64,000 nt of DNA from Acidobacteriota bacterium (GTDB taxonomy: Bacteria > Acidobacteriota > Thermoanaerobaculia > Thermoanaerobaculales > Thermoanaerobaculaceae). A program made the position numbers and the translations under genes. Every line of letters begins with the position of its first letter. Position 1 is the first letter of the stretch. Shown here piece after piece: positions 1-64,000 of this stretch. The stretch spans positions 1-64,000 of the forward strand of contig PMLC01000150.1 in NCBI GenBank assembly GCA_003158745.1. The letters are read 5' to 3'. The notes under the pieces were generated by a model. The model did no database searches. It was not told the DNA's origin and worked only from the letters and a program-made list of their open reading frames with translations.

Positions 1-464
1 CCCTCTCATTTCCCGGATGAACCGTAACTTCTAACTTGGAAGCTGTTTCCAAGAATCTGCGTACCCCACTTCTCTTCTCCTGACTTGCGTTCTTCCGGGC
101 GACCGTCAGATGCCTCACGTCGCTGTGACCTTCTCCTCTGAAACTGACTTGCTTCTCAAGAGCTGCAACCCGCCGATACTGCGCGAGTTGACCGCTGACG
201 GAAGGCTGGCCAAGCACCTCAAGCCACACCAGCATGATGAAGGAGCGCTTGAGACCTCCGGCGCCCGACGGCGATCATCGGTGCCGTCCCACACTCTCCT
301 CAACCGCTTCCCGAGGCCTCTCTTGCGGGCCCGAGGATGTCCGGAACGCCGAAAGGAACACCCTTTCCCCTCAAGAACCGTAGCGCCGTCTTGCCGCGCT
401 GGTCCACCAGACCCGCCGGCACAGGCCGAACCTGATCCAGCCTGTCGCTGAAGCGCGGTGTTGC

Positions 465-790
465 TTGCAGGTCATGGAAAATGAACAGCTTCAACCTCGA
501 TGGCGTACAACTGGCTGGAGAATCAAAGTGACGCGGAAGTTCATTCATGTGCTGCCTGTTGCGGTGGCGAGTGACAAGGAGGAGAAGACCATGACGCAGT
601 CGGCAGGCGCGGCCCTTGGGATGGTGTTCCTTCCGGCCGTAGAGGTGGCGCAGTTCAGCCAGCAAGGGAACAAGCCGGTCAGCAGCGACGCCGCACCTGC
701 CTTTCTGGGCTCCTATCAGGGCACCTCGGCGGCGATCTCGGCGGGTGGGAACACCGCGATCGTCGGTGAGGCCTATGATTCTACGTTGCC
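465..790 (+). pseudogene. Fragment of an FG-GAP-repeat-like protein, cut off by an IS630 remnant
   Basis: Translation FSQQGNKPVSSDAAPAFLGSYQGTSAAISAGGNTAIVGEAYDS resembles the FG-GAP type repeat (QGxSxALSxDGNTAIVG); similarity stops where the IS630 3' end begins (about 781). Confidence 0.5.
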
Positions 791-1290
791 TTCAAAGGTA
801 TCTGTGTGATCCAAGGGAAGCCGGTTGTGCGTTGGACGCGAGGTGGGTCGGCTTCCAAGGCGGCGAGGTCGGTCACGAGCTGGCCTTCGACAGCGTCCAT
901 CGTGTCGAAGACCAGGTTGGCGAAGGATTGCTCGCGGAGGAGAGATCCCAGATGTGTTCGGTTGGGTTGAGCTCAGGGCTATACGGCGGGAGTGCGGCAA
1001 GGCGCATGTTTTCGGGGACGACGACATCGTGGGCTGTGTGCCAGCCGGCGCCGTCAAGCAGCATGAGGATGAATTCGGAAGGGTAGCGCCGAGCCACTTC
1101 GGTGAGGAAGAACGACATGGTTTCGGCATCGCCGTTGGGGAGGACGAGACTGTCGAGGACACCGTCGTGGGGGCTGACCGCTGCAAAGGCATACGTGTAC
1201 TCGCGCACGATGCGGCGGCCGACAATCGGACGGATGCCAGCGGGCGCCCAGCGTCGGCTTTCGCATGCTTTCCCCCTTTCCTCAGACACT
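781..1290 (-). pseudogene. IS630-family transposase remnant, 5'-truncated and frameshifted
   Basis: Minus-strand VREYTYAFAAVSPHDGVLDSLVLPN...LMLLDGAGWH...LPPYSPELNPTEHIWD, then a shift to another frame reading LLREQSFANLVFDTMDAVEGQLVTDLAALEADPPRVQRTTGFPWITQIPLKAT*. Confidence 0.85.
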
Positions 1291-1380
1291 GGGGAAAACA
1301 CATTATGAGGATACCTATGAACGCAACTACGTATCAACTGTCTTTCCGAGCCCTTCGAACCTCGCTGCATGAAACACGAA

Positions 1381-1400
1381 GGCTCCCCGAGTGGGGAGCC
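1381..1400 (-). terminator. Hairpin downstream of the S1-domain gene
   Basis: Perfect inverted repeat GGCTCCCC-GAGT-GGGGAGCC just 3' of the minus-strand stop codon at 1426. Confidence 0.7.
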
Positions 1401-1425
1401 GCTGATTTTCAGACGAACGCTCGAG

Positions 1426-2850
1426 CTACTTCTTCTTGTCCTGCAGGGCCTTCATGAGGGCAGCGCCGAACCCCGTCACCTCGGGTTTGCGCTCCGCCTT
1501 CTTCTCCTCGTTCCAGCGCCTGAACTCCTTGACCACCTTGCCCTCCTTGGCCTTCTTGACCGAGAGCGAGATGCGCTTGCGCTCCGGGTCGACGGAGAGC
1601 ACGGTGGCCGAGACGCGGCTGCCGGGCGCGAAGGAGGTGCCCAGGTCAGCACCCCTCGGGAGATCGGTTTCGGATGCCGGGATCAAGCCGGTGAGGCCGG
1701 GTTCAAGCTGGACGAACACGCCGAAGTTGGCGGTACGCTCGACGGTCCCCTCGACGGCCGTGTCGGTCGGGTAGCGTTCGGTCGCGTCGAGCCAGGGGTT
1801 CGAGGTGGCTACCTCCCGCAGGGTGAGAGAGAGGCGCCGGCGCTCCATGTCGAGCTCGCGCACCCATCCCCGCACCGGCGCGCTCGGCGCGAGCGTCTCA
1901 TCGTCGAGCTTCATGCCGGGAGGCAGCTGTGAGACGTGGATCAGACCGTCCACGCCCGGCAACAGCTCGACGAAGATGCCAAAATCCGTTTTGCGAGCAA
2001 CAGTCCCTTCAAAGACCGAGCCGGCCGGGAACCTGCCGGGCACCTCTGTCCACGGGTCCGGCTCCAAGGCCTTCATCGAAAGCGCGATGCGCGCCTTCTC
2101 GCGGTCGGCCTCCAGCACCTTGACCCGAACCGTGTCGCCGACCTTGACGAGCTGCGAGGGGCGGGCATTGAGCCGGTGGGATAGCTCGGAGATGTGGACC
2201 ATCCCATCGACGCCGCCGAGATCCACGAACACGCCGAAGTCGCGAATGCTCTTGACCGCGCCCTCAATCTCCTGCCCCGGTACGATCCGCGCCCACGCCG
2301 CCGATGCGGCGGCCTCGCGCTCGTCCTTGAGCACCTGGGCGCGCGACACCACGAGCGACGCCAGATCATCCGACAGCTCGGAGATCCGGAAGAGGAGTGT
2401 CTTTCCGAGGTAGGCGTCGACGTTGCGGGGGAAGCCAAGATCGATCTGGGACATCGGGCAGAACGCCCGCAGCCCCGCAATCGAGATGTCGTAGCCGCCC
2501 TTGTTGCGCCCCGTGACCTTCCCCTCGACGGGGACTCCATTCTCGAAGGCGCCGCGAAGGGCTTCGCGCTCTCGCCGCTCGATGGCGAGTTTGTGCGACA
2601 CCCGCAGTTCGGGGGAGAGCGCGATGATGACCGCATCGAGGCCGTCCCCCGGCCTCAGCTCTCCAAGCTCGGTGCGGTCCATGACCGCCTCGGACTTGCC
2701 CCCGACGCCGATCAGGGCGATGTCGCCGTGAACGGCCATCACCGAGCCGGTGACCAGTTGGCCGATCTCGAGCTCATCCTGCTGGAACGATTGCGCCAGG
2801 GCTTCGGCGAAGCTCTGATCGTTGGACGTGACGTTCTTCTCGTTGCTCAT
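1426..2850 (-). CDS. S1 RNA-binding domain protein (30S ribosomal protein S1-like)
   Basis: Repeated S1 domains (GxVxxxxxFGxFVxLxxGVxGLIHxSxL); likely start MSNEKNVTSND at 2850. Confidence 0.85.
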   Translation of the reverse strand: MSNEKNVTSNDQSFAEALAQSFQQDELEIGQLVTGSVMAVHGDIALIGVGGKSEAVMDRTELGELRPGDGLDAVIIALSPELRVSHKLAIERREREALRGAFENGVPVEGKVTGRNKGGYDISIAGLRAFCPMSQIDLGFPRNVDAYLGKTLLFRISELSDDLASLVVSRAQVLKDEREAAASAAWARIVPGQEIEGAVKSIRDFGVFVDLGGVDGMVHISELSHRLNARPSQLVKVGDTVRVKVLEADREKARIALSMKALEPDPWTEVPGRFPAGSVFEGTVARKTDFGIFVELLPGVDGLIHVSQLPPGMKLDDETLAPSAPVRGWVRELDMERRRLSLTLREVATSNPWLDATERYPTDTAVEGTVERTANFGVFVQLEPGLTGLIPASETDLPRGADLGTSFAPGSRVSATVLSVDPERKRISLSVKKAKEGKVVKEFRRWNEEKKAERKPEVTGFGAALMKALQDKKK

Positions 2851-3000
2851 AGGCCGATCCTCGCCGCCTGGTCCTGCTCCAAGCGCAGCCCTTCGGGCTG
2901 AGCCCGGTATTCTACACCCATTCATTTCGGAGTGCTTGTATGAGGTGCGAGGGTCGCCGAAACACTAGCCCTGCGTCGTATCCTAAACGGGAGGTGCCGA

Positions 3001-3957
3001 ATGAGCGAGGACCCCAGAGCGATCCGGATCGGTGTCTCATCCTGTCTGCTCGGCTGCAAGGTGCGCTTCGACGGAGGGCACAAGAAGGACGACTTCCTGG
3101 TGGGCACCTTCGGACGATGGGTCGAGTGGGTTCCGGTGTGCCCTGAGGTCGAGGTCAGGATGGGCACGCCGCGCGAGTCGGTGCGGCTTGTCCGCGAGGG
3201 GGACGGGGTCCGGATGGTGGCCCCCAAGAGCGGCAAGGACTGGACGGACGCCATGGGCTCGTACGCGGTGGAGCGCGTCGAGGAGCTTGTCGGCAAGCGC
3301 CTCTGCGGCTACGTGTTGAAGAAGGACTCGCCATCGTGCGGGATGGAACGCGTCAAGGTCTACGGCGCCGGCATGCCGACCAAGTCGGGTACCGGGGTGT
3401 TTGCTCAGGCGCTACTCGCGCGTCTTCCCAACCTGCCCGTCGAGGAGGAGGGTCGCCTGTGCGATCCCCAGTTGCGCGACAACTTCGTCGAGAGGGTTTT
3501 TGCCTACCACCGGCTCCGGCAGTTCTTCGACGGCCGTTGGGTGCTCAGTGGGCTGGTAGCGTTTCACACCGCAAACAAGCTGCAGCTGATGGCGCACGCT
3601 CCCAAGGCGTATGAGGCGCTCGGGAGGCTGGTGGCCGGGGCAAAGGCGACACCACGCGACGAGGTCACGGTCCGGTACGAAGACGCCTTTATGCAGGGGC
3701 TCAAGGTGGTCGCGACGGTCCGGCGCAACACCAATGTGCTCCAGCACATCCTCGGCTACTTCAAGAATTTGCTCGATACCGATGCGCGCGCCGAGCTCCT
3801 CGCGCTGATCGAGGATTACCACCGTGGCCTGGTTCCCCTGATCGTCCCGATCACGCTGGTCCGGCACTACGTTCGGCTGCATGGGGTGAGCTACCTCGCG
3901 GGGCAGACCTACCTGGAGCCTCACCCCAAAGAGCTGATGCTCAGGAACCACGTATGA
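3001..3957 (+). CDS. DUF523 and DUF1722 domain protein (YbgA-like)
   Basis: IRIGVSSCLLGCKVRFDGGHK...WVPVCPEVEVRMGTPRE...KKDSPSCGMERVKVY then DUF1722-like C-terminus. Confidence 0.85.
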   Translation: MSEDPRAIRIGVSSCLLGCKVRFDGGHKKDDFLVGTFGRWVEWVPVCPEVEVRMGTPRESVRLVREGDGVRMVAPKSGKDWTDAMGSYAVERVEELVGKRLCGYVLKKDSPSCGMERVKVYGAGMPTKSGTGVFAQALLARLPNLPVEEEGRLCDPQLRDNFVERVFAYHRLRQFFDGRWVLSGLVAFHTANKLQLMAHAPKAYEALGRLVAGAKATPRDEVTVRYEDAFMQGLKVVATVRRNTNVLQHILGYFKNLLDTDARAELLALIEDYHRGLVPLIVPITLVRHYVRLHGVSYLAGQTYLEPHPKELMLRNHV

Positions 3958-4048
3958 GCGGGGCGGCCGGGACTTCACCCGCCTCCCATCGCGATCCGGT
4001 CTCGTCGCCACAACGTTCGGCGGGGAATGGAGATGAAGTCGGCCCCGT

Positions 4049-5179
4049 TTGGGCATCACACGGATGCCACGACCGCTTGCGGTCCGGCCCGGGAGGAGCC
4101 TGCACCCTGCGATGGCGGCCAAGCCCACCGAACTCACGCTGACGCTGACCCCGAGGTCGCGCTACGATGCCATCGACGTCGCGGCCGCGATCCGCGGGGA
4201 GTTTGGTGACGTCCTCGTCGCCTTTCCGCGCGCGACGTACTGCTCGCTCCACACTACGGCCGGGTACCTCGAGCAAAGCCTCTCGGCGCGTCTCGATCAT
4301 CGTCGCGACCGACTGGACCCGTTCATGCGGACGTTCCAGGCGCTGTTCCCGCCTGGAGCGGGCTACCGTCACGACCGGCTCCAGGAACGCTCCGAACTCT
4401 CCGAGGCCCAACGGCACCGCGAGCCGAAGAACGCGGACTCGCACCTCACGTACATCGGCTCCGGGCTGCGCAACTGCGTGACATACGTCAACCGGCCCGG
4501 GGAGCCGGTCTTCTTCATGGACCTCGACGGCGTCAACGACGGGCGGTCCCGGACGCGGCGCACCTGCGTCCTGGCATACAGCCGCGAGGAGACGGTGGCG
4601 ACGGTGCGGTGCGAGATCCCTGTGTCCAAGCACCCCATCGACTCGGTCAACCTCGCGGATCCGCGCACCGGAATCCTCGCCCTTGGCGAGGAGCTCATCC
4701 GGCGCCATGGGGTCGCGAAGGGGCGCCTCGAGATCGCACTCGACCCCGGCGAGAGAGATGCCGGCGTGACGGTCAACGAATACGAGACGCTCCTGATGCG
4801 GCACGACCTCGCGGAGGTGCTCGCCGATCCCCTGAAGTTCGTGGCTCGAACTGGGAAGCGGATCCTGCGCGACCCGAGGGCGATCGCGAGCAAGGGCCTG
4901 GGGTACGCCCGCTACGACATGGTCCAGGTGCTCAACGAGCTGATGGACGCGTTTCGGATCTCCGAGTCGGCGGTTGAGACGCTGCTGGCTCGGGCGATGG
5001 CCGTCCCCGCCCGGCGTCTCCTGCGGTTCAAACGCGCCGTGAGCCTGCTGGTCTTGGACGGGACCGGGTCTTCCAGCGTTCTCGTGCGCGGAACGTACCA
5101 GAATCCGATCCTGATCCAGTGGGCCGCCTCGCCTGGCGGCAGCCGCACCCTCCTGCTTCGGCTCCTGAGGTTCAGCTAG
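4049..5179 (+). CDS. YjbQ/UPF0047-like domain protein with long C-terminal extension
   Basis: YCSLHTTAGY...YRHD...NADSHLTYIGSGLRNCVTYV resembles the YjbQ fold motifs; about 200 residues follow without a recognised domain; true start probably the internal ATG at MAAKPTEL. Confidence 0.6.
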   Translation: MGITRMPRPLAVRPGRSLHPAMAAKPTELTLTLTPRSRYDAIDVAAAIRGEFGDVLVAFPRATYCSLHTTAGYLEQSLSARLDHRRDRLDPFMRTFQALFPPGAGYRHDRLQERSELSEAQRHREPKNADSHLTYIGSGLRNCVTYVNRPGEPVFFMDLDGVNDGRSRTRRTCVLAYSREETVATVRCEIPVSKHPIDSVNLADPRTGILALGEELIRRHGVAKGRLEIALDPGERDAGVTVNEYETLLMRHDLAEVLADPLKFVARTGKRILRDPRAIASKGLGYARYDMVQVLNELMDAFRISESAVETLLARAMAVPARRLLRFKRAVSLLVLDGTGSSSVLVRGTYQNPILIQWAASPGGSRTLLLRLLRFS

Positions 5180-5214
5180 TTGCGCGTGTCTTGGGCGGCG
5201 GAGATGATGTGGCC

Positions 5215-5982
5215 ATGAGCCTTTCCATCGGGCAGACCTTTGTTGTGGGCCTGGGCGAGGTCGGACGACGGCTCTCCGGCGCCCTTGCCTCTTCGGGGAC
5301 CGCGGTCATCCCCATATCCCGCAAGTGTGGTTGGGAACATCTCTCGGCCGACCGGGACGCCCCTGTCCTGGTGTGCGTGCGCGAGGAGGCGCTCACGGAC
5401 GCGGTTTCTCGCCTGCACGGGGTTGCAGCCGAGCGGCTCGTCTTCGTGCAGAACGGTTGGATCAGGCCAGCACTCGCCGGCCTGCCGGGCTGCTCTCGGG
5501 GCCTGATCTGGTTTACGAGCAAAGGCGATTTCTACAAGGTGCTGCGTCCGAGCATCTTCTCGGGTCCGGCCGTCGCAACGATCACCGAAGCACTCGTGCA
5601 TGGCGGGATCGCTGCCACGGCCGTTGACGCCCGTCCGTTCGCTGCGGCCGAGGCCGAGAAGATGGGGTTCAACTGCGTCGTGGGGCTGCCCCTCGCCGTG
5701 CACGCGTTGAGTCTCGGAGAGTACCTGGTGCGGCACGCGGCGGAGGCGGAGGTTGTGTTCGCCGAAGCGGTCTCGATCACGGCGCGCGCCTTGGGGGTCG
5801 TCCCGTCGGACGGCTGGTGGCCCGAGTTCCTCCGGGCCGCCGAGCCGTTGGGCTGGGTGCGGTCAAGCGTGGCCAAGGCGCTCGAGTACCGCAACGGGGC
5901 CGTGGTGCGCCTCGCGCGAGAGCTCGGCGAACGCACGCCCGCCAACGAACGTCTGCTGGCAGCTACCGGGTTCCAAATCTGA
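5215..5982 (+). CDS. Ketopantoate reductase / Rossmann-fold dehydrogenase-like protein
   Basis: N-terminal VVGLGEVGRRLSGALASSG nucleotide-binding-like motif; start chosen at ATG 5215. Confidence 0.5.
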   Translation: MSLSIGQTFVVGLGEVGRRLSGALASSGTAVIPISRKCGWEHLSADRDAPVLVCVREEALTDAVSRLHGVAAERLVFVQNGWIRPALAGLPGCSRGLIWFTSKGDFYKVLRPSIFSGPAVATITEALVHGGIAATAVDARPFAAAEAEKMGFNCVVGLPLAVHALSLGEYLVRHAAEAEVVFAEAVSITARALGVVPSDGWWPEFLRAAEPLGWVRSSVAKALEYRNGAVVRLARELGERTPANERLLAATGFQI

Positions 5983-6010
5983 TACCCGCTTGGCAGGGCC
6001 TCGACACTCG

Positions 6011-6138
6011 AGGTAGGGGAACCTCAGGGGTAAAAGGGCAAAGGTGAGAGGGTAGAGGGTAGACGGAAGAGGAAATCCGCAAGGGGTCTTCCCTTTGCCC
6101 TTTCACCTCTTCCCTTTCACCTTCTTCCTTTTGCCACC
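6011..6138. repeat. Purine-rich imperfect inverted repeat (intergenic)
   Basis: + strand GGTAAAAGGGCAAAGGTGAGAGGGTAGAGGGTAGAC vs minus strand GGTGAAAGGGAAGAGGTGAAAGGGCAAAGGGAAGAC. Confidence 0.75.
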
Positions 6139-6174
6139 TTGAGGCCGCGATCGACCGGGTGTAACGTCGGGACG

Positions 6175-7458
6175 ATGGAACCCACGCTCCTGCAGCAGCT
6201 CGCGGGTCTAACCCACCCGGAAGCGCTCAAGATTCTGCTGGTCCTGTTCCTCTCGTTCCTCCTGGGGCTCGAGCGCGAGGGACGTAAGGCGCACGCCGGG
6301 CACTACATCTTCGGCGGCGTTCGCACCTTCCCCCTGATCGGCCTCGTCGGGTACGCCATGGCGCTTATTGCCGGCCAGCAACTCCTGTCCGTGGCGCTCG
6401 GGTTCGTCGTGGTCGGGGCGTTCCTGCTGGTCTCCTATCTGCACAAGCTCGCCAGCTCCCAGGATGCCGGCGTCACCACGGAGGTGTCCGGGCTCGTCAC
6501 CTACTTGTTGGGAGCCGTTGTCTGCTACGGCTACTACTGGATCGCGGTCACGATCGTGGTCCTCGCCATGTTGCTGCTCGAGCTCAAGACTGCCCTCGAG
6601 GGGCTCACCGAGCGGATCCCGGCCGAGGACGTGGTCACATTCACCAAGTTCCTGCTGCTGACCGTGGTGATCCTTCCGGCCGTGCCGAACCGGGAGTTCG
6701 GGCCGTTCCTGGTCAACCCGTTCAGGACGTGGCTCATCGTCGCCGCCGTGAGCGGGATCTCATACGGCAGCTACGTCCTGCAGCGGGTGACGAGGAAGCG
6801 CGGTGGGGTTGAGTTGGCGGCGCTGCTCGGCGGTGCGTACTCTTCGACGTTGATGACCATCGCTCTGGCGCGACGGGCCCGCCGAGAGCACCGCCCCAAC
6901 CTCTTCGCGGGCTGCATGGTGCTGGCTTCCGGTGTGATGTACCTGCGGGTGCTCGCCCTGCTTGCCATCTTCAACGGCCCCCTCGCGGCACGGGTCACGC
7001 TCCCGTTCATCGCCCTCGGGGTTGCGGCGATGCTCGGCGGGCATCTCTGGTCGCGCGTTTCGGACCCGGTGGAGGGGCCCGTCGAGCCCGAGTACGAGGC
7101 CAAGAACCCGCTCGAGGTGCGCTCGGCGTTTCTTTTCGCCGGCGTCTTTCTGGCAATTATGGTCGTCACGAAGCTCGTCGTGGAGCGCTTCGGTACGATA
7201 GGGATCGTCGCCCTCGCCGCGCTGATGGGGGTAAGCGATGTGGACCCGTTCATCATGGGTCTGACGCAAACGGCGGGGTCGGCAACGATACTGGCGACGG
7301 CGGCTACCGCCGTTGTCGTGGCCACCGCCAGCAACAACGCGATCAAGGGGATCTACGCGTACGCCTTCGCCGACCGTGCGACAGGCGTCCGGGGTCTCGT
7401 GGTGTTTCTACTACTCGCTGCGATAGGTCTGCTGCCGCTGCTGGTCGTCGCCGGGTAG
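6175..7458 (+). CDS. MgtC/SapB family protein with DUF4010 domain (membrane)
   Basis: LSFLLGLEREGR...GGVRTFPLIGLVGY N-terminal MgtC-like motif, multiple TM segments. Confidence 0.85.
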   Translation: MEPTLLQQLAGLTHPEALKILLVLFLSFLLGLEREGRKAHAGHYIFGGVRTFPLIGLVGYAMALIAGQQLLSVALGFVVVGAFLLVSYLHKLASSQDAGVTTEVSGLVTYLLGAVVCYGYYWIAVTIVVLAMLLLELKTALEGLTERIPAEDVVTFTKFLLLTVVILPAVPNREFGPFLVNPFRTWLIVAAVSGISYGSYVLQRVTRKRGGVELAALLGGAYSSTLMTIALARRARREHRPNLFAGCMVLASGVMYLRVLALLAIFNGPLAARVTLPFIALGVAAMLGGHLWSRVSDPVEGPVEPEYEAKNPLEVRSAFLFAGVFLAIMVVTKLVVERFGTIGIVALAALMGVSDVDPFIMGLTQTAGSATILATAATAVVVATASNNAIKGIYAYAFADRATGVRGLVVFLLLAAIGLLPLLVVAG

Positions 7459-7540
7459 AGCGCCTTGTCCGCGCGGTGCGGGATGTGCCGGTTCGCCGCC
7501 GGCGAACCCGGAGATCGGGCTCTCTCGCCTGCCTCCCGCC

Positions 7541-9058
7541 TCAGGTTCCCCCGCGACGGAGGTGGTGCCTGACCGTGCGCACGACACTCGCCTCCGGGAA
7601 GACCAGCGTTGCGTCCTCGAACGTCGCCGAGAGCAGGCTTCCGGAAGCGTCCATGATCGAGCGCACCACGGGCTGATCGGTCAGCGCCAGCGTGGCGGTC
7701 GGCCTGGGGACCGTCGACGGCGTCTCGAACGTCACGACGACCAGTTGGGCGTCACCCTGAGGGAACGCCAGTCCCGCAGGAAGCGCGACCGCTATCCCGA
7801 GGCGTCCGTTCGCGGCGTCAGAGTCGTCCACCGTCAGAGTGGCCGCCGCCGCACCGCTCCCCAGCGTGACGGTCGGGGTGCTCAGCACGACGGGATCGAA
7901 CGCGAGGCTGAAGCGCACCTCGTGCTCGTCGCCCAGCGCCGACATCACAACCGGGAGCGAGATCGGCGAGCCCGGAGTCACGGGCGCAGTCACCGCGCGC
8001 ACCACGCGCGGTCCCAAGAACGCCGTGATCGAAACGAATTGCGTAAATGCCATCCCGTCCTCACTTATCGCTGAGAGCGTGACGTGTCCCTCCTGCGATC
8101 CGGGGGCGAGCCCGCTCGCGCGGACTGTCACCGAGGGTTGGTCCGCGATCGTTCCGCCACCGGGCGCGACTGCGAGCCAAGCCGCATCGGTGGCTGCCGT
8201 CCAGCTCAGGACGTACGGTCCCGCGAGGCGGATGGAGACGGACCTGTCCTGGCCGGTGGCGGCGTCGATTCCCATCGTGAGGGCCGCCGGATCGACCGAG
8301 AACCCAGCAGGCAGGGCCATCGCCGCCTGCAGCATGTCGTACGCGGCCCCAGGTCCCGGGACGTAATCGGCGAGCACAACCGTGTGGAGCGCAGTCCAGT
8401 TCACACCGCTCAGGGCAGGCGATTCGAGCGTCGCGGTGAGCACGCCGTTGGGTGCGAGAGGGGAAGTGATGTCGAGCCAGGGAGCGGCGCGCATGATGCG
8501 GCCTGTCACGCCGACGTGCGCGTCTTCGTAGACGAGCGCGTGCAGCGCCGCCATGTTTGCGGAGGCGGAGAGCGTTGTGGCACTGGTGTTGTGGATTCGC
8601 GCGTAGACCCGCATCTGCGTTCCGACTTGGCGCGCGTACGCCTCAATCTCGGCCCCGGGAGGACGAAGGAGTTCCGGGTCCACGAGATTCTGGAACGCCG
8701 TCGTGAAGTTCGGCTGGTTGCCGGTCAGCAACTGGTGGCCGGAGTCGACGATGACGAGGGGGAGGTAGGCCGTGGCGCCGGTGAACACGGCCCAAAACCG
8801 GCTCATCCGGTCCCCGATCGGCGCATCGACGTTCTGCTCGATGAAGACGGCCCTGCCGGCGTACTGGACCGCCAGCGCATCGACCGCCGGACCGGCGGCC
8901 TGACAGATCGGTCAGGTGAAGCGCGTGAAGTCCTCGAACACCACGAGGCGGGATGCCGATTCGGCGGATGGCTGGGCTTGTGCCGTGCCGGTGCCCGCTG
9001 CGCCCACCAGCGCCAGTGCTGCGAGTGGAAATGCCAGCAATCTCGGGAACATGACCAT
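7541..9058 (-). CDS. Secreted thioredoxin-like / BACON-like / cohesin-like protein; candidate selenoprotein with in-frame UGA at codon 49 (8912-8914)
   Basis: Frame from ATG 9058: MVMFPRLLAFPLAALALVGAAGTGTAQAQPSAESASRLVVFEDFTRFT[UGA]PICQAAGPAVDALAVQYAGRAVFIEQNVDAPIGDRMSRFW..., continuous with the 421-aa ORF 8806..7541. Confidence 0.6.
8882..8914 (-). promoter_or_regulatory. SECIS-like hairpin immediately 3' of the in-frame UGA
   Basis: UGACCGAUCUGUCA-GGCCGCC-GGUCC-GGCGGUC: 7-bp stem (one G-U pair), 5-nt loop with G23 U24 counting from U of UGA. Confidence 0.5.
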
Positions 9059-9330
9059 CAGTGCACCTCGCGTCCCATTTCACAATCAAACTCGCTCGGA
9101 TGCAAGCGCAACGCACCCCAGCACCGGCGGAGCGGTTTCGCGGCCCCGCCGCGGGCCCTGGTGACCCTTGCCGGAGCCTCCAGAGTGCCCGGGCTCGCGT
9201 GCTAGACTTCGCGCCGTGGGGTGGCCGCTCTTCCCTCTCTCAACCGTGGTGCTGTGGCCGACCACCACGTCGCTGCTTGCGTTGTGACGCGTTCTAGCTA
9301 GTCCGATGTAGCCGGGAGGGCAACCCGCAC

Positions 9331-10350
9331 GTGGTGACTTTTCCCCTCTTCCTCTTCGTCACCGTCGTTGCCATCGCGTTGGTGTTCGACTTCTTCAACG
9401 GATTCCACGACGCGGCCAACTCGATCGCAACTGTCGTCTCAACGCGGGTGCTCTCGCCCGGGCTCGCGGTAGTCTGGGCCGCGTTCTTCAATTTCGCCGC
9501 AGCGTTCATCTTTCCGCTTAAGGTCGCTTCGACGATCGGCAAGGGCCTAGTTGTCCCGGCAGCAGCCACGGTTTACGTGATCCTGGCTGGCCTAGTTGGT
9601 GCGATCGCATGGGATCTCATCACCTGGTACTTCGGCCTGCCGACGAGCTCGTCCCACGCTCTCATCGGCGGGTACGCCGGCGCCGCGATCGCCAAGGTCG
9701 GTTTTGATGCGATCATCTACTCGGGTTGGATCAAGACGATCGTCTCCATGTTTGTCTCGCCGGTCGTCGGTTTGCTCCTGGGCTTCCTGCTGATGGTCGG
9801 CGTGATGTGGCTATTCCGAAACTCACTGCCTGGCCCCGTGGACCGCTTCTTTCGCCGTGCCCAGCTCGTGTCGGCAGCGCTGTACAGTCTCGGTCACGGC
9901 GGCAACGACGCCCAGAAGACGATGGGCATCATCGCGATCCTGGCCTACTCCTACGAAAAATCTCTTGGTCGGAACCCCACCGACATCCACGTTGCCTTTT
10001 GGATGATCATCGCCTGCCACGCAGCGATCGCGCTCGGCACTCTCTCGGGAGGATGGCGGATTGTCAAGACAATGGGATCCAAGATCACCAAGCTGAAGCC
10101 GATCGGCGGTTTCTGCGCGGAGACCTCTGCCGCTCTCACGCTGTTCGCCAACTCCTATCTCGGCATCCCGGTCTCGACGACCCACACGATCACTGGCGCC
10201 ATTATGGGGGTCGGCGCAACCCAGAGGCTGTCGGCGGTGCGCTGGGGCGTGGCGACTCGCATCATCTGGGCGTGGCTGCTCACCATTCCGTTTTCGGCCC
10301 TGATGGCCGCGCTCACCTTCAAGGCGCTCGGTCTCTTCCTGAACGTCTGA
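9331..10350 (+). CDS. pit: Inorganic phosphate transporter, PiT family
   Basis: FDFFNGFHDAANSIATVVSTRVLSP and GGNDAQKTMGII, GIPVSTTHTITGAIMGVG signatures. Confidence 0.95.
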   Translation: MVTFPLFLFVTVVAIALVFDFFNGFHDAANSIATVVSTRVLSPGLAVVWAAFFNFAAAFIFPLKVASTIGKGLVVPAAATVYVILAGLVGAIAWDLITWYFGLPTSSSHALIGGYAGAAIAKVGFDAIIYSGWIKTIVSMFVSPVVGLLLGFLLMVGVMWLFRNSLPGPVDRFFRRAQLVSAALYSLGHGGNDAQKTMGIIAILAYSYEKSLGRNPTDIHVAFWMIIACHAAIALGTLSGGWRIVKTMGSKITKLKPIGGFCAETSAALTLFANSYLGIPVSTTHTITGAIMGVGATQRLSAVRWGVATRIIWAWLLTIPFSALMAALTFKALGLFLNV

Positions 10351-10357
10351 TCGCGCT

Positions 10358-10381
10358 CGACGGCTGCAGCAGGTGCCGTCG
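10358..10381. terminator. Hairpin between convergent pit and DUF47 genes
   Basis: CGACGGC-TGCAGCAGGT-GCCGTCG, 7-bp stem, in the convergent intergenic gap. Confidence 0.4.
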
Positions 10382-10464
10382 GGGCCTACCTGAGGGAGCA
10401 AGCCGGCCGATGGGCACGCATTTCCTTGAACCGTCGAGCGTTAAGATAGGTCGGCGAGAAAACC

Positions 10465-11088
10465 CTACGAGCTCTTGAGGATGATCGTCTCGATGCTGTC
10501 CGCCACGTCCTCGCAGCGGTCCGTCGCATCCTCGAGGAAGGCGTACAGATCCTTGAGCTTGAGGACTTCGATGGCGTTGGCCGTGTTGGCGAAGAGATCG
10601 CCGAGCGCCTCGCGGTGCAGTACGTCCGCGACGTTCTCGAGGCGGTTGATCTCCACGCAAGCGGCCAACGCCTCCTTGTGTTTCTTGCTGTCGTGGAGGG
10701 ATACGACGGCCTTGTGCACTTCTTCGGCCGAAGTCACCAGCAGACCGGCGAGCGCCTTGAGTTGGGGCGGCACGTGGTCGATGTGGTAGACGACGAGACG
10801 CTGCGCCGCAGCGTCGGCCGAGTCGAGGATGTCGTCCAAGCGAGTCGCGAGCGAGTGGATGTCCTCGCGGTCAAAGGGGGTGATGAAGGTGCTGTTCAGC
10901 TTGGCCAGGGCCTCGTGGGTGATGCGGTCGCCCTCGTGTTCCACCTCCTTCAGCTTCTCGACCTTGGCTTGAAGGTCCGTCAGGTCGTCGAGGATCTCGC
11001 GGAAGAGCGAAACCCCCCGGACGATGTTGGCGGATGCACGGTCAAAGAGATCCAGGAAGTCGACCTTCTTGGGCAGGAACCAGCGCAT
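10465..11088 (-). CDS. DUF47 family PhoU-like protein (Pit accessory)
   Basis: MRWFLPKKVDFLDLFDRASANIVRG...VEHEGDRITHEALAKLNSTFITPFDREDIHSLATRLDDILD. Confidence 0.92.
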   Translation of the reverse strand: MRWFLPKKVDFLDLFDRASANIVRGVSLFREILDDLTDLQAKVEKLKEVEHEGDRITHEALAKLNSTFITPFDREDIHSLATRLDDILDSADAAAQRLVVYHIDHVPPQLKALAGLLVTSAEEVHKAVVSLHDSKKHKEALAACVEINRLENVADVLHREALGDLFANTANAIEVLKLKDLYAFLEDATDRCEDVADSIETIILKSS

Positions 11089-11385
11089 GCGACCCCCGTC
11101 TTGTGCCGGCGCGGCACAAGCGGATTATAGACCCGCCACGCGGGTCGGCTGGCAAACCTCGTGACGGGCGGACCAGGCTCCGAGGGGTCGGAGACCGCTC
11201 CCGCTTCGTGCGGATCAGGGCCGGCTCGATGTTTGGCAAGTGGGGCGGGGGTTCGGCTTCATCAACGCCCTGTGGGCGCGCGAGGAGGTGAGAGAGGAAG
11301 GTGCTCGCACCGCGGTGCCGTGCGCCGCGCTTCGGTTGAATGCGTGGGCTAGTATTGGGAACTTGATGTGGTACCGGGAGGGCGT

Positions 11386-12264
11386 ATGGGGCGATCGAAC
11401 GAGTTTGTCGCGCGTTACCGCTTCACTACGGGTGAAGGACTCCACCTGGCGGACATGGATCCGGCCGATACCGGGCGGCTGATGTCGAAGCAAAAGGCCC
11501 AGGCGGCTCTCGCCAAGGGGATCGAGAAACTCAGTACCCTCCAGGAAAGACTCTATGCTCAAGACCGTTGGGCCGTTTTGCTGGTGTTCCAAGGGATGGA
11601 CGCGGCCGGGAAGGACGGCACGATCAAACATGTCATGTCGGGGGTCAACCCCCAGGGGTGCGAGGTCCACTCGTTCAAGGTGCCGTCCACGGAAGAGCTG
11701 GATCACGACTTTCTCTGGCGCTGCGTGGTGCGCCTGCCGGAACGGGGACGGATCGGGATCTTCAACCGCTCATGCTACGAGGAAGTGCTAGTCGTGCGGG
11801 TGCACCCCGAGCTCCTCGAGCGCCAGCGCCTGCCTTCCGGCCTCGTCGGCCGGCGTATCTGGAAGGAGCGCTTCGAGGACATCAACGCGTTGGAACGCCA
11901 CCTGGCCCGCAACGGGACGCGGATCCTCAAGTTCTTCCTGCACGTGTCGCGCGGTGAGCAGCGCAAGCGGTTTCTGGAGCGGCTCGACACGCCGGAGAAG
12001 AGGTGGAAGTTCTCCTCTGCCGATATCACCGAGCGGCCCCACTGGGACGCCTACATGACGGCGTACGAGGAGATGCTCCGAGGTACAGCCACCCGCAATG
12101 CACCTTGGTACGTTGTTCCCGCCGATCACAAGTGGTTCGCCCATTATGTGGTGGCAGAGGCCGTGATTGCGGCTCTGGAGGAACTCGACCTCGCGTTCCC
12201 GAAGGTCGACAGGGTGCGGGAGAAGGAGCTCAGGAGAGTCCGGACGGAACTCATGGCCGAGTAG
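11386..12264 (+). CDS. ppk2: Polyphosphate kinase 2 family protein
   Basis: LLVFQGMDAAGKDGTIKHVMSGVNPQGCEVHSFKVPSTEELDHDFLWR...GRIGIFNRSCYEEVLVVRVHPE. Confidence 0.92.
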   Translation: MGRSNEFVARYRFTTGEGLHLADMDPADTGRLMSKQKAQAALAKGIEKLSTLQERLYAQDRWAVLLVFQGMDAAGKDGTIKHVMSGVNPQGCEVHSFKVPSTEELDHDFLWRCVVRLPERGRIGIFNRSCYEEVLVVRVHPELLERQRLPSGLVGRRIWKERFEDINALERHLARNGTRILKFFLHVSRGEQRKRFLERLDTPEKRWKFSSADITERPHWDAYMTAYEEMLRGTATRNAPWYVVPADHKWFAHYVVAEAVIAALEELDLAFPKVDRVREKELRRVRTELMAE

Positions 12265-12292
12265 CCCGTCCTGAGCGCGGGCGCCGTCTCGC

Positions 12293-14165
12293 TCAGACTG
12301 GTTCCGGCAAGGAGTCTGGACCGAGGGGCGCTGGCCGGGCGGATTCCCTCAGTGTGGTGGTGGCGGCTCGACGCATGGTCTGGTGGAATGCGAAAAACTG
12401 CTCTGCGCCGTCTCGCCCCATATAGCGCTCGAGCAGCTTTCGCTGGGTGGACACGAGGTCAACCACCACGAGTGCGTCCACGACGTCGGAAAAATCGCGG
12501 TCTACGTTGAAACACGCGATTCGACCGCCGATGTGCAGGTACTGTCGAACCAGCACCGGGATCCCGCGTCCTCCCTCAATGTCGGCAACCATCTCCGACA
12601 GGTCCTCGAGGCCACGGAGCGAATCGACAACGGCCTCCAGATCCAGTCCGCGTGGTGTGCGCATCGGGAACGGCCGGCGAGGACGCACCGACGGCAGCAA
12701 CGCGCCGTCGTTCGCCGCGCTGCCGAGGTAGCGCACCATCAGTTCCCGAGATACCTGTCCATACTCCTGGCTGATGCTCACCGGGCCAAATACGTAACGG
12801 TAGCGAGGGTTGCGGACCACGAAAGCGCCGATCCCCTGCCAGAGGAGGAGAAGCGCGGAGTGAGAGCGTTGATAATCCGGATGGATGGATGAACGAGCGA
12901 CCCAACTCCAGAGCCTGGTGGATCCGCGTGACGCCCTCAGTGCCGAAACGGAAAAGGGTGCTGGTGTACAGGCCAGCCATCCCGTGCCTTTGGAGAACGA
13001 CATCGGTCTGCCCGAGCCGGTACGCACCGGCAACAGCACCGGCCCTGGAGTCCCAGAGGCAGAGGTGCAGATACTCCTGGTCGAATCGGTCGAGGTCTCG
13101 CGCACGACCAGTACCTTCGCCTGCAGCTCGGAAAGTGGCCTCTCGCCCTCGTCCGATCTCCAAGAGGAGGTTTGGGATTTCACCCGCGCGCGCCAGCAGA
13201 ACGCGAAAACCGCCACCGTGGGCGAGCGTCGCCTCCGGAGGCAGAGCTTCCACCTCGCACTTCAACGTCGCAGCAGGAACCGGGCTCGCGATCCGTTGCC
13301 GGAAACGGCGAGGTGGAGAGGGCGCCACCGGCGCACCTTGATAGGCGAGCAACTGGGTCCGACCTTGCACCGAACCGATAAGTCTCTCGTCGCTGTCCAG
13401 CTCTGCAAAAGAGTCCGGGAGGACCGGCCGGCCAACCACCAGTTTGAGCAAGCGTCCACTCTGCTTCAGGAGTTGGCGCGGGAGCAAGGCGGTCCGGAGT
13501 CTCGGGTGAAGCAATCCCGCAAGCTGAAAGAGCGCGCCGTTGCGCCCGGGGAAGAAGATCGGGACGATCGTGGCGCCGGTGCGCCGGGCGAGGCGCACGA
13601 CCGTGGCGCTCCACGGCGGGTCATCGACCGTGCCGCGGCGCAGGTCGAAACTCGCGACTTCGCCGGTCGGGAAGACGGCGAGTAGCCCCCCGTTTTCGAG
13701 AAACTCAACGGCACGGCGGAGACCACCAAGGTTGCGCGAGGCGGCGCCGCGTCCCCCGAAGGGATCCACAGGTATGAAAAGACCCTGCAACTCGGGGATG
13801 AGCGAAAGGAATTGATTGCCCATCACCCGGACGTCGGGCCGAACCGTCGAGAGCGCCCAAGCGAGGACGAGGCCTTCGGCCCCACCAAAGGGGTGGTTGG
13901 CGACAACCACCACCGGACCGAGTCTCGGGATGCGGGAGAGGTCGGCGGGAGCAACGTCGCAGCTAATGCCGAGATGGCTGAGGGCGCGCTCGAGGAACTC
14001 CGAGTCGCTGGAGCGAGAGATAGCACGGTATCTCTTCTGCAAGGAGGCAAGACCGCTGACGGCGTCGATCGCCGCCGCGACCAACCGGCCGCCTGGGGGC
14101 AAACGGCCGTCCAGGATTCTGGAGACGGAGAAAACCCTGGTCGGGACTTGCAGATCTTGGGCCAT
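12293..14165 (-). pseudogene. Lysophospholipid acyltransferase + GNAT/hemolysin-type acyltransferase fusion, frameshifted at a (GGAT)3 repeat
   Basis: Frame 1: MAQDLQVPTRVF...VVVVANHPFGGAEG...FPTGEVASF...ALELGRSFIHP; continues in the frame of ORF 12293..13216 as DYQRSHSALLLLWQGIGAFVVRNPRYRYVFGPVSISQEY. Confidence 0.8.
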
Positions 14166-14470
14166 GCGCACCCCTGCCCGACAGTCTGTCCAGTGTGATG
14201 TGAGAGGAGGCGAAAGTGGCGTGAGGACCGCGTGAACATCCAAACAGGCTGACGGTGTTCTAGGGGTTCGCGCAAGGGGTTTTGCCTTCACGGCGATTTC
14301 ACACCTTTCCACAATTCTTGGGAGGGCGTACGGTTCACGCCAGCCGAGTCAGGCGAGGGTTGGCGCACGTCCCACCGGAGGACCGGGGCTACCTGCGGCT
14401 GATCGTGCAGCTAAACTGTGGTTGACGTGAGCGAGGAGGCGCCGAGGCGGTCCTCCGTGGTCGACTGAGC

Positions 14471-16054
14471 ATGAGCGAGAAGCAAACCCAACCCGTGCCG
14501 CTCGATGCAATGAGCGAAGAGCTGACGTTTCCCGTACGCGTCGCTTGCATCGACGTGGGCTCCAACGCGCTCCGGTACGTGGCCGCCGAGTTCCGCGCGC
14601 CGGACAAGTACCGGATCGTCGAGCAGGAGCGTGCTGCCGTGCGTCTCGGGCACGACGTCTTCCTGACCGGCCGCCTCACCGGCGGGGCCATCGACGCGGC
14701 GGTGGCTGCCCTGACCGCATTCGCGAAGCGCATGCGGGACGCGAATGTCGACGTCTACCGGGGCGTCGCGACCAGCGCCGTGCGGGAGAGCTCGAACGCT
14801 CGGGAGTTCCTGCAGCGCGTGCACGAGGAGGCCGGCCTCGATCTCGAGGTGATCTCCGGCTCAGAGGAGGCGCGGCTCGTCCATGTTGCAGTCCAGCACG
14901 TCGTCGACCTTGCCGGCCGCGACTGGATCGTTGTGGATGTCGGCGGGGGCAGCGTCGAAGTCCTCCTTGTCGATGGCAGCGGAATCCGGTGGAGCGAATC
15001 GCACACAATGGGCTCAGTACGCCTCCTGGAGGAACTCTCGGAGGCCGGCGAGGAGCCGGGCCGCTTCCGCCGCCTGCTGGAGGAGTACACGGCGACGCTG
15101 CGGCTGCCCCCTGCGGCTCAGTTTCGGCGGCCTGGCGGCTTTATTGCGACGGGCGGAAACGCAGAGACGCTTGCCCAACTCGCCGGAACCGAGGGTGGGC
15201 CGGGAAAGCCCTCTGTGCTGACCCTCGAAGCGACGAGGACGATCATCGAGAAGCTGTCCAAGCTCTCGTACCGCCAGCGCGTCGAGGAGTTGGGATTGCG
15301 CGAGGACCGCGCAGATGTCGTGCTTCCGGCCGCTCTCGTTTATGAACGGCTCGCACAGCTCTCGGGCGCCTCCTCGATGATCGTCCCCGGTGTTGGGATC
15401 AAGGAGGGTGTCCTGTACGACGTCGTCGAGGCCGTGACCACGCAGCGCGCTCACGCAGACAGGCAGGAGCGCGAGCTTGTCACCGCTCTGGTTGCCATAG
15501 GTCGACGCTTCATGTTTGACGAAGCGCATGCGTCTCAGGTGGCGAAACACTCCCTGTCGTTGTTCGACCAGCTGCAGGAACTGCACAAGCTCGACAGATC
15601 GGACCGCAAAATCCTCCAGGCTGCTGCCTGGCTCCACGACATCGGTGGATATATCAGTTACAAGCGTCACCACAAGCACTCGATGTACCTGATCGCGCAG
15701 TCCGAACTGCCAGGCCTCTCGGACGCGGAGGTCGCGCTCGCCGCGAGCGTCGCGCGCTACCACCGGAAGAGCGAGCCGGCTCCAAGCCACGACGAGTTCG
15801 CCGGCATGAAAGCGGCCGACCAGAGACGGGTCCTTGCGCTGGCCGCTATTCTCCGGCTGGCAGACGCCCTCGACCGTGAACACCTTGAGCGCGTGCGAGC
15901 CGTCAGCGTGGAGGTGAAGGGCGGGGATGTGGTGCTTCGTCTTGAGGGCAAGGGTGATTTGCTTCTCGAGAAGTGGGCGCTGAAACGTAAGGCGCCGATG
16001 TTCGAGCGGGTTTACGAGCGCAAGGTGCGCGTCCGCAACGGCGGAGGAGACTGA
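14471..16054 (+). CDS. ppx: Ppx/GppA family exopolyphosphatase
   Basis: VACIDVGSNALRYVAAEF...VDVGGGSVEVLLVDG...MGSVRLLEEL and C-terminal HD-like domain (AAWLHDIGGYISYKRHHKHS). Confidence 0.92.
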   Translation: MSEKQTQPVPLDAMSEELTFPVRVACIDVGSNALRYVAAEFRAPDKYRIVEQERAAVRLGHDVFLTGRLTGGAIDAAVAALTAFAKRMRDANVDVYRGVATSAVRESSNAREFLQRVHEEAGLDLEVISGSEEARLVHVAVQHVVDLAGRDWIVVDVGGGSVEVLLVDGSGIRWSESHTMGSVRLLEELSEAGEEPGRFRRLLEEYTATLRLPPAAQFRRPGGFIATGGNAETLAQLAGTEGGPGKPSVLTLEATRTIIEKLSKLSYRQRVEELGLREDRADVVLPAALVYERLAQLSGASSMIVPGVGIKEGVLYDVVEAVTTQRAHADRQERELVTALVAIGRRFMFDEAHASQVAKHSLSLFDQLQELHKLDRSDRKILQAAAWLHDIGGYISYKRHHKHSMYLIAQSELPGLSDAEVALAASVARYHRKSEPAPSHDEFAGMKAADQRRVLALAAILRLADALDREHLERVRAVSVEVKGGDVVLRLEGKGDLLLEKWALKRKAPMFERVYERKVRVRNGGGD

Positions 16055-16087
16055 CACAGTCCGGCAATGCCGGAGGGAGAACAGATC

Positions 16088-16480
16088 ATGGCCATGACGC
16101 GACGTACCACCAAGAGACAGGCTACAGGGAACGCCGCGGCCGTTGCGAATCGTCCGACCGCGGGGATTCGCTCGACACGGCGAGCCGGCGCAGCAACCAG
16201 GGGTCGGGCATTGCCGGCCGAGCAGCTCGTCACGGGCATTTTGGATGTGAAGAAGGCCCTCGACGAGGCTGTTGCTCAGTTCTCGGCCCGGGTCAGCGGC
16301 CAGCTCGGCGAGGTGTTGCGGGCTCTTGAGGGCCGCGAGCCGGCCGCGAAAGGCACGATCAAAGCTCTGGTTGAGCGGGTGCGGGAGCTCAAACTCAAGC
16401 CGGAGAAAGGACGCCTGAAGGACCTGATGCGCCTGCACGACCTTGCCGAGGACCTGGTCGACATGCTGCCCAGGCGGTGA
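16088..16480 (+). CDS. Small protein with basic N-terminus and helical C-terminus, unknown function
   Basis: MAMTRRTTKRQATGNAAAVANRPTAGIRSTRRAGAATRGR...; directly 3' of ppx and 5' of the phosphoesterase, same strand. Confidence 0.6.
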   Translation: MAMTRRTTKRQATGNAAAVANRPTAGIRSTRRAGAATRGRALPAEQLVTGILDVKKALDEAVAQFSARVSGQLGEVLRALEGREPAAKGTIKALVERVRELKLKPEKGRLKDLMRLHDLAEDLVDMLPRR

Positions 16481-16498
16481 CCCAAAAGCCCCAACGCG

Positions 16499-17179
16499 AT
16501 GCGCATCGCCGTCCTCTCGGACATTCACGCGAACCTCGAGGCGCTCGAGGCGGCGCTCGCCGATCTCGAAGATCGTGAGGCCGAGACCGTACTGGTCGCC
16601 GGCGATCTCGTCGGGGACGGGCCAGACCCAGCAGGCGTGGTGAAACTCTTGCGAACGAGGACGTTTGCCACCATCCGGGGCAACGTCGACAACAAGGTCG
16701 TCGCCACGGCGGCACTCCCCGAGGCACAACAAGCTGTGCTGCTGGAAAAGAAGAAGAGGGCCGATCTGGTCCGGACCGCCAGACAGCTCGGCCGCACCAA
16801 CCTGAGGTGGCTTGAGAGACTGCCCACCGCACTCACGCTGCGGTTCGAGGGAAAAGTGCTGCAGCTCGTTCATGGCTCACCGTTGGGCGACACCGACTAC
16901 ATCTTCCCGAGCCTCACCTCGAGGGCGCTTGCAGCGAAGTTGGGTTCCAACCAGCCCGACGTGCTGGTGTGCGGCCACTCCCACATCCCGTTCGCCAGGC
17001 GCATTCGCGGCGTGACGGTTGTCAACGCCGGCTCTGTTGGCCGTCCTGTCGACGGGGACCCTCGCGGTTCCTACGCTCTTGTGGAGATCGAACGGGACCA
17101 GCCTCCGCGGGCGCGGATCGTGCGCTTTTCGTACCCCTTCGAGAGATCCCGCGCGCGGATCATTCCAAGACAAGGTTGA
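16499..17179 (+). CDS. Metallophosphoesterase (YfcE/MJ0936-like)
   Basis: MRIAVLSDIHANLEALEAAL...VAGDLVGDGPDP...RGNVDNKV...VHGSP...VCGHSHIPF...NAGSVGRP. Confidence 0.92.
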   Translation: MRIAVLSDIHANLEALEAALADLEDREAETVLVAGDLVGDGPDPAGVVKLLRTRTFATIRGNVDNKVVATAALPEAQQAVLLEKKKRADLVRTARQLGRTNLRWLERLPTALTLRFEGKVLQLVHGSPLGDTDYIFPSLTSRALAAKLGSNQPDVLVCGHSHIPFARRIRGVTVVNAGSVGRPVDGDPRGSYALVEIERDQPPRARIVRFSYPFERSRARIIPRQG

Positions 17180-17219
17180 AGACGTGATCCTCGAATCGAC
17201 CGCCGCTCTGCGGGAGGGC

Positions 17220-17969
17220 TCACGCGCTGAGTGCGATCCGCACTGCGAGCTCTTCCCAGAGTCCCGCAAACGCCTGCGCCGCCTCGCTCACCGGGGCGTA
17301 CGTCAGGAGTGGGGCTCGGTGAAGCCCCATCTTCTCAACCACACTGGCTGCGGGGATGGTGGCTCGAAGGAAACTCTCATCGGCGTGACACCACTCGAGA
17401 GCCTCCCTGTGCATCGTTTTTCGCCGGTCCACCATGGAGAGAAAGGGCAACACCAGAAGGTCGCGCTTGCCAACCTTCGCTGCGAACGAGCGTACCTGAT
17501 CGAGGCTTCGAAGCGAGAGTGTGGTTGGGATGACCGGCACCAGCAGCGCGTCGGCGGCACGCAGCACGCTCTCACTCGCCAGCGACACCGACGGAGGGCA
17601 GTCGAGAATGACCGCGTCGTACTCGTCGGCCAGTGGGGCAAGCTTGAGAGCGAGCCGTTTGGCAGGACCCCGGCGGCCATCGAGGTCGAGGTCAAAGCGG
17701 CGATACGAGAAATCGGCCGGCAGCAGGTCGAGGTTGTCGAAATCCGTTCCGCGGATCCAACGCCGGAGTTCGGCCGACCGTCGCAGCAGCTTCCGTCCTC
17801 CACCCTTGACCTTCGGCTTGACCCGAAAGTAGAAGCTGGCTGCACCCTGAGGGTCCAGATCCCAGAGCAGAGTGCGCCACCCCTCTGCTGCGGCCAGGGC
17901 AGCGAGGTTCACCGCGGCTGCCGTCTTCCCTACGCCCCCCTTGATCGTCCACACGGCCACGACGCGCAT
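17220..17969 (-). CDS. ParA-family ATPase
   Basis: MRVVAVWTIKGGVGKTAAAVNLAALAAAEGWRTLLWDLDPQGAAS; deviant Walker A KGGVGKT, DCPPS motif. Confidence 0.93.
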   Translation of the reverse strand: MRVVAVWTIKGGVGKTAAAVNLAALAAAEGWRTLLWDLDPQGAASFYFRVKPKVKGGGRKLLRRSAELRRWIRGTDFDNLDLLPADFSYRRFDLDLDGRRGPAKRLALKLAPLADEYDAVILDCPPSVSLASESVLRAADALLVPVIPTTLSLRSLDQVRSFAAKVGKRDLLVLPFLSMVDRRKTMHREALEWCHADESFLRATIPAASVVEKMGLHRAPLLTYAPVSEAAQAFAGLWEELAVRIALSA

Positions 17970-19516
17970 CACTCGCCTCCGCGTCCCTGGACCAGGTGCA
18001 CGAACCGACGCCTGACATTGGGCGAAGCGAACGTCGCAAGGCGGGCCAGAACCCTCTCCGCTTCGGCCGTTTGCCGGCGCTCGAGCTCGGCCACCAGACG
18101 GCCCATCGTAAGAAGCGTGGCGGCGCCCGCCCCCCCACGCAGCACCTCGTCGGCAAGGCCGGCCAGTCGCTCGCGCTGGAGCCACGCGTCGTGGTAATTG
18201 CCGAGGCTGTCCTGCACGAGTTTGAGTTCGGCGACCAGGGCGCCAGTCGCTTCGGCATGCCACAGGCTCGAAAAGAACTCGAGGAGGTATCGGAGCTTCT
18301 TGGCGTCGATCCGCAGCCGGTGCAGCTCGGCCGCCGGGGCATTCGGCTCAAGGGCGGCGGCGCACGACGAGAGCCGGCGGTACGCCTGCAGGACATGCTT
18401 GGATGCAACCTCCGCGACGGGGACGGCGCCGAGTTCACCCCCCAGGAGACGACGGCGCAGGAGCCTCTTCCAGCCTCGCAGCAAGGCTGCAAACCGCGTG
18501 GACTCGAGAACCGCGACGAGATCCCGGTGTGCGACCTCCCGCTCCGCGCGCAGAAGTTGGCTCACTGGGGCGAGCACGTCGCCATGCTCTTGCGTGAACG
18601 ACAACCGACGGTGCGCGATCTCGAGCAGGAACACGTCGAGGTCGCGGCACGGGTTCGTGGCCGTGGCCAACCAGCGGAACTCCTCCGCGAAAGGCGCCAC
18701 CACGTCGACGGGAAGCACATCCATAAGCTGGCCAATGCAAGTCCGCGTCCGGCGTGTCGCCACCCGGAGATCGTGGAGGAACTCCGTGTCAAGATTGCGC
18801 ACGGTTCCGGCCACGTTTGCCTCCAGCGTCGAGATCAACTGCGCCAAGATGCGACGCACCGCGTGCTCGGCCGGTTCGGCCGGACGAAGCAAGACCGTCA
18901 CCTTGGAGCTGTAGTCTCCCGGCTCGCGGTCCGCGGCCGCGGCCGCCTCGACGAGCCCGTCATCACCGCGAGCTTCCACCCCGGCGAGTGCGCGCAGACG
19001 GTCGGCGACGCTTTCGCCGGCCGCAGCGTAGCCGAGCAGGGGCTCCACGGTTATGCGGCGGTGTCGAGAGCCGGATGGTGCCCCATCGCGCAACGGCTGG
19101 ACGCTGTCGAACCAGATCCGTACCAGGGTTTTCCCTTCTCCGTCGAGGATGCGCAGCAGGCGCCGCTGGACGCTCGCTTCGCCGACGACGAGCAGCGCTC
19201 GCTCACCCGCAGCGGCGCCTACCTGACGTCGCAGCGGACCCTCCGGAAGGTCTTGAGCGAACGCGACCCCACGATGAAGCGGGGCTCGCCGGGGTGGTCG
19301 GTCGTCCCCGGGCTCCCAGCGAGCGAACGTCCGATCGCCTTCGATCTCCAGAGTGAGACGACCGCCGTGCCGCCACAACCCCCAGTCGAATGTGTCGAGG
19401 TGCCGCCGGAGGATCCTGTGCAGCGCCGCCGCCGCAATGGAGCAATTAGGGGCGAGAACTTGAGCAATGCGCCTCACCGCGACTCTACCGACCACCTGGA
19501 ACTGATATGAGGTCAA
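17969..19516 (-). CDS. CHAD domain protein, possible CYTH-like N-terminal domain
   Basis: FLHDLRVATRRTRTCIGQL...NPCRDLDVFLLEI...LHRLRIDAKKLRYLLEFF; stop overlaps the parA-like start by 1 nt. Confidence 0.88.
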   Translation of the reverse strand: MTSYQFQVVGRVAVRRIAQVLAPNCSIAAAALHRILRRHLDTFDWGLWRHGGRLTLEIEGDRTFARWEPGDDRPPRRAPLHRGVAFAQDLPEGPLRRQVGAAAGERALLVVGEASVQRRLLRILDGEGKTLVRIWFDSVQPLRDGAPSGSRHRRITVEPLLGYAAAGESVADRLRALAGVEARGDDGLVEAAAAADREPGDYSSKVTVLLRPAEPAEHAVRRILAQLISTLEANVAGTVRNLDTEFLHDLRVATRRTRTCIGQLMDVLPVDVVAPFAEEFRWLATATNPCRDLDVFLLEIAHRRLSFTQEHGDVLAPVSQLLRAEREVAHRDLVAVLESTRFAALLRGWKRLLRRRLLGGELGAVPVAEVASKHVLQAYRRLSSCAAALEPNAPAAELHRLRIDAKKLRYLLEFFSSLWHAEATGALVAELKLVQDSLGNYHDAWLQRERLAGLADEVLRGGAGAATLLTMGRLVAELERRQTAEAERVLARLATFASPNVRRRFVHLVQGRGGE

Positions 19517-19685
19517 GCTGCCTCACTCGGCCAACGCTGAGCGTCTCGTTCTTCGCTGTATGCTCGGCCTTCTTGTATCATTCTAATGCACGAAGTGGGC
19601 ATGGCATGAGGTTCGGATGACCAGAATCAGACCGTCTTCAGGATGCGCCGCCGCGTTTCGGCGAGCGGAGCGCTAGTGTAGTGAC

Positions 19686-20771
19686 TCAAGCTGATGTTGT
19701 CTTATCGAGGCAGGTGCGTGCGCGGCCGACTTTGGCGATGATCTGTTGAACGGTGGCGGCCCAGACGAAGGGTCGAGGGTGATCGTTGTGGGCGCTGATG
19801 TAGGTCTCGATGGCTGCAATCAGGTCGGCGACGCTGGTAAAGGCGCTGCGGCGGATCTGCTTGTCGGTCAGATCGCGGAAGAACCGTTCGACCAAGTTGA
19901 GCCACGAGGAGCTAGTCGGGATGAAGTGGATGTGGAAGCGAGAATGGCGCGCGAGCCAAGCCTTGACCTTGGGATGCTTGTGGGTGGCGTAGTTGTCGGC
20001 GATGACGTGGAGGTCGAGGTCGGCGGGCGTCTGGGCGTCGATCAGCTTGAGGAACTTGATCCACTCCTGGTGGCGGTGCCGGGCCATACAGGTCGAGATC
20101 ACCTTATCGTTGGGCAGTTCCAAGGCAGCGAACAGGGTCGTCGTGCCGTGCCGTTTGTAGTCGTGGGTCATCGTGCCGCACCGGCCCGGGCGCAGCGGGA
20201 GGTCGGGCCGTGTGCGATCAAGCGCTTGGATCTGACTCTTCTCGTCGGCGCTCAGCGCCAGGGCGAGCTCGGGCGGGTTGAGGTAAAGCCCCACCACGTC
20301 CTCGAGCTTCTCCAGGAATCGGGGGTCGTTACTGAGCTTGAAGGTGCGGACCCGATGCGGTTTCAGGTCGTACGCCTTCCAGATCCGCTGAACCATGGAG
20401 TGGCTCACCCCAAGGTGAGCGGCCAGCCTCCGTGTTGTCCACTGCGTCGCGTGCGGCGGCTTGGTTTGCGTCGTCGTCTCGACGATCAACGCCTCAACGC
20501 GACGGCGCTGCCGCGGCGGACGACCACCGCGCGGAGCATCCTTGGCGATCCCTGCCAAGCCCTTGGTAAGGAACCGCCTCCGCCACAACCCCACGGTCTG
20601 CCGACTCGTGCCCAGCTGCGCCGCAATCTCCAGGTTCTGCGCCCAGTGGGCGGCCATCATCACAATCCGTGCCCGCAACACAAGCCGTGCCGGCGTGCTT
20701 CGGCCTCGCGCCCAGCGCATCAGCACCTTTCGATCGTCCTCGGTAAGCTCGATTCGCTTCGCAACGCGCAT
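19686..20771 (-). mobile_element. IS630-family transposase, full-length ORF
   Basis: HTH N-terminus (MRWARGRSTPARLVLRARIVMMAAHW), ALSADEKSQIQALDRTRPDLPL, HVIADNYATHKHPKVKAWLARHSRFHIHFIPTSSSWLNLVERFFRDLT DDE region. Confidence 0.95.
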
Positions 20772-20812
20772 GCCCTATTCAACTACAAGACTGCCCATAT
20801 GGTAAGCTATTT

Positions 20813-22975
20813 ATGAGGCACACCGCTAGGATGGCCCGAACAGCGAAATCCACGCCGTCAGTTGGTCCCGAGGCCTTTCTGAATCGGGAACTCTCATGGC
20901 TCTCCTTCGCGCGGCGGGTCCTGGCATTTGTGGCAGACCCCAACGTCCCCCTGCTCGAGCGGGTGAAGTTCGCGGGGATCATGGGGATGCTCCACGACGA
21001 GTTCTTCATGAAGCGGATGGGCGGCCTCAAGCGGCAGGTGAAGATGAAGCTCGACAAGCGGTCGCTCGACGGACGCACCCCGACGGAGGAGTTCCGGGCC
21101 TGTCGCGACGAGATCCTCGAGCAGATGGTCGAGCTTGCCCGCGTCGTCAACGGCGAGATCCGACCTGCTTTGGCCGCAGCTGGCATCCCTATCCTCGACT
21201 ACGGGACACTGGCGAAGAAGGACAAGAGCCACCTGTCGACCACATTCGCGCGGACAATTTTGCCGATCCTGACACCCCTCGCGGTCGATGCCGAACACCC
21301 GTTTCCTTTCATCTCGAACCTGGGCTTCAACCTGGCGGTGAAGGTAGCTCTCCGGAGAAGCGAGAGGTTCGTCAGGATCAAGGTCCCGGCCAACAGGGGG
21401 CGCTGGGTGCCGCTCCCGGGCGGCGGGGTCGTGCCGCTCGAGCAGGTGATCGCCGCGAATCTCGACCATCTCTTCCCCGAGGAGCGCGTCGTGGGGGTGT
21501 GGTTCTTTAGGGTGACACGCGGCATCGAGGGGGACGCGAGCCAGGAAGACCGGCACGATGACGCCGAGCAAACGGCGACGCCAGGGAGCATCATCAGCCA
21601 GGTGACGGACGAGCTCAAGGCGCGTCGCTTCGCCGGCGTTGTGCGTCTGGAGGTCTCCCCAGACATGCCGCGGGGTCTTCGCACCTGGCTGACCCAGCAA
21701 CTGGGTGTCCAAGCGGAGGATCTCTACACCCCCGAGTACTTCCTCGGTCTTGCCGACCTGCTCTCGTTCAAGGTGGACAATCGCGCCGATCTGCGCGACC
21801 GGCCTCATGTGGCCGTCACGCACCCTCGCCTGGTCGGGCTCGAGAAGGCGGGAGCCGAGGAGTTCTTCGCCGAGATCCGGCAGGGCGACATTCTCCTCCA
21901 CCACCCATACCAGAGCTTCGACACGTCGGTGCTGCGCTTCCTCCAGCTCGCGGCAACCGATCCCAAGGTGCTGGCCATCAAGCTGACCATTTACCGCACC
22001 TCAGCGGACTCTCCGATCGTTCGAGCGCTCGCCGAGGCGGCTCGAGCCGGCAAGCAGGTCGCGGTCCTCGTCGAGATCACTGCTCGGTTTGACGAAGCCC
22101 CCAACATCGCATGGGGACGCTTGTTGGAACGCGAGGGCGCTCACGTCGCCTACGGTGTGGAGAAGCTCAAGACCCATGTGAAGCTCGCCTTGGTCGTGCG
22201 AGAGGAGCCCGACGGCATCAGGAGCTACGTGCACGTCGGCACCGGCAACTACCACACCGGTACGGCAAAGCTCTACGAGGACATCGGGATCCTGTCCTGC
22301 GAGCCGAAGCTTGCCAATGATGTCGCCTCCGTCTTCAACGAACTCACGGGATCGACCCCGCCTCGGGATTTCAACCGCCTGCTTGTCGCTCCGACCTTCA
22401 TGCGGGAGAGGTTCTCGACCCTGATCCGCCGCGAAGCCCAGCACGCGGCCGAGGGGCGGCGTTCGGGAATCCGCGCCAAGATGAACCAACTCCAGGACCC
22501 TGCGCTCATTCGCGAGTTGTATGCCGCAAGTCGGGCGGGTGTGCCTATCACCCTCAACATCCGGGGCCTCTGCTGCCTGAGACCGGGGGTCCCTGGCCTG
22601 TCTGAGAACATTCGTGTCTACTCGGTCCTGGGCCGTTTCCTCGAACATGCGCGCATCTACTGCTTCACGAATGGAGGCGCACCGGAATATTACATCGGTT
22701 CGGCCGACTGGATGAAGCGCAACCTTGATCACCGCGTGGAGACCGTCGCACCTGTATGTGACCCCACTCTCCAAGAAGAGCTCCGCGCGATCTTGGACGT
22801 CTACGACGCGGACAACACCAGCGCCTGGGACCTGCGGACGGACGGGACATATGCGCGCCGGACGCCGAGTGAGGGCGATTCGGGAAGGTCTGCCCAGGCC
22901 GTCCTCGAGAGTCTCGCACATGGCGGTGCCGCTCCTGAGCACGACGCCGAGTCGGAGGACGAGGCGACAGCCTAA
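20813..22975 (+). CDS. ppk1: Polyphosphate kinase 1
   Basis: FLNRELSWLSFARRVL...HHPYQSFDTSVLRFLQLAATDPKVLAIKLTIYRT...YVHVGTGNYHTGTAKLYEDIGI. Confidence 0.96.
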   Translation: MRHTARMARTAKSTPSVGPEAFLNRELSWLSFARRVLAFVADPNVPLLERVKFAGIMGMLHDEFFMKRMGGLKRQVKMKLDKRSLDGRTPTEEFRACRDEILEQMVELARVVNGEIRPALAAAGIPILDYGTLAKKDKSHLSTTFARTILPILTPLAVDAEHPFPFISNLGFNLAVKVALRRSERFVRIKVPANRGRWVPLPGGGVVPLEQVIAANLDHLFPEERVVGVWFFRVTRGIEGDASQEDRHDDAEQTATPGSIISQVTDELKARRFAGVVRLEVSPDMPRGLRTWLTQQLGVQAEDLYTPEYFLGLADLLSFKVDNRADLRDRPHVAVTHPRLVGLEKAGAEEFFAEIRQGDILLHHPYQSFDTSVLRFLQLAATDPKVLAIKLTIYRTSADSPIVRALAEAARAGKQVAVLVEITARFDEAPNIAWGRLLEREGAHVAYGVEKLKTHVKLALVVREEPDGIRSYVHVGTGNYHTGTAKLYEDIGILSCEPKLANDVASVFNELTGSTPPRDFNRLLVAPTFMRERFSTLIRREAQHAAEGRRSGIRAKMNQLQDPALIRELYAASRAGVPITLNIRGLCCLRPGVPGLSENIRVYSVLGRFLEHARIYCFTNGGAPEYYIGSADWMKRNLDHRVETVAPVCDPTLQEELRAILDVYDADNTSAWDLRTDGTYARRTPSEGDSGRSAQAVLESLAHGGAAPEHDAESEDEATA

Positions 22976-23050
22976 CGCCGGCTGCGACCGCCCGCAACCT
23001 CACACTGCCGTCACACCAGCCACGCTCCGTGCTCACAACCCGGCGGTCAG

Positions 23051-23575
23051 ATGCGGACTGTGAGCCGGGTTCTTGCGCGGTTGGTACTGCTCGTCCTGGC
23101 GCTCGTCGTGCCGTGTCAACAAGCACGGTCGATGGGCACGGGCGGGCACCTCTTCGTGATCGAGCGCAGTCTCAACGCCAACGCCGTGGCGTACGACGTG
23201 GTCACGACCGGGGCCGGTCGGCTCGATCCCGGCTCACCCTTGCGTGCCTACTGGATCATGTGGGCCCAGCGGGACCAGGTGTGTGCGCTCAATCCGCTCG
23301 AGTGATCCCGAGCGTACGGCTACGACATCCGAGCCTGCAGCGAGGACGCCTGTACCATCACGCTGCGGGCTCTTAGAAACAGGCCAATCGTCATCGAGTT
23401 GGGCGGCGGCGCAGCGCGTGCGGTCACCTCGATCGACGACAGGAAAGGGATCCTTCATCGAGTGTTCGTAACGGTCCACAGATCCGGGATTCTCCCGTCG
23501 GTTGATTCGATCGAGTTGTTCGGCGAGAGCTGTGAGACGGCCTACCCCCTCCACGAACGCATCGCGAGGCGATAA
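23051..23575 (+). pseudogene. DUF4833-like protein with in-frame TGA (23303-23305)
   Basis: HLFVIERSLNANAVAYDVVTTGAGRLDPGSPLRAYWIMWAQRDQVCALNPLE*SRAYGYDIRAC...GILHRVFVTVH...SVDSIELFGESCETAYPLHERIARR, same frame to TAA 23573. Confidence 0.7.
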
Positions 23576-23741
23576 TCCATGGAGATCGCAGCGGGCTTTC
23601 GGGTGACGAGAGTTGCCTGCCGGTTTGGTTCGCCGAGGCCAAACCCGTCCCCTCCACGCAATCACGCCGGCTCGTCAGCGTGGCGCCAGGGGGGCTGAAA
23701 TGACCTCCTGTGCGGCGATAATCGAGGGGGGGGTCGAGACC

Positions 23742-26720
23742 ATGATCGCCTGGGACAAACCGGAGGCCCTTTCGGAGTACGACCCGACGCATGTGGTGCT
23801 CCGCGACCTGATGGGGTATCGGGTGCGCGAGGTGCTACTCGTGTCTTCGCTTTACGACTCGTACATTCTGGAGGAGGATGGCCAGCTCTCGGAGAGCCTC
23901 GATGCCGAGTTCTATCAGTTGAACCTCTCCACGTCGCCGCGAATCACCCAGGTCTCCACGGCCCAGGAAGCGCTGGCGACGCTGCGGGAGCGGCCGTTCG
24001 ACCTGGTAATCGCGATGCCACGCCTGGGAGGGATGGATGTCCGTGCGTTTGCCCGCGTCGTGAAGGAACTGCACCCCGATCTTCCCGTCGTGATGCTCGC
24101 CGACAACCACTTCGAGGCGCACCGGGTCAAGGAACTGAACCGCCCGCCGCTGCTCGACCAGGTGTTCGTGTGGCGCGGGGACGTGGCGTTGTTCCTGGCG
24201 ATCATCAAGCTCATCGAGGACCGTCGCAACGCGCACCGCGATACCTCAATCGCGGGCGTCAGAACGATCATCCTGATCGAGAACTCCGTCCGGTTCTACT
24301 CCGCATACCTCCCGATGTTGTACGCCGAGCTGACCAAACAGACGCAGGCGCTCATGGCGGACGGGGTCAATGCCAGGCAGCGGCTGCGGCGGATGAAGGC
24401 ACGCACCAAGATCCTGCTCGCCGAGACGTTCGAGGAAGGCTGGGCGCTGTTCGAGGAGTTCCGCGCCACCACGCTCGGAGTCATCACCGATGCGCGCTTT
24501 CCGAGGGGCGGCGAGAACGACCCCGAAGCCGGCCTGGAGTTCGTTCGGCGCGTCAAAGCCGAGGACCCCGACATGCCTGCGCTCGTGCAGTCGACCGACG
24601 AGTCGCTTGCCGAGCGCGCCCACGCCCTTGGCGCGGCGTTCCTCCACAAGCACTCCCCATGGCTGCTCGAGGAACTGCGCCGGTTCATCCAGACCAGCCT
24701 CGGGTTTGGTGACTTCGTGTTCGTGAATCCCGCGACCGGTGTCGAGGTGGCGAGGGTTCCGGACCTCGCCGGCATGGCGAAGACGCTGCGCACGGTGCCG
24801 GGCGCGTCGCTGCGCTACCATGCATCGAGGAACCACTTTTCCAACTGGTGCATGGCCCGCACCGAGTTCGCGCTCGCCGCGCGAATCCGGCCCTGGAAGG
24901 TGTCCGACTTCAAGGATGTCGAGGAGCTGCGAACCTACCTCGTCGAAGCGTTCGCCGAGCTGCACTCGGAAGCCCGCCGAGGCGTGGTCGCCGACTTTGC
25001 TTCGCGTGAGTTCGAAGGGCTTTCCGGCTTCGTGCGGATCGGCACCGGGTCGATGGGCGGTAAGGGACGGGGACTCGGCTTCGTCAATGCGCTGCTGGCG
25101 CGCGAGCAGACGGGGGAGGACGGCGTTCGCATCTTCGTGCCTCCCGCCGCGGTGATCGGCACGGATGTCTTCGACGAGTTCATTGCGCAGGCGGAGCTCT
25201 CCGCGCTCGCTCTCTCCGACGCCTCCGACGAGACGATCGACGAGGCTTTTCTGCGGTCGCCTCTTCCGGCTGCACTCGAACAGGACCTTCTGGCGATCGT
25301 GGAGCGGACGCGAGGGCCGCTCGCCGTCCGCTCCTCCAGCCTGCTCGAGGACTCCTACGACCAGCCGTTCGCCGGCATTTACGGCACGTTTATGCTCCCG
25401 AACGCCGATCCCGACGTGCGGATGCGGCTCGGCGAGTTGGCGGCGGCGGTGAAGCTCGTCTACGCCTCGACGTTCTCGAAGAACGCCAAGGCGTACGTTG
25501 CCAACACGCCCCACCGGCCCGAAGAGGAGAAGATGGCGGTCGTGGTCCAGGAGATCGTCGGGCGGCCGCATGGGCGCTACTTCTACCCTTCGTTCGCGGG
25601 CGTCGCGTGCTCGCGAAACTACTACCCGGTCCTTGGCTTGAAGGCCGAGGAAGGTCTCGCCGCCGTGGCGCTGGGGTTCGGCCGGACCGTTGTCGAGGGC
25701 GGGAGAGCGGTGCGCTTCTCGCCCGGTTCGCCGCGCAACGTCCCGCAATTCGCCTCAATGGAAGGGGTGCTCGACAGCGCGCAGCGGGAATTCTACGCGC
25801 TCGATCTCGAGCATGCCTCAACGCTCCGAGAGCCTGGCCACGCGGATGCCCTCGTGGCACTTTCACTCGAGACAGCCGAGCGTGACGGCACCCTTCACCA
25901 AGTTGGCTCCGTATACTCGGCGGACAACGACGCGGTGTACGACGGGGTGTCGCGGCCGGGGATTCGCCTCGTGACGTTCGCGCCGATCCTCAAGACCGGG
26001 GTTTTCCCACTGTCGCGGACCTTGACTGACCTGCTCGCCCTCGGGGAACGAGCGATGAGCTGCCCCGTCGAGGTGGAGTTCGCCGTGAACCTGCCCTCAC
26101 TCGGCGCGCTGGGTGAGTTCGCGGTGCTGCAGGTGCGGCCCCTTGTGGTGGAGGTCGGCAGCGAGGACCTCGACGAGGTGCTTCGAGTGATGGGGCCGGA
26201 GGGCGTCCTGTGCCTCTCGGAGCAGGCGCTCGGCCAGGGCAGGGTGCAAGACATCCGTGACGTGGTGTATGTCAAACCCGAGGCGTTCGACCGGGCGCAG
26301 ACAGTGGCGATTGCCGGCGAGGTCGAGCAGATCAACCACACGCTGGCGGAGGGCGGGAGGCCTTACCTCCTGGTCGGGCCGGGCCGGTGGGGAACATCCG
26401 ACCGCTGGCTAGGGGTTCCGGTGGAGTGGCACCAGATAGCCGGCGCTCGCGTGATCATCGAGACCGAGCTAGCGGACGTCCCGGTGACCCCATCGGAGGG
26501 CACCCACTTCTTTCAGAACATCACCTCGTTCGGGATCGGCTACCTTACGGTCGATGCGAGGAGCGGGCATGGGCGTGTGGACTTCGCGTGGCTCTCGGCA
26601 CGCCCTGCGGAAGCCGAAACTCGATTCCTCCGGCACGTTCGCCTCGAATCTCCCGTCGATGTCCGCATCGACGGTCGTTCCGGTCGCGGTGTCGTGCTCA
26701 AGGTTCCGTTCGGTTTCTGA
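23742..26720 (+). CDS. Receiver-like N-terminus plus PEP/pyruvate-binding (PPDK_N) domain protein
   Basis: VIAMPRLGGMDVRAFARVVKELHPDLPVVML (receiver-like); GTGSMGGKGRGLGFVNALL...GPLAVRSSSLLEDSYDQPFAGIYGTFMLPN (PPDK_N-like). Confidence 0.8.
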   Translation: MIAWDKPEALSEYDPTHVVLRDLMGYRVREVLLVSSLYDSYILEEDGQLSESLDAEFYQLNLSTSPRITQVSTAQEALATLRERPFDLVIAMPRLGGMDVRAFARVVKELHPDLPVVMLADNHFEAHRVKELNRPPLLDQVFVWRGDVALFLAIIKLIEDRRNAHRDTSIAGVRTIILIENSVRFYSAYLPMLYAELTKQTQALMADGVNARQRLRRMKARTKILLAETFEEGWALFEEFRATTLGVITDARFPRGGENDPEAGLEFVRRVKAEDPDMPALVQSTDESLAERAHALGAAFLHKHSPWLLEELRRFIQTSLGFGDFVFVNPATGVEVARVPDLAGMAKTLRTVPGASLRYHASRNHFSNWCMARTEFALAARIRPWKVSDFKDVEELRTYLVEAFAELHSEARRGVVADFASREFEGLSGFVRIGTGSMGGKGRGLGFVNALLAREQTGEDGVRIFVPPAAVIGTDVFDEFIAQAELSALALSDASDETIDEAFLRSPLPAALEQDLLAIVERTRGPLAVRSSSLLEDSYDQPFAGIYGTFMLPNADPDVRMRLGELAAAVKLVYASTFSKNAKAYVANTPHRPEEEKMAVVVQEIVGRPHGRYFYPSFAGVACSRNYYPVLGLKAEEGLAAVALGFGRTVVEGGRAVRFSPGSPRNVPQFASMEGVLDSAQREFYALDLEHASTLREPGHADALVALSLETAERDGTLHQVGSVYSADNDAVYDGVSRPGIRLVTFAPILKTGVFPLSRTLTDLLALGERAMSCPVEVEFAVNLPSLGALGEFAVLQVRPLVVEVGSEDLDEVLRVMGPEGVLCLSEQALGQGRVQDIRDVVYVKPEAFDRAQTVAIAGEVEQINHTLAEGGRPYLLVGPGRWGTSDRWLGVPVEWHQIAGARVIIETELADVPVTPSEGTHFFQNITSFGIGYLTVDARSGHGRVDFAWLSARPAEAETRFLRHVRLESPVDVRIDGRSGRGVVLKVPFGF

Positions 26721-26891
26721 CTTCCTGTAGGCGCCACCGATAGCGGACCATCTGCTGGTCAAGGGGGTTTTTGTCGATGAATGGGCCCATTCGACTTTCA
26801 TCGAACACCGTGCCCCTCGTCAAACCTGTCGATAGACTGTGACCGAACCCGCAAGCCTTGTTACAATGCGACGAACGCGGAGGGAGAGCCG

Positions 26892-29342
26892 GTGAACGGC
26901 GTGGCGAATGACCCCAAGATCGCCGAGGCGCTGAGCGAGCTCCAGCAGTATCTCTCCGACGCGATCGCGCCCCTGGTCGTGGCCGATTCCATCAGCATCC
27001 TCCTCGCAGTTCCCCCTGAGGTTGTGGCCGACGAGATCCGCAACTGGACGACCAGCCAGCACCGCCGACTGGGCGCCAGCGTGCCGATCTCGGACTACCT
27101 CTACCACGCGATTCGCAAGCTATACGTCATGGGCGAGTTTAGGCTCGTGTCAAAGGAGGCGATGGCCGCCTACCTGGAGGTGCTCAAGAACTATCTCCTT
27201 GCGTTCTGTCCGGCCGAGGACAGGGATCTGCTGCGCGAGAATCTTGGCCATCTCGCCGACGCGCGCTCGGATCTGGAGGCTCCGATCGCGACCCTCCATC
27301 GCGCGGCCAAGGACCAGGGTGCTCCAGTTGCGTCGCAGACCACGGCGACGTCGAAGACGGTCGTCGACGCCGGCCGGCAATTCGCCCAACTCGTCGAGCG
27401 ACTGGCACGCCTCCAGATCCCTGGCGGTCCGGGCGAGAGTCCCTCGGCCGCGCGCGAGGACGTCTTTTCGCAGCTTGTGTCTGTAGCGGCTCGAAACTCC
27501 GGCACGAGCGAGGAATTCGAACGGGCCAAAGATAGCCTGCAAGCGTTCGGCATGGGCTCGACGATGGAGAACGTCTTTCGCTCGCTCGGCCGCCGGCTCC
27601 CGGGGTGGGTCGTGCAGGAGCAACCTGAGAGTGAGGCTCCATCGGCTCCTGTGACCGCAACTGCCCGGGCCATGGAACGGATCGTGACCCTCGAGCAAGA
27701 CCCTCGTGAGGCGGCTCGCCGTTTTCAGGAGCTCGTGCAGGCGGCGATCGAGCAGTGCAACGAGGGCTCCCTCGCTCGCGCCGTCACGATGCTTGACCTG
27801 GCAAGTCTTCTCCTCAACGAGAAGAAGGTCGACCCGGTGTACATTCGTGGGTTCCGAGAGCAGGCGCACGGGAAGCTCGACGAACAGCGCTTGCGCCAGT
27901 ACGCCGAGGACGCGACGTCGCATGCGCTGCTCCGACGCGTGCTGGTCTTCTTTCCGGCCCTGGGGCCGGCGGGGCTGCTCGACGCGCTGAGGGTCGAGGA
28001 GAAGCGCGAACGCCGCCACCTCCTCCTCGCCCTGCTCGAGGTTCACGGCACCCCTGCACGGGTACAGGCTGCCGAGCGCCTGTCTGCGTCGATCTCAACC
28101 TTCGGCGACAGGGACGCTCACTACCAGAGAAACCTCCTGTACGTGCTGCGGCGCATCCCGCATCCCGAGGGAAGTGTGTCGGACGCCGAGGTCCAGATGG
28201 CAATCAGGTTGTCGGCGGTGGGACGGCCGGTGATCCTGCTCAAGGAGGCCGTTGCCTACCTCGGCCAGGTCAAGGACGAGCGTACGGAGCGTGCTCTCAT
28301 CAACCGCGTCGGGGAGTACGAGGCGGCTCTGCTGAAGCCGGGAAGCCTCGGGACTGAAAACGCCGAATTGCTGCCGGTCCTGGACCGGATCGTGTTCGCA
28401 TTGGCGCGTCTCGGCACGCCTGCCGCCATCCGGACAGTCGTGAACCACGGGCTCAAGCGGCACCCGCAACTCGGCGACACGGCCGCAAGGCTCGCGCCGC
28501 TCGCCGGCACGGACCTTTCGGGAGACCCTGAGACTATCAACCGCCTTGTCCAGGCGATCGAGGCCGAGCTGCCGCACAGGGTATTCGGTTTTCTCCTCAA
28601 GAAGGACTGGAGCTTCCTGCTCCGCCTCATCGAGGTGGTGTCGTCGTCCACAAAGGCACAACCGGTGCGAAACGCTCTTGCGGACATGGTTCAACGTTTC
28701 CCGGGCGAGGAGTTCGCGCAGGCCGCTGCCAAGCTGCTTGCCGGCGCGGAATTGCCGCCGGCCCCTCCCCTGCAGGAGCCACCACAATCCGCGAGCCTGT
28801 CGGGCGATCTCGAGTTGTTCGGGCTGCCGACGCTCCTACAAAACCTCTCGCAGTCAACTGCCTCGGGGATCCTCACCATTACCGACCCTATCGGAGAGGA
28901 GGTTGCGACCGTCGTCCTGGAAAACGGCAAGTTTCGTGATTGCCGCAGTGGCCAGCTCACAGGCGAGGTCGCGCTGTTCCAGTTGATCGAGCGGCCGACC
29001 CCGGCCTCCTTCAGTTTCGTCAGAAGGAGCGGAGCCCCCGAAGGCGCGGGAAGTGAGCCTTCGAGGGATCTTGTGCCTCTCTTCTTCGAGGGGACGCGAC
29101 GTTACGACGAGTTCCAGCAGGCTTGCATGCTGGTGCCGGACTACGCCTGTCTGCGCGCGACGGCGACAAAGCCGACGCGCGCGCCCGACGAGGACGACGT
29201 GGCGCTGACCCGCATGGTCTGGCAGCGTGCGTACTCCGGTGCGCCGGCCCTCGAATGCGAGAAGGACCTCCCGGTGGACTCCTATCGTGTCCGCAGGATG
29301 CTTGCGCACTGGATCGAGGAGGGCGCGCTCGAGCCGCGATAG
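26892..29342 (+). CDS. Large protein with C-terminal DUF4388 (PATAN-like) domain and helical repeat-like middle region
   Basis: GDLELFGLPTLLQNLSQSTASGILTITDPIGEEVATVVLENGKFRDCRSGQLTGEVALFQLIERPTPASFSF; GTG start proposed at 26892. Confidence 0.7.
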   Translation: MNGVANDPKIAEALSELQQYLSDAIAPLVVADSISILLAVPPEVVADEIRNWTTSQHRRLGASVPISDYLYHAIRKLYVMGEFRLVSKEAMAAYLEVLKNYLLAFCPAEDRDLLRENLGHLADARSDLEAPIATLHRAAKDQGAPVASQTTATSKTVVDAGRQFAQLVERLARLQIPGGPGESPSAAREDVFSQLVSVAARNSGTSEEFERAKDSLQAFGMGSTMENVFRSLGRRLPGWVVQEQPESEAPSAPVTATARAMERIVTLEQDPREAARRFQELVQAAIEQCNEGSLARAVTMLDLASLLLNEKKVDPVYIRGFREQAHGKLDEQRLRQYAEDATSHALLRRVLVFFPALGPAGLLDALRVEEKRERRHLLLALLEVHGTPARVQAAERLSASISTFGDRDAHYQRNLLYVLRRIPHPEGSVSDAEVQMAIRLSAVGRPVILLKEAVAYLGQVKDERTERALINRVGEYEAALLKPGSLGTENAELLPVLDRIVFALARLGTPAAIRTVVNHGLKRHPQLGDTAARLAPLAGTDLSGDPETINRLVQAIEAELPHRVFGFLLKKDWSFLLRLIEVVSSSTKAQPVRNALADMVQRFPGEEFAQAAAKLLAGAELPPAPPLQEPPQSASLSGDLELFGLPTLLQNLSQSTASGILTITDPIGEEVATVVLENGKFRDCRSGQLTGEVALFQLIERPTPASFSFVRRSGAPEGAGSEPSRDLVPLFFEGTRRYDEFQQACMLVPDYACLRATATKPTRAPDEDDVALTRMVWQRAYSGAPALECEKDLPVDSYRVRRMLAHWIEEGALEPR

Positions 29343-29406
29343 CCGCAGCTCCGCCACCAACGTCCCGAAGCACTGCGGGACAGGCCGCCCGCGGAACCAA
29401 CCGCCG

Positions 29407-30011
29407 CTACGCTCGGATGGATGCCTGGTACCTGAGACCGACGCCGGGCCAGTTCACGAGGTGTTGCATCATCACATCCACCCATTCGGGCCGCCGGTTC
29501 TGGTACTTGAGGTAGTACGCATGCTCCCACACGTCGATGACGAGGAGCGGCACCCACCCGGGCAACACGAGGTTCTGGTGTTTCTCGACCTGAAGCACGG
29601 TGAGGTGGCCGCCAGCGGGGTCGAGCCCGAGCACGCCCCAGCCCGATCCCTCAACGGCGTTCGCGGCGGCGCGCATCTAGGCGTCGAAGGAGGCGAACAA
29701 GCCGAACTCCCGCGCGATGGCGTCGGCGAGCGCACCGTCCGGGGCACCCCCACCGTTGGGGGTGAGGTTGGTCCAGAAGATCGAGTGGAGGATGTGCCCT
29801 CTGCCGTGGAACGCGATCTCACGCTCGAGGTGCTTGACGAGGGCAAACTCGCCCGAGGTTCGTGCCGCAGCAAGTTTGTCGAGAGCGGCATTGAAACTGT
29901 TGACGTAGGCAAGGTGGTGTTGCCGTGGTGGAGCTCCACCGTCCGGGCATCGTAGTACAGCTCGAGAGCGTCGGCGGCGTACGGCAGGGGGGGAAGCTCG
30001 GCCTTGGTCAT
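29407..30011 (-). pseudogene. Fe/Mn superoxide dismutase pseudogene
   Basis: MTKAELPPLPYAADALE...ELHHGN then frameshift to LAYVNSFNAALDKL...HILHSIFWTNLTPNGGG...FASFDA* (TAG 29677-29679) MRAAANAVEGSGWGVLG...IDVWEHAYYLKYQNRRPEWVD. Confidence 0.92.
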
Positions 30012-30171
30012 GAATCTGCGCCTTTCGGACCGCGACATCGGCGCCTCTTGGAGCCTTCGCCGAGGTTTCTGTCTCAACTTCAGTTGGCGGAATGACACGG
30101 GCTTGGGCAAGGCGTGTCAAACGTCGCCGGTGCCGTCACGGCAACGGCGCACATTCCACAGGAGGGGCGCG

Positions 30172-31602
30172 TCATTTTCGCCCGGACCCGGGTGCGGGGT
30201 CGAGCCGGTGCGCCGCCAGGACGGCCTTGAGAGCCGCGTGGCGGTACAGGTCGGACAGCGTCGGGTAGTTGTAGATTGTCTCCGCGATCTGGGTGGCGGT
30301 GGCGCCGGCACGCAGGAACGCCTGGGCGATGTGGATCAGCTCGCTCGCGCCGCTGCCGATCATGTGCGCTCCGAGGAGACGCAGCGAGCCGGCCTCGAAG
30401 AGAAGCTTGAGCATCCCGCCGGTATCCCCGATGATCTGCCCGCGGGGGTTCATGTCGTAGTCCCCTCGACCCACGACGTACTCGACGCCCTTCTCTCGTA
30501 GGGACTCCTCGGTCTCGCCGATGTAGCTCACCTCGGGTATCGAGTAGATCGCAAAGGGAAGGGTCTCGGTCTTGGAGGGTAGGCCCTTGATCTTGAATGC
30601 GTGACGCATCGCCTGGCGGCCCTGCTCCATCGAGGTGCTGGCGAGCGCGGGATACCCGATGACATCGCCCACGGCGTAGATGTGCGGAACCGCCGTCTGG
30701 TAGTTCTCGTTCACGGTCAACAGGCCGTACTCATTCGGCTCGAGGCCCAGCAGTTCGAGTCCGATCCCTTTCGTGTTGCCATCCCGGCCGACGCAGTAGA
30801 GCAGAGCGTCAGCCTCGAGGACACCGCCCTGGCGGAGGGTGCAGTGCACCCGGGGCGGGTCGCCGGGCAGGCGTTCGATCGCCACGTGACGGTCGTTGTG
30901 GAGCAGGTTGATGCCGAGGCGGCCCATCTCCCGCTCCAGGATCGCCACGACCTCGCGGTCGAGGTAGGGCAGGAGCCTATCTCGCGTGTCGACCAGTGTC
31001 ACCTCGATCCCGAGGACCGCGAACATGCTCGAGAACTCGACGCCGATGACGCCCGCGCCCAGTACGACCATCGTCTTCGGCATGCGGGGCAGACCGAGGA
31101 TCGTGTTGCTGTCGAAGACGGATTCGCCGTCGAACGGCACGTCGGGCGGCCGGTTTGGGCTGGAACCTGTTGCGATGACGATGAAGTCGGCGGCGAGCGA
31201 CGTCAGCACCCCGCCGTCCGGGCCGCACACCGCGACCGTGTGGGGGTCGATGAATCGCGCCTGCCCGACGAATACCTCGATCCGGTAACGCTCGAGAGAC
31301 TCGTTGATCAGCTCGAGTTCCCGCTGGACGACCTGGCGCTCGCGATACATAAAGTCGTGGACAGTGATCTCGTCACGGATCTCGCAACGGATGCCATCGA
31401 GCTTGTTGCGGGTGAGGGAGTGCACGAACAGGGCGCTCTCGCGCAGCGTCTTGGACGGGATCGTGCCCCAGTTGACGCGCGTGCCGCCGAGGACGTGCTG
31501 GCGCTCGATGACCGCGACCTGCTTGCCGGCGCGCGCAGCCTGGATCGCCGCGCGCTCCCCGCCGGGACCGCACCCGATCACGATCACGTCGTAGCGCCGC
31601 AT
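30172..31602 (-). CDS. sthA: Si-specific NAD(P)+ transhydrogenase
   Basis: YDVIVIGCGPGGERAAIQAARAGKQVAVIE...GTRVNWGTIPSKTLRESAL; lacks CxxxxC redox pair as expected for SthA. Confidence 0.9.
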   Translation of the reverse strand: MRRYDVIVIGCGPGGERAAIQAARAGKQVAVIERQHVLGGTRVNWGTIPSKTLRESALFVHSLTRNKLDGIRCEIRDEITVHDFMYRERQVVQRELELINESLERYRIEVFVGQARFIDPHTVAVCGPDGGVLTSLAADFIVIATGSSPNRPPDVPFDGESVFDSNTILGLPRMPKTMVVLGAGVIGVEFSSMFAVLGIEVTLVDTRDRLLPYLDREVVAILEREMGRLGINLLHNDRHVAIERLPGDPPRVHCTLRQGGVLEADALLYCVGRDGNTKGIGLELLGLEPNEYGLLTVNENYQTAVPHIYAVGDVIGYPALASTSMEQGRQAMRHAFKIKGLPSKTETLPFAIYSIPEVSYIGETEESLREKGVEYVVGRGDYDMNPRGQIIGDTGGMLKLLFEAGSLRLLGAHMIGSGASELIHIAQAFLRAGATATQIAETIYNYPTLSDLYRHAALKAVLAAHRLDPAPGSGRK

Positions 31603-31790
31603 TGTTCTCTCCCGCGCCGAGGGCCACGCATGCCGGAGGTAAAGGGCGGCCAGCCGGTCGAACGCTCGAGCCTAGCAAAGAATTTTATCAGAGAATGCAT
31701 CTCGTTTGGCGCGCGAGGCCGACACCGGTCCGGCCCAGTCTGCAACTTTCTCTTTGTCCTCTATACTCCGACTCCGAACCGGGGGTGACC

Positions 31791-32333
31791 ATGGCCGAGG
31801 AAATGCAGGAGCTGCACGAGCACGCGGAAGAGGCTCACCAGCACCCTAGCCTGGTGCCGGCGACGTTCACGATGGCGCTGCTCGCGGTGCTTGTGGCCAC
31901 GGTTTCGTTGCTCGGCCACAGGACGCACACCGAGGAGCTGTTGCTACAGAACCAGTCGAGCGACCGATGGGCGCAGTACCAGGCGAAGAGCATCCGCCGC
32001 CACACGTATGAGCTGTTCCAGGACCTTCTGGACGTCTCGACGGTCCGGGATCCGGAGGCCGCCAGGAAGGTGCGAGAGCGTTATGCCGGGGAGATCAACC
32101 GGTACCGTGACGAGCAGAAGGAGATCGACGCCGAGGCCCGCAAACTCGAGGCGGAGACTGCTCTCGCGCGTCGGCAGGCGGACCGGTTCGACCTGGGCGA
32201 AGTTTTCCTCGAGGTCGCCCTAGTGATCACCTCGCTGACGCTCCTGACCCGGCGCCGGCAGTTCTGGTTCGCCGGGATGGCGATCGCAGCGGCCGGAGTT
32301 GTCATCGCGTTCCTCGGGTTCATTACGCACTGA
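31791..32333 (+). CDS. DUF4337-like membrane protein
   Basis: HPSLVPATFTMALLAVLVATVSLLGHRTHTEELLLQNQSSDRWAQYQAKSIR. Confidence 0.75.
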   Translation: MAEEMQELHEHAEEAHQHPSLVPATFTMALLAVLVATVSLLGHRTHTEELLLQNQSSDRWAQYQAKSIRRHTYELFQDLLDVSTVRDPEAARKVRERYAGEINRYRDEQKEIDAEARKLEAETALARRQADRFDLGEVFLEVALVITSLTLLTRRRQFWFAGMAIAAAGVVIAFLGFITH

Positions 32334-32406
32334 CGACGACCCACACACGGATGGGGCCGGCGCTCTCGTGGGGCACGGCATACCGTGGCGCCGGTACAAT
32401 GCCGCG

Positions 32407-33603
32407 ATGCAGCCGCGCCGAGCGCTGACATGGATCGCGGTCCTTTACTTTGCGGAAGGGCTGCCGTTCGGGATCGCCTACGACCTGTGGCCGGTCTACT
32501 TCCGCCGGCACGGCGTCTCGCTCAGGGAGATCGGCTTGATGAGCCTTCTCTTCATGCCGTGGACCCTGAAGATGCTGTGGGCGCCGCTGGTAGACCGGTA
32601 CGGCGCCCGCCAGCATTGGATCAGCTCGGCGCTTGTCGTGCTCGGCGGCGCCACCCTCGCGATGATGCCCCTCGATGCGACGAATCCGTCGTGGCCCATG
32701 TGGTCCGTGCTGCTGCTGTTCACCACGGCATCGGCGACCCAGGACATCGCTGTGGACGCGTACGCGGTCGACATTGTCACACCCGAGACCAGGGGACCGA
32801 TCAACGGCATGCGCGTGTCGGCCGCCCGCGTCGCCTTCGTCCTGGCGGGCGGCGTGTCCCTCGCCCTCTCGAAGATCACGGGTTGGAAACCGCTGTGGGC
32901 TATCCTCGGTGTGACGTTCTTCGTGCTGGCTGCGGTCGCGTTCACGAGTCCTCGTATCGCCCTCGACGCAGCCAAGCGGCGCAACCCCGTCGGTCCGGTG
33001 CTGCGCTGGGCGCTGCGGTGGGAGATGCTGCCGGTGCTGCTCTTCGTGCCCCTTTTCAAGCTCGGCGACTCCACTTTGGGGCGGATGGTCAAGCCGTTCT
33101 GGGTGGACCGCGGGTACACGGACGCGGAGATCGGGCTCGTCTCGATGACCGGCGGCGTAGCTCTCACAGTCGCCGGCGCTCTCGCCGGAGGCTGGTTCGT
33201 GAAGCGGTACGGGATCTTCCGGGCTCTCCTTTGGCTCGGCATCGCGCAGTCCGCTGTCAACCTCGGGTACGTTACGGTGGCGACGCTCCAGCTGCCGCGG
33301 GAGGGCATCTACGTCGCCTCGTTGCTCGAGTCGTTCGGCCAGGGGCTCGGGACCGCCGCGTTCGTCTCGTTCCTGACCAACCTGTGCGACAAGGAGCACG
33401 CCGCGACGCAGTACGCGCTGCTCTCGGCGCTGTTCGCGCTCACGCGCGACGTCGCCGGGGCCTTCACGGGGTTCGGCGTCGAGAGATTCGGCTACGGCGT
33501 CTATTTCGCGTTCACGGTGCTGATTGCCGTACCCGGCCTGCTTCTCCTCCCCCTGATCAAGTCGCGGATCCGCGAGCAGCAAGCTGCGCCTGCTTCCGCG
33601 TGA
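32407..33603 (+). CDS. MFS transporter (AmpG-like)
   Basis: YFAEGLPFGIAYDLWPVYFRRHGVSLREIGLMSLLFMPWTLKMLWAPLVDRYG...TASATQDIAVDAYAVD. Confidence 0.88.
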   Translation: MQPRRALTWIAVLYFAEGLPFGIAYDLWPVYFRRHGVSLREIGLMSLLFMPWTLKMLWAPLVDRYGARQHWISSALVVLGGATLAMMPLDATNPSWPMWSVLLLFTTASATQDIAVDAYAVDIVTPETRGPINGMRVSAARVAFVLAGGVSLALSKITGWKPLWAILGVTFFVLAAVAFTSPRIALDAAKRRNPVGPVLRWALRWEMLPVLLFVPLFKLGDSTLGRMVKPFWVDRGYTDAEIGLVSMTGGVALTVAGALAGGWFVKRYGIFRALLWLGIAQSAVNLGYVTVATLQLPREGIYVASLLESFGQGLGTAAFVSFLTNLCDKEHAATQYALLSALFALTRDVAGAFTGFGVERFGYGVYFAFTVLIAVPGLLLLPLIKSRIREQQAAPASA

Positions 33604-33750
33604 CGCGCAAGCTCGCCCGGGTCCCTTCGCTTGCAACGATGGGGTCCGGCACGCTACGCACCTCCTTGACCCGCCCATCGGCTTGTTCTGCCAACCCAGG
33701 CCCGCCGTGGGGCGCGCGCTACACTCCGGGGGCGCCACCACGTCGAGGGC

Positions 33751-35157
33751 GTGGCGGGGGGAGGTAACACCGTGCCGAGTTACGCGCTTGGAAAAGCTCC
33801 GCGGGGCCGATCTCGCTGGGTCCTGCTGCTTCTGTCGCTGGTCGCGGTAGGGCTGCTGGCGTGGGGTTCGTTGCGCCGCGGTCCGTCGCCTGCCGTCGTG
33901 ATCGAGAGCGCCCGACCAGCGGTCGGCAGCTCCACAAGAGTCGTGGCACGCTTCTCCGAGCCACTCGGAGGCCTGGGACGGATCACACTCGAGCTCATTC
34001 AGGGCGACAGGGCTGTAACGCTCGCCGAGCAACGGTTTGCGCGCGCGGGCGCCTTCTCGCCGACTCGTGGCCGGTTCACCGCGAATGCGGAGCTCTCCGC
34101 CACTGTAGGGAGGTCGGCCCAGGACTGGCTGAAGGAAGGCGAGGTCATCCTCCGGGCGACGGCGGACCGGATGGCCGGGCCCCTGCGCTCGGGCTTGTCC
34201 GTGGTCGTGGAGAAGCGCATGGCCGTCCGCCTGCGCCCGCCTCACCTGGAGCTCCTCTCGAAGCAGCACTACGTTCGTCAGGGAGGTTCCGGGATCGCGG
34301 TGCTGCGCGTTGGCGACAGTGCCGTGCGCTCTGGCGTGCGCGGTGGTACGGTGGAGTCGCTTTCGTTCGTCCTGCCGGGCGGCGGGCCGGGAGAGCGCTT
34401 CGCGCTTTTCGCCATCCCCTGGGACCTCACCGACGTCAACCAAGTTCGGCTGTTCGCCGAGGACGACGCAGGGAACCGGGTCGAGATGCCATTCGTGAAC
34501 CTCTTCAAGCCGTCGCCCCCCCGGATGGACCGGCTCGAGCTCTCCGACTCGTTTCTCGCCAAGGTCGTGCCGGCGATCGCGAGTCAGACGCCCGGATTCG
34601 ATGCCAGCGGGTCGTTGCTCGACCAGTACCTGAGGATCAACGGCGACGTCCGCAGGGCGACGCTCGCCGCGATCGCCAAGGTTGCGGCCGACACCCAACC
34701 GGCGTTCCTGTGGCGCGGTGCGTTCGCGCAGATGCCGAACACGCAGCGCCGGGCCAGTTTCGCGGAAAACCGTACGTACGTGTACCAGGGGAAGGTGGTG
34801 GACCACCAGACCCACCTTGGCCTCGATCTCGCCTCGACCGAGCATGCGCCCGTCCCGGCCGCCAACGCCGGCAGGGTAGTCTTTTCCGGGTGGCTCGCAA
34901 TCTACGGGAACGCGGTGATCATCGACCACGGGTACGGGCTGATGAGCCTCTACGGTCACATGTCCTCGTTCTCGGTCAAGGTCGGCGACGTTGTCGCGAA
35001 GGGCCAGCAGATCGGGAACAGCGGATCCACGGGCCTCGCGGGCGGCGACCATCTGCATCTCGAGATCTTCGTGCAGGGTAAGTCTGTCGACCCGCTCGAG
35101 TGGCTCGACGAGCACTGGATCCGCGACAACATCGCCACGAAGGTGAAGTTGCCGTAG
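33751..35157 (+). CDS. M23 family metallopeptidase, membrane-anchored
   Basis: HLGLDLASTEHAPVPAANAGRVVFSGWLAIYGNAVIIDHGYGLMSLYGHMSSFSVKVGDVVAKGQQIGNSGSTGLAGGDHLHLEIF. Confidence 0.92.
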   Translation: MAGGGNTVPSYALGKAPRGRSRWVLLLLSLVAVGLLAWGSLRRGPSPAVVIESARPAVGSSTRVVARFSEPLGGLGRITLELIQGDRAVTLAEQRFARAGAFSPTRGRFTANAELSATVGRSAQDWLKEGEVILRATADRMAGPLRSGLSVVVEKRMAVRLRPPHLELLSKQHYVRQGGSGIAVLRVGDSAVRSGVRGGTVESLSFVLPGGGPGERFALFAIPWDLTDVNQVRLFAEDDAGNRVEMPFVNLFKPSPPRMDRLELSDSFLAKVVPAIASQTPGFDASGSLLDQYLRINGDVRRATLAAIAKVAADTQPAFLWRGAFAQMPNTQRRASFAENRTYVYQGKVVDHQTHLGLDLASTEHAPVPAANAGRVVFSGWLAIYGNAVIIDHGYGLMSLYGHMSSFSVKVGDVVAKGQQIGNSGSTGLAGGDHLHLEIFVQGKSVDPLEWLDEHWIRDNIATKVKLP

Positions 35158-35202
35158 TAGCGGCGCGAGGTCAACCGAGCGTTCACAAGTTCGACGGGGC
35201 CA

Positions 35203-35325
35203 GTGAGGAGTTCAGAGTGAAGAGTCGACAGACGGCGGGAAGTCTCGCGTGCCGGGGGACTTTCACGATGGCTTCCCAGTCTTTGGTTTCCAATTCTTCA
35301 CTCTCAACTCTTCACTCTTAACTCG
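35203..35325. repeat. Purine-rich imperfect inverted repeat (intergenic)
   Basis: + strand GAGGAGTTCAGAGTGAAGAGTCG; minus strand GAAGAGTTGAGAGTGAAGAATTG, flanking GGGAAGTC / GGGAAGCC. Confidence 0.75.
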
Positions 35326-35376
35326 CTGCACCGGTCGGTGGTTGCCCGCGAGTGCGGCGAGACGTAGACTCACACC

Positions 35377-35844
35377 ATGGATGTCGAAAAGAGCCTGCAG
35401 GACCGGTACGCTCCGTCGACGCGCTGTTTCGGGTGCGGCCCGGCCAACCCCGACGGGCTCCGGATCAAGAGCTTCGTGCGCGGTGAGGAGGTCGTTGCAG
35501 AGTGGGTGCCTGCGAGGCGCCATGAGGCCTTCGACGGCGTTCTCAACGGGGGTGTCATTGGCACCCTGTTCGACTGCCACTGCAACTGGACGGCCGCGCG
35601 CCACCTGATGGAGGCGAGCGGCGCCGAGAGGCCGCCCTGCACTGTGACGGCGGAGTACCGGGTGGTCCTCAAGCGCCCGACGCCCTCGACCGATCCTGTG
35701 ACCGTGCGGGCCAGGGTCGTGGAAGCAGCCGGGGATCGCGCCGTGGTCGAGGGCACGCTCGAGGCCAGGGGTGGGATTACGGCGACCTGCCGCGGGATCT
35801 TCGTGGCGGTGCGGGAGGGACACCCCGCGTTTCACCGGTGGTAG
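35377..35844 (+). CDS. PaaI-like hotdog thioesterase
   Basis: CFGCGPANPDGLRIKSF...DGVLNGGVIGTLFDCHCNW...VTAEYRVVLKRP. Confidence 0.85.
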   Translation: MDVEKSLQDRYAPSTRCFGCGPANPDGLRIKSFVRGEEVVAEWVPARRHEAFDGVLNGGVIGTLFDCHCNWTAARHLMEASGAERPPCTVTAEYRVVLKRPTPSTDPVTVRARVVEAAGDRAVVEGTLEARGGITATCRGIFVAVREGHPAFHRW

Positions 35845-35944
35845 GCGTTGAACGAGCTCGTGCCTCATCAGCCGGCAGAGCGTGGGACCCTTCGCCTGCG
35901 CTGGGTGTAGGCTCGATGTAGGGCTGCCCTCCGCCCGCCCGATA

Positions 35945-36341
35945 TCACTTCGTGTCGAGGATGAGCGGGAGGCCATCCTTGCCAGCGCCGATGATCACGA
36001 CCTTGGCCTTGGTAGAGGAGGCGAGGCCTTCCTTGGAAGACACGTCCACCGTCTCCTTGATCTCCTCGGTCTTGATCGAGAACTTGTGGATGTTTGCGAG
36101 CGGATTGTGGGTGTTGATCCCCGCCTTCAGGGTGTCCGGCGAGACGCTGCCGAAAGAAATCCGCGTCCCCGACATGACCAGCGCGGTTGACCGTGAGCAT
36201 CTGGGCGCGAGCGAGCAGGACAACGGCGCCCGCCTCCGCCCGGCCCGCTCCGGCGAACTTGTCGGCGTGCGCAATCTTCTCCAGCCGAGTCCATGCCATG
36301 AGAGCAACCACCACGATGAGAACACCCATAATAAAGAGCAT
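35945..36341 (-). pseudogene. Prohibitin/SPFH-domain protein remnant (frameshift plus internal deletion)
   Basis: MLFIMGVLIVVVALMAW...RAGHVGDADFF then other frame GSVSPDTLKAGINTHNPLANIHKFSIKTEEIKETVDVSSKEGLA joined directly to C-terminal AKVVIIGAGKDGLPLILDTK*. Confidence 0.8.
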
Positions 36342-36459
36342 CGCCGCCTCCTTCGCAATCTCGGCAAGTCTGTGCCATGCCCCCGTGAAGGATGAAGACA
36401 GCAGATATTGGGGTTGAATGGACACGACGCGTCGGGTCCCAACCTGAGCGGATACGGTA

Positions 36460-37089
36460 TTGGGCATGCGGCCGACAGTGACCGGACTCGTGAGCCTTTG
36501 TCAGCCGTCTGGTCATGTACCTCAACCTGACGGCAATGAAAGCGGAGACCCTCCATCGCGGCCGCCGCACGTCGTTCGAACAGAATCACCAGCAAGAGGG
36601 GGTGGTTCTCTGAAAGAAAGGTTGTGCTATAAGGACATCGTGCCGGACCGCAAATACAGGCATCGCGGGTATCAGGACGAGGCGCGTCGCGACGAGCGGC
36701 AGCCTACCGACACCGGCCCGCGGGAGCGTCCCGAGGGTCCGCGGGGGCGCGGCCTTGGCGCTCCGACGCTGACGGTGTCCCGCTGCCGGTTGTGCGGCAC
36801 ACGACAGCAGCTTTCCGGCCCGGTGGACGGCGAAGCCACGTGCACCAGTTGCGGCAACGACCTCCACACCTGTTCGAACTGCGCGTACTTCGACACGTCG
36901 CGCCCCAACGAGTGCCGCAAGCCCGTGGTGCAGCGCGTCACGAACAAGACGAAGCGAAATTCATGCGAGGTGTTCACGCCCAGTACGGTCCAGGAGTTCG
37001 CATCAGACCGACCGGTTGTCGCATCACCAGACGGCGGTTCGGTCTCCAGTCCACGGGCCGCCTTTGACGCCCTCTTCAAGAAGAAGTGA
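36460..37089 (+). CDS. Zinc-ribbon-like cysteine-rich protein of unknown function
   Basis: CRLCGTRQQLSGPVDGEATCTSCGNDLHTCSNCAYFDTSRPNECRKPVVQRVTNKTKRNSCEVF; start uncertain. Confidence 0.65.
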   Translation: MGMRPTVTGLVSLCQPSGHVPQPDGNESGDPPSRPPHVVRTESPARGGGSLKERLCYKDIVPDRKYRHRGYQDEARRDERQPTDTGPRERPEGPRGRGLGAPTLTVSRCRLCGTRQQLSGPVDGEATCTSCGNDLHTCSNCAYFDTSRPNECRKPVVQRVTNKTKRNSCEVFTPSTVQEFASDRPVVASPDGGSVSSPRAAFDALFKKK

Positions 37090-37110
37090 CTTCAGCTCAC
37101 CCCTTGGGCC

Positions 37111-37215
37111 GAAGCCATCCCGAGTGAACTGGGGGATCCCGCCGCGCCGCGAGGCCGTGAATGAACTCGCCCCGCGAGCTGAAGTCATCTTGAACGGAGT
37201 GCGGAATCCCGCCAG
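37111..37215. repeat. Two direct copies of a CATCCTGA-type intergenic repeat, 70-bp period
   Basis: GAAGCCATCCCGAGTGAACTGGGGGATCCCGCC (37111) and GAAGTCATCTTGAACGGAGTGCGGAATCCCGCC (37181). Confidence 0.65.
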
Positions 37216-37315
37216 GTCGAGAGGTCGTTCGAGTGCGGTTTAGCGGGTGCTTCTTCGTGACGTGTGCCGGTGCAAGCCCCGCTCGTACCTGATCGCAGAA
37301 GGACAACCGGCTCCG

Positions 37316-37372
37316 GAGACTCGCCGGCCGGGGCACCGGGAGGTGGGTGGTGCCCCGGGGGCGGCGAGTCTC
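37316..37372 (-). terminator. Strong hairpin 3' of ftsZ (end of dcw cluster)
   Basis: GAGACTCGCCG...CGGGGCACC-loop-GGTGCCCCG...CGGCGAGTCTC, 11+9 bp stems. Confidence 0.75.
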
Positions 37373-37381
37373 AGGCGCGGG

Positions 37382-38563
37382 CTAGTCCATCTGCCGACGC
37401 AGGTAGGTCGGGGTGTCGAGCTCCGAGAAGTTCCCCACGTTGACGCCGTAGTCGGTGGGGAGGTTCGCCGGTAGGTACGGGCTCATGGGCTCGGCCTGCT
37501 TGGGCTCGCGCGCCGGCTCCTTCGTCAGGGTGCGGTCGGCAGGGCGTGCCGGCCTCTCCTCACCGCTTGCGCCGAAGCCGGTCGCGACCACGGTGACCTG
37601 GATCTTCGTCGCGAGCTCTTCCCGCTGCCCGTAGCCGAACAGGAACAGGCAGTCCTGCGAGCAGCGCTTGGCAATGTACTCGGCCGCGTCGTTGATCTCG
37701 GAGATCGTGGTGTCGGGCCCCCCGACGAAGTTCACGAGCACCCTCTGCGCGCCCTCGAGCGAAGCTTCTTCGAGGAGAGGCGACGAGAACGCCTGCTGCG
37801 CCGCCTCGATTGCGCGGTGCTCACCCTGGCCCTGGCCGATCCCCATGAGCGCCATGCCGCCGCCGCGCATGACGGTCTCGACGTCTGCAAAGTCGCGGTT
37901 GATGATCCCCGTCTCGTTGATGATGTCGGAGATCCCCTCCACGCCGTGGCGGAGCGCCTCGTCGGCGAGCTGGAATGCCTCCTCGACCGAAACCTGCGGG
38001 CCGACCATTTGCAGGAGGCGGGAGTTGGGCACCGTGATGAGGGTGTCCACGCACTTTCGGAGCTCCTCGATCCCTTTCTCGGCGATGCGGGCCTTGCGCG
38101 TTCCCTCGAATGCGAACGGTTTGGTCACGACGGCCACTGTGAGCGCGCCCGCGTCGCGGGCCAGGTTCCCGATGACCGGGGCCGCGCCCGTCCCCGTGCC
38201 GCCGCCCATTCCGGCCGCGATGAACACCATGTCGGCGCCCTCGAGGCACTCGATGAGTTCGTCGGTTCTGTCGAGGGCGGCACGGTTGGCGGCGTCGGGG
38301 TCGCATCCGGCGCCAAGCGCCTTGCCGCGCGAGTTCGGTGTCACGAGCTGCAGCCGCACGCCGGCTCTACTGGCGCGAAGCGCCTGGCCGTCGGTGTTGA
38401 CCGCGATGAACTCGACGCCCTTGATCCCGGCGGCGATCATCCGGTTCACCGCGTTGCTGCCGCCCCCGCCGATACCCACGACCTTGATCACGGCCGGCGA
38501 GGACTCGTCGGCTATCGTGATCGCGGGCACCTTGGCGCCCCTCGAATCGTCGAACGTGATCAT
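37382..38563 (-). CDS. ftsZ: Cell division protein FtsZ
   Basis: VIKVVGIGGGGSNAVNRMI...FIAAGMGGGTGTGAAPVIG tubulin signature. Confidence 0.98.
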   Translation of the reverse strand: MITFDDSRGAKVPAITIADESSPAVIKVVGIGGGGSNAVNRMIAAGIKGVEFIAVNTDGQALRASRAGVRLQLVTPNSRGKALGAGCDPDAANRAALDRTDELIECLEGADMVFIAAGMGGGTGTGAAPVIGNLARDAGALTVAVVTKPFAFEGTRKARIAEKGIEELRKCVDTLITVPNSRLLQMVGPQVSVEEAFQLADEALRHGVEGISDIINETGIINRDFADVETVMRGGGMALMGIGQGQGEHRAIEAAQQAFSSPLLEEASLEGAQRVLVNFVGGPDTTISEINDAAEYIAKRCSQDCLFLFGYGQREELATKIQVTVVATGFGASGEERPARPADRTLTKEPAREPKQAEPMSPYLPANLPTDYGVNVGNFSELDTPTYLRRQMD

Positions 38564-39825
38564 TCTCCACCTCCCCTTTTCGCAAGAACCTTGCGTGAAA
38601 TTCGTGTCCAGAAGTTCTCTCTGCGTCGCCTCTCCCGCACGAGTGGCATCGCCGACGGGAGCAGCATATTGCGCCCGTGCACCAACAGGCCGACCGCAAC
38701 CGCCGGCGATCGCGCCGGAAGCTCAGAGCTCGCGAGCAGATGTGTGGCGTCGGGCACGCCCTCGAGCTCTCCGAGGCGTGCGCGCTTGACGAAGACTTCT
38801 TCGGCAAGCGCGGCGAGGCCTTCGAGATGAGCGCCCCCGCCGGAGAGGACCACGCCCGTGCAGGGCGCATCTTGGGGGATCTGGCGCCACACCTCGGCGG
38901 CGATAAGCTCGAGCGTCTCCTGCATCCTAAGGCGAATCGTCTTGCAAAGCTCGCGGCGGGAGATTACGTGACTTCCGCGGCCCTCGATCGTCGGGACGGA
39001 GATGGTCTCCTCCTCCCCGACGTCGGCCAGCAGCATGGTGCCAGCCTCTCGCTTAGCCGTCTCCGCGCCTGCCGCGGTGGTCTGGAAACGGTGCACGAGG
39101 TCGTCGTTGATCTTGTTGCTTCCGATCGGGAAACAGCCGGCCGCGAGCAGCTTATCGCCGGAATACGCGGCGTATCCGGAAGTCCCGTAGCCGACGTCGA
39201 TCAGGATTGAGCCCAGCCGGCGCTCATCGGAGGTCAGAGTAGCGTTGGCGGCCGCGACCGGTGCGAAGAGGAACTCCTCGACTTCGAGCCCCGATTCGTT
39301 GATCGCCTTCTCGAGAGTTCGGACAGGGTTCTCCTGGCACGCCAGCACGTAGGCATCCGCCGCCAGGTGCCGGCCGACCATCGCCTGCGGGTCCAGGATC
39401 CCATCCTGGTCGTCGAGTGCGTAGATCGGCGAGACGACGTTCAGAACGGTGTGGCCCGCGGGCAGGGGCTGCCGCCGTACGGCATCATGCAGGGTTTCGA
39501 GGTCGGCGAGCGTCACCTCACGCTCCCGCGCGCCCATGACGATCGCGGCCCGCGTGAGCCGGCCGCTCACGAAGATCCCGGCCACCGAGGCGATCACCTT
39601 TTCGACAGGGAGCTTCGCCATGAGCTCCGCTTCCTCGGCCGCTGCCCTGATCGCCGCCACCACGGGCTTCATCTGGACAACCTGCCCCGAGCGCATCCCG
39701 CTGGAAGGTGCAAGTCCAATGCCCCGGATCACCATCTCGTCGTGTTCGGATAGCTCCGCGATGAGCGCCAACACGCGATGGTTCCCGACGTCGAGGGCGG
39801 CGATGATCCGTGGGCCCTGCGTCAC
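38560..39825 (-). CDS. ftsA: Cell division protein FtsA
   Basis: IIAALDVGNHRVLALIAEL...VIASVAGIFVSGR...GVVLSGGGAHLEGLAALAEEVF; GTG start 39825. Confidence 0.95.
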   Translation of the reverse strand: MTQGPRIIAALDVGNHRVLALIAELSEHDEMVIRGIGLAPSSGMRSGQVVQMKPVVAAIRAAAEEAELMAKLPVEKVIASVAGIFVSGRLTRAAIVMGAREREVTLADLETLHDAVRRQPLPAGHTVLNVVSPIYALDDQDGILDPQAMVGRHLAADAYVLACQENPVRTLEKAINESGLEVEEFLFAPVAAANATLTSDERRLGSILIDVGYGTSGYAAYSGDKLLAAGCFPIGSNKINDDLVHRFQTTAAGAETAKREAGTMLLADVGEEETISVPTIEGRGSHVISRRELCKTIRLRMQETLELIAAEVWRQIPQDAPCTGVVLSGGGAHLEGLAALAEEVFVKRARLGELEGVPDATHLLASSELPARSPAVAVGLLVHGRNMLLPSAMPLVRERRRRENFWTRISRKVLAKRGGGE

Positions 39826-40562
39826 TACTCCTCCTCCTCTGGTGGAATCGACGCAGGCAGGACCGCGACACGCCCGGGAACACGAGCGTCGAGTCGGAGC
39901 GGAACCGTTTGCCTGGCGGTCCACGCCGCAAGCACCCTCCGCGCTCCTGCCAATTCCTCCGGTTGGTCCGGGTCGGCCAGAACGGTTGGTGAACCGTCCG
40001 CGAAGTGAAGCGCAACGTCATGAGGTCCGACGCGTTCGGCGTGCTCGAGCTTTCCACCCCAGGCCTGCTCAAGCGCCGGCACGACTGCGAGCAGCGTTTC
40101 CCTCTCCTCGGGAAACGGTGCGAATCCGGTGAGCAGGAGGAGCGATGAGACGGATTCGACGGTCGTGAGAAGGCGGCCTTCGCGGTCGACCAGCCGTCGT
40201 ACGCCTGCATCCACCGCGACGGCGACAGGCACACGCTCGACGACTGCGCACGTTACGACACCGTCCAGTGAGACCCTGACGGTGGCATCGTCCACCCAAG
40301 GCACGGCGCGCACCCTGGCGCGCAACGTGCCTGCGCGAGTCGTGATTGTGGGACTGCCGAGCGCTGTTCGCAGCACGTTTTCGACGTCTCGCGCCGGGAA
40401 GCGACGGGTGCCCGAAACTCGGACCTGTCGCACCTGAAGGGTGAGCGCGAATGTCGCGATGAGCGCAAGCAGCGCGGCCAGCGGCAGCGTGCGGCCGACG
40501 AGCTTGCGGATCGGGCGGTGGTGACGGACTTGACCGCTCACGTCGTACCTCCCGACAGCCAC
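39825..40562 (-). CDS. ftsQ: Cell division protein FtsQ/DivIB (POTRA)
   Basis: Single TM, VRQVRVSGTRRFPARDVENVL POTRA motif, position between murC and ftsA. Confidence 0.9.
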   Translation of the reverse strand: MAVGRYDVSGQVRHHRPIRKLVGRTLPLAALLALIATFALTLQVRQVRVSGTRRFPARDVENVLRTALGSPTITTRAGTLRARVRAVPWVDDATVRVSLDGVVTCAVVERVPVAVAVDAGVRRLVDREGRLLTTVESVSSLLLLTGFAPFPEERETLLAVVPALEQAWGGKLEHAERVGPHDVALHFADGSPTVLADPDQPEELAGARRVLAAWTARQTVPLRLDARVPGRVAVLPASIPPEEEE

Positions 40563-41914
40563 GTCTCTCCGAGCTGGACCACGTTGCCGGCCCCGAGCGT
40601 CAGCAGCACGTCGCCCGGCCTGAGCAGCTCGTCAAGGACATTGAGGGCATCGGCGAACGACGATGCTCCTCGCGCTTGCCGGTGACCAGACCGTTGTGCG
40701 GCCCCGACCACAAGTTCGGAACTGACGCCGGGGATCGGCTGTTCCCTGGATGGGTAGATCGGCAGCACTACGACCACGTCGGCGCCGAGCAACGCATCGC
40801 CGAACTCCCGTGCAAAGTCACGGGTGCGCGAGAAGAGATGCGGCTGGAAGACGACCACGAGCCTCGCATCGGGGGAACTCTGCCGCGCGGCCTGGAGCGT
40901 CGCCACAATCTCGCTGGGATGGTGGGCGTAGTCGTCCACGAGAACAACACCGTTGCGCTGCCCCTTGCGCTCGAAGCGCCGGGCGACCCCGGTGAAGGCC
41001 CCGACCGCCGACGCGATTGTTGTGAAACTGACACCGACTTCGAGTGCGGCTGCGGTGGCGCCGAGAGCGTTGACGAGCATATGACGACCGGGGAGAGGTA
41101 GCCTGAGTTCTCCGATTTCGTGCCCACACAGGACGACCTGACAACTGCATCCGATGTCGGAGAGACGCACGGCCCGGCCGTGCACGTCGGCCTGCGGCGA
41201 GAAACCATAGGTGACGATGCGCCGCTCCAGACGCGGCAGCAACCGGCGCACGCCAGCGTCGTCCAGGCAGGCGATGGTCGCGCCATAGAACGGCACACGG
41301 TTCGCGAAGGTCACGAATGCGTCCTCCATCGCCTCGACCGATCCGTAGGTATCAAGGTGCTCGGCCTCGACGGTCGTCAGCAGCGCCAGGACGGGGAACA
41401 GCGCCAGGAATGACCTGTCGAACTCGTCGGCCTCGCAAACAAGGTACTCGGAGCGCCCGAGCCGGGCGTGCGCACCGAGGAAGTGCATCCGCCCGCCTAC
41501 TACAACCGTGGGATCCAAACCAGCCTGGGTAAGGACGAAGCCGGTGAGTGAGGTCGTGGTGGTCTTACCGTGGGTGCCGGCCACCGCGATTCCCCACTTC
41601 AATCGCGAGAGCTCGCCCAGCATCTCTGCCCTGCGGATCACGGGGATGCCGAGACGGCGGGCCGCTTCGACTTCGGTGTTGTCCGCCTTGACCGCGGATG
41701 AGATCACGAGCACCTGGACGCCCTTGAGGTGACCGGCCGCGTGGCCGAGGTCAACCCTGATGCCGAGACTGTCGAGACGCGCCGTCGTCTCGCTGGCGGC
41801 CAGGTCGCATCCGGAGACCGTGAACCCCTCACCGTGCAGGAGCTCGGCAAGGCCGCACATGCCCACGCCGCCGACGCCGAGGAAGTGGAGATGGCGGACG
41901 TGCCCGAAGTTCAT
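40538..41914 (-). CDS. murC: UDP-N-acetylmuramate--L-alanine ligase
   Basis: HFLGVGGVGMCGLAELLHGEGFTVSGCD...VAGTHGKTTTTSL. Confidence 0.97.
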   Translation of the reverse strand: MNFGHVRHLHFLGVGGVGMCGLAELLHGEGFTVSGCDLAASETTARLDSLGIRVDLGHAAGHLKGVQVLVISSAVKADNTEVEAARRLGIPVIRRAEMLGELSRLKWGIAVAGTHGKTTTTSLTGFVLTQAGLDPTVVVGGRMHFLGAHARLGRSEYLVCEADEFDRSFLALFPVLALLTTVEAEHLDTYGSVEAMEDAFVTFANRVPFYGATIACLDDAGVRRLLPRLERRIVTYGFSPQADVHGRAVRLSDIGCSCQVVLCGHEIGELRLPLPGRHMLVNALGATAAALEVGVSFTTIASAVGAFTGVARRFERKGQRNGVVLVDDYAHHPSEIVATLQAARQSSPDARLVVVFQPHLFSRTRDFAREFGDALLGADVVVVLPIYPSREQPIPGVSSELVVGAAQRSGHRQARGASSFADALNVLDELLRPGDVLLTLGAGNVVQLGETWLSGGTT

Positions 41915-42996
41915 GAATGACCTCCGGCATCTCCGCTAGCCGCCCTGAGTAGGAGCTCGGCGACGGCATCCGCTGCGTCTGGGCGTGCGAGGCGAGCCCC
42001 CGCAAGCCCGCGCTCGACCAGGCGCTCCGGTGTCGCCAGCAGGCGGTTGAGAACAGCCGCGAGCCGCGCTGGTGTCGCTTCCGGTTCCTCCAGCACCTCG
42101 GCCGCGCCAGTCGACGCGAACGCGATGGCATTTGCGAGCTGGTGGCCATAAGCCGCCGCCGCGAAAGGCACGAGCAGCGCGGCACGCCGGGCCGCAGCGA
42201 GCTCGGCCACCGTGAGCGCGCCAGCACGGGCCACAACGAGCGCGGTGCCGGCCAGCACGTCAGCAGGACGCTCCAGGAAAGGCACGACCTCGGCCGTGAC
42301 CCCGAGATCCGCGTAGCGCTGCTGTACTTCGTGCGACCAGCGAGGGCCGGCCTGATGGACGATGCGGGGCGCCATACCGCTGCGGAAGAGCTCCGCGAAG
42401 GCGTCGGGAACCGCCGCGTTGAGGAACGCCGATCCCTGGCTGCCGCCCAGCACCAGAACCGATAGCGGATCGAGCGGCGGCGACGGCACCGCGAAGAACT
42501 CCTTTCGCACGGGGTTCCCCGTCCAGCGCGCCGGGAGCGAGGGGAACGCGGCGAGCGCTTCCTCGAAGCCACACGCGACGGCCTCGGACCACGGGGCGAG
42601 GAAGCGGGTCGTGAGGCCGGGCAAGGCGTTTTGCTCCTGCAGGATCACGGGGATGCCGAGCATCCCCGCGGCGAGAGCCCCCGGCATTGCCGCGTATCCG
42701 CCGACCGCGAGCACGGCGGCCGCACGGCTGCGCAGGAGGAACGCCGCGGCCTGCAGCACCGCAGGAGCGAGTTGGAGTGCCGCTGCAGCCTGGGCCGCGT
42801 GGGAGCGGGCCACGGCCCCGCTCACCGCGAGCAGCCGAATCGGGATCCCGGCTTCGGGCACGCGCGTCGCCTCCAAGCCGCGCCGGGCGCCCAGCCACGA
42901 CACACGGGCGCCGGAGCCTGCAAGCGCTGCAGCGACTGCCAGCCCGGGGAAGAGATGCCCCCCTGTCCCACCGCCGGCGATCACCAACCCGCTCAC
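41911..42996 (-). CDS. murG: Undecaprenyl-PP-MurNAc-pentapeptide GlcNAc transferase
   Basis: VSGLVIAGGGTGGHLFPGLAVAAAL...ILQEQNALPGLTTRFLAPWSE; GTG start 42996. Confidence 0.96.
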   Translation of the reverse strand: MSGLVIAGGGTGGHLFPGLAVAAALAGSGARVSWLGARRGLEATRVPEAGIPIRLLAVSGAVARSHAAQAAAALQLAPAVLQAAAFLLRSRAAAVLAVGGYAAMPGALAAGMLGIPVILQEQNALPGLTTRFLAPWSEAVACGFEEALAAFPSLPARWTGNPVRKEFFAVPSPPLDPLSVLVLGGSQGSAFLNAAVPDAFAELFRSGMAPRIVHQAGPRWSHEVQQRYADLGVTAEVVPFLERPADVLAGTALVVARAGALTVAELAAARRAALLVPFAAAAYGHQLANAIAFASTGAAEVLEEPEATPARLAAVLNRLLATPERLVERGLAGARLARPDAADAVAELLLRAASGDAGGHS

Positions 42997-44069
42997 GCGC
43001 CCTCCTTGCCGACGTTGAGGAGCAGGCCGATGGCCACCAGGGTCAGCATCACGTCGGAACCGCCCGCCGATAGCAGCGGCAGAGGGAGCCCCTTGGCGGG
43101 AAGTAGCTTCAGGCAGACCGAGATGTTGAGCAACGCCTGCACGCCAAGGGTCACCGCGAGGCCGCCTGCGAGGAGACCGGCCGCAGGAGTGCTCGCCCGG
43201 CGGGCAGCCCGGAGGGCGCGGACCACGATCACACCGAGCAACGTCAGCGTCCCGAAGGTCCCGGCTAGGCCAAGCTCCTCGCCTATTACCGCGAAGATGA
43301 AGTCGGTGTGGGGCTGAGGCAGGTAGAAGAGCTTTTGGAGACTCTGCCCGAGCCCGCGCCCCAATAGACCTCCGCCGCCAACCGCGATCAGCGATTGCTG
43401 TACCTGATAGCTGGTCTCGCCGAAGAAGGTCCGCAGCCGTTCCACTCGGTACGGCTTGATCGCGACCGCGATCAGGAACACGGCCGTGGCCGCGGCGCCA
43501 AGTCCCGCGAGCGGGCGCAGTGGCACATCGGCGAGGAGCAGGATGCTCACCGCCGCCACCAGCAAGAGGACCGCCGATCCGAGGTCGGGCTCGACGAGGA
43601 CGATGGCGACGGTGCCCGCGATCAGGCCGAGGGCGAGGCGCTGCGCCCGCCACCGCGCTCTGCGGTCGGGGTATGGGCGCCCGAGGAGGGCGGCGAGCGC
43701 GAGCGGGAGCGCCACCTTCGCGACCGCCGACGGCTGGATCGAGCTCACGGGAAGCTGGAGCCAGCGGTGGGTGCCGGCCACCGGTTTCTGGAAGAACGCG
43801 GCAAAAAGCCCCAGCCAGGTCACGGCCAACAGTGGGAAAGCCACCTTCCAGCTGGTGAGCTTGTCGAGAGGGATGAAGGTGGCCGCTAGCATCGCGGCGG
43901 AGCCGAGCAGCACCGCGACCAGCTGCCGAAAGGCGAACTCATACTCCCAGATGTGGTAGGACTCGTGGGCGAGGGACCCGGAGGCAGAACCTACCATCAC
44001 GACGCCAACGGCGGCGGCCAGCGCCGTGGCGCCCAGGAGTGTGTGGTCGATCTGGCGCGTCATAGGCAT
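42993..44069 (-). CDS. ftsW: SEDS glycosyltransferase FtsW
   Basis: RQIDHTLLGATALAAAVGVVMVGSAS...TDFIFAVIGEELGLAGTFGTL. Confidence 0.95.
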   Translation of the reverse strand: MPMTRQIDHTLLGATALAAAVGVVMVGSASGSLAHESYHIWEYEFAFRQLVAVLLGSAAMLAATFIPLDKLTSWKVAFPLLAVTWLGLFAAFFQKPVAGTHRWLQLPVSSIQPSAVAKVALPLALAALLGRPYPDRRARWRAQRLALGLIAGTVAIVLVEPDLGSAVLLLVAAVSILLLADVPLRPLAGLGAAATAVFLIAVAIKPYRVERLRTFFGETSYQVQQSLIAVGGGGLLGRGLGQSLQKLFYLPQPHTDFIFAVIGEELGLAGTFGTLTLLGVIVVRALRAARRASTPAAGLLAGGLAVTLGVQALLNISVCLKLLPAKGLPLPLLSAGGSDVMLTLVAIGLLLNVGKEGA

Positions 44070-45409
44070 CACGCGCCTCCCGCGGCTTCGCTCGCCAGAC
44101 GGGCGAACTCGTCGCCCCGGTGGGCGTAGTCCCTGAACTGATCGAACGATGCGCACGCCGGCGACAGCAGCACCGTTTCACCGGGGCAAGCGCGAGCGGC
44201 GGCGCGGCGGACCGCCTCGTCGAGCGTGCCGCACGACTCAAGCGGGGCGACTCCCTCAAGTGCCTCGGCGATCTCTCGTGCGGCCTCGCCGATCAGGTAG
44301 ATTCGGGCAAGCCTTCCTTCGGTTGCCGGCCGGAGGTCTTTGAAGTCCTGTCCCTTGCCGAGTCCCCCGAGGATGAGGTGCACAGTGCCGGGAGAGTAGC
44401 CTGCCAGCCCTGCCGCGGTGGCACCGACATTGGTGCCCTTCGAGTCGTCCACCCAGCGGACGCCTCCGCTCTCGGCGACGATCCGATGCCGGTGCGGCAG
44501 GCCCTCGAACGCGCGGAGCCCCGCGGCAACGGCAGTGCGCGGGATCCCGAGGCGACTGGCGGCAAGCCCGGCGGCCAGAGCGTTGGCAACGTTGTGATCA
44601 CCGAGCAAGCGCAGCTCCGAGCGGCGAAGCAGAGGCTCGCCGTCGAGCACCAGCGTGTTGGCGGTAATGTGAGCCTCGGCATCGGTGTCCTTCAACGAGA
44701 ATCGGATAACTTGCGATGGCACCACCAGCACGGCCAGCGCGGGGTCGTCGGCGTTGAGCACCGCGACGTCGAAGGGCTCCTGGGAGGCGAAGATGCGGGC
44801 CTTGGCAGCGAGGTAGGAGGCCATGCTCGGGTGGCGGTCGAGATGATCCGGCGAGAGGTTGAGGAGCAGCGCAATACGAGGCCGCAGCGTCGTGCACCCC
44901 TCGAGCTGGAACGACGAGAGCTCGAGCACCACGATGTCCCACCCGCCTGCAAGGGCGAGCTCGCTCGCGGGCGTGCCGATGTTGCCACCGACACCCGTGC
45001 GCAGGCCGGCCGCGCGAGCGATCTCGCCGAGCAGCGAGGTGACGGTGGTCTTGCCGTTGGAGCCTGTCACGCCGACGATCGGCACGCCCTCCATTGAGCG
45101 GACCGCAAGTTCAACCTCGGCGATCGTCTCGATTCCGCGGCGTCGCGCTTCCTCGAAGAGCGGGAGGTCCCAGGGGACGCCTGGCGACGCGACCACGAGA
45201 TCGACGGCGTCGAGGAGCCCGTTTGGGTGGCCTCCGAGCGCCGTGACGACGCCATCCGGTAGCTTTCCGAGGCTCTCGGCGAGATCGGCCGCGCCACAGC
45301 GGTCGTTGGTGGTGACGCTGTATCCCTGACGGGCGAGCAGCGCGGCGGCCGCGACCCCGGAGGCCCCGAGGCCGACCACGAGCGCGCGGAGAGGTGCAGT
45401 TCCGTTCAT
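44069..45409 (-). CDS. murD: UDP-N-acetylmuramoyl-L-alanine--D-glutamate ligase
   Basis: ALVVGLGASGVAAAALLARQGYSV...VGVTGSNGKTTVTSLLGEI. Confidence 0.96.
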   Translation of the reverse strand: MNGTAPLRALVVGLGASGVAAAALLARQGYSVTTNDRCGAADLAESLGKLPDGVVTALGGHPNGLLDAVDLVVASPGVPWDLPLFEEARRRGIETIAEVELAVRSMEGVPIVGVTGSNGKTTVTSLLGEIARAAGLRTGVGGNIGTPASELALAGGWDIVVLELSSFQLEGCTTLRPRIALLLNLSPDHLDRHPSMASYLAAKARIFASQEPFDVAVLNADDPALAVLVVPSQVIRFSLKDTDAEAHITANTLVLDGEPLLRRSELRLLGDHNVANALAAGLAASRLGIPRTAVAAGLRAFEGLPHRHRIVAESGGVRWVDDSKGTNVGATAAGLAGYSPGTVHLILGGLGKGQDFKDLRPATEGRLARIYLIGEAAREIAEALEGVAPLESCGTLDEAVRRAAARACPGETVLLSPACASFDQFRDYAHRGDEFARLASEAAGGA

Positions 45410-46491
45410 CGCAGCTTCAGTGTCGCCAGACCGATGAGGGCGAAGACGATGGCGACGATCCAGAAACGCACCACCACTTGGGTTTCCGCCCATCCCGACA
45501 ACTCAAAGTGGTGGTGCAGGGGGGACATCTTGAAGATCCGCTTGCCCCGGGTCTTGAAGCTCGCGACCTGGAGGATCACCGAGAGCGCCTCGGCCACGAA
45601 CAGACCGCCCACCACGACCAGCAGGAGCTCTTGCTTCGCGATGACGGCCGTGCACGCGATCGCGGCTCCGAGCGCCAGGGAACCGACGTCGCCCATGAAG
45701 ACCTCGGCAGGGTGGCAATTGAACCAGAGGAACGCGAGACACGCGCCCACCATCGCCGCGCAGAACACCGTGACCTCGCCCGCCCCGGGTACGGAAGGGA
45801 TCAGGAGGTACTTTGCGAGCTTGGCGTTGCCGGCGAGATACGTGAACACGGTATACGTGCCGAAGGCGATCAGCACGGATCCGATCGCCAGGCCGTCGAG
45901 CCCGTCGGTGAGGTTGACCGCATTCGAGAAGCCGGCCAGCACGACGGCCACGAACGGGATGTAGAGGAGGCCGAGCTGAACGTGGGCGCTCTTGAAGAAC
46001 GGGGCAACCAGCTCACCGGCGTACGGCGAGCTGTCGGCAACGAGGCGGATCGCGGTCGCGGCTGCGATGCCGACCATGAGCTGCAAACCGAACTTCTGCC
46101 AGGCGCGTAGACCGAGGTTCTTGCCGTGCCGGATCTTGAGCAGGTCGTCGAGGAAACCGATGCCGCCGTAGAGCAGGGTCGTGAGGGTCACCACCCATAC
46201 CCACGGCTCGGTGAGATCACCCCACAGCATGATAGGAACGAGGACGGCGGCCAGGATGAGAACTCCGCCCATCGTCGGCGTCCCTGCCTTGGCCTGATGC
46301 GATGCCGGTCCCTCCTCGCGGATCGCCTGCCCGATCTGGTTCTTGTGCAGGGTGCGGATGAGCGCGGGGCCAAGGGCGATACCGAGCACGAGCGCGGTGA
46401 GGATCGCGAGAGCCGCCCTGAACGTGATGTAGCGGAAGACGTTCAGCGGTCCCCACACGATATGCAGCTGGAAGAGGAGCCAGTACAACAT
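45406..46491 (-). CDS. mraY: Phospho-MurNAc-pentapeptide transferase
   Basis: HQAKAGTPTMGGVLILAAVLV...NAVNLTDGLDGLAIG...FFLHHHFE-like MSPLHHHFELSGWAETQVVVRFW. Confidence 0.97.
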   Translation of the reverse strand: MLYWLLFQLHIVWGPLNVFRYITFRAALAILTALVLGIALGPALIRTLHKNQIGQAIREEGPASHQAKAGTPTMGGVLILAAVLVPIMLWGDLTEPWVWVVTLTTLLYGGIGFLDDLLKIRHGKNLGLRAWQKFGLQLMVGIAAATAIRLVADSSPYAGELVAPFFKSAHVQLGLLYIPFVAVVLAGFSNAVNLTDGLDGLAIGSVLIAFGTYTVFTYLAGNAKLAKYLLIPSVPGAGEVTVFCAAMVGACLAFLWFNCHPAEVFMGDVGSLALGAAIACTAVIAKQELLLVVVGGLFVAEALSVILQVASFKTRGKRIFKMSPLHHHFELSGWAETQVVVRFWIVAIVFALIGLATLKLR

Positions 46492-47846
46492 CAGCGAGCC
46501 ACCCGGAGAAGTCCATCCACCACGGCGTCGAGACCCACACCGCGCGAGCCCTTGACCAGAACAACGTCCCCAGGGCGCAGCAGCGCGCGGACGACGTCGA
46601 GCGTCTCGGAGGCCGTGGCGGCGTAGTGAGTCTCGGTGCCGTCCGCAGCCCGCGCCATCTCGGCCGCGATCGGTCCGCCCACTGCGACCACAACGTCGGC
46701 CGACGCCGCAGCCCGCCTGCCGAGCTCTCGGTGGAAGGCCGACGAGGCGGATCCGAGCTCGAGCATCTCGCCGAGCACCGCCACTCGACGGCCCGCGCTG
46801 GTGGCGAGGAGTTCCAGGAGGACCTTTGCCGCCTCGGGCGAGGAGTTGTAGCTGTCGTCCACCAGGGTGATCCCGCCCGGGATCGCGTGGAGCTCGCCGC
46901 GCCTCGACGCCGGCTGGAGCTTCGAGGCCGCTGAGGCTACCCGGTCGGGGGGGACTCCGAGGGCGAGGGCGAGCGTCGCCGCAGCCAGCACGTTGTTGGC
47001 CTGGTGGCGACCCATCAGGGGACATTCGACCCCGAACGCTCCGAGGGTGCCTGTGAGTTCGAAGCGGGAGCCGAGCAAGCCCCGTTCCCGGTAGGCCTCG
47101 ATCCAGAGATCGGACGCGCCAGGGACACCGTAGCGCAACACGCGGCCGGAGAAACGCGTGGCGAACATGGCGACACGCGGGTCCGCCGCGTTGAGTACGA
47201 GAGCGCCGTCCGTCCGGATGTGGGGTATCAGCTCCGCCTTTGCCTCGGCGATCGCGTCGATGTCGCGGAAGAACTCGAGGTGGACGGGCGCCACCACGGT
47301 GTAGAGCGCAGCGTCCGGTTGCGCGACGGCTCCGAGGCGGTCGAGTTCGCCTGCGTGACTCATCCCGAGCTCGGCCACCATCCACTCGATACCATCGGGC
47401 TGATTGCACAACTCGAGGGGGAAGCCCGTCTCGGAGTTGCGGTTGCCCCCCGTGAGCCCGACGCGGAACGCCGAGCCAAGGAGCGCCACGAGGATCTCCT
47501 TGGTGGTCGTCTTACCAATCGAGCCCGTGACCGCGGCGAGGCGATAGGCAGCCCCTGTCCGCTCGGTGCCGGCGATTTGCTGGAGCGCAGCGACCGCGTC
47601 GGAGACCACGATCTGCGCCAGCGCGGCGCTCACCGGATGTGCGACCAGGGCCACAGTCGCGCCCGACGCCGCGGCCTGGCCGACGAAGTCGTGTCCGTCG
47701 GCCCGGGCTCCGCGCAGCGCCACGAACAAGTCGCCGGGACGGACCGTGCGGGAGTCGATTGCGACGCCGCGCACGAGCGCCGAACCATCGCCTCGCAGCC
47801 GGGCACCGAGGATCTTGGCGAGATCGGCGGCGGTGCGGCGGATCAT
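46491..47846 (-). CDS. murF: UDP-MurNAc-tripeptide--D-Ala-D-Ala ligase
   Basis: AVTGSIGKTTTKEILVALL; D-Ala-D-Ala ligase-type C-terminus, operon position. Confidence 0.95.
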   Translation of the reverse strand: MIRRTAADLAKILGARLRGDGSALVRGVAIDSRTVRPGDLFVALRGARADGHDFVGQAAASGATVALVAHPVSAALAQIVVSDAVAALQQIAGTERTGAAYRLAAVTGSIGKTTTKEILVALLGSAFRVGLTGGNRNSETGFPLELCNQPDGIEWMVAELGMSHAGELDRLGAVAQPDAALYTVVAPVHLEFFRDIDAIAEAKAELIPHIRTDGALVLNAADPRVAMFATRFSGRVLRYGVPGASDLWIEAYRERGLLGSRFELTGTLGAFGVECPLMGRHQANNVLAAATLALALGVPPDRVASAASKLQPASRRGELHAIPGGITLVDDSYNSSPEAAKVLLELLATSAGRRVAVLGEMLELGSASSAFHRELGRRAAASADVVVAVGGPIAAEMARAADGTETHYAATASETLDVVRALLRPGDVVLVKGSRGVGLDAVVDGLLRVAR

Positions 47847-49300
47847 GCGCGCCTCCGCTGTGCAAGCTCGCGCACAACGGTCCGGTCGTCGAACGGCACC
47901 GTACGGTCGGCAAAGACCTGCTCGGTCTCGTGGCCTTTGCCGGCTATCAGGACAAGGCAGCGCTCGTCGGCGAGGGAGAGCGCTGCTGCGATCGCCTCGC
48001 GACGGTCAGCGATGGCGAGCGCGCGCGGGTTGCCCGACGCGCGCACGCCTTCGAGGATCTGCGCAATGATCGCCTGCGGGTCCTCGCTGCGTGGGTTGTC
48101 CGTGGTGACGATTGGGACGTCGGCGAGGCGCCCGACGGTCTCGCCCATGGGCGCCCGCTTCCCCGGGTCACGGTCGCCGCCGCACCCGAACACCACAACG
48201 AGACGACGGTCGCCGACCTCGCGGAGCGCGAGGAGGACCTGCTCCAAGCCGTCCGGCGTGTGGGCGTAGTCCACGAAGACCGGGAATGCCGTTCCAGCAG
48301 CGACGGGCTGGAGGCGGCCCGGCAGCGGTTGCGCCGTGGATAGCCCCTGGACGATCGCCTCCTGCGGCCAGTCGAGCGCGACGGCTGTTGCAGCCGCTGC
48401 CAGGGCATTACGCACGTTGTGGCGGCCAACGAGCGGCAGGCGAACCTGCGCCTCCCACTCCGGAACACGCAGGCGAAACGTGGTGCCCTCGAAGTCGGGC
48501 GCGGCCTGCAGGGCGGTGACCATGCTCGCGGCGCCAAGACCGAAGGTCAGATCGCCGGCGCGCGGTGAGGCGGCGAGACGCGCCATGAACGGGTCGTCGA
48601 GACCGATTATGCGACGGCCTGGTGGGTCTCGCCTCAGAAACTCTGCGAGGCTCGCTTTCGTCACGTAGTAGGCCTCGAGGCCTGGGTGAAAGTCGAGGTG
48701 ATCCCTGGTGAGATTGGTCCAGACGGCGACGTCGAACTCGAGGCCCGCCACCCGGTCGAGGGCAAGTGCATGGGACGAAACCTCCATGACCGCGACGCTT
48801 CCGCCGGTGTCTGCTAGTTCTCTGAGCAGCGGTGCGAGGTCCGTCGCCTCAGGGGTCGTGCGTCTCGCGCGCTCGCTCCGGATCGGCAGCGTGTACGCGA
48901 GTGTGCCGAAGACACCCGGGTGCTCCCCGGCTTTGACGGCGATTCGGCCAATCAGGTCCGCAACGGTGCTCTTGCCGTTCGTCCCGGTGATACCGACCAT
49001 CCGCATGCTGCGCCCGGGATACCCTGCAAGAACCCATGCTGCGAGAGCGGTCGCGTGTCGGGGGCGCTGTGTGTAGAGCCACGAGGTGCCGAGACCAGGG
49101 TCACGGTCCGACACAACGCCCACGGCGCCGTTCGCAATGGCCTGGTCCACGAAGTCGATCCCGTGCCTATGCTGCCCCGGCAGTGCAGCGAAGACCCAGC
49201 CCGCTTGGACGTCCTGCGCCACGTGGGTGATGCCGCAAACATCGGCATCGGCGCCGCGCAGCGAGGCCTCACAAGCCGCGGCGAGCCCGGCGAGCCTCAT
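47843..49300 (-). CDS. murE: UDP-MurNAc-L-Ala-D-Glu--diaminopimelate (or lysine) ligase
   Basis: MVGITGTNGKSTVADLIGRI...VMEVSSHALALDRVAGLEFDVAVWTNLTRDHLDFH. Confidence 0.96.
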   Translation of the reverse strand: MRLAGLAAACEASLRGADADVCGITHVAQDVQAGWVFAALPGQHRHGIDFVDQAIANGAVGVVSDRDPGLGTSWLYTQRPRHATALAAWVLAGYPGRSMRMVGITGTNGKSTVADLIGRIAVKAGEHPGVFGTLAYTLPIRSERARRTTPEATDLAPLLRELADTGGSVAVMEVSSHALALDRVAGLEFDVAVWTNLTRDHLDFHPGLEAYYVTKASLAEFLRRDPPGRRIIGLDDPFMARLAASPRAGDLTFGLGAASMVTALQAAPDFEGTTFRLRVPEWEAQVRLPLVGRHNVRNALAAAATAVALDWPQEAIVQGLSTAQPLPGRLQPVAAGTAFPVFVDYAHTPDGLEQVLLALREVGDRRLVVVFGCGGDRDPGKRAPMGETVGRLADVPIVTTDNPRSEDPQAIIAQILEGVRASGNPRALAIADRREAIAAALSLADERCLVLIAGKGHETEQVFADRTVPFDDRTVVRELAQRRRA

Positions 49301-50985
49301 GCGCGGCTTCCGTCCGTGGGTTCCAGGCCCAGCAGCAACACGGTGCGGGTCGCGATGCGTCCGAACGCAGGGGCGGCAACATCCGCAGCCCAGTAGTTGC
49401 TGACGGGCTCGTCAACACAGACGACGATCACGAGGCTCGGGTCGGGCATCGGCAGAAAGCCCGCAAACCACGCCACGTGGCGGCCGGCGCTATAACTGCC
49501 CGAGGATGCCCGCTGCGCCGTCCCAGTCTTGCCTGCCACCCGGTACCCCGGGACATCGGCCGCCTTGCCGGTGCCTTCTTCGACCACCGCCTCGAGCATC
49601 GAGGCGAGCCGAACGGCGACATCAGCGGGAAGCACACGGACTCTGGGTTGGGGCTGGTACGGGGTGATGGGTCGTCCCGAGCGGTCGCGCGTCTCGAACA
49701 CGAGACGGGGGTGCACGAGAAACCCACCGTTGGCGATCGCCGCATACGCCTGCGCGAGCTGAATCGTAGTAGCGCTGATCTCCTGGCCGAGGGCGAGGCC
49801 GGCGCGAGAGAGCGCGGACCAGGACTGCGGGCCGCGGTAGATCCCACGCGTCTCCGCCGGGAGCTCCACGCGGGTCGGCTGGCCGAACCCCATCCGGCGA
49901 ATTGTCTCGTCGAGCTGGTTCGTCCCGACGCGGTAGGCGATCCGAATCGCCCCCGCGTTCGACGACTTCGCGAGCACCTGCTGGACCGGCAGCAGGCCGT
50001 AACGCGCGTGGTCGTGGATGAAGACGTTGGCGATCTCCACGCCTCCCCCCGAGCAATCCACAAGCTCCGAGGGGTCGAGCACGCCGGCGGTCATCGCCGC
50101 CGCAACGATGAACGGCTTGAACGTCGAGCCAGGCTCGAGCGCATCCTCGACGGCACGGTTGCGCCGCCCCTCCGACGGGGATTGGCCCAGGTGACCGGGG
50201 TCGTACGAAGGGAGCGACGCCATGGCGAGCAACTCGCCGTCCCTGGGATCGATCACCACGGCGGAGGCTCCCTTGGCCCCCGTTTCGGCGATCGTCCGGG
50301 CGAGCTCCTGCTCCACCACCAGCTGGATTCGGCAGTCGATGGAGATGGCGAGCGACTGACCCGGACGTCCCCGCTTCTCCAGACGCAGGTCGAGGAACGT
50401 CGGCGACGTCTTGCCGTCGCGCAGCACCCGGTACACGCTCGGTACGCCGCGCAGCGTGCGGTCGTAGAACGCCTCGAGTCCGGCCTGGCCGTCGCCTTCG
50501 GCGTTGATGTACCCGACCACCGGGCCTGCGAGCGGGCCGTGCGGGTAGACCCGACGCTCCGTCCGGATCGTCCCGACGCTGCGTTGCCGCAGCTTGCCGA
50601 CTGCGTCCGTGATCTGCGGGTCGAGGTCCTTGGCAAGATAGAAGAAACCGTCGTGGTCGCGGAGCTGGGCCAGGACTGCGGAAGCCGGCTGTCCGACGAG
50701 CGGAGCAAGACCGGAAGCCACGCTGCCCCAAACCTCGCGCGGGATTTTGCGGGGATTGGCGTACACGGCAACACGCTCGAGACTGCCAGCCAGGAGCCGG
50801 CCATCCCTGCTGACGATGTCGCCGCGAGGTTCCTCGACCTCGAGAGGGTGCTCACGCTGTCGGGCCGAGCCGGACTCCCATGTCTTGTGATCGAGGACCT
50901 GGATCTGTAGGAGACGGAGCACCACTACGGCCACCCACGCCGATAGCGCCCACGCGATCCAACGCAGCCGCATGGTGTTCACCAT
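49297..50985 (-). CDS. ftsI: Penicillin-binding protein FtsI/PBP2-type transpeptidase
   Basis: LEPGSTFKPFIVAAAM, KSSNAG (SxN), VAGKTGTAQ (KTG). Confidence 0.96.
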   Translation of the reverse strand: MVNTMRLRWIAWALSAWVAVVVLRLLQIQVLDHKTWESGSARQREHPLEVEEPRGDIVSRDGRLLAGSLERVAVYANPRKIPREVWGSVASGLAPLVGQPASAVLAQLRDHDGFFYLAKDLDPQITDAVGKLRQRSVGTIRTERRVYPHGPLAGPVVGYINAEGDGQAGLEAFYDRTLRGVPSVYRVLRDGKTSPTFLDLRLEKRGRPGQSLAISIDCRIQLVVEQELARTIAETGAKGASAVVIDPRDGELLAMASLPSYDPGHLGQSPSEGRRNRAVEDALEPGSTFKPFIVAAAMTAGVLDPSELVDCSGGGVEIANVFIHDHARYGLLPVQQVLAKSSNAGAIRIAYRVGTNQLDETIRRMGFGQPTRVELPAETRGIYRGPQSWSALSRAGLALGQEISATTIQLAQAYAAIANGGFLVHPRLVFETRDRSGRPITPYQPQPRVRVLPADVAVRLASMLEAVVEEGTGKAADVPGYRVAGKTGTAQRASSGSYSAGRHVAWFAGFLPMPDPSLVIVVCVDEPVSNYWAADVAAPAFGRIATRTVLLLGLEPTDGSRA

Positions 50986-51386
50986 CAGCGAGCCCTTCGC
51001 TGGGTCCGCGGACGCGCAGGCTTCGGCGTGGGCTTCGGCGCCGGGAGGACGAGCTCTCCGGTCGACGTGAGGTGGGTAACCCTGCTGAGCTCGAGCGGTG
51101 CAAGGCCGAGGGCGTCCAGGTCCGCGGCGAGGATCGCCGGCGAGGTGAGCGCCTCGCGCTCGAGAACGAGACGCCGCTGCTCGCCCTCGAGACGGTCGAC
51201 CGTTCGCGAAACCTGGGCGATCTCGTACCGCATGCGCAGAGTCGCCTGACGGGGAGCGATGAACGCCGCCATGAGGACGCTCACGATCGCCGCCCCGACG
51301 AAGCAGAGGATCAACCACCGGCGCCAGCGCGTGTCGAGCTGCCGCCGCAGCCAGCTGTTCCTCGGACGATACCCACCGACTTTCAT
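50985..51386 (-). CDS. ftsL: FtsL-like small bitopic protein
   Basis: Single TM, leucine-zipper-like coil, position between rsmH and ftsI. Confidence 0.75.
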   Translation of the reverse strand: MKVGGYRPRNSWLRRQLDTRWRRWLILCFVGAAIVSVLMAAFIAPRQATLRMRYEIAQVSRTVDRLEGEQRRLVLEREALTSPAILAADLDALGLAPLELSRVTHLTSTGELVLPAPKPTPKPARPRTQRRAR

Positions 51387-52312
51387 CCCACTCTCCGGGC
51401 GATACGGAGCTTGGCCGAGCGTGCGCGCGGGTTGGCGTTCACCTCAACGTCGGTGGGCACTATCGGCCGTGGCGTGAGTACCTCGAGGAGGTGTTCGGGC
51501 TGGCACGTACAGGCGAAGCTGCCCGGCGGGCAGACACACCTCCCGGCGAGGTGGCGCAGAGTGCGCTTGACCAGGCGGTCCTCGAGGGAGTGAAACGCGA
51601 TGACCGCCAGCCGTCCGCCCGGGCTCAGCAGGCGCGCGGCCTGCTCGACTGCGAGCGGTATGCCCTCGAGCTCGCGGTTGGTTGCAATGCGAAGCGCCTG
51701 AAACGTGCGAGTCGCCGGGTCGATTCGACCGCGCGCGGATCCCAGGGCGGAGTGAACCACGCGGCGGAGCTCCGCGGTCGTGCGGAGTGGCTGCTTCATC
51801 CGCGCGCGGACGATCGCCCGCGCGATCCGCCTGGCCCGAGGCTCCTCACCGAAGTCGCGCAGGACCCGCACGAGCTCCTCCTCCCCGATGTTGGCCAGGA
51901 GCTCCCCGGCGGTCTCTCCGTCGGGGCCGAAGCGCATGTCGAGGGTTGCGTCGTGACGGAAGGAGAAACCGCGAGCCGGCGTGTCCAGCTGCAGGGAAGA
52001 GACGCCGAGATCGAACAAGACCCCGTCTGCGGCCGCAAACCCATAGGCGCGGGCCACCTCGGCGAGCTGCCAGTATGAGGCGACGACGAGGACAACCCGA
52101 TTCCCGAAGCTCTCCAGACGCTGACGCGCCAAGGCGAGTGCCTCGGGGTCGACATCCAACCCGAGGACTCGAACCGAGGGGTAGCGGACGAGAAGTGCCG
52201 CTGCGTGACCTCCGAGGCCGACCGTGGCGTCCACGATCAGGCCGGTTCCAGGAGGTGCCAGCGCCTCCACGACTTGCGCGAGCAGTACAGGCTGGTGTTG
52301 GGACGGACACAT
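51383..52312 (-). CDS. rsmH: 16S rRNA (cytosine1402-N4)-methyltransferase
   Basis: HQPVLLAQVVEALAPPGTGLIVDATVGLGGHAAALL...DGVLFDLGVSSLQLDTPARGFSF. Confidence 0.97.
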   Translation of the reverse strand: MCPSQHQPVLLAQVVEALAPPGTGLIVDATVGLGGHAAALLVRYPSVRVLGLDVDPEALALARQRLESFGNRVVLVVASYWQLAEVARAYGFAAADGVLFDLGVSSLQLDTPARGFSFRHDATLDMRFGPDGETAGELLANIGEEELVRVLRDFGEEPRARRIARAIVRARMKQPLRTTAELRRVVHSALGSARGRIDPATRTFQALRIATNRELEGIPLAVEQAARLLSPGGRLAVIAFHSLEDRLVKRTLRHLAGRCVCPPGSFACTCQPEHLLEVLTPRPIVPTDVEVNANPRARSAKLRIARRVG

Positions 52313-52318
52313 CGCGCA

Positions 52319-52759
52319 TCACTGTTCCAGTGCTGCGAGCGCGGCCAGCTCCTCGTTCGTGAACGGGGTCGCGAGTTCCGCCTGGGCCCGGTCTCGCGCC
52401 ACGACCGCCAGGAAACGGCCGCGCCCCGACACGACGACTTCACCGTTGACCCCCAGCACATCGCGCAAGAGTGCGGGCACGAGCACTCGCCCCTGGGTGT
52501 CCATCTCGTCCTCCTGACCGTAGTTGGCGTGTTCCAGCAGGCGCTGCACCAGCGGATCCAGTGAGGGGCGCGCGAGGAACCGCCGCTCAAGCTCCTCCCA
52601 CACAGACAGGGGATAGACACGGAGCTCGAGCGGCCCCAGCGATGTCACGAACACCCGAGAGCCGTACCACTCCTCGAGCTGACCCTTGAGACGCGCGGGT
52701 AGCTTCAGGCGACCCTTATCATCAACGGTGGCCTGGTAGCTTCCGCGAAAAGTCTCCAT
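52319..52759 (-). CDS. mraZ: Division/cell-wall cluster transcriptional regulator MraZ
   Basis: METFRGSYQATVDDKGRLKLPARLKGQLEEWYGSRVFVTSL...QGRVLVPALLRDVLG. Confidence 0.96.
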   Translation of the reverse strand: METFRGSYQATVDDKGRLKLPARLKGQLEEWYGSRVFVTSLGPLELRVYPLSVWEELERRFLARPSLDPLVQRLLEHANYGQEDEMDTQGRVLVPALLRDVLGVNGEVVVSGRGRFLAVVARDRAQAELATPFTNEELAALAALEQ

Positions 52760-52793
52760 GCTCCCCTCCAAAAGCCTGCAGAATCGGGGCGTG

Positions 52794-52862
52794 GGCCACG
52801 ATGGTCCACTTCGCTCCACTTTTGTCCACCGCTATGATGAGGGTGCCACGGTGGACTGTCAA
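52794..52862 (-). promoter_or_regulatory. Predicted dcw promoter and MraZ-box array
   Basis: Minus strand: TTGACA (52862-52857), 17-bp spacer, CATCAT (52839-52834), then GTGGACAAAA GTGGAGCGAA GTGGACCATC GTGGCC in 10-bp register. Confidence 0.8.
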
Positions 52863-52908
52863 GATGCTGGGGTTGTCGGATGGGATCTCAGCAGGCGCTG
52901 AGTCGGGC

Positions 52909-53862
52909 CTACTTGCTGGCGGTCATCAGCTCGGGGTGAACTTCGAGGACGTAGCGCTTCTTGAGTTCGGTCACGACACTCGAAAGGTGCGAGCGGTAGC
53001 GGTCCGAGAGCTCGCGCTGCCGAAGCTCTTCCTCGACGTCGTTGAAGGGCTTGACCGTGGGTGGGATGCGTTCGAGGAGGCGGACGATGTGCACACCGGC
53101 CGGGCTCGTGAACGGATCGGAAATCTCCCCGGCCTTGAGTTTCGCCACCACGTCACGAACCTCGCCGCGCATGTCCGCTGTGAGCACGGTCCCGAGGTCG
53201 CCGCCGGTCCCGTGACCGGCATCAACCTCCGCCTGAACGAGCGCCTTGAAATCGCCTCCCGAGCGGGCCGCGGCCACCAGGCGCCGCGCCGCAGCGAGCT
53301 TGGAATCGTCGTCCCCCTTCTCGGCCCCGACCGAGAACACGATGTGCTCCAGATGCACCCGCTCACCAATGGTGAATTGGTCTTTTTCGCGCTCAAAGCG
53401 CTGTCGCAGTTCGGACTCAGTGATCGGGAGGTCGCCCACCTCTCGCCTGAGCAGGCGGTTCACAAGCAGGTTGTCGTGGATCCTCGCTCTCAGGCCGTCG
53501 AGCGTCATACCCATGTCGTGCAGCGCGGCCTCGAAGGCGGCGTCGTCCTTTACGTGGTTTTGGTCCCTGAGCTCCTGGATCGCCCCGTTAAGCTCGTCAC
53601 TCGAAACTTCAAGCTTGAGCTCCTCGGCCCGTTCCAGCATGCACAGCTCATCGGCCGCATCCTGGATGAACTCGGGGTACTGATCGAGCGGGACCGGCTT
53701 GCCGGTCTGCGCCGCCCGCTCGTTGGCGCGCTGGCGAATGTCGGCGGTGGTCAGAATGCGGTCGTTGACGCGAACGACGATGCCCTCTACGAGCCGTCGT
53801 TCTCCGCTTGCCGCAGAGACGGTCGCAATCAGGACAGGAAGAACAAGAGCACTCAATCTCAT
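52909..53862 (-). CDS. SurA-like peptidylprolyl isomerase (parvulin domain)
   Basis: VVRVNDRILTTADIRQR...HLEHIVFSV...GGDLGTVLTADMRGEVRDVVAKLKAGEISDPFTSPAGVHIVRLLER. Confidence 0.88.
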   Translation of the reverse strand: MRLSALVLPVLIATVSAASGERRLVEGIVVRVNDRILTTADIRQRANERAAQTGKPVPLDQYPEFIQDAADELCMLERAEELKLEVSSDELNGAIQELRDQNHVKDDAAFEAALHDMGMTLDGLRARIHDNLLVNRLLRREVGDLPITESELRQRFEREKDQFTIGERVHLEHIVFSVGAEKGDDDSKLAAARRLVAAARSGGDFKALVQAEVDAGHGTGGDLGTVLTADMRGEVRDVVAKLKAGEISDPFTSPAGVHIVRLLERIPPTVKPFNDVEEELRQRELSDRYRSHLSSVVTELKKRYVLEVHPELMTASK

Positions 53863-54725
53863 GGTGTCACCTCGAACGGGTTGCGGCACGGGAAGCTCAC
53901 GCCGGCACAGTCCACCCGGACCCCTACCCTGGATGCGAGCACCATCAGGCAGCTCCGCTGGGTGGCATCCGCTTGTGCCGCGGCCAGTTGGACGCGGGCT
54001 CGGTCGCGAAGAGCCGGATCGGGGCCGCTACCGGGGTTACGTCGTTCCATCGCCTGAAACACGTGCCAGCCGGCGTTGCTGGGCACGGGTTCGCTGACCT
54101 CTCCCTCCGAGAGGCCGAACACGGCGGCCTCGAACTCGGGGGGGAGCTGACCACGCTCGACCCATCCCAGCATCCCGCCGTCGGCAGCGTTCGGGGCGCG
54201 TGAGAGCTCTCGCGAGAGCCTCACAAAGTCCTCACCCGAACGCGAGCGGTCGCGCGCACTCCGGGCGGTCGACTGATCGGGAAGGACGAGCTGCCGGAGC
54301 TTGATGCGCTCTCCACCGCTTGCGAACTCGGGGTGCGCGGCAAGGTACGCATCCACCTGCGAACTCGATGGCTGCGGTGAGGGCGGGCAAAGCGCACTCG
54401 CGAGATCGCGGACGCGTGCGCTGCGGGCGGTCGGTGTCAGGTCGTGGTCGCCCGGAGACGGATTGGCTGCGAGCACAACCTCTTCGTCGAGGAACCGCTC
54501 GAAGAGTGCCCCGGCGAGTTCGGGCGACACGTCGGAGAGGGAGCGCCCGGTCTGGGAGCTGACGAAAGCCGAGAGATTCTCGATCGTCACCTTGCGATCG
54601 CCCACGATCGCAAGCCGCCCCGACGCTCCGCGGCAGCTGAGAGCAGCCACGACCGACAGGAGGATGAGACAGCGACGTTCGAACCCGCCCACGGGCCGGA
54701 GTCTAACACGCAGCATATCGAGCAC
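53859..54725 (-). CDS. PpiC-type peptidylprolyl isomerase
   Basis: LRQLVLPDQSTARSARDRSRSGEDFVRLSRELSRAPNAADGGMLGWVERGQLPPEFEAAVFGLSEGEVSEPVPSNAGWHVFQ; overlaps the next gene by 4 nt. Confidence 0.85.
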   Translation of the reverse strand: MLDMLRVRLRPVGGFERRCLILLSVVAALSCRGASGRLAIVGDRKVTIENLSAFVSSQTGRSLSDVSPELAGALFERFLDEEVVLAANPSPGDHDLTPTARSARVRDLASALCPPSPQPSSSQVDAYLAAHPEFASGGERIKLRQLVLPDQSTARSARDRSRSGEDFVRLSRELSRAPNAADGGMLGWVERGQLPPEFEAAVFGLSEGEVSEPVPSNAGWHVFQAMERRNPGSGPDPALRDRARVQLAAAQADATQRSCLMVLASRVGVRVDCAGVSFPCRNPFEVTP

Positions 54726-54788
54726 ATGGGATTCGACGGCCGGGGTCCGAACGTCGGTGCCGACTGGTCGGGAGGTTGCCCGGCACGA

Positions 54789-55865
54789 TCACGGGAGTAC
54801 GCGCGGCGGGTTGAGGTAGCGCGCCAGGAACGCGTAGATCTCCCGACGGGCCTGGCGGGCCAGCACGGTGTCCATGCGATCGAAGCTGTGACCGCCGGGG
54901 GCGTCCTGGTACACCTTGTACTCGAACTTCTTTCCTGCGGCCTTCAGCGCCTGGATGAGGTGCTCGACTTCGATGACGTTGACGTCCTCGTCGTTCGTGT
55001 TGGTGTGGATGAGAAGAGGAACCGCGAGCTTGTCGACGCTCCAGACCGGAGAGCGCCGCTTGTACTCTGCGAGGTCTTCTTGGACCGTCTTGCCGATGTG
55101 GTACTTGGCCGAGAAGTCGTCCTCATAGCTCTTGCCCTGGTACCCCATGCGCTGGACGAGATCGGACACCGGCACACCCGCGAAGACACACGCGTAGTCC
55201 TTGGGGTGGGCGAACGTCTCCATCAGAACGATGAGACCTCCGTGGCTCCAGCCGATCAGGCCGACGCGCTGGGGGTCGACGAAGTCGAAGTTCTCCACCG
55301 CCCAGTTCCGGCTCGCGTGGATGTCGTCCACCTCCCGGCCGCCGTAGTCGATGAGTTCGTAGAAGTCACGCCCGTAGCCCGTCGAGCCTCGGTAATCCGG
55401 CGCCACGACGACGTACCCCTGTGCCACGAGCTCGCGGATGATGTGCGCGTGGTAGGTCGTGAAGTCGGCGTGAACTCCGCCGTGGGGGAGGATCAGCATC
55501 GGCAGCTTCTCGCCAGCCTTGTGGTCCCTCGGTACGAACGTGTAGGTGTAAAACTTGATCGGGTTGCCCGCGCCTAAACCGGTGGGGTTGGGCTGGTTCG
55601 CCGTGGGCGGACCGGCGATGCGCCACTTGTCGACTACCGCGACGTCACCCACGCTTTGAAACCAGGCGATATCGTCGATGGCTTTGGCGAGCGCGTCGAG
55701 GCGCTGTTCGAGCCCTTGCTGAGCATCACTCAGCTCCTGAATCTGTTTGACCAATGGCTCCGGCGGTGGCGGCGGCTGGGCAGCGGCGGAAGCAGCGGCT
55801 TCGGCGAACAGCACTCCCACAATCATCGCGGAAGAGATGAGTCGTGCTAGCACGTGCGCCTCCAT
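54789..55865 (-). CDS. S9-type alpha/beta hydrolase (prolyl oligopeptidase-like), signal peptide
   Basis: LPMLILPHGGVHADF...VVVAPDYRGSTGYGRDFYELIDYGGREVDD...VGLIGWSHGGLIVLM (GxSxG-type). Confidence 0.9.
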   Translation of the reverse strand: MEAHVLARLISSAMIVGVLFAEAAASAAAQPPPPPEPLVKQIQELSDAQQGLEQRLDALAKAIDDIAWFQSVGDVAVVDKWRIAGPPTANQPNPTGLGAGNPIKFYTYTFVPRDHKAGEKLPMLILPHGGVHADFTTYHAHIIRELVAQGYVVVAPDYRGSTGYGRDFYELIDYGGREVDDIHASRNWAVENFDFVDPQRVGLIGWSHGGLIVLMETFAHPKDYACVFAGVPVSDLVQRMGYQGKSYEDDFSAKYHIGKTVQEDLAEYKRRSPVWSVDKLAVPLLIHTNTNDEDVNVIEVEHLIQALKAAGKKFEYKVYQDAPGGHSFDRMDTVLARQARREIYAFLARYLNPPRVLP

Positions 55866-56119
55866 GACGACGTAGCTCCGTCTGCGCTTGGGATCTCCCC
55901 CCAAGAGCGAGTTCCGCCTTGCAGGAGAAGGGCTTGGCGGTATGGAGGGGGCCAAACTTCCACGAACCGGTTGCCACCTGGACCAAGCGACATCATCATC
56001 CTCCACCAACGCAATAGACTGGGACACGAGCCTCATCGTCAGTGTACGCTGCCGGTCCCGGGCGCGATGGCACGACAGGGCACACCGAATTCAATCTCGC
56101 TCTGACTTCTCCGGTCCGA

Positions 56120-56995
56120 TCAGCCGTTTGGCTGAGTGGCCGGAGGGTGAGGCGGCTGCATCGCCGGTGGTTTCGGCCGCAGTTCGAGCGGTATCGGGTT
56201 CGCGAAGAGCTTCTTCGCTTCGGAGATAGGAATTACGTGGTACTGGAGGCGATCCACACGGCTATGGGTCTTCTCGACCCCGGCCTCATCGAGCCCAGTG
56301 AGTTTCTGCTCCTTGTAGAAAGTCACGTCCTTGACCTCGACCGGTTCTCGCCAAGTGAAACGCATGCCGTCGGCGGTCACACCCTTTCCAAGGTCGGTAA
56401 ACGGGCTTTCTGCCCGTACGACCGCGAAGCTGGTGCTATCGATGAGGATCGTCCACGTCGTCGCGATCTGCGGCGTGCTGAAGAACATCCTCGGAACGGA
56501 GACCGTCAGCTGCCAGACCGGGTGACCTTTAAGCTGGGCGGCTTTGACCTCCTGAACCTCGACCCCGTCCCACGTGAGCGAGAACGGCAGGAGCGTCGGG
56601 AACAGGGAGGTGGTCAGCTGCCGCTTCACAATGCGGGCCGTGGACAGTCGCGTGTCCGGCTTTTCATTGATGACGGCCCAGCCCCCGCTGCCGTCGTCGC
56701 CTGCGACCACCTTCTTGTCGGGATTCTCGTACCTTCCAGGGATCGGGCCTGGAGCCAGGAAGTAGTTGTTCTGCAACGTGGTGGTGATGCTCCCTTCCTG
56801 GGACACCTCCTCACTCCTGGTCGCAAGGCCCACGATTCCAAGGTCCGTGAACGCCTTGAGGCCACCGGCAGCATCACAGGCGCGACGGACCACTTCCTCG
56901 GAAGTCGGAATGGCAGGCGGCTCCTGCGCCACTGCCAACGCTGCGACCACGAGCCCGAAACCAAGAATCACCGAAGACCTCCACTGGTAACCCAT
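56120..56995 (-). CDS. Secreted hypothetical protein, outer-membrane-lipoprotein-sorting-like
   Basis: Signal-like N-terminus MGYQWRSSVILGFGLVVAALAVAQEPPAIPTSEEVVRRACDAAGG. Confidence 0.6.
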   Translation of the reverse strand: MGYQWRSSVILGFGLVVAALAVAQEPPAIPTSEEVVRRACDAAGGLKAFTDLGIVGLATRSEEVSQEGSITTTLQNNYFLAPGPIPGRYENPDKKVVAGDDGSGGWAVINEKPDTRLSTARIVKRQLTTSLFPTLLPFSLTWDGVEVQEVKAAQLKGHPVWQLTVSVPRMFFSTPQIATTWTILIDSTSFAVVRAESPFTDLGKGVTADGMRFTWREPVEVKDVTFYKEQKLTGLDEAGVEKTHSRVDRLQYHVIPISEAKKLFANPIPLELRPKPPAMQPPHPPATQPNG

Positions 56996-57490
56996 CACAT
57001 GTCTCCCCTCTACGGCATCGAAACTGGTGCCGCGCGGTGGGACCGATCGCCCTGCGCCACACCACTTAGTGCCGTCTTGGCCTGCCAAGGCGGCATCGTC
57101 GCACCGCAGGCGGCATTGTGCCACGAGCGATTGAAACCCAACTCTATAGTCGTCCCGACATTGCTTCGATCGCAACACTGAGTTCGAGACGGCCCCGTGG
57201 CAAGCCCGTCACCTTCATGGGCCGGCTCAGGAATTTGTTAGCGAGAAACGTGCCAAACGCGGCGCCGACTTGGGAGCAGGTGGAGAGCACGCAGGGTCTC
57301 GAGCGGCCGGGAGGGCGGATGGAGTGGCCGCGGGACTCTCCGCCAGGACAGCTCGGGTGGTCGCTTGTCAAGACGGTGGCAGAAGGGAAAGCGGAGGCCG
57401 ATTCACTCGGCCGGACCGAGGGGGGCTCGGGGGGCGCGAGGCAGGGGGAAAGGGAAGGGGGGCCGAAATGCCCCCCGCATCAGATAGTAC

Positions 57491-57567
<77 letters not shown>

Positions 57568-57616
57568 ACCTGGCGGACCGAGAGCTTACACCACGACTGC
57601 ATCCCTCGCAACCCGT

Positions 57617-59842
57617 TCAGTGCGAGAGGGAATCGAGGCCGCCCTTGATGTCAAGGAACGTCCCCAACCCTGTGAGGTCGATCGAGATGCGATAGTCGCG
57701 TTGCTGGTATGGGGCGATCCGGTAGTCGTGATACTGAACCGTGGCACTCCAGCAGCTCCCTCGCCACCGGAAAACGTACCTGTGGTCAAGGAGCTCCTTC
57801 TGATGGAGATCGTAGGCGATCTGACTCTCCAGCCGCCACGGGGCGCCCTTCGGGCCTATGGCGAAGAAGAGGCGTGTCTGCGACGATGTGACTTGCCCCG
57901 TAGGGTCGTAGCTCGAGAACCACGTGAGGTTGAGTCCGGTGGGCCCGCTGGTGTAGCCACCCGTGAACGACGTGGTGTACAGCTTGTGAGTCACAGGATC
58001 GAAGTCGACGCGGGAGTCGAGGGTCGCTGTCGGCAGAGGCGAGATTCGCAGCCAGACGTCCAGCGGGAGCTTCTGGCTCGCAGGAAGTGGCGTCGTCGCC
58101 CCTGTAGTCGGGTCGTAGATCTGCCGGGCAACGGTGAGAGGGTCCGATAGCGAGTACGCCTGGCTGATCTCCAGGCTCGCCACCTGCCGGCTTCCGGCCG
58201 GGCCGCTCTTGAGCAGGAGATAGTTGCCGAACGTCCACGTCACTTGGTTGGTCACCAACACCGAGTCGCGTTCGTCGAAGACTGGGATCGGGGAGCTCGT
58301 AGAATTGTCGAGGTTACCGCCGGGATTCGAGATGTAAGTGTACTCGATGCGCGGTTCGATCAGGTGTTTCAGCTTGTCACCGTTCGCTTCGGTCCAGACG
58401 CGGGAGAGCGATGGCCCCACGATGTCAAGCCCCGCGGTGCCGTAGTGGCGGGAGACCGGCTCGTCTATGAATTGCATGTGGTCGGTCGAGTATTGTGCGG
58501 TGTAGTACGTCTCCCGTGCACCAATCGTCGGCGTGATGTTGAGCCAGGCAAGTCCCGGCGTGAGCAGGCTTAGCGTGGGGAAAACGTCGATGCGTCCATA
58601 ACGGCCGCGCAATGTCGCAGACTTGTCGACCTGAACCTCGTCCATGAGACCGTTGGCGGCGACGTAGAGCGCCGTCGAGCCTATGCGAGTCGAGCGCAGC
58701 CGGTATTCGAGCTCACCCAACCGATCGAGCGTGACCTCGGAGGTCGCGCCGCTGGTGGGGTCCGTGTAGAACGTCTGGTTGTGGTCGGCGCGAAAGGTCA
58801 GGGCCTGCGGTCCCCACGTCCGTGCGAGGTTGAAGTAGGAATATAGGGTCCGAACCCCGGTTTGGAAGGACGTCCCCTCGAAGTTCTGAAAGAAGTTGAT
58901 GTCTGACAGTTCCTGGAGCTGGACGTGCAGGGTGTAGCCGTCGGGGAAGAGCTGGTTGTACTTGCCGTTTGCCTTCCACTCCCAGCGTTTGGTGGTGCGA
59001 TCCCAGATAAACTCATCGGTGAGATCACCGTACCCATGGTCGGCCGGCGCCCAGCGCACCTCACTGCCGAACCCGAAGTAGTTCTTCGTGTAAAGGTCGA
59101 GGAACAGCGTGGTGTCGAAAGAGCGCGACAGGGGCCAGAAGAACGAGTTGCCGATGTAGACGCCGCGCTGGCTGGAGAATCCAAACGACGGCACAAGGAA
59201 GCCGGCGGCTCGGTCCCGCTTCACCGGCCAGAGGAGACGCGGCGTGTAGAAGATCGGCACGCCGCGGACTTTGAGCGCGGCACCGCGGAAGTGGCCGTAC
59301 CCTTCCAGCTGTATGACTGCGTCCTGGACTTCGATACTCCAAGGAGGCGCCTTGGCGGTCAGGTCGCAACTGGTGAAGGTGCCCCGGTGGAAACGAAAGT
59401 GATCTTCGTCCAGCTTTTCCATTTCCTGACCGCGGAAGTGGTAAACGGGCGGGAAGAACGCTTCGACCTCGTAAAACGTGCCGGTCTTCGACCGCAGGTC
59501 GAAGTCCATACGGCTACACACGATGCGCGCCTGACCCTGATCGAGAATGACGTTCCCCTTGGCGTGCATCCGCATCGTGGCGAGGTCGACTTCGACCTCG
59601 TCACAGCGGAGTGTGATGTCCTGATAGCTCGCGTGGACGTCGCCCTGGCCGCACCAGAGCGTGTCCTGCACCCATTGCTGGTGGATCGCGTCGAGCGTGA
59701 CGAGGTCCCCGGCCGCCGGTGCCTGGGCGGCAACCGGCGCGCAGGTCAGGAGGGCAGCGGAGAGACCGACCACGGCAGCGAGGCCGCCGGAAGGCCGCAC
59801 CAACGCCGCGAGTGGAACGCGACTTGCAAGCCCTTGTGTCAA
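57617..59842 (-). CDS. lptD: LPS-assembly protein LptD
   Basis: ITLRCDEVEVDLATMRMHAKGNVILDQG (OstA-like), IFYTPRLLWPVKRDRAAGFLVPSFGFSSQRGVYIGNSFFWPLSRSFDTTLFLDLYTKNYFGFGSEVRW; TTG start proposed. Confidence 0.93.
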   Translation of the reverse strand: MTQGLASRVPLAALVRPSGGLAAVVGLSAALLTCAPVAAQAPAAGDLVTLDAIHQQWVQDTLWCGQGDVHASYQDITLRCDEVEVDLATMRMHAKGNVILDQGQARIVCSRMDFDLRSKTGTFYEVEAFFPPVYHFRGQEMEKLDEDHFRFHRGTFTSCDLTAKAPPWSIEVQDAVIQLEGYGHFRGAALKVRGVPIFYTPRLLWPVKRDRAAGFLVPSFGFSSQRGVYIGNSFFWPLSRSFDTTLFLDLYTKNYFGFGSEVRWAPADHGYGDLTDEFIWDRTTKRWEWKANGKYNQLFPDGYTLHVQLQELSDINFFQNFEGTSFQTGVRTLYSYFNLARTWGPQALTFRADHNQTFYTDPTSGATSEVTLDRLGELEYRLRSTRIGSTALYVAANGLMDEVQVDKSATLRGRYGRIDVFPTLSLLTPGLAWLNITPTIGARETYYTAQYSTDHMQFIDEPVSRHYGTAGLDIVGPSLSRVWTEANGDKLKHLIEPRIEYTYISNPGGNLDNSTSSPIPVFDERDSVLVTNQVTWTFGNYLLLKSGPAGSRQVASLEISQAYSLSDPLTVARQIYDPTTGATTPLPASQKLPLDVWLRISPLPTATLDSRVDFDPVTHKLYTTSFTGGYTSGPTGLNLTWFSSYDPTGQVTSSQTRLFFAIGPKGAPWRLESQIAYDLHQKELLDHRYVFRWRGSCWSATVQYHDYRIAPYQQRDYRISIDLTGLGTFLDIKGGLDSLSH

Positions 59843-59913
59843 CCGCCCTCCCTGCCTGCGGCTGTATTCTAGCCTGGACTCATCACGAGGGTTCTGCCGT
59901 GGACAATCTAGGC

Positions 59914-59969
59914 TAGGAGCCTGTCCAGGTAATCGGGTGCGGTAGCCCCATTTCTCGGATAGGCTCCTA
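59914..59969. repeat. 56-bp palindromic MITE-like element
   Basis: Ends TAGGAGCCTGTCC ... GGATAGGCTCCTA are inverted repeats, 12 of 13 positions. Confidence 0.6.
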
Positions 59970-60007
59970 ATCCGAAGTGTACGAGAACTGGCGTATCCTC
60001 GTTGAGG

Positions 60008-60433
60008 ATGCGATGGCTGGCGCTCGACATCGGGTCGCATCGCGTGGGCGTGGCGGTGTGCGACACTGACGAGCAACTCGCCTCTCCGCTCCGCGCGATC
60101 CCGTACTCCGGGCCGGACCGGTTGGCCGAAGCCGTGGCCGAGCTGGCCAGCACGTGGGACGTTGAAGGTGTGGTCGTCGGTGTGCCTCATACGAGGGCTG
60201 GAAATAGCCGGGGCGAGGTCCGGGTCTCGAGTGCTGTCGCCGCGCTCGAACGCCGGCTCGAAGTCCCGGTCGAGACGGTTGACGAGAGCGGCACGACAGC
60301 GGCTGCCGAGAGTCTACTGGTCGAGGCGGGAACGCCTCGCCGGCGATGGCCGGAACTTGTGGACGGTCTCGCGGCTCGTCTCATCCTCGAGGCACACCTC
60401 GCGAGTCGGCGCTTTCAGGCACGTGGCCGTTGA
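60008..60433 (+). CDS. ruvX: Putative pre-16S rRNA nuclease / Holliday junction resolvase RuvX (YqgF)
   Basis: MRWLALDIGSHRVGVAVCDTDEQLASPLRAIPY...VVVGVPHTRAG...VPVETVDESGTTAAAES. Confidence 0.9.
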   Translation: MRWLALDIGSHRVGVAVCDTDEQLASPLRAIPYSGPDRLAEAVAELASTWDVEGVVVGVPHTRAGNSRGEVRVSSAVAALERRLEVPVETVDESGTTAAAESLLVEAGTPRRRWPELVDGLAARLILEAHLASRRFQARGR

Positions 60434-60483
60434 CCTGCCAGGGGGCGAATGCTAGCGTTTGCTGAAGTCTGGGAGGGCCTTCA

Positions 60484-62412
60484 ATGGCCGACACGTATTC
60501 GTGTTTCGGGAAATTCCTTCTTCTCAAACAGCGCAGTCAGGACGGCCTGGGCACCCTGTGGCGTGCCGGGGAGATGGAGCGGAACGGCTTCAAGAGGATT
60601 GTGTGGCTTCGGCGGTTTGATCAGGTGGGTCTGGACCGCGCCGCCCTGACTGCAGAAATCGGGCCCGCCAACCAGATCGCCCAGGTCCTCAGGGCCAGCA
60701 ACGTCGTACGGAACGCCACTCACGGTAGCGAGGGCGGGATTCCTTTTGTCGCGTGGGACTACGTGCCCTCGCAGCCTCTCGACCAACTGATGGCTCGTGC
60801 GACCCAGGAGCAGTTCCCGATCGCGATTGACAACGCCCTCTTGATCGTCGAGAAGCTCGCTGCCGCGCTGGCTGCGGCATCGGCGGTAGAGGTGCAGGGG
60901 CAGCCTCTCATCCACGGCTTCCTCGTTCCCCACCTTGCCATGGTCGGCAACGACGGAGAGGCTCAGGTCGCGGGTTTCGGAATCGCACACGGTCTGCGTG
61001 CCAACCTTGACAGGGTGGTGGTGAAGAGGCTCGCGGCATCGTACCTCGCGCCCGAGGTTCTCGCCAACGCAACGGCGACTCCGCGCTCCGATGTCTACTC
61101 TCTGGGCGCGATCCTGTTCCAGCTTCTCTCCGGGCACCCTCTTCCGGCGGACCCGGCGGCACGGGCGGCCGCCCTCGAGGCCCCGATGCTTGCCTTCGAA
61201 GAGGGCCCCATCCCGCAGGATGTCCTCGCGATTCTTAAGAAAACCATGGCTCCGCGCCCGGATGACCGCTACGCGTCGGCCGCCGACTTCAAGAAGGAGC
61301 TCGAGAAGTTGCTTTACGGCGGAGCCTACTCGCCGACGACCTTCAACCTTGCTCTGTTCATGGACAGGCTCTATCGAAATGAGATCGAACAGGAGGACCG
61401 GGAGCTCCAGCAGGAAAGGACCCTTGATGTGACGGCGCACTACCAGCCTCCCAAGGCGGAGATTCCCGAGGCGCCCGAGACGCCCAGCGTCCCGAACCGG
61501 ACCACCCTTTACGCGGCCATCGCCGCTGGCGTGGTTCTGCTCCTGGTCATTGGCTACCTGATCCTGAGCCGGCCCTCGATGCCGAGCGCGGTTGACCAGG
61601 AGGCCCAGAAGAAGATGCTGCAGGAGCTGGTCAACACCCAGGTCGCACAGGCGTTGCGGGAAAAGGAAGATCAGCTTCGAAAGGAGCTCGAGGCCGAGAA
61701 GGCCACGACCGAGGAGTTGCGCAAGCAACTCGACAAGCAGAAGCAGGGAAACCCAGGCGCGAAGCAGATCTCGGCCGAGGAACAGCAGAGACTGCAACGC
61801 GAGATCGCCGCGCGAGAGGCCGAACAGAAGCGGAGGGAGGACGAGCTCACCAAGATCAAGCAGCAACAGGAGGCCGAGGCGGCGAAAACTCGCCAACAGG
61901 CGGCTCTGGCCGAGACCAAGCTGGCTCTCAAGGCGGTCCCGACCGCCGCGGTCCCGACCCAGGTCCCAATGACGGCCCCGGCGCCCCAGGCCGCTTGGAC
62001 GCAGCCACCGGTCGTGCCGACGGTAGTCCCGGCGGGTTCGACCGCAGCCCCGCCGCCGGAACAGCCGCCGGTTACCACTGGGCTCGGGAGCGCTGTGAGC
62101 GAGGGCGATCTGGTGGATTTCTCCCAGGTGGACGCGCAGCCCCAAAGCCTGGTCGAGGGGAAGGTGACCCTTCCACGCTCCGCTGCGCTCGCGAAGGCCC
62201 CGGCGAGCGGGTATGCCATCCTCAGGGTACTCGTCAACGAGAAAGGCGGCGTGGACGAAGTCAAGGTCTTGCGCCCGTTTCAGCCCAGCAGGCCCGGCAT
62301 AGACGAAGCCTGTGCCGAAGCCGTGAAGCAGAATCGGTACCGACCCGCGATGAAGGATGGCAAGAAGGTCAAGACCTGGATCACCGTGACCAAACAGTTA
62401 ATATTGCGCTGA
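60484..62412 (+). CDS. Pseudokinase - TM - coiled coil - TonB C-terminal domain fusion
   Basis: Kinase-like fold features (YLAPEVLANATATPRSDVYSLGAILFQLLSGHPLP) without HRD/DFG aspartates; TM VVLLLVIGYLILS; C-term GYAILRVLVNEKGGVDEVKVLRPFQPSRPGIDEACAEAVKQNRYRPAMKDGKKVKTWITVTKQ. Confidence 0.85.
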   Translation: MADTYSCFGKFLLLKQRSQDGLGTLWRAGEMERNGFKRIVWLRRFDQVGLDRAALTAEIGPANQIAQVLRASNVVRNATHGSEGGIPFVAWDYVPSQPLDQLMARATQEQFPIAIDNALLIVEKLAAALAAASAVEVQGQPLIHGFLVPHLAMVGNDGEAQVAGFGIAHGLRANLDRVVVKRLAASYLAPEVLANATATPRSDVYSLGAILFQLLSGHPLPADPAARAAALEAPMLAFEEGPIPQDVLAILKKTMAPRPDDRYASAADFKKELEKLLYGGAYSPTTFNLALFMDRLYRNEIEQEDRELQQERTLDVTAHYQPPKAEIPEAPETPSVPNRTTLYAAIAAGVVLLLVIGYLILSRPSMPSAVDQEAQKKMLQELVNTQVAQALREKEDQLRKELEAEKATTEELRKQLDKQKQGNPGAKQISAEEQQRLQREIAAREAEQKRREDELTKIKQQQEAEAAKTRQQAALAETKLALKAVPTAAVPTQVPMTAPAPQAAWTQPPVVPTVVPAGSTAAPPPEQPPVTTGLGSAVSEGDLVDFSQVDAQPQSLVEGKVTLPRSAALAKAPASGYAILRVLVNEKGGVDEVKVLRPFQPSRPGIDEACAEAVKQNRYRPAMKDGKKVKTWITVTKQLILR

Positions 62413-62581
62413 GAGCGCCCGCGAACAAGCAACCCGGCCTGCCGTCTAGGTGGGTCGTTTCATCTATGTCCTTGGGGCCTGTCGCGGACGCTGCGCCTCA
62501 AGTCTCGAGGTTGGGTGGGCGGGGCGGAGGGCACACTTTCTCGCCTGACCTGGGGCGGCGGTCAGAAACCACTGGGAGGAA

Positions 62582-63829
62582 TCAACGAACGTTCGCCTGG
62601 ATGTTGGCGAGGAAATCCGCGTTGGTACGGTACTGCTTGAGCTTCGATAGCAGCGCTTGCATCGCCTCATGGGGAGGCAGCGCCGCCAGCGCGCGGCGAA
62701 GCAGGTAGATCCGTTCGACCTCTTCGCGTGGGTAGAGCTTCTCCTCCTTGCGCGTGCCCGACTGGGGGATGTTCATACACGGGAAGATGCGGCGCTCGAA
62801 GAGGTCGCGCGTGAGGACGATTTCCATGTTCCCCGTGCCCTTGAACTCCTGGAAGATGACCTCGTCCATCCGGGAACCCGTGTCGACCAGGCAGGTCGCG
62901 ACGATGGTAAGTGAGCCGCCATGCTCAATGTTGCGCGCCGATCCGAAGAACCGCCGGGGCTTCTCCATGGTCCGCGCGTCGATCCCGCCTGAGAGGATCC
63001 TCCCGGAGCTCTTCTGATTGTTGTTATAGGCGCGTGACATCCTGGTCAGCGAGTCCATGAAAACGACGACGTCCTGGCCGAGTTCGACCAGGCGGCGGGA
63101 CCGCTCGAGCACCATCTCGGAAACCTCGATGTGGCTCTGGACGGATTCATCCGACGATGAGGCATAGACCTCGCCCTTGATGATGTTCCGCTTCCAGTCA
63201 GTCACCTCTTCCGGGCGCTCGTCGACGAGCAGCACGAAGATCTGCACCTCGGGGTGATTGACCGCGATCGCGTGCGCAAGCTGCTGCAGCAGCGTCGTCT
63301 TGCCAGCCTTTGGTGGGGCCACGATGAGGCACCGCTGGCCCTTTCCAATCGGCGCCATGAGGTCGATAACGCGCGGTTCGAGGATCTCCGGCTCGGTTTC
63401 GAGCTTAAAGCGCGGCGTTGGATCGATGGAGGTGAGATCGGAAAACGGCATGGCCTTCTGGCGGTACTCGTCGGGCGTCAGACCCTCGATGGTGTTGATA
63501 TCGGACACGGTCGGGCGCTGGTGGCCGTTCGGAGGCTGTACCGAAGCGCCGATGCGCAGGCCACTCTCGAGGTGCCATCGCGACAGCAGGCCGGGGTCCA
63601 CAACCGGGTCTTCACCAGTCGGGTGGAACCTGCTTCCCGCGGTGATCAGGAACGCCTTGCCATCCTCACGCCGCCAAAGGTACCCATCGAACGGGGACTG
63701 GGGAGCCGCGCCGGCCGCTGTGTGACGGCGGTTGCGTCGCCGACGGGGTCGGCGGCGCCGTCCCGAGCCTGCAGCTTCCTTCGGCTCCGAGGCAGGCAGC
63801 GAGGGAGCGTTCTTAAACTCTTCGGCCAT
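62582..63829 (-). CDS. rho: Transcription termination factor Rho
   Basis: PIGKGQRCLIVAPPKAGKTTLLQQLAHAI...VLLVDERPEEVTDWKR...VVVFMDSLTRMSRAYN. Confidence 0.97.
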   Translation of the reverse strand: MAEEFKNAPSLPASEPKEAAGSGRRRRPRRRRNRRHTAAGAAPQSPFDGYLWRREDGKAFLITAGSRFHPTGEDPVVDPGLLSRWHLESGLRIGASVQPPNGHQRPTVSDINTIEGLTPDEYRQKAMPFSDLTSIDPTPRFKLETEPEILEPRVIDLMAPIGKGQRCLIVAPPKAGKTTLLQQLAHAIAVNHPEVQIFVLLVDERPEEVTDWKRNIIKGEVYASSSDESVQSHIEVSEMVLERSRRLVELGQDVVVFMDSLTRMSRAYNNNQKSSGRILSGGIDARTMEKPRRFFGSARNIEHGGSLTIVATCLVDTGSRMDEVIFQEFKGTGNMEIVLTRDLFERRIFPCMNIPQSGTRKEEKLYPREEVERIYLLRRALAALPPHEAMQALLSKLKQYRTNADFLANIQANVR

Positions 63830-64000
63830 GCTTGTCAAACTCCTTGGCTCACCGCGCCGCCGCCTGCAAGAGACTTGCGACAGCAACACGAACGAGCAGA
63901 CACGCATAAGGCGGGGAAACACCGGGGACGGTCACCGCATCCGCATTCGCGCGCCTGGATTAGTGTAGCGCAAAAACCGGCCCGCGCCAAACGCGAGCTC

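Follow-up and report, generated by a model that had tools for sequence, protein, structure and literature searches.

A probable exported selenoprotein with a thioredoxin-like UxxC active site in an Acidobacteriota genome

Introduction

A selenocysteine (Sec) form of bacterial thioredoxin (PF00085), carrying a UxxC motif, is known. Across prokaryotes, a 2026 review catalogues 119 selenoprotein families or subfamilies (PMC13188914). The hypothetical protein GOS_C, described as thioredoxin-like with a UxxC motif (PMC2398784), corresponds by the table of that review to the Omp28-related family NF045500 (PMC13188914). The bSECIS model given there has an apical loop of 3-9 nt on a stem of 4-16 bp, with G within the first two positions of the loop, at 16-37 nt from the UGA and with an MFE of <= -7.5 (PMC13188914).

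Here we analyze a gene with an internal UGA in a 64,000-nucleotide stretch of DNA (contig PMLC01000150.1, assembly GCA_003158745.1; hereafter the window) from an Acidobacteriota bacterium of the Thermoanaerobaculaceae, which an original prediction had marked as a candidate secreted selenoprotein of thioredoxin fold. Like bacterial thioredoxin, its product has a thioredoxin fold whose redox motif lies where helix 1 begins; unlike thioredoxin, it is multi-domain, predicted to be exported, and only marginally similar in sequence. It also resembles secreted proteins of the BACON and cohesin-like type, in which respect it differs by joining such domains to a Sec-containing thioredoxin domain.

Results

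An open frame across an internal UGA

Re-reading the sequence confirmed the predicted minus-strand frame (7541-9058), which runs from the ATG at 9058 through an in-frame TGA at 8912-8914 (codon 49, Sec49) to a TGA stop at 7541-7543, spanning 505 codons before the stop; all features of the gene given below lie on this strand. The translation across the UGA reads ...VVFEDFTRFT-U-PICQAAGPAVDALAVQY..., and the codon context (RFT-TGA-CCG-ATC-TGT, or TUPIC) places the UGA, as had been claimed, on the first position of a CxxC-type redox motif, here UPIC. The partner cysteine of this UxxC, Cys52 (8903-8905), is nearly invariant in the family, with Ser in its place in one Chloroflexota homolog (L080). 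A Shine-Dalgarno-like GAGGTG (9064-9069), kept in same-genus homologs, lies 5' of the ATG, and inspection by eye suggests an N-terminal signal peptide (8975-9058; ...TAQA/Q), with similar N-termini in homologs and no lipobox cysteine in this region. Because the ORF listing begins the gene at 8806, it misses both the signal peptide and the active site, as the original prediction had pointed out.

An open frame this long is by itself weak evidence, because the DNA is GC-rich and a 373-codon antisense ORF overlaps the selenoprotein gene. Long open frames are not rare here, and the case therefore rests on comparison with homologs, where the conservation goes beyond chance.

By neighbor names assigned by eye, the gene is flanked by a convergent MgtC-like gene and a divergent phosphate transporter gene and stands alone between them, a neighborhood that is kept in one homologous locus (L068) and partly in two others (L071 and L072). 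Inspection of the neighboring genes found no operon with redox genes, so that gene context names no substrate, and a plasmid search found no plasmid copies. Elsewhere in the window, positions 3001-3957 of the plus strand encode a protein that by eye appears to be of the DUF523 type, with Cys in GVSSCLLG; DUF523 is also catalogued in a Sec form (PMC13188914).

The genome encodes the Sec machinery

The host genome, a 3.7 Mb draft that is 96% complete, contains all four Sec genes named in the original prediction: selA (468 bits), selB (299.7 bits, above cut-off), selD (365.6 bits) and tRNA-Sec (71.9 bits, anticodon UCA). Its selD has an in-frame TGA of its own in GUASK, the classic in-frame UGA position of this gene. 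SelD would share SelB and tRNA-Sec with the window protein, and its UGA also precedes a short hairpin, but it is a selenophosphate synthetase of unrelated fold.

In the class as a whole, selA was found in all good genomes (109/109), and a strong tRNA-Sec (66-79 bits) in 19 of the 20 genomes checked, the exception (G006) having selA. Two further genomes (G008 and G011) have tRNA-Sec with no selA seen, and these missing genes look like draft-assembly gaps. Since all good genomes of the class and among the Chloroflexota genomes compared have selA, comparing the presence of Sec genes with the occurrence of UGA or Cys is uninformative in these groups.

The UGA is conserved in two phyla

The gene is present in 7 of 9 same-genus genomes (G000 included). 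A single in-frame TGA is kept in each of the seven copies, of which the six outside the window encode proteins 51-71% identical to the window protein. The same UGA occurs in two more genera of the same family (L029, L033 and L036), in a different family of the order (L053-L056), in a locus from elsewhere in the phylum (L099) and, by a scan of genome contigs with an alignment of eight UGA rows, in Chloroflexota (L074, L077, L079 and L080), for a total of 19 loci in two phyla. Its recurrence in independent assemblies means that it is no sequencing error. The architecture differs in L053-L056, where the thioredoxin domain is C-terminal and the UGA comes about 295 codons into the open frame; a UGA that stays in register despite such domain shuffling is hard to explain other than as a Sec codon. 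Only 7 of 396 genomes drawn from the phylum have the family, which is therefore narrow. In one genome (G011), the first 65 codons of the gene occur almost identically on two contigs (L028 and L035) whose upstream sequences differ, which reflects either a recent duplication or an artefact of assembly.

Compared with its nearest relative, the window gene has a dN/dS of about 0.15-0.4 before and after the UGA and of 0 within the hairpin codons described below, indicating purifying selection on either side of the UGA. These observations bear on the caveat of the original prediction, that a TGC to TGA nonsense mutation might have left a decaying pseudogene with a frame that merely happens to stay open downstream. 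Such a history would fit the decayed genes that were reported in the window and the frequency of long chance ORFs in GC-rich DNA. For this gene the caveat fails, as the same UGA is conserved in independent genomes, dN stays below dS past it, the SECIS is conserved and covarying, and the Sec machinery is complete; we consider a pseudogene to have next to no chance of being correct.

In the remaining relatives, the UGA column holds either TGC (Cys; L030, L032, L057 and L076) or a Gly codon (GGC or GGT; L031, L034, L037 and L049-L052). When this column was masked for tree building, the Cys label required three changes, L057 and L076 fell within Sec clades, and the Gly rows came out as a single group; midpoint rooting leaves the direction of change unset for L030, L032 and the Gly group. 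Within the Gly clade (L031, L034, L037, L049, L050 and L052), Sec is replaced and the partner Cys is kept. Together with the Ser of L080, this clade implies that a two-residue redox center is not universal in the family. One Gly member (L031) retains a good SECIS-like stem (-10.1 kcal/mol), perhaps a SECIS relic.

A covarying hairpin follows the UGA

A bSECIS-like hairpin (8882-8900) begins 11 nt past the UGA and consists of an 8-bp stem with a GUC apical loop, at a UGA-to-loop distance of 19 nt and with a stem energy of -13.4 kcal/mol; its geometry and energy agree with the published bSECIS model (PMC13188914). Numbered from the U of the UGA, columns 15-22 pair with columns 26-33. Across 18 UGA loci 93.1% of cells are paired, and across 21 loci (these 18 with L082, L083 and L099) 94.0%, versus 16-65% when the register is slid. 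The stem in these 21 loci contains 10 doubly changed cells versus 1.5 in shuffles, the best contrast being L083, where A-U and G-C replace G-C and C-G in the same register and with the same loop.

The median stem energy is -11.9 in UGA genes versus -6.8 in Cys and Gly genes (Mann-Whitney p 6e-5, for sequences that are related and not independent), with a weak stem (-5.0) in L080. In each of the 18 UGA genes tested, the stem is stronger than the average over synonymous recodings, a median of 3.9% of recodings being as strong; these recodings used the codon usage of the window, which fits the Chloroflexota loci only approximately. In the hairpin, third-position identity is 0.78, versus 0.42-0.63 elsewhere. 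Folding energies of 48-nt windows against dinucleotide shuffles gave z values from +1.0 to -3.7, a poor discrimination in GC-rich sequence; covariation and synonymous recoding discriminate the hairpin well. No Rfam model recognises it.

A rival account is readthrough of the UGA with insertion of a different amino acid, Trp or a near-cognate, and sequence alone cannot prove decoding. However, tRNA-Sec, SelA and SelB are present, TGA also terminates this gene and several of its relatives, the alternative residue in several homologs is Cys, the Sec analogue, and the hairpin fits the bSECIS model, making such readthrough very unlikely. The internal UGA is very probably read as Sec in a thioredoxin-like active site. 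The selenoprotein reading of the original prediction is in this way supported computationally by the Sec machinery, by the comparison of the UGA column and of substitution rates among relatives, and by the covarying hairpin. The observations that the prediction had listed as refuting it were each looked for, and none of them held.

A thioredoxin fold joined to beta domains

An AlphaFold model of residues 36-346, computed with the family alignment (pLDDT 92.4), contains a thioredoxin fold, a beta-sandwich and a BACON-like domain. The first of these (residues 36-135; 8654-8953; pLDDT 94.6) has Sec49 and Cys52 at the start of helix 1. Used alone in Foldseek, it found mostly thioredoxins among its top solved matches (TM-score 0.6-0.7), and profile comparison also led to thioredoxin structures, bearing out the thioredoxin-like segment of the original prediction with the UxxC at the active site. 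When the three-domain model was used instead, the Foldseek matches were all to beta-sandwiches, at low TM scores, and the single domain was preferred. P100 (in YLPLV), a candidate for the cis-proline that faces the redox motif in thioredoxin-fold oxidoreductases, is invariant in the family alignment, and Pfam Thioredoxin reached a best E of 0.034 (three members).

The beta-sandwich domain (residues 134-250; 8309-8659), defined on the same model, has no Pfam name. It is followed by a BACON_2 domain (PF19190; residues 253-323; 8090-8302), with 27.5 bits against a cut-off of 25; all 15 of the 15 homologs match this domain (E up to 1), some relatives falling under the gathering score. The C-terminal region (residues 356-467; 7658-7993) is cohesin-like by homology: Cohesin (PF00963) has no Pfam match in the window protein and scores 27.3 bits in L026 (gathering 24.1) and 16.6 in L023.

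A short basic C-terminal tail (RRHLRR-like; window 7541-7600) is common to L022-L029, L031, L034, L036 and L037, members that differ in their middle parts, while Chloroflexota members with an intact end have a YLP motif instead. The tail is possibly a sorting signal.

Relationship to described families

Fifteen members compared with NCBIfam matched no model near its cut-off, including those of other catalogued thioredoxin-like UxxC selenoproteins such as SaoT (NF040730), the nearest being NF045500 at 13.4 bits. Membership of this known Omp28-related selenoprotein family (NF045500, or GOS_C) is suggested by the local match over the UxxC region (residues 32-71) and by the thioredoxin-like fold, UxxC and UGA-decoded Sec that the two have in common (PMC2398784, PMC13188914). 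The match, however, is weak and covers only 40 residues, its score stands against a curated cut-off of 200, and none of 152 genomes of the class passes that cut-off (0/152); we judge membership improbable. In the class, three weak NF045500 matches (G126:C220:3589-4170, G126:C53:3293-3874 and G132:C112:26985-27662) have one in-frame TGA each and are possible further selenoproteins.

A second Omp28-like secreted family of the same order also has an in-frame UGA (FTNLFUTSC in L082:1901-1948 of G121, and FTNLYUTSC in L083:1881-1928 of G120), followed by repeats and with a hairpin in the same register as that of the window gene; L083 has no match near cut-off in NCBIfam. Profile comparison links the window family to this one at 96% probability with the UGA aligned.

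We conclude from these profile comparisons that the family is probably a distant relative of the Omp28 type, and it looks like a new selenoprotein family, set apart from NF045500/GOS_C by profile score. It was not found in the published bacterial selenoprotein catalogue, and literature searches, which covered few subscription journals, returned nothing on a selenoprotein with an Omp28 or BACON domain or on Thermoanaerobaculia with selenocysteine.

Discussion

Taken as a whole, the gene is best explained as encoding an exported selenoprotein in which the UGA at codon 49 specifies Sec and which most likely acts outside the cytoplasm as a thiol/disulfide-type oxidoreductase, a reading to which we assign a probability of about 90%. 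Machinery, UGA conservation, SECIS, fold and domain order are supported by the computations. In the cell, SelB and tRNA-Sec would decode the UGA as Sec, directed by the hairpin downstream, and the mature protein would be exported after its signal peptide. In the N-terminal thioredoxin-fold domain, Sec49 would serve as the nucleophile and Cys52 as the partner that closes a selenenylsulfide; a redox activity of this kind is likely, most plausibly as a thiol/disulfide-type oxidoreductase. The beta-sandwich, BACON domain and cohesin-like region that follow may hold the protein to a surface, to a polysaccharide or to a partner protein.

A broader and more speculative view, which we hold as possible though less than even in its odds, is that Acidobacteriota and Chloroflexota share a superfamily of multi-domain, exported selenoenzymes with this gene as its founder, in which a shuffled Sec-thioredoxin domain acts on surface or extracellular substrates, Sec has repeatedly given way to Cys, and a Gly clade has changed its chemistry. 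As part of that view, the retention of only the partner Cys in the Gly clade suggests changed chemistry and not simple loss.

The finding would add a selenoprotein family, apparently not yet catalogued, from uncultured bacteria that are known chiefly from metagenomes, in a gene that automatic callers shorten such that the active site is lost. Because almost every genome of the class carries the selA marker, further genes of this sort may be mis-annotated there. With UGA, Cys and Gly spread within one family, and SECIS strength in step with them, the family offers a ready system for questions of Sec gain and loss.

Follow-up and report, generated by a model that had tools for sequence, protein, structure and literature searches.

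What does a ParA-type ATPase do when the start of its gene overlaps the end of that for a CHAD protein, in the middle of a cluster of polyphosphate (polyP) genes? The question is raised by the 64,000-nucleotide stretch of acidobacterial DNA analysed here (the window), in which the two genes lie on the minus strand and meet in a TGATG junction. The A of this junction, base 17969, is common to the CHAD TGA and the ParA ATG, giving a 1-nt overlap that agrees with the preliminary description of an overlapping pair. Stop and start overlap in 12 of the 18 CHAD–ParA pairs measured, with a gap of at most 42 nt in all 18, and a search of the assembly places its single CHAD gene here. The pair and its surroundings comprise the following features, for which L034 and L035 are loci of acidobacterial relatives:

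11368–12264, plus strand: PPK2-family polyphosphate kinase (family models; kept in L034 and L035)
14471–16054, plus strand: ppx, exopolyphosphatase (family models; kept in L034 and L035)
16067–16480, plus strand: orf137, small protein whose N-terminal tail is basic, in no Pfam or NCBIfam family; kept in the polyP clusters of relatives
16499–17179, plus strand: YfcE-like metallophosphoesterase (phosphodiesterase), convergent with ParA (family models)
17220–17969, minus strand: ParA/MinD-type ATPase of 249 aa, member of a discrete CHAD-linked subfamily (Pfam; model pLDDT 94.5; Soj fold, TM 0.91)
17969–19516, minus strand: CHAD protein of 515 aa, with a CYTH/TTM-like N-terminal half lacking the usual catalytic start and a C-terminal CHAD
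19686–20771, minus strand: DDE_3/HTH transposase gene separating CHAD from ppk1, outside the module (Pfam; absent there in L034 and L035)
20813–22975, plus strand: ppk1, encoding polyphosphate kinase 1 and divergent from CHAD (family models; same place in L034 and L035)

Also part of the cluster are Pit and DUF47/PhoU-like genes (Pfam), so that the gene order reads Pit, DUF47, PPK2, ppx, orf137 and the YfcE-like gene on the plus strand, then ParA and CHAD on the minus strand, the transposase gene and ppk1. The pair had been described as flanked by ppx and ppk1; both are close by, but neither is an immediate neighbour, as orf137 and the YfcE-like phosphodiesterase gene fill the interval between ppx and ParA, and the DDE_3 transposase gene fills that between ppk1 and CHAD. 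The ends of the transposase gene were searched for terminal repeats and none were found. L034 and L035 represent the closest relatives, with a ParA 79–80% identical to that of the window. In both, the genes for PPK2, ppx, orf137, YfcE, ParA, CHAD and Ppk1 follow the same order, CHAD is directly upstream of ParA on the same strand, and Ppk1 adjoins CHAD, the transposase gene being missing from that gap. The YfcE-like gene is kept in L034, L035 and G090 and stands beside CHAD in G016. Relatives of orf137 are found beside CHAD in L245 (30%) and with ppx/YfcE in L034 and L035, and orf137 is a possible accessory factor of the CHAD–ParA module. Located within the cluster is a minus-strand gene (12576–14312) whose product resembles OlsF, a bifunctional ornithine lipid synthase that makes membrane lipids under low phosphate; its 289 bits fall short of the equivalog cut-off, 620. 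Downstream of ppk1, a plus-strand gene (23613–26720) codes for a large protein in which receiver-like and PEP-synthase-like regions are matched below cut-offs only.

The CHAD protein is composed of two halves, of which the C-terminal contains the CHAD domain (residues 223–452; Pfam 174 bits, curated cut-off 25.6) and has as its best fold match the CtCHAD–polyP complex (PDB 6qva, TMt 0.90; model pLDDT 90.2). The resemblance of the N-terminal half to triphosphate tunnel enzymes is weak (Foldseek E of about 1e-4 to 1e-3, TMt of about 0.5–0.7), and this half has no Pfam CYTH match. An ExExK motif is the usual catalytic start of CYTH triphosphatases; the N-terminal strand of the window CHAD reads YQFQV, and an ExExK-type motif is not conserved among the aligned ParA-linked CHADs (A3). 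Residues H248, R251, R255, R291, R409 and Y410, which by our reading of the alignment pair with H253, R256, R260, R296, R418 and Y419 of CtCHAD, are present in the window CHAD and invariant in 18 aligned ParA-linked CHADs. Mutation of the CtCHAD residues lowers polyP binding, according to excerpts of the sources used here for CtCHAD polyP binding and for AlgP spacing (PMC9239181, PMC13052382, PMC6537752, PMC10241942). The polyP-binding site of the window CHAD is intact, and the retention of residues tested in CtCHAD mutants, together with the match to 6qva, upholds the earlier view of CHAD as a polyP-binding kind of protein.

The ParA begins with MRVVAVWTIKGGVGKT, which contains the deviant Walker A motif (KGGVGKT) that had been recognised previously, with both K10 and K15 present. 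The protein matches Pfam AAA_31 (110.5 bits) and CbiA (53 bits), and none of the NCBIfam models at its cut-off. Its AlphaFold model is closest in fold to Soj, followed by McdA (TM 0.83) and MinD, with BcsQ (TM 0.79) and FleN also among the neighbours. An identity as BcsQ was rejected on the NCBIfam BcsQ equivalog (64.1 bits, cut-off 157.85) and on a fold rank below Soj; the looser cut-off of Pfam CBP_BcsQ is passed (34.7 versus 21.3 bits). All ATPase motifs are kept across the ParA family alignment, with K10 and K15 in every row, and the ATPase core of the window ParA is intact. Arginines at the 207/210-type positions of Soj serve in DNA binding. These positions are basic in only 2–3% of the ParA family, so that nucleoid binding by the ParA is no more than a possibility. 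Positions R90, R154, K184 and H187 are basic in 91–100% of the family, H187 being invariant.

The preliminary description had noted no parB or parS nearby, and the window proved to contain no parS site at up to three mismatches and no credible ParB, the best match being meaningless (E 0.023); ParB was likewise sought in the fetched subfamily loci and none was found. The genome encodes two further ParA relatives, each with a ParB directly downstream. One of these parAB pairs is near gidB, yidC and dnaA (gene names read from translations), and just upstream of it is the sole parS-like site in the genome at up to two mismatches (C109:22071). The ParBs found elsewhere in the genome go with the two other ParAs, and the parS-like site with one of them. 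With no ParB in the window or in the subfamily loci searched and no parS in the window, a ParB/parS partner for the CHAD-linked ParA was rejected. Judged from sequence, the CHAD-linked ParA belongs to no ParABS system.

Members of its subfamily are present in 11 of 247 acidobacterial genomes, the source genome included, at scores of at least 189 bits, the next score being 114 bits. Gene coordinates put CHAD immediately upstream of ParA, in the same orientation, in nine of the 11, an adjacency with a binomial chance below 1e-29 if genomes are independent and 3,500 genes per genome are assumed. In G059 and G016 CHAD is away from ParA, either in the vicinity of Ppk1 or next to ppx, orf137 and YfcE. 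CHAD occurs in 147 of the 247 genomes, comprising all 11 subfamily-positive genomes versus 136 of the 236 subfamily-negative ones. A draw of 398 Pseudomonadota genomes yielded 70 that match the subfamily at 1e-38; in these CHAD is adjacent in six, present in 58 and not found in 12, and its presence compares with 35 of 75 subfamily-negative genomes (75 tested out of 326). A gammaproteobacterial draw of 369 genomes, which overlaps the former in some genomes, yielded 55 with a match at 1e-55, in 56 places. CHAD is directly upstream of ParA in 37 of 54 of these loci (38 if L322, with a CHAD score of 22 bits, is counted in), the remaining two places being G354 (adjacent) and G298 (non-adjacent). 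None of 105 control ParA loci has CHAD (0/21 Soj-type, with a flank of only about 1.5 kb, 0/80 viral and 0/4 others), and the 80 viral-contig ParA relatives, like 28 phage records, are generic-looking ParAs. The co-occurrence count proposed in the preliminary description therefore favours a link, with adjacency of 9/11, 6/70 and 37/54 versus 0/105 in the controls, shares that are possibly biased by search profiles seeded with CHAD-adjacent members (A1), while the presence statistics are confounded by kinship; the sampling covered two phyla and a plasmid collection.

Genes of polyP metabolism recur near the pair in other genomes. On Paracoccus plasmids the order is CHAD–ParA–CYTH–NUDIX, one copy being downstream of pst-phoU-phoB; two PPK2 genes and Ppk1 are near the pair in G090; and several gammaproteobacterial loci have Ppk1, Ppx, PPK2, Pit or CYTH near it. 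The functional link of CHAD–ParA to polyP is strong, and the pair is a genuine unit of function, kept together in numerous unrelated bacteria.

In a quick tree of 89 family rows, a branch supported at 100% divides the subfamily from Soj-type ParAs; G401 (locus L231) is over the search threshold, yet falls on the Soj side. CHAD adjacency appears on several branches, with seven changes, and the link is either old with several losses or repeatedly gained, both of which fit the tree. Two clades are located beside housekeeping genes, in the first tree TruA/RnfH/CysM with 31 rows and RpoZ/Aat with nine, ruling out a subfamily that is solely CHAD-linked. A CHAD match is missing from five RpoZ/Aat-clade genomes, and a Pontibacter plasmid carries a subfamily ParA with no CHAD beside it. 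Also ruled out is that every member resides in a ppk1 genome, as ppk1 was found in 36 of the 54 ParA genomes tested, most of the 18 negatives being on the TruA/RnfH side. PPK2 is present in 36 of 40 genomes tested, mostly of the TruA/RnfH clade, and by coordinates CHAD is next to PPK2 in many. G003 has CHAD–ParA, and a search of it for Ppk1 and PPK2 matched neither.

Small basic proteins accompany some of these loci. Lysine-rich neighbours were counted in four of 19 CHAD-adjacent, six of 31 TruA/RnfH, one of 31 other, none of nine RpoZ/Aat and none of 21 Soj loci, as well as in 4/54 gammaproteobacterial loci, and are a minority feature of the subfamily. Proteins with a helix-hairpin-helix and a lysine-rich tail are encoded on the same strand as the pair in L044 and L046 and 3′ of ParA in L278, L281 and L285, and in G364 (L216), a genome in which no CHAD was found, such a protein is directly upstream of ParA. 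In L047 the helix-hairpin-helix and lysine-rich tail are in frame with CHAD in a 667 aa open reading frame (3343–5346, minus strand), possibly a natural fusion; the two are separate genes in the related L046. An AlgP-like helical protein with lysine repeats is directly upstream of CHAD–ParA in G852 (L313); its place, like those in L278, L281 and L285, is derived from coordinates. Upstream of CHAD in L064, L065, L237 and L238 are short proteins resembling ribbon-helix-helix (RHH) proteins, of which three were scanned and all fell below Pfam cut-offs, one of the RHH-like proteins, on a Paracoccus plasmid, having a sub-threshold match to ParG. In the TruA/RnfH clade, 11 of 23 RnfH proteins have Lys/Ala-rich tails (counted by eye). 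Where these tails form long Lys/Ala repeats, the RnfH-family gene is divergent from ParA, for example at L161:660–1241 (minus strand) and L163:2958–3671 (plus strand). The window has no helix-hairpin-helix, AlgP-like or RHH-like partner, and its sole candidate is the basic-tailed orf137.

From these observations we infer that the most likely function of CHAD–ParA is that of an operon-encoded, ATP-driven module for the positioning and partition of polyP granules, in which CHAD would probably be the cargo adaptor. CHAD would coat the granule and stimulate ATP hydrolysis by ParA, either through its CYTH-like N-terminal half or through a small basic helper protein. ATP-bound ParA dimers would use a basic surface unlike that of Soj to attach to a matrix in the cell, which is probably the nucleoid, and the resulting ParA gradient would space the granules and then partition them at division. 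The preliminary proposal, that ParA may space or segregate polyP granules via CHAD, is supported in part by the missing ParB/parS, the CHAD linkage over wide evolutionary distances, the polyP-site residues and the recurring ppk1, ppx, PPK2, CYTH and Pit genes. Less in keeping with it are the loss of the Soj arginines 207/210, the Pseudomonadota genomes in which CHAD is non-adjacent (64/70) or was not found (12/70), the two clades beside housekeeping genes, the five RpoZ/Aat-clade genomes without a CHAD match, and G003, in which neither Ppk1 nor PPK2 was matched. A more elaborate arrangement, which we put forward only tentatively, is a three-part polyP-granule partition system composed of the ParA subfamily, the CHAD adaptor, whose CYTH-like half is without the usual catalytic start, and an interchangeable small basic protein binding nucleic acid or granules. 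The subfamily would have had this system from its origin, and certain clades would have broken it up. The small protein could be of the helix-hairpin-helix type with lysine tail, the AlgP-like type with H1 repeats or the ParG-like ribbon-helix-helix type, and such a system, if true, would be the first ATP-driven placing of polyP granules.

Other roles for the ParA have to be weighed against granule positioning. The ParA may be an ATP-dependent regulator or chaperone of a CHAD/Ppk complex that gates polyP synthesis or granule nucleation, in the manner of BcsQ and FleN on enzymes or transcription factors. Its close pairing with polyP enzymes, the presence of FleN and BcsQ among its structural neighbours and the missing Soj-type arginines are consistent with this role; it is nevertheless unlikely, given that the nearest sequence and fold are those of Soj-type partition ATPases (TM 0.91, compared with 0.79 for BcsQ) and that the small helpers, where found, resemble DNA- or granule-binding proteins. 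We consider it rather improbable that the subfamily positions cargo in general, using adaptors that differ between lineages, with CHAD just one of several adaptors and polyP one of several cargoes. The TruA/RnfH and RpoZ/Aat contexts, the five RpoZ/Aat-clade genomes with no CHAD match and the Pontibacter plasmid member would suit such a positioner, but CHAD linkage is recurrent on separate branches, non-adjacent genomes mostly have CHAD elsewhere (58/70), and PPK2 is frequent in the TruA/RnfH clade, often next to CHAD.

A conventional partition ATPase, of ParABS or plasmid type, sitting here by accident would have the same Soj fold, and some subfamily members are indeed on plasmids, including the Paracoccus plasmids with RHH-like proteins before CHAD, one with the sub-threshold ParG match. 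The lack of a ParB in the window and the subfamily loci searched and of a parS in the window, and the possession of ParBs by the two other ParAs of the genome, one of which owns its only parS-like site, make this highly improbable. A chance neighbourhood, for which no support was found outside the single genome, has next to no probability in view of the gammaproteobacterial and control counts (37/54 versus 0/105) and of the binomial value for 9/11 under its assumptions of independent genomes and 3,500 genes.

Positioning of polyP granules by the CHAD–ParA module is preferred, and the gene association itself has been seen before. A ppk–parA–CHAD cluster is already published for Acidithiobacillus: in the parts consulted, PMC10892726 describes folD, ppk, parA and CHAD as highly conserved together, PMC6416229 has the same folD–ppk1–parA–CHAD cluster, and both present the ParA as a plasmid/chromosome partitioning protein without suggesting that it acts on granules. 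The likeness to the window is one of gene association. A granule-positioning role was not found in the literature searched by title and start of abstract, a search with subscription papers mostly outside it. In the portion seen of a 2025 review (PMC13052382), AlgP is the sole entry for polyP granules, with its ATP dependence given as 'Unknown', and the proteins placing Caulobacter granules are stated to be not identified. CHAD–ParA is a good candidate for this missing machine, which places polyP storage granules and shares them out at cell division. As a widespread operon it offers a concrete ATPase and adaptor that are open to tests in cultivable bacteria and, if the proposal is true, a granule made of an inorganic polymer would join the cargoes sorted by ParA-type systems.

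Among known systems, AlgP is the factor that spaces polyP granules in Pseudomonas. The AlgP-like protein directly upstream of CHAD–ParA in G852 resembles it in architecture alone, matching no family model; the part seen of PMC13052382 names no ATPase that acts in AlgP spacing, and in the window the basic tail of orf137 is the only comparable feature. Phosins and CHAD proteins such as CtCHAD and ygiF share with the window CHAD the tested polyP-binding residues and, in ygiF, the order of a CYTH-like part followed by CHAD; the differences are that the CHAD described here is coupled to a ParA and that, by alignment, its CYTH-like half has no usual catalytic start. The ParABS system (Soj/Spo0J) is nearest to the ParA in sequence and fold, with an intact deviant Walker A in common, but here ParB and parS are missing and the Soj arginines are replaced, with invariant H187 and conserved R90, R154 and K184 instead.

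Similar in genetic layout is McdA/McdB, also an orphan ParA-type ATPase gene beside a cargo-adaptor gene, of the same fold and with no parS. Cyanobacterial McdA is not known to have the signature lysine, whereas K10 is kept in all rows of the subfamily. No McdB homologue or carboxysome locus was found among the window neighbours scanned, which are polyP and phosphate genes; the adaptor here is a CHAD polyP-binding protein rather than McdB, and the proposed cargo would be polyP rather than a shell.
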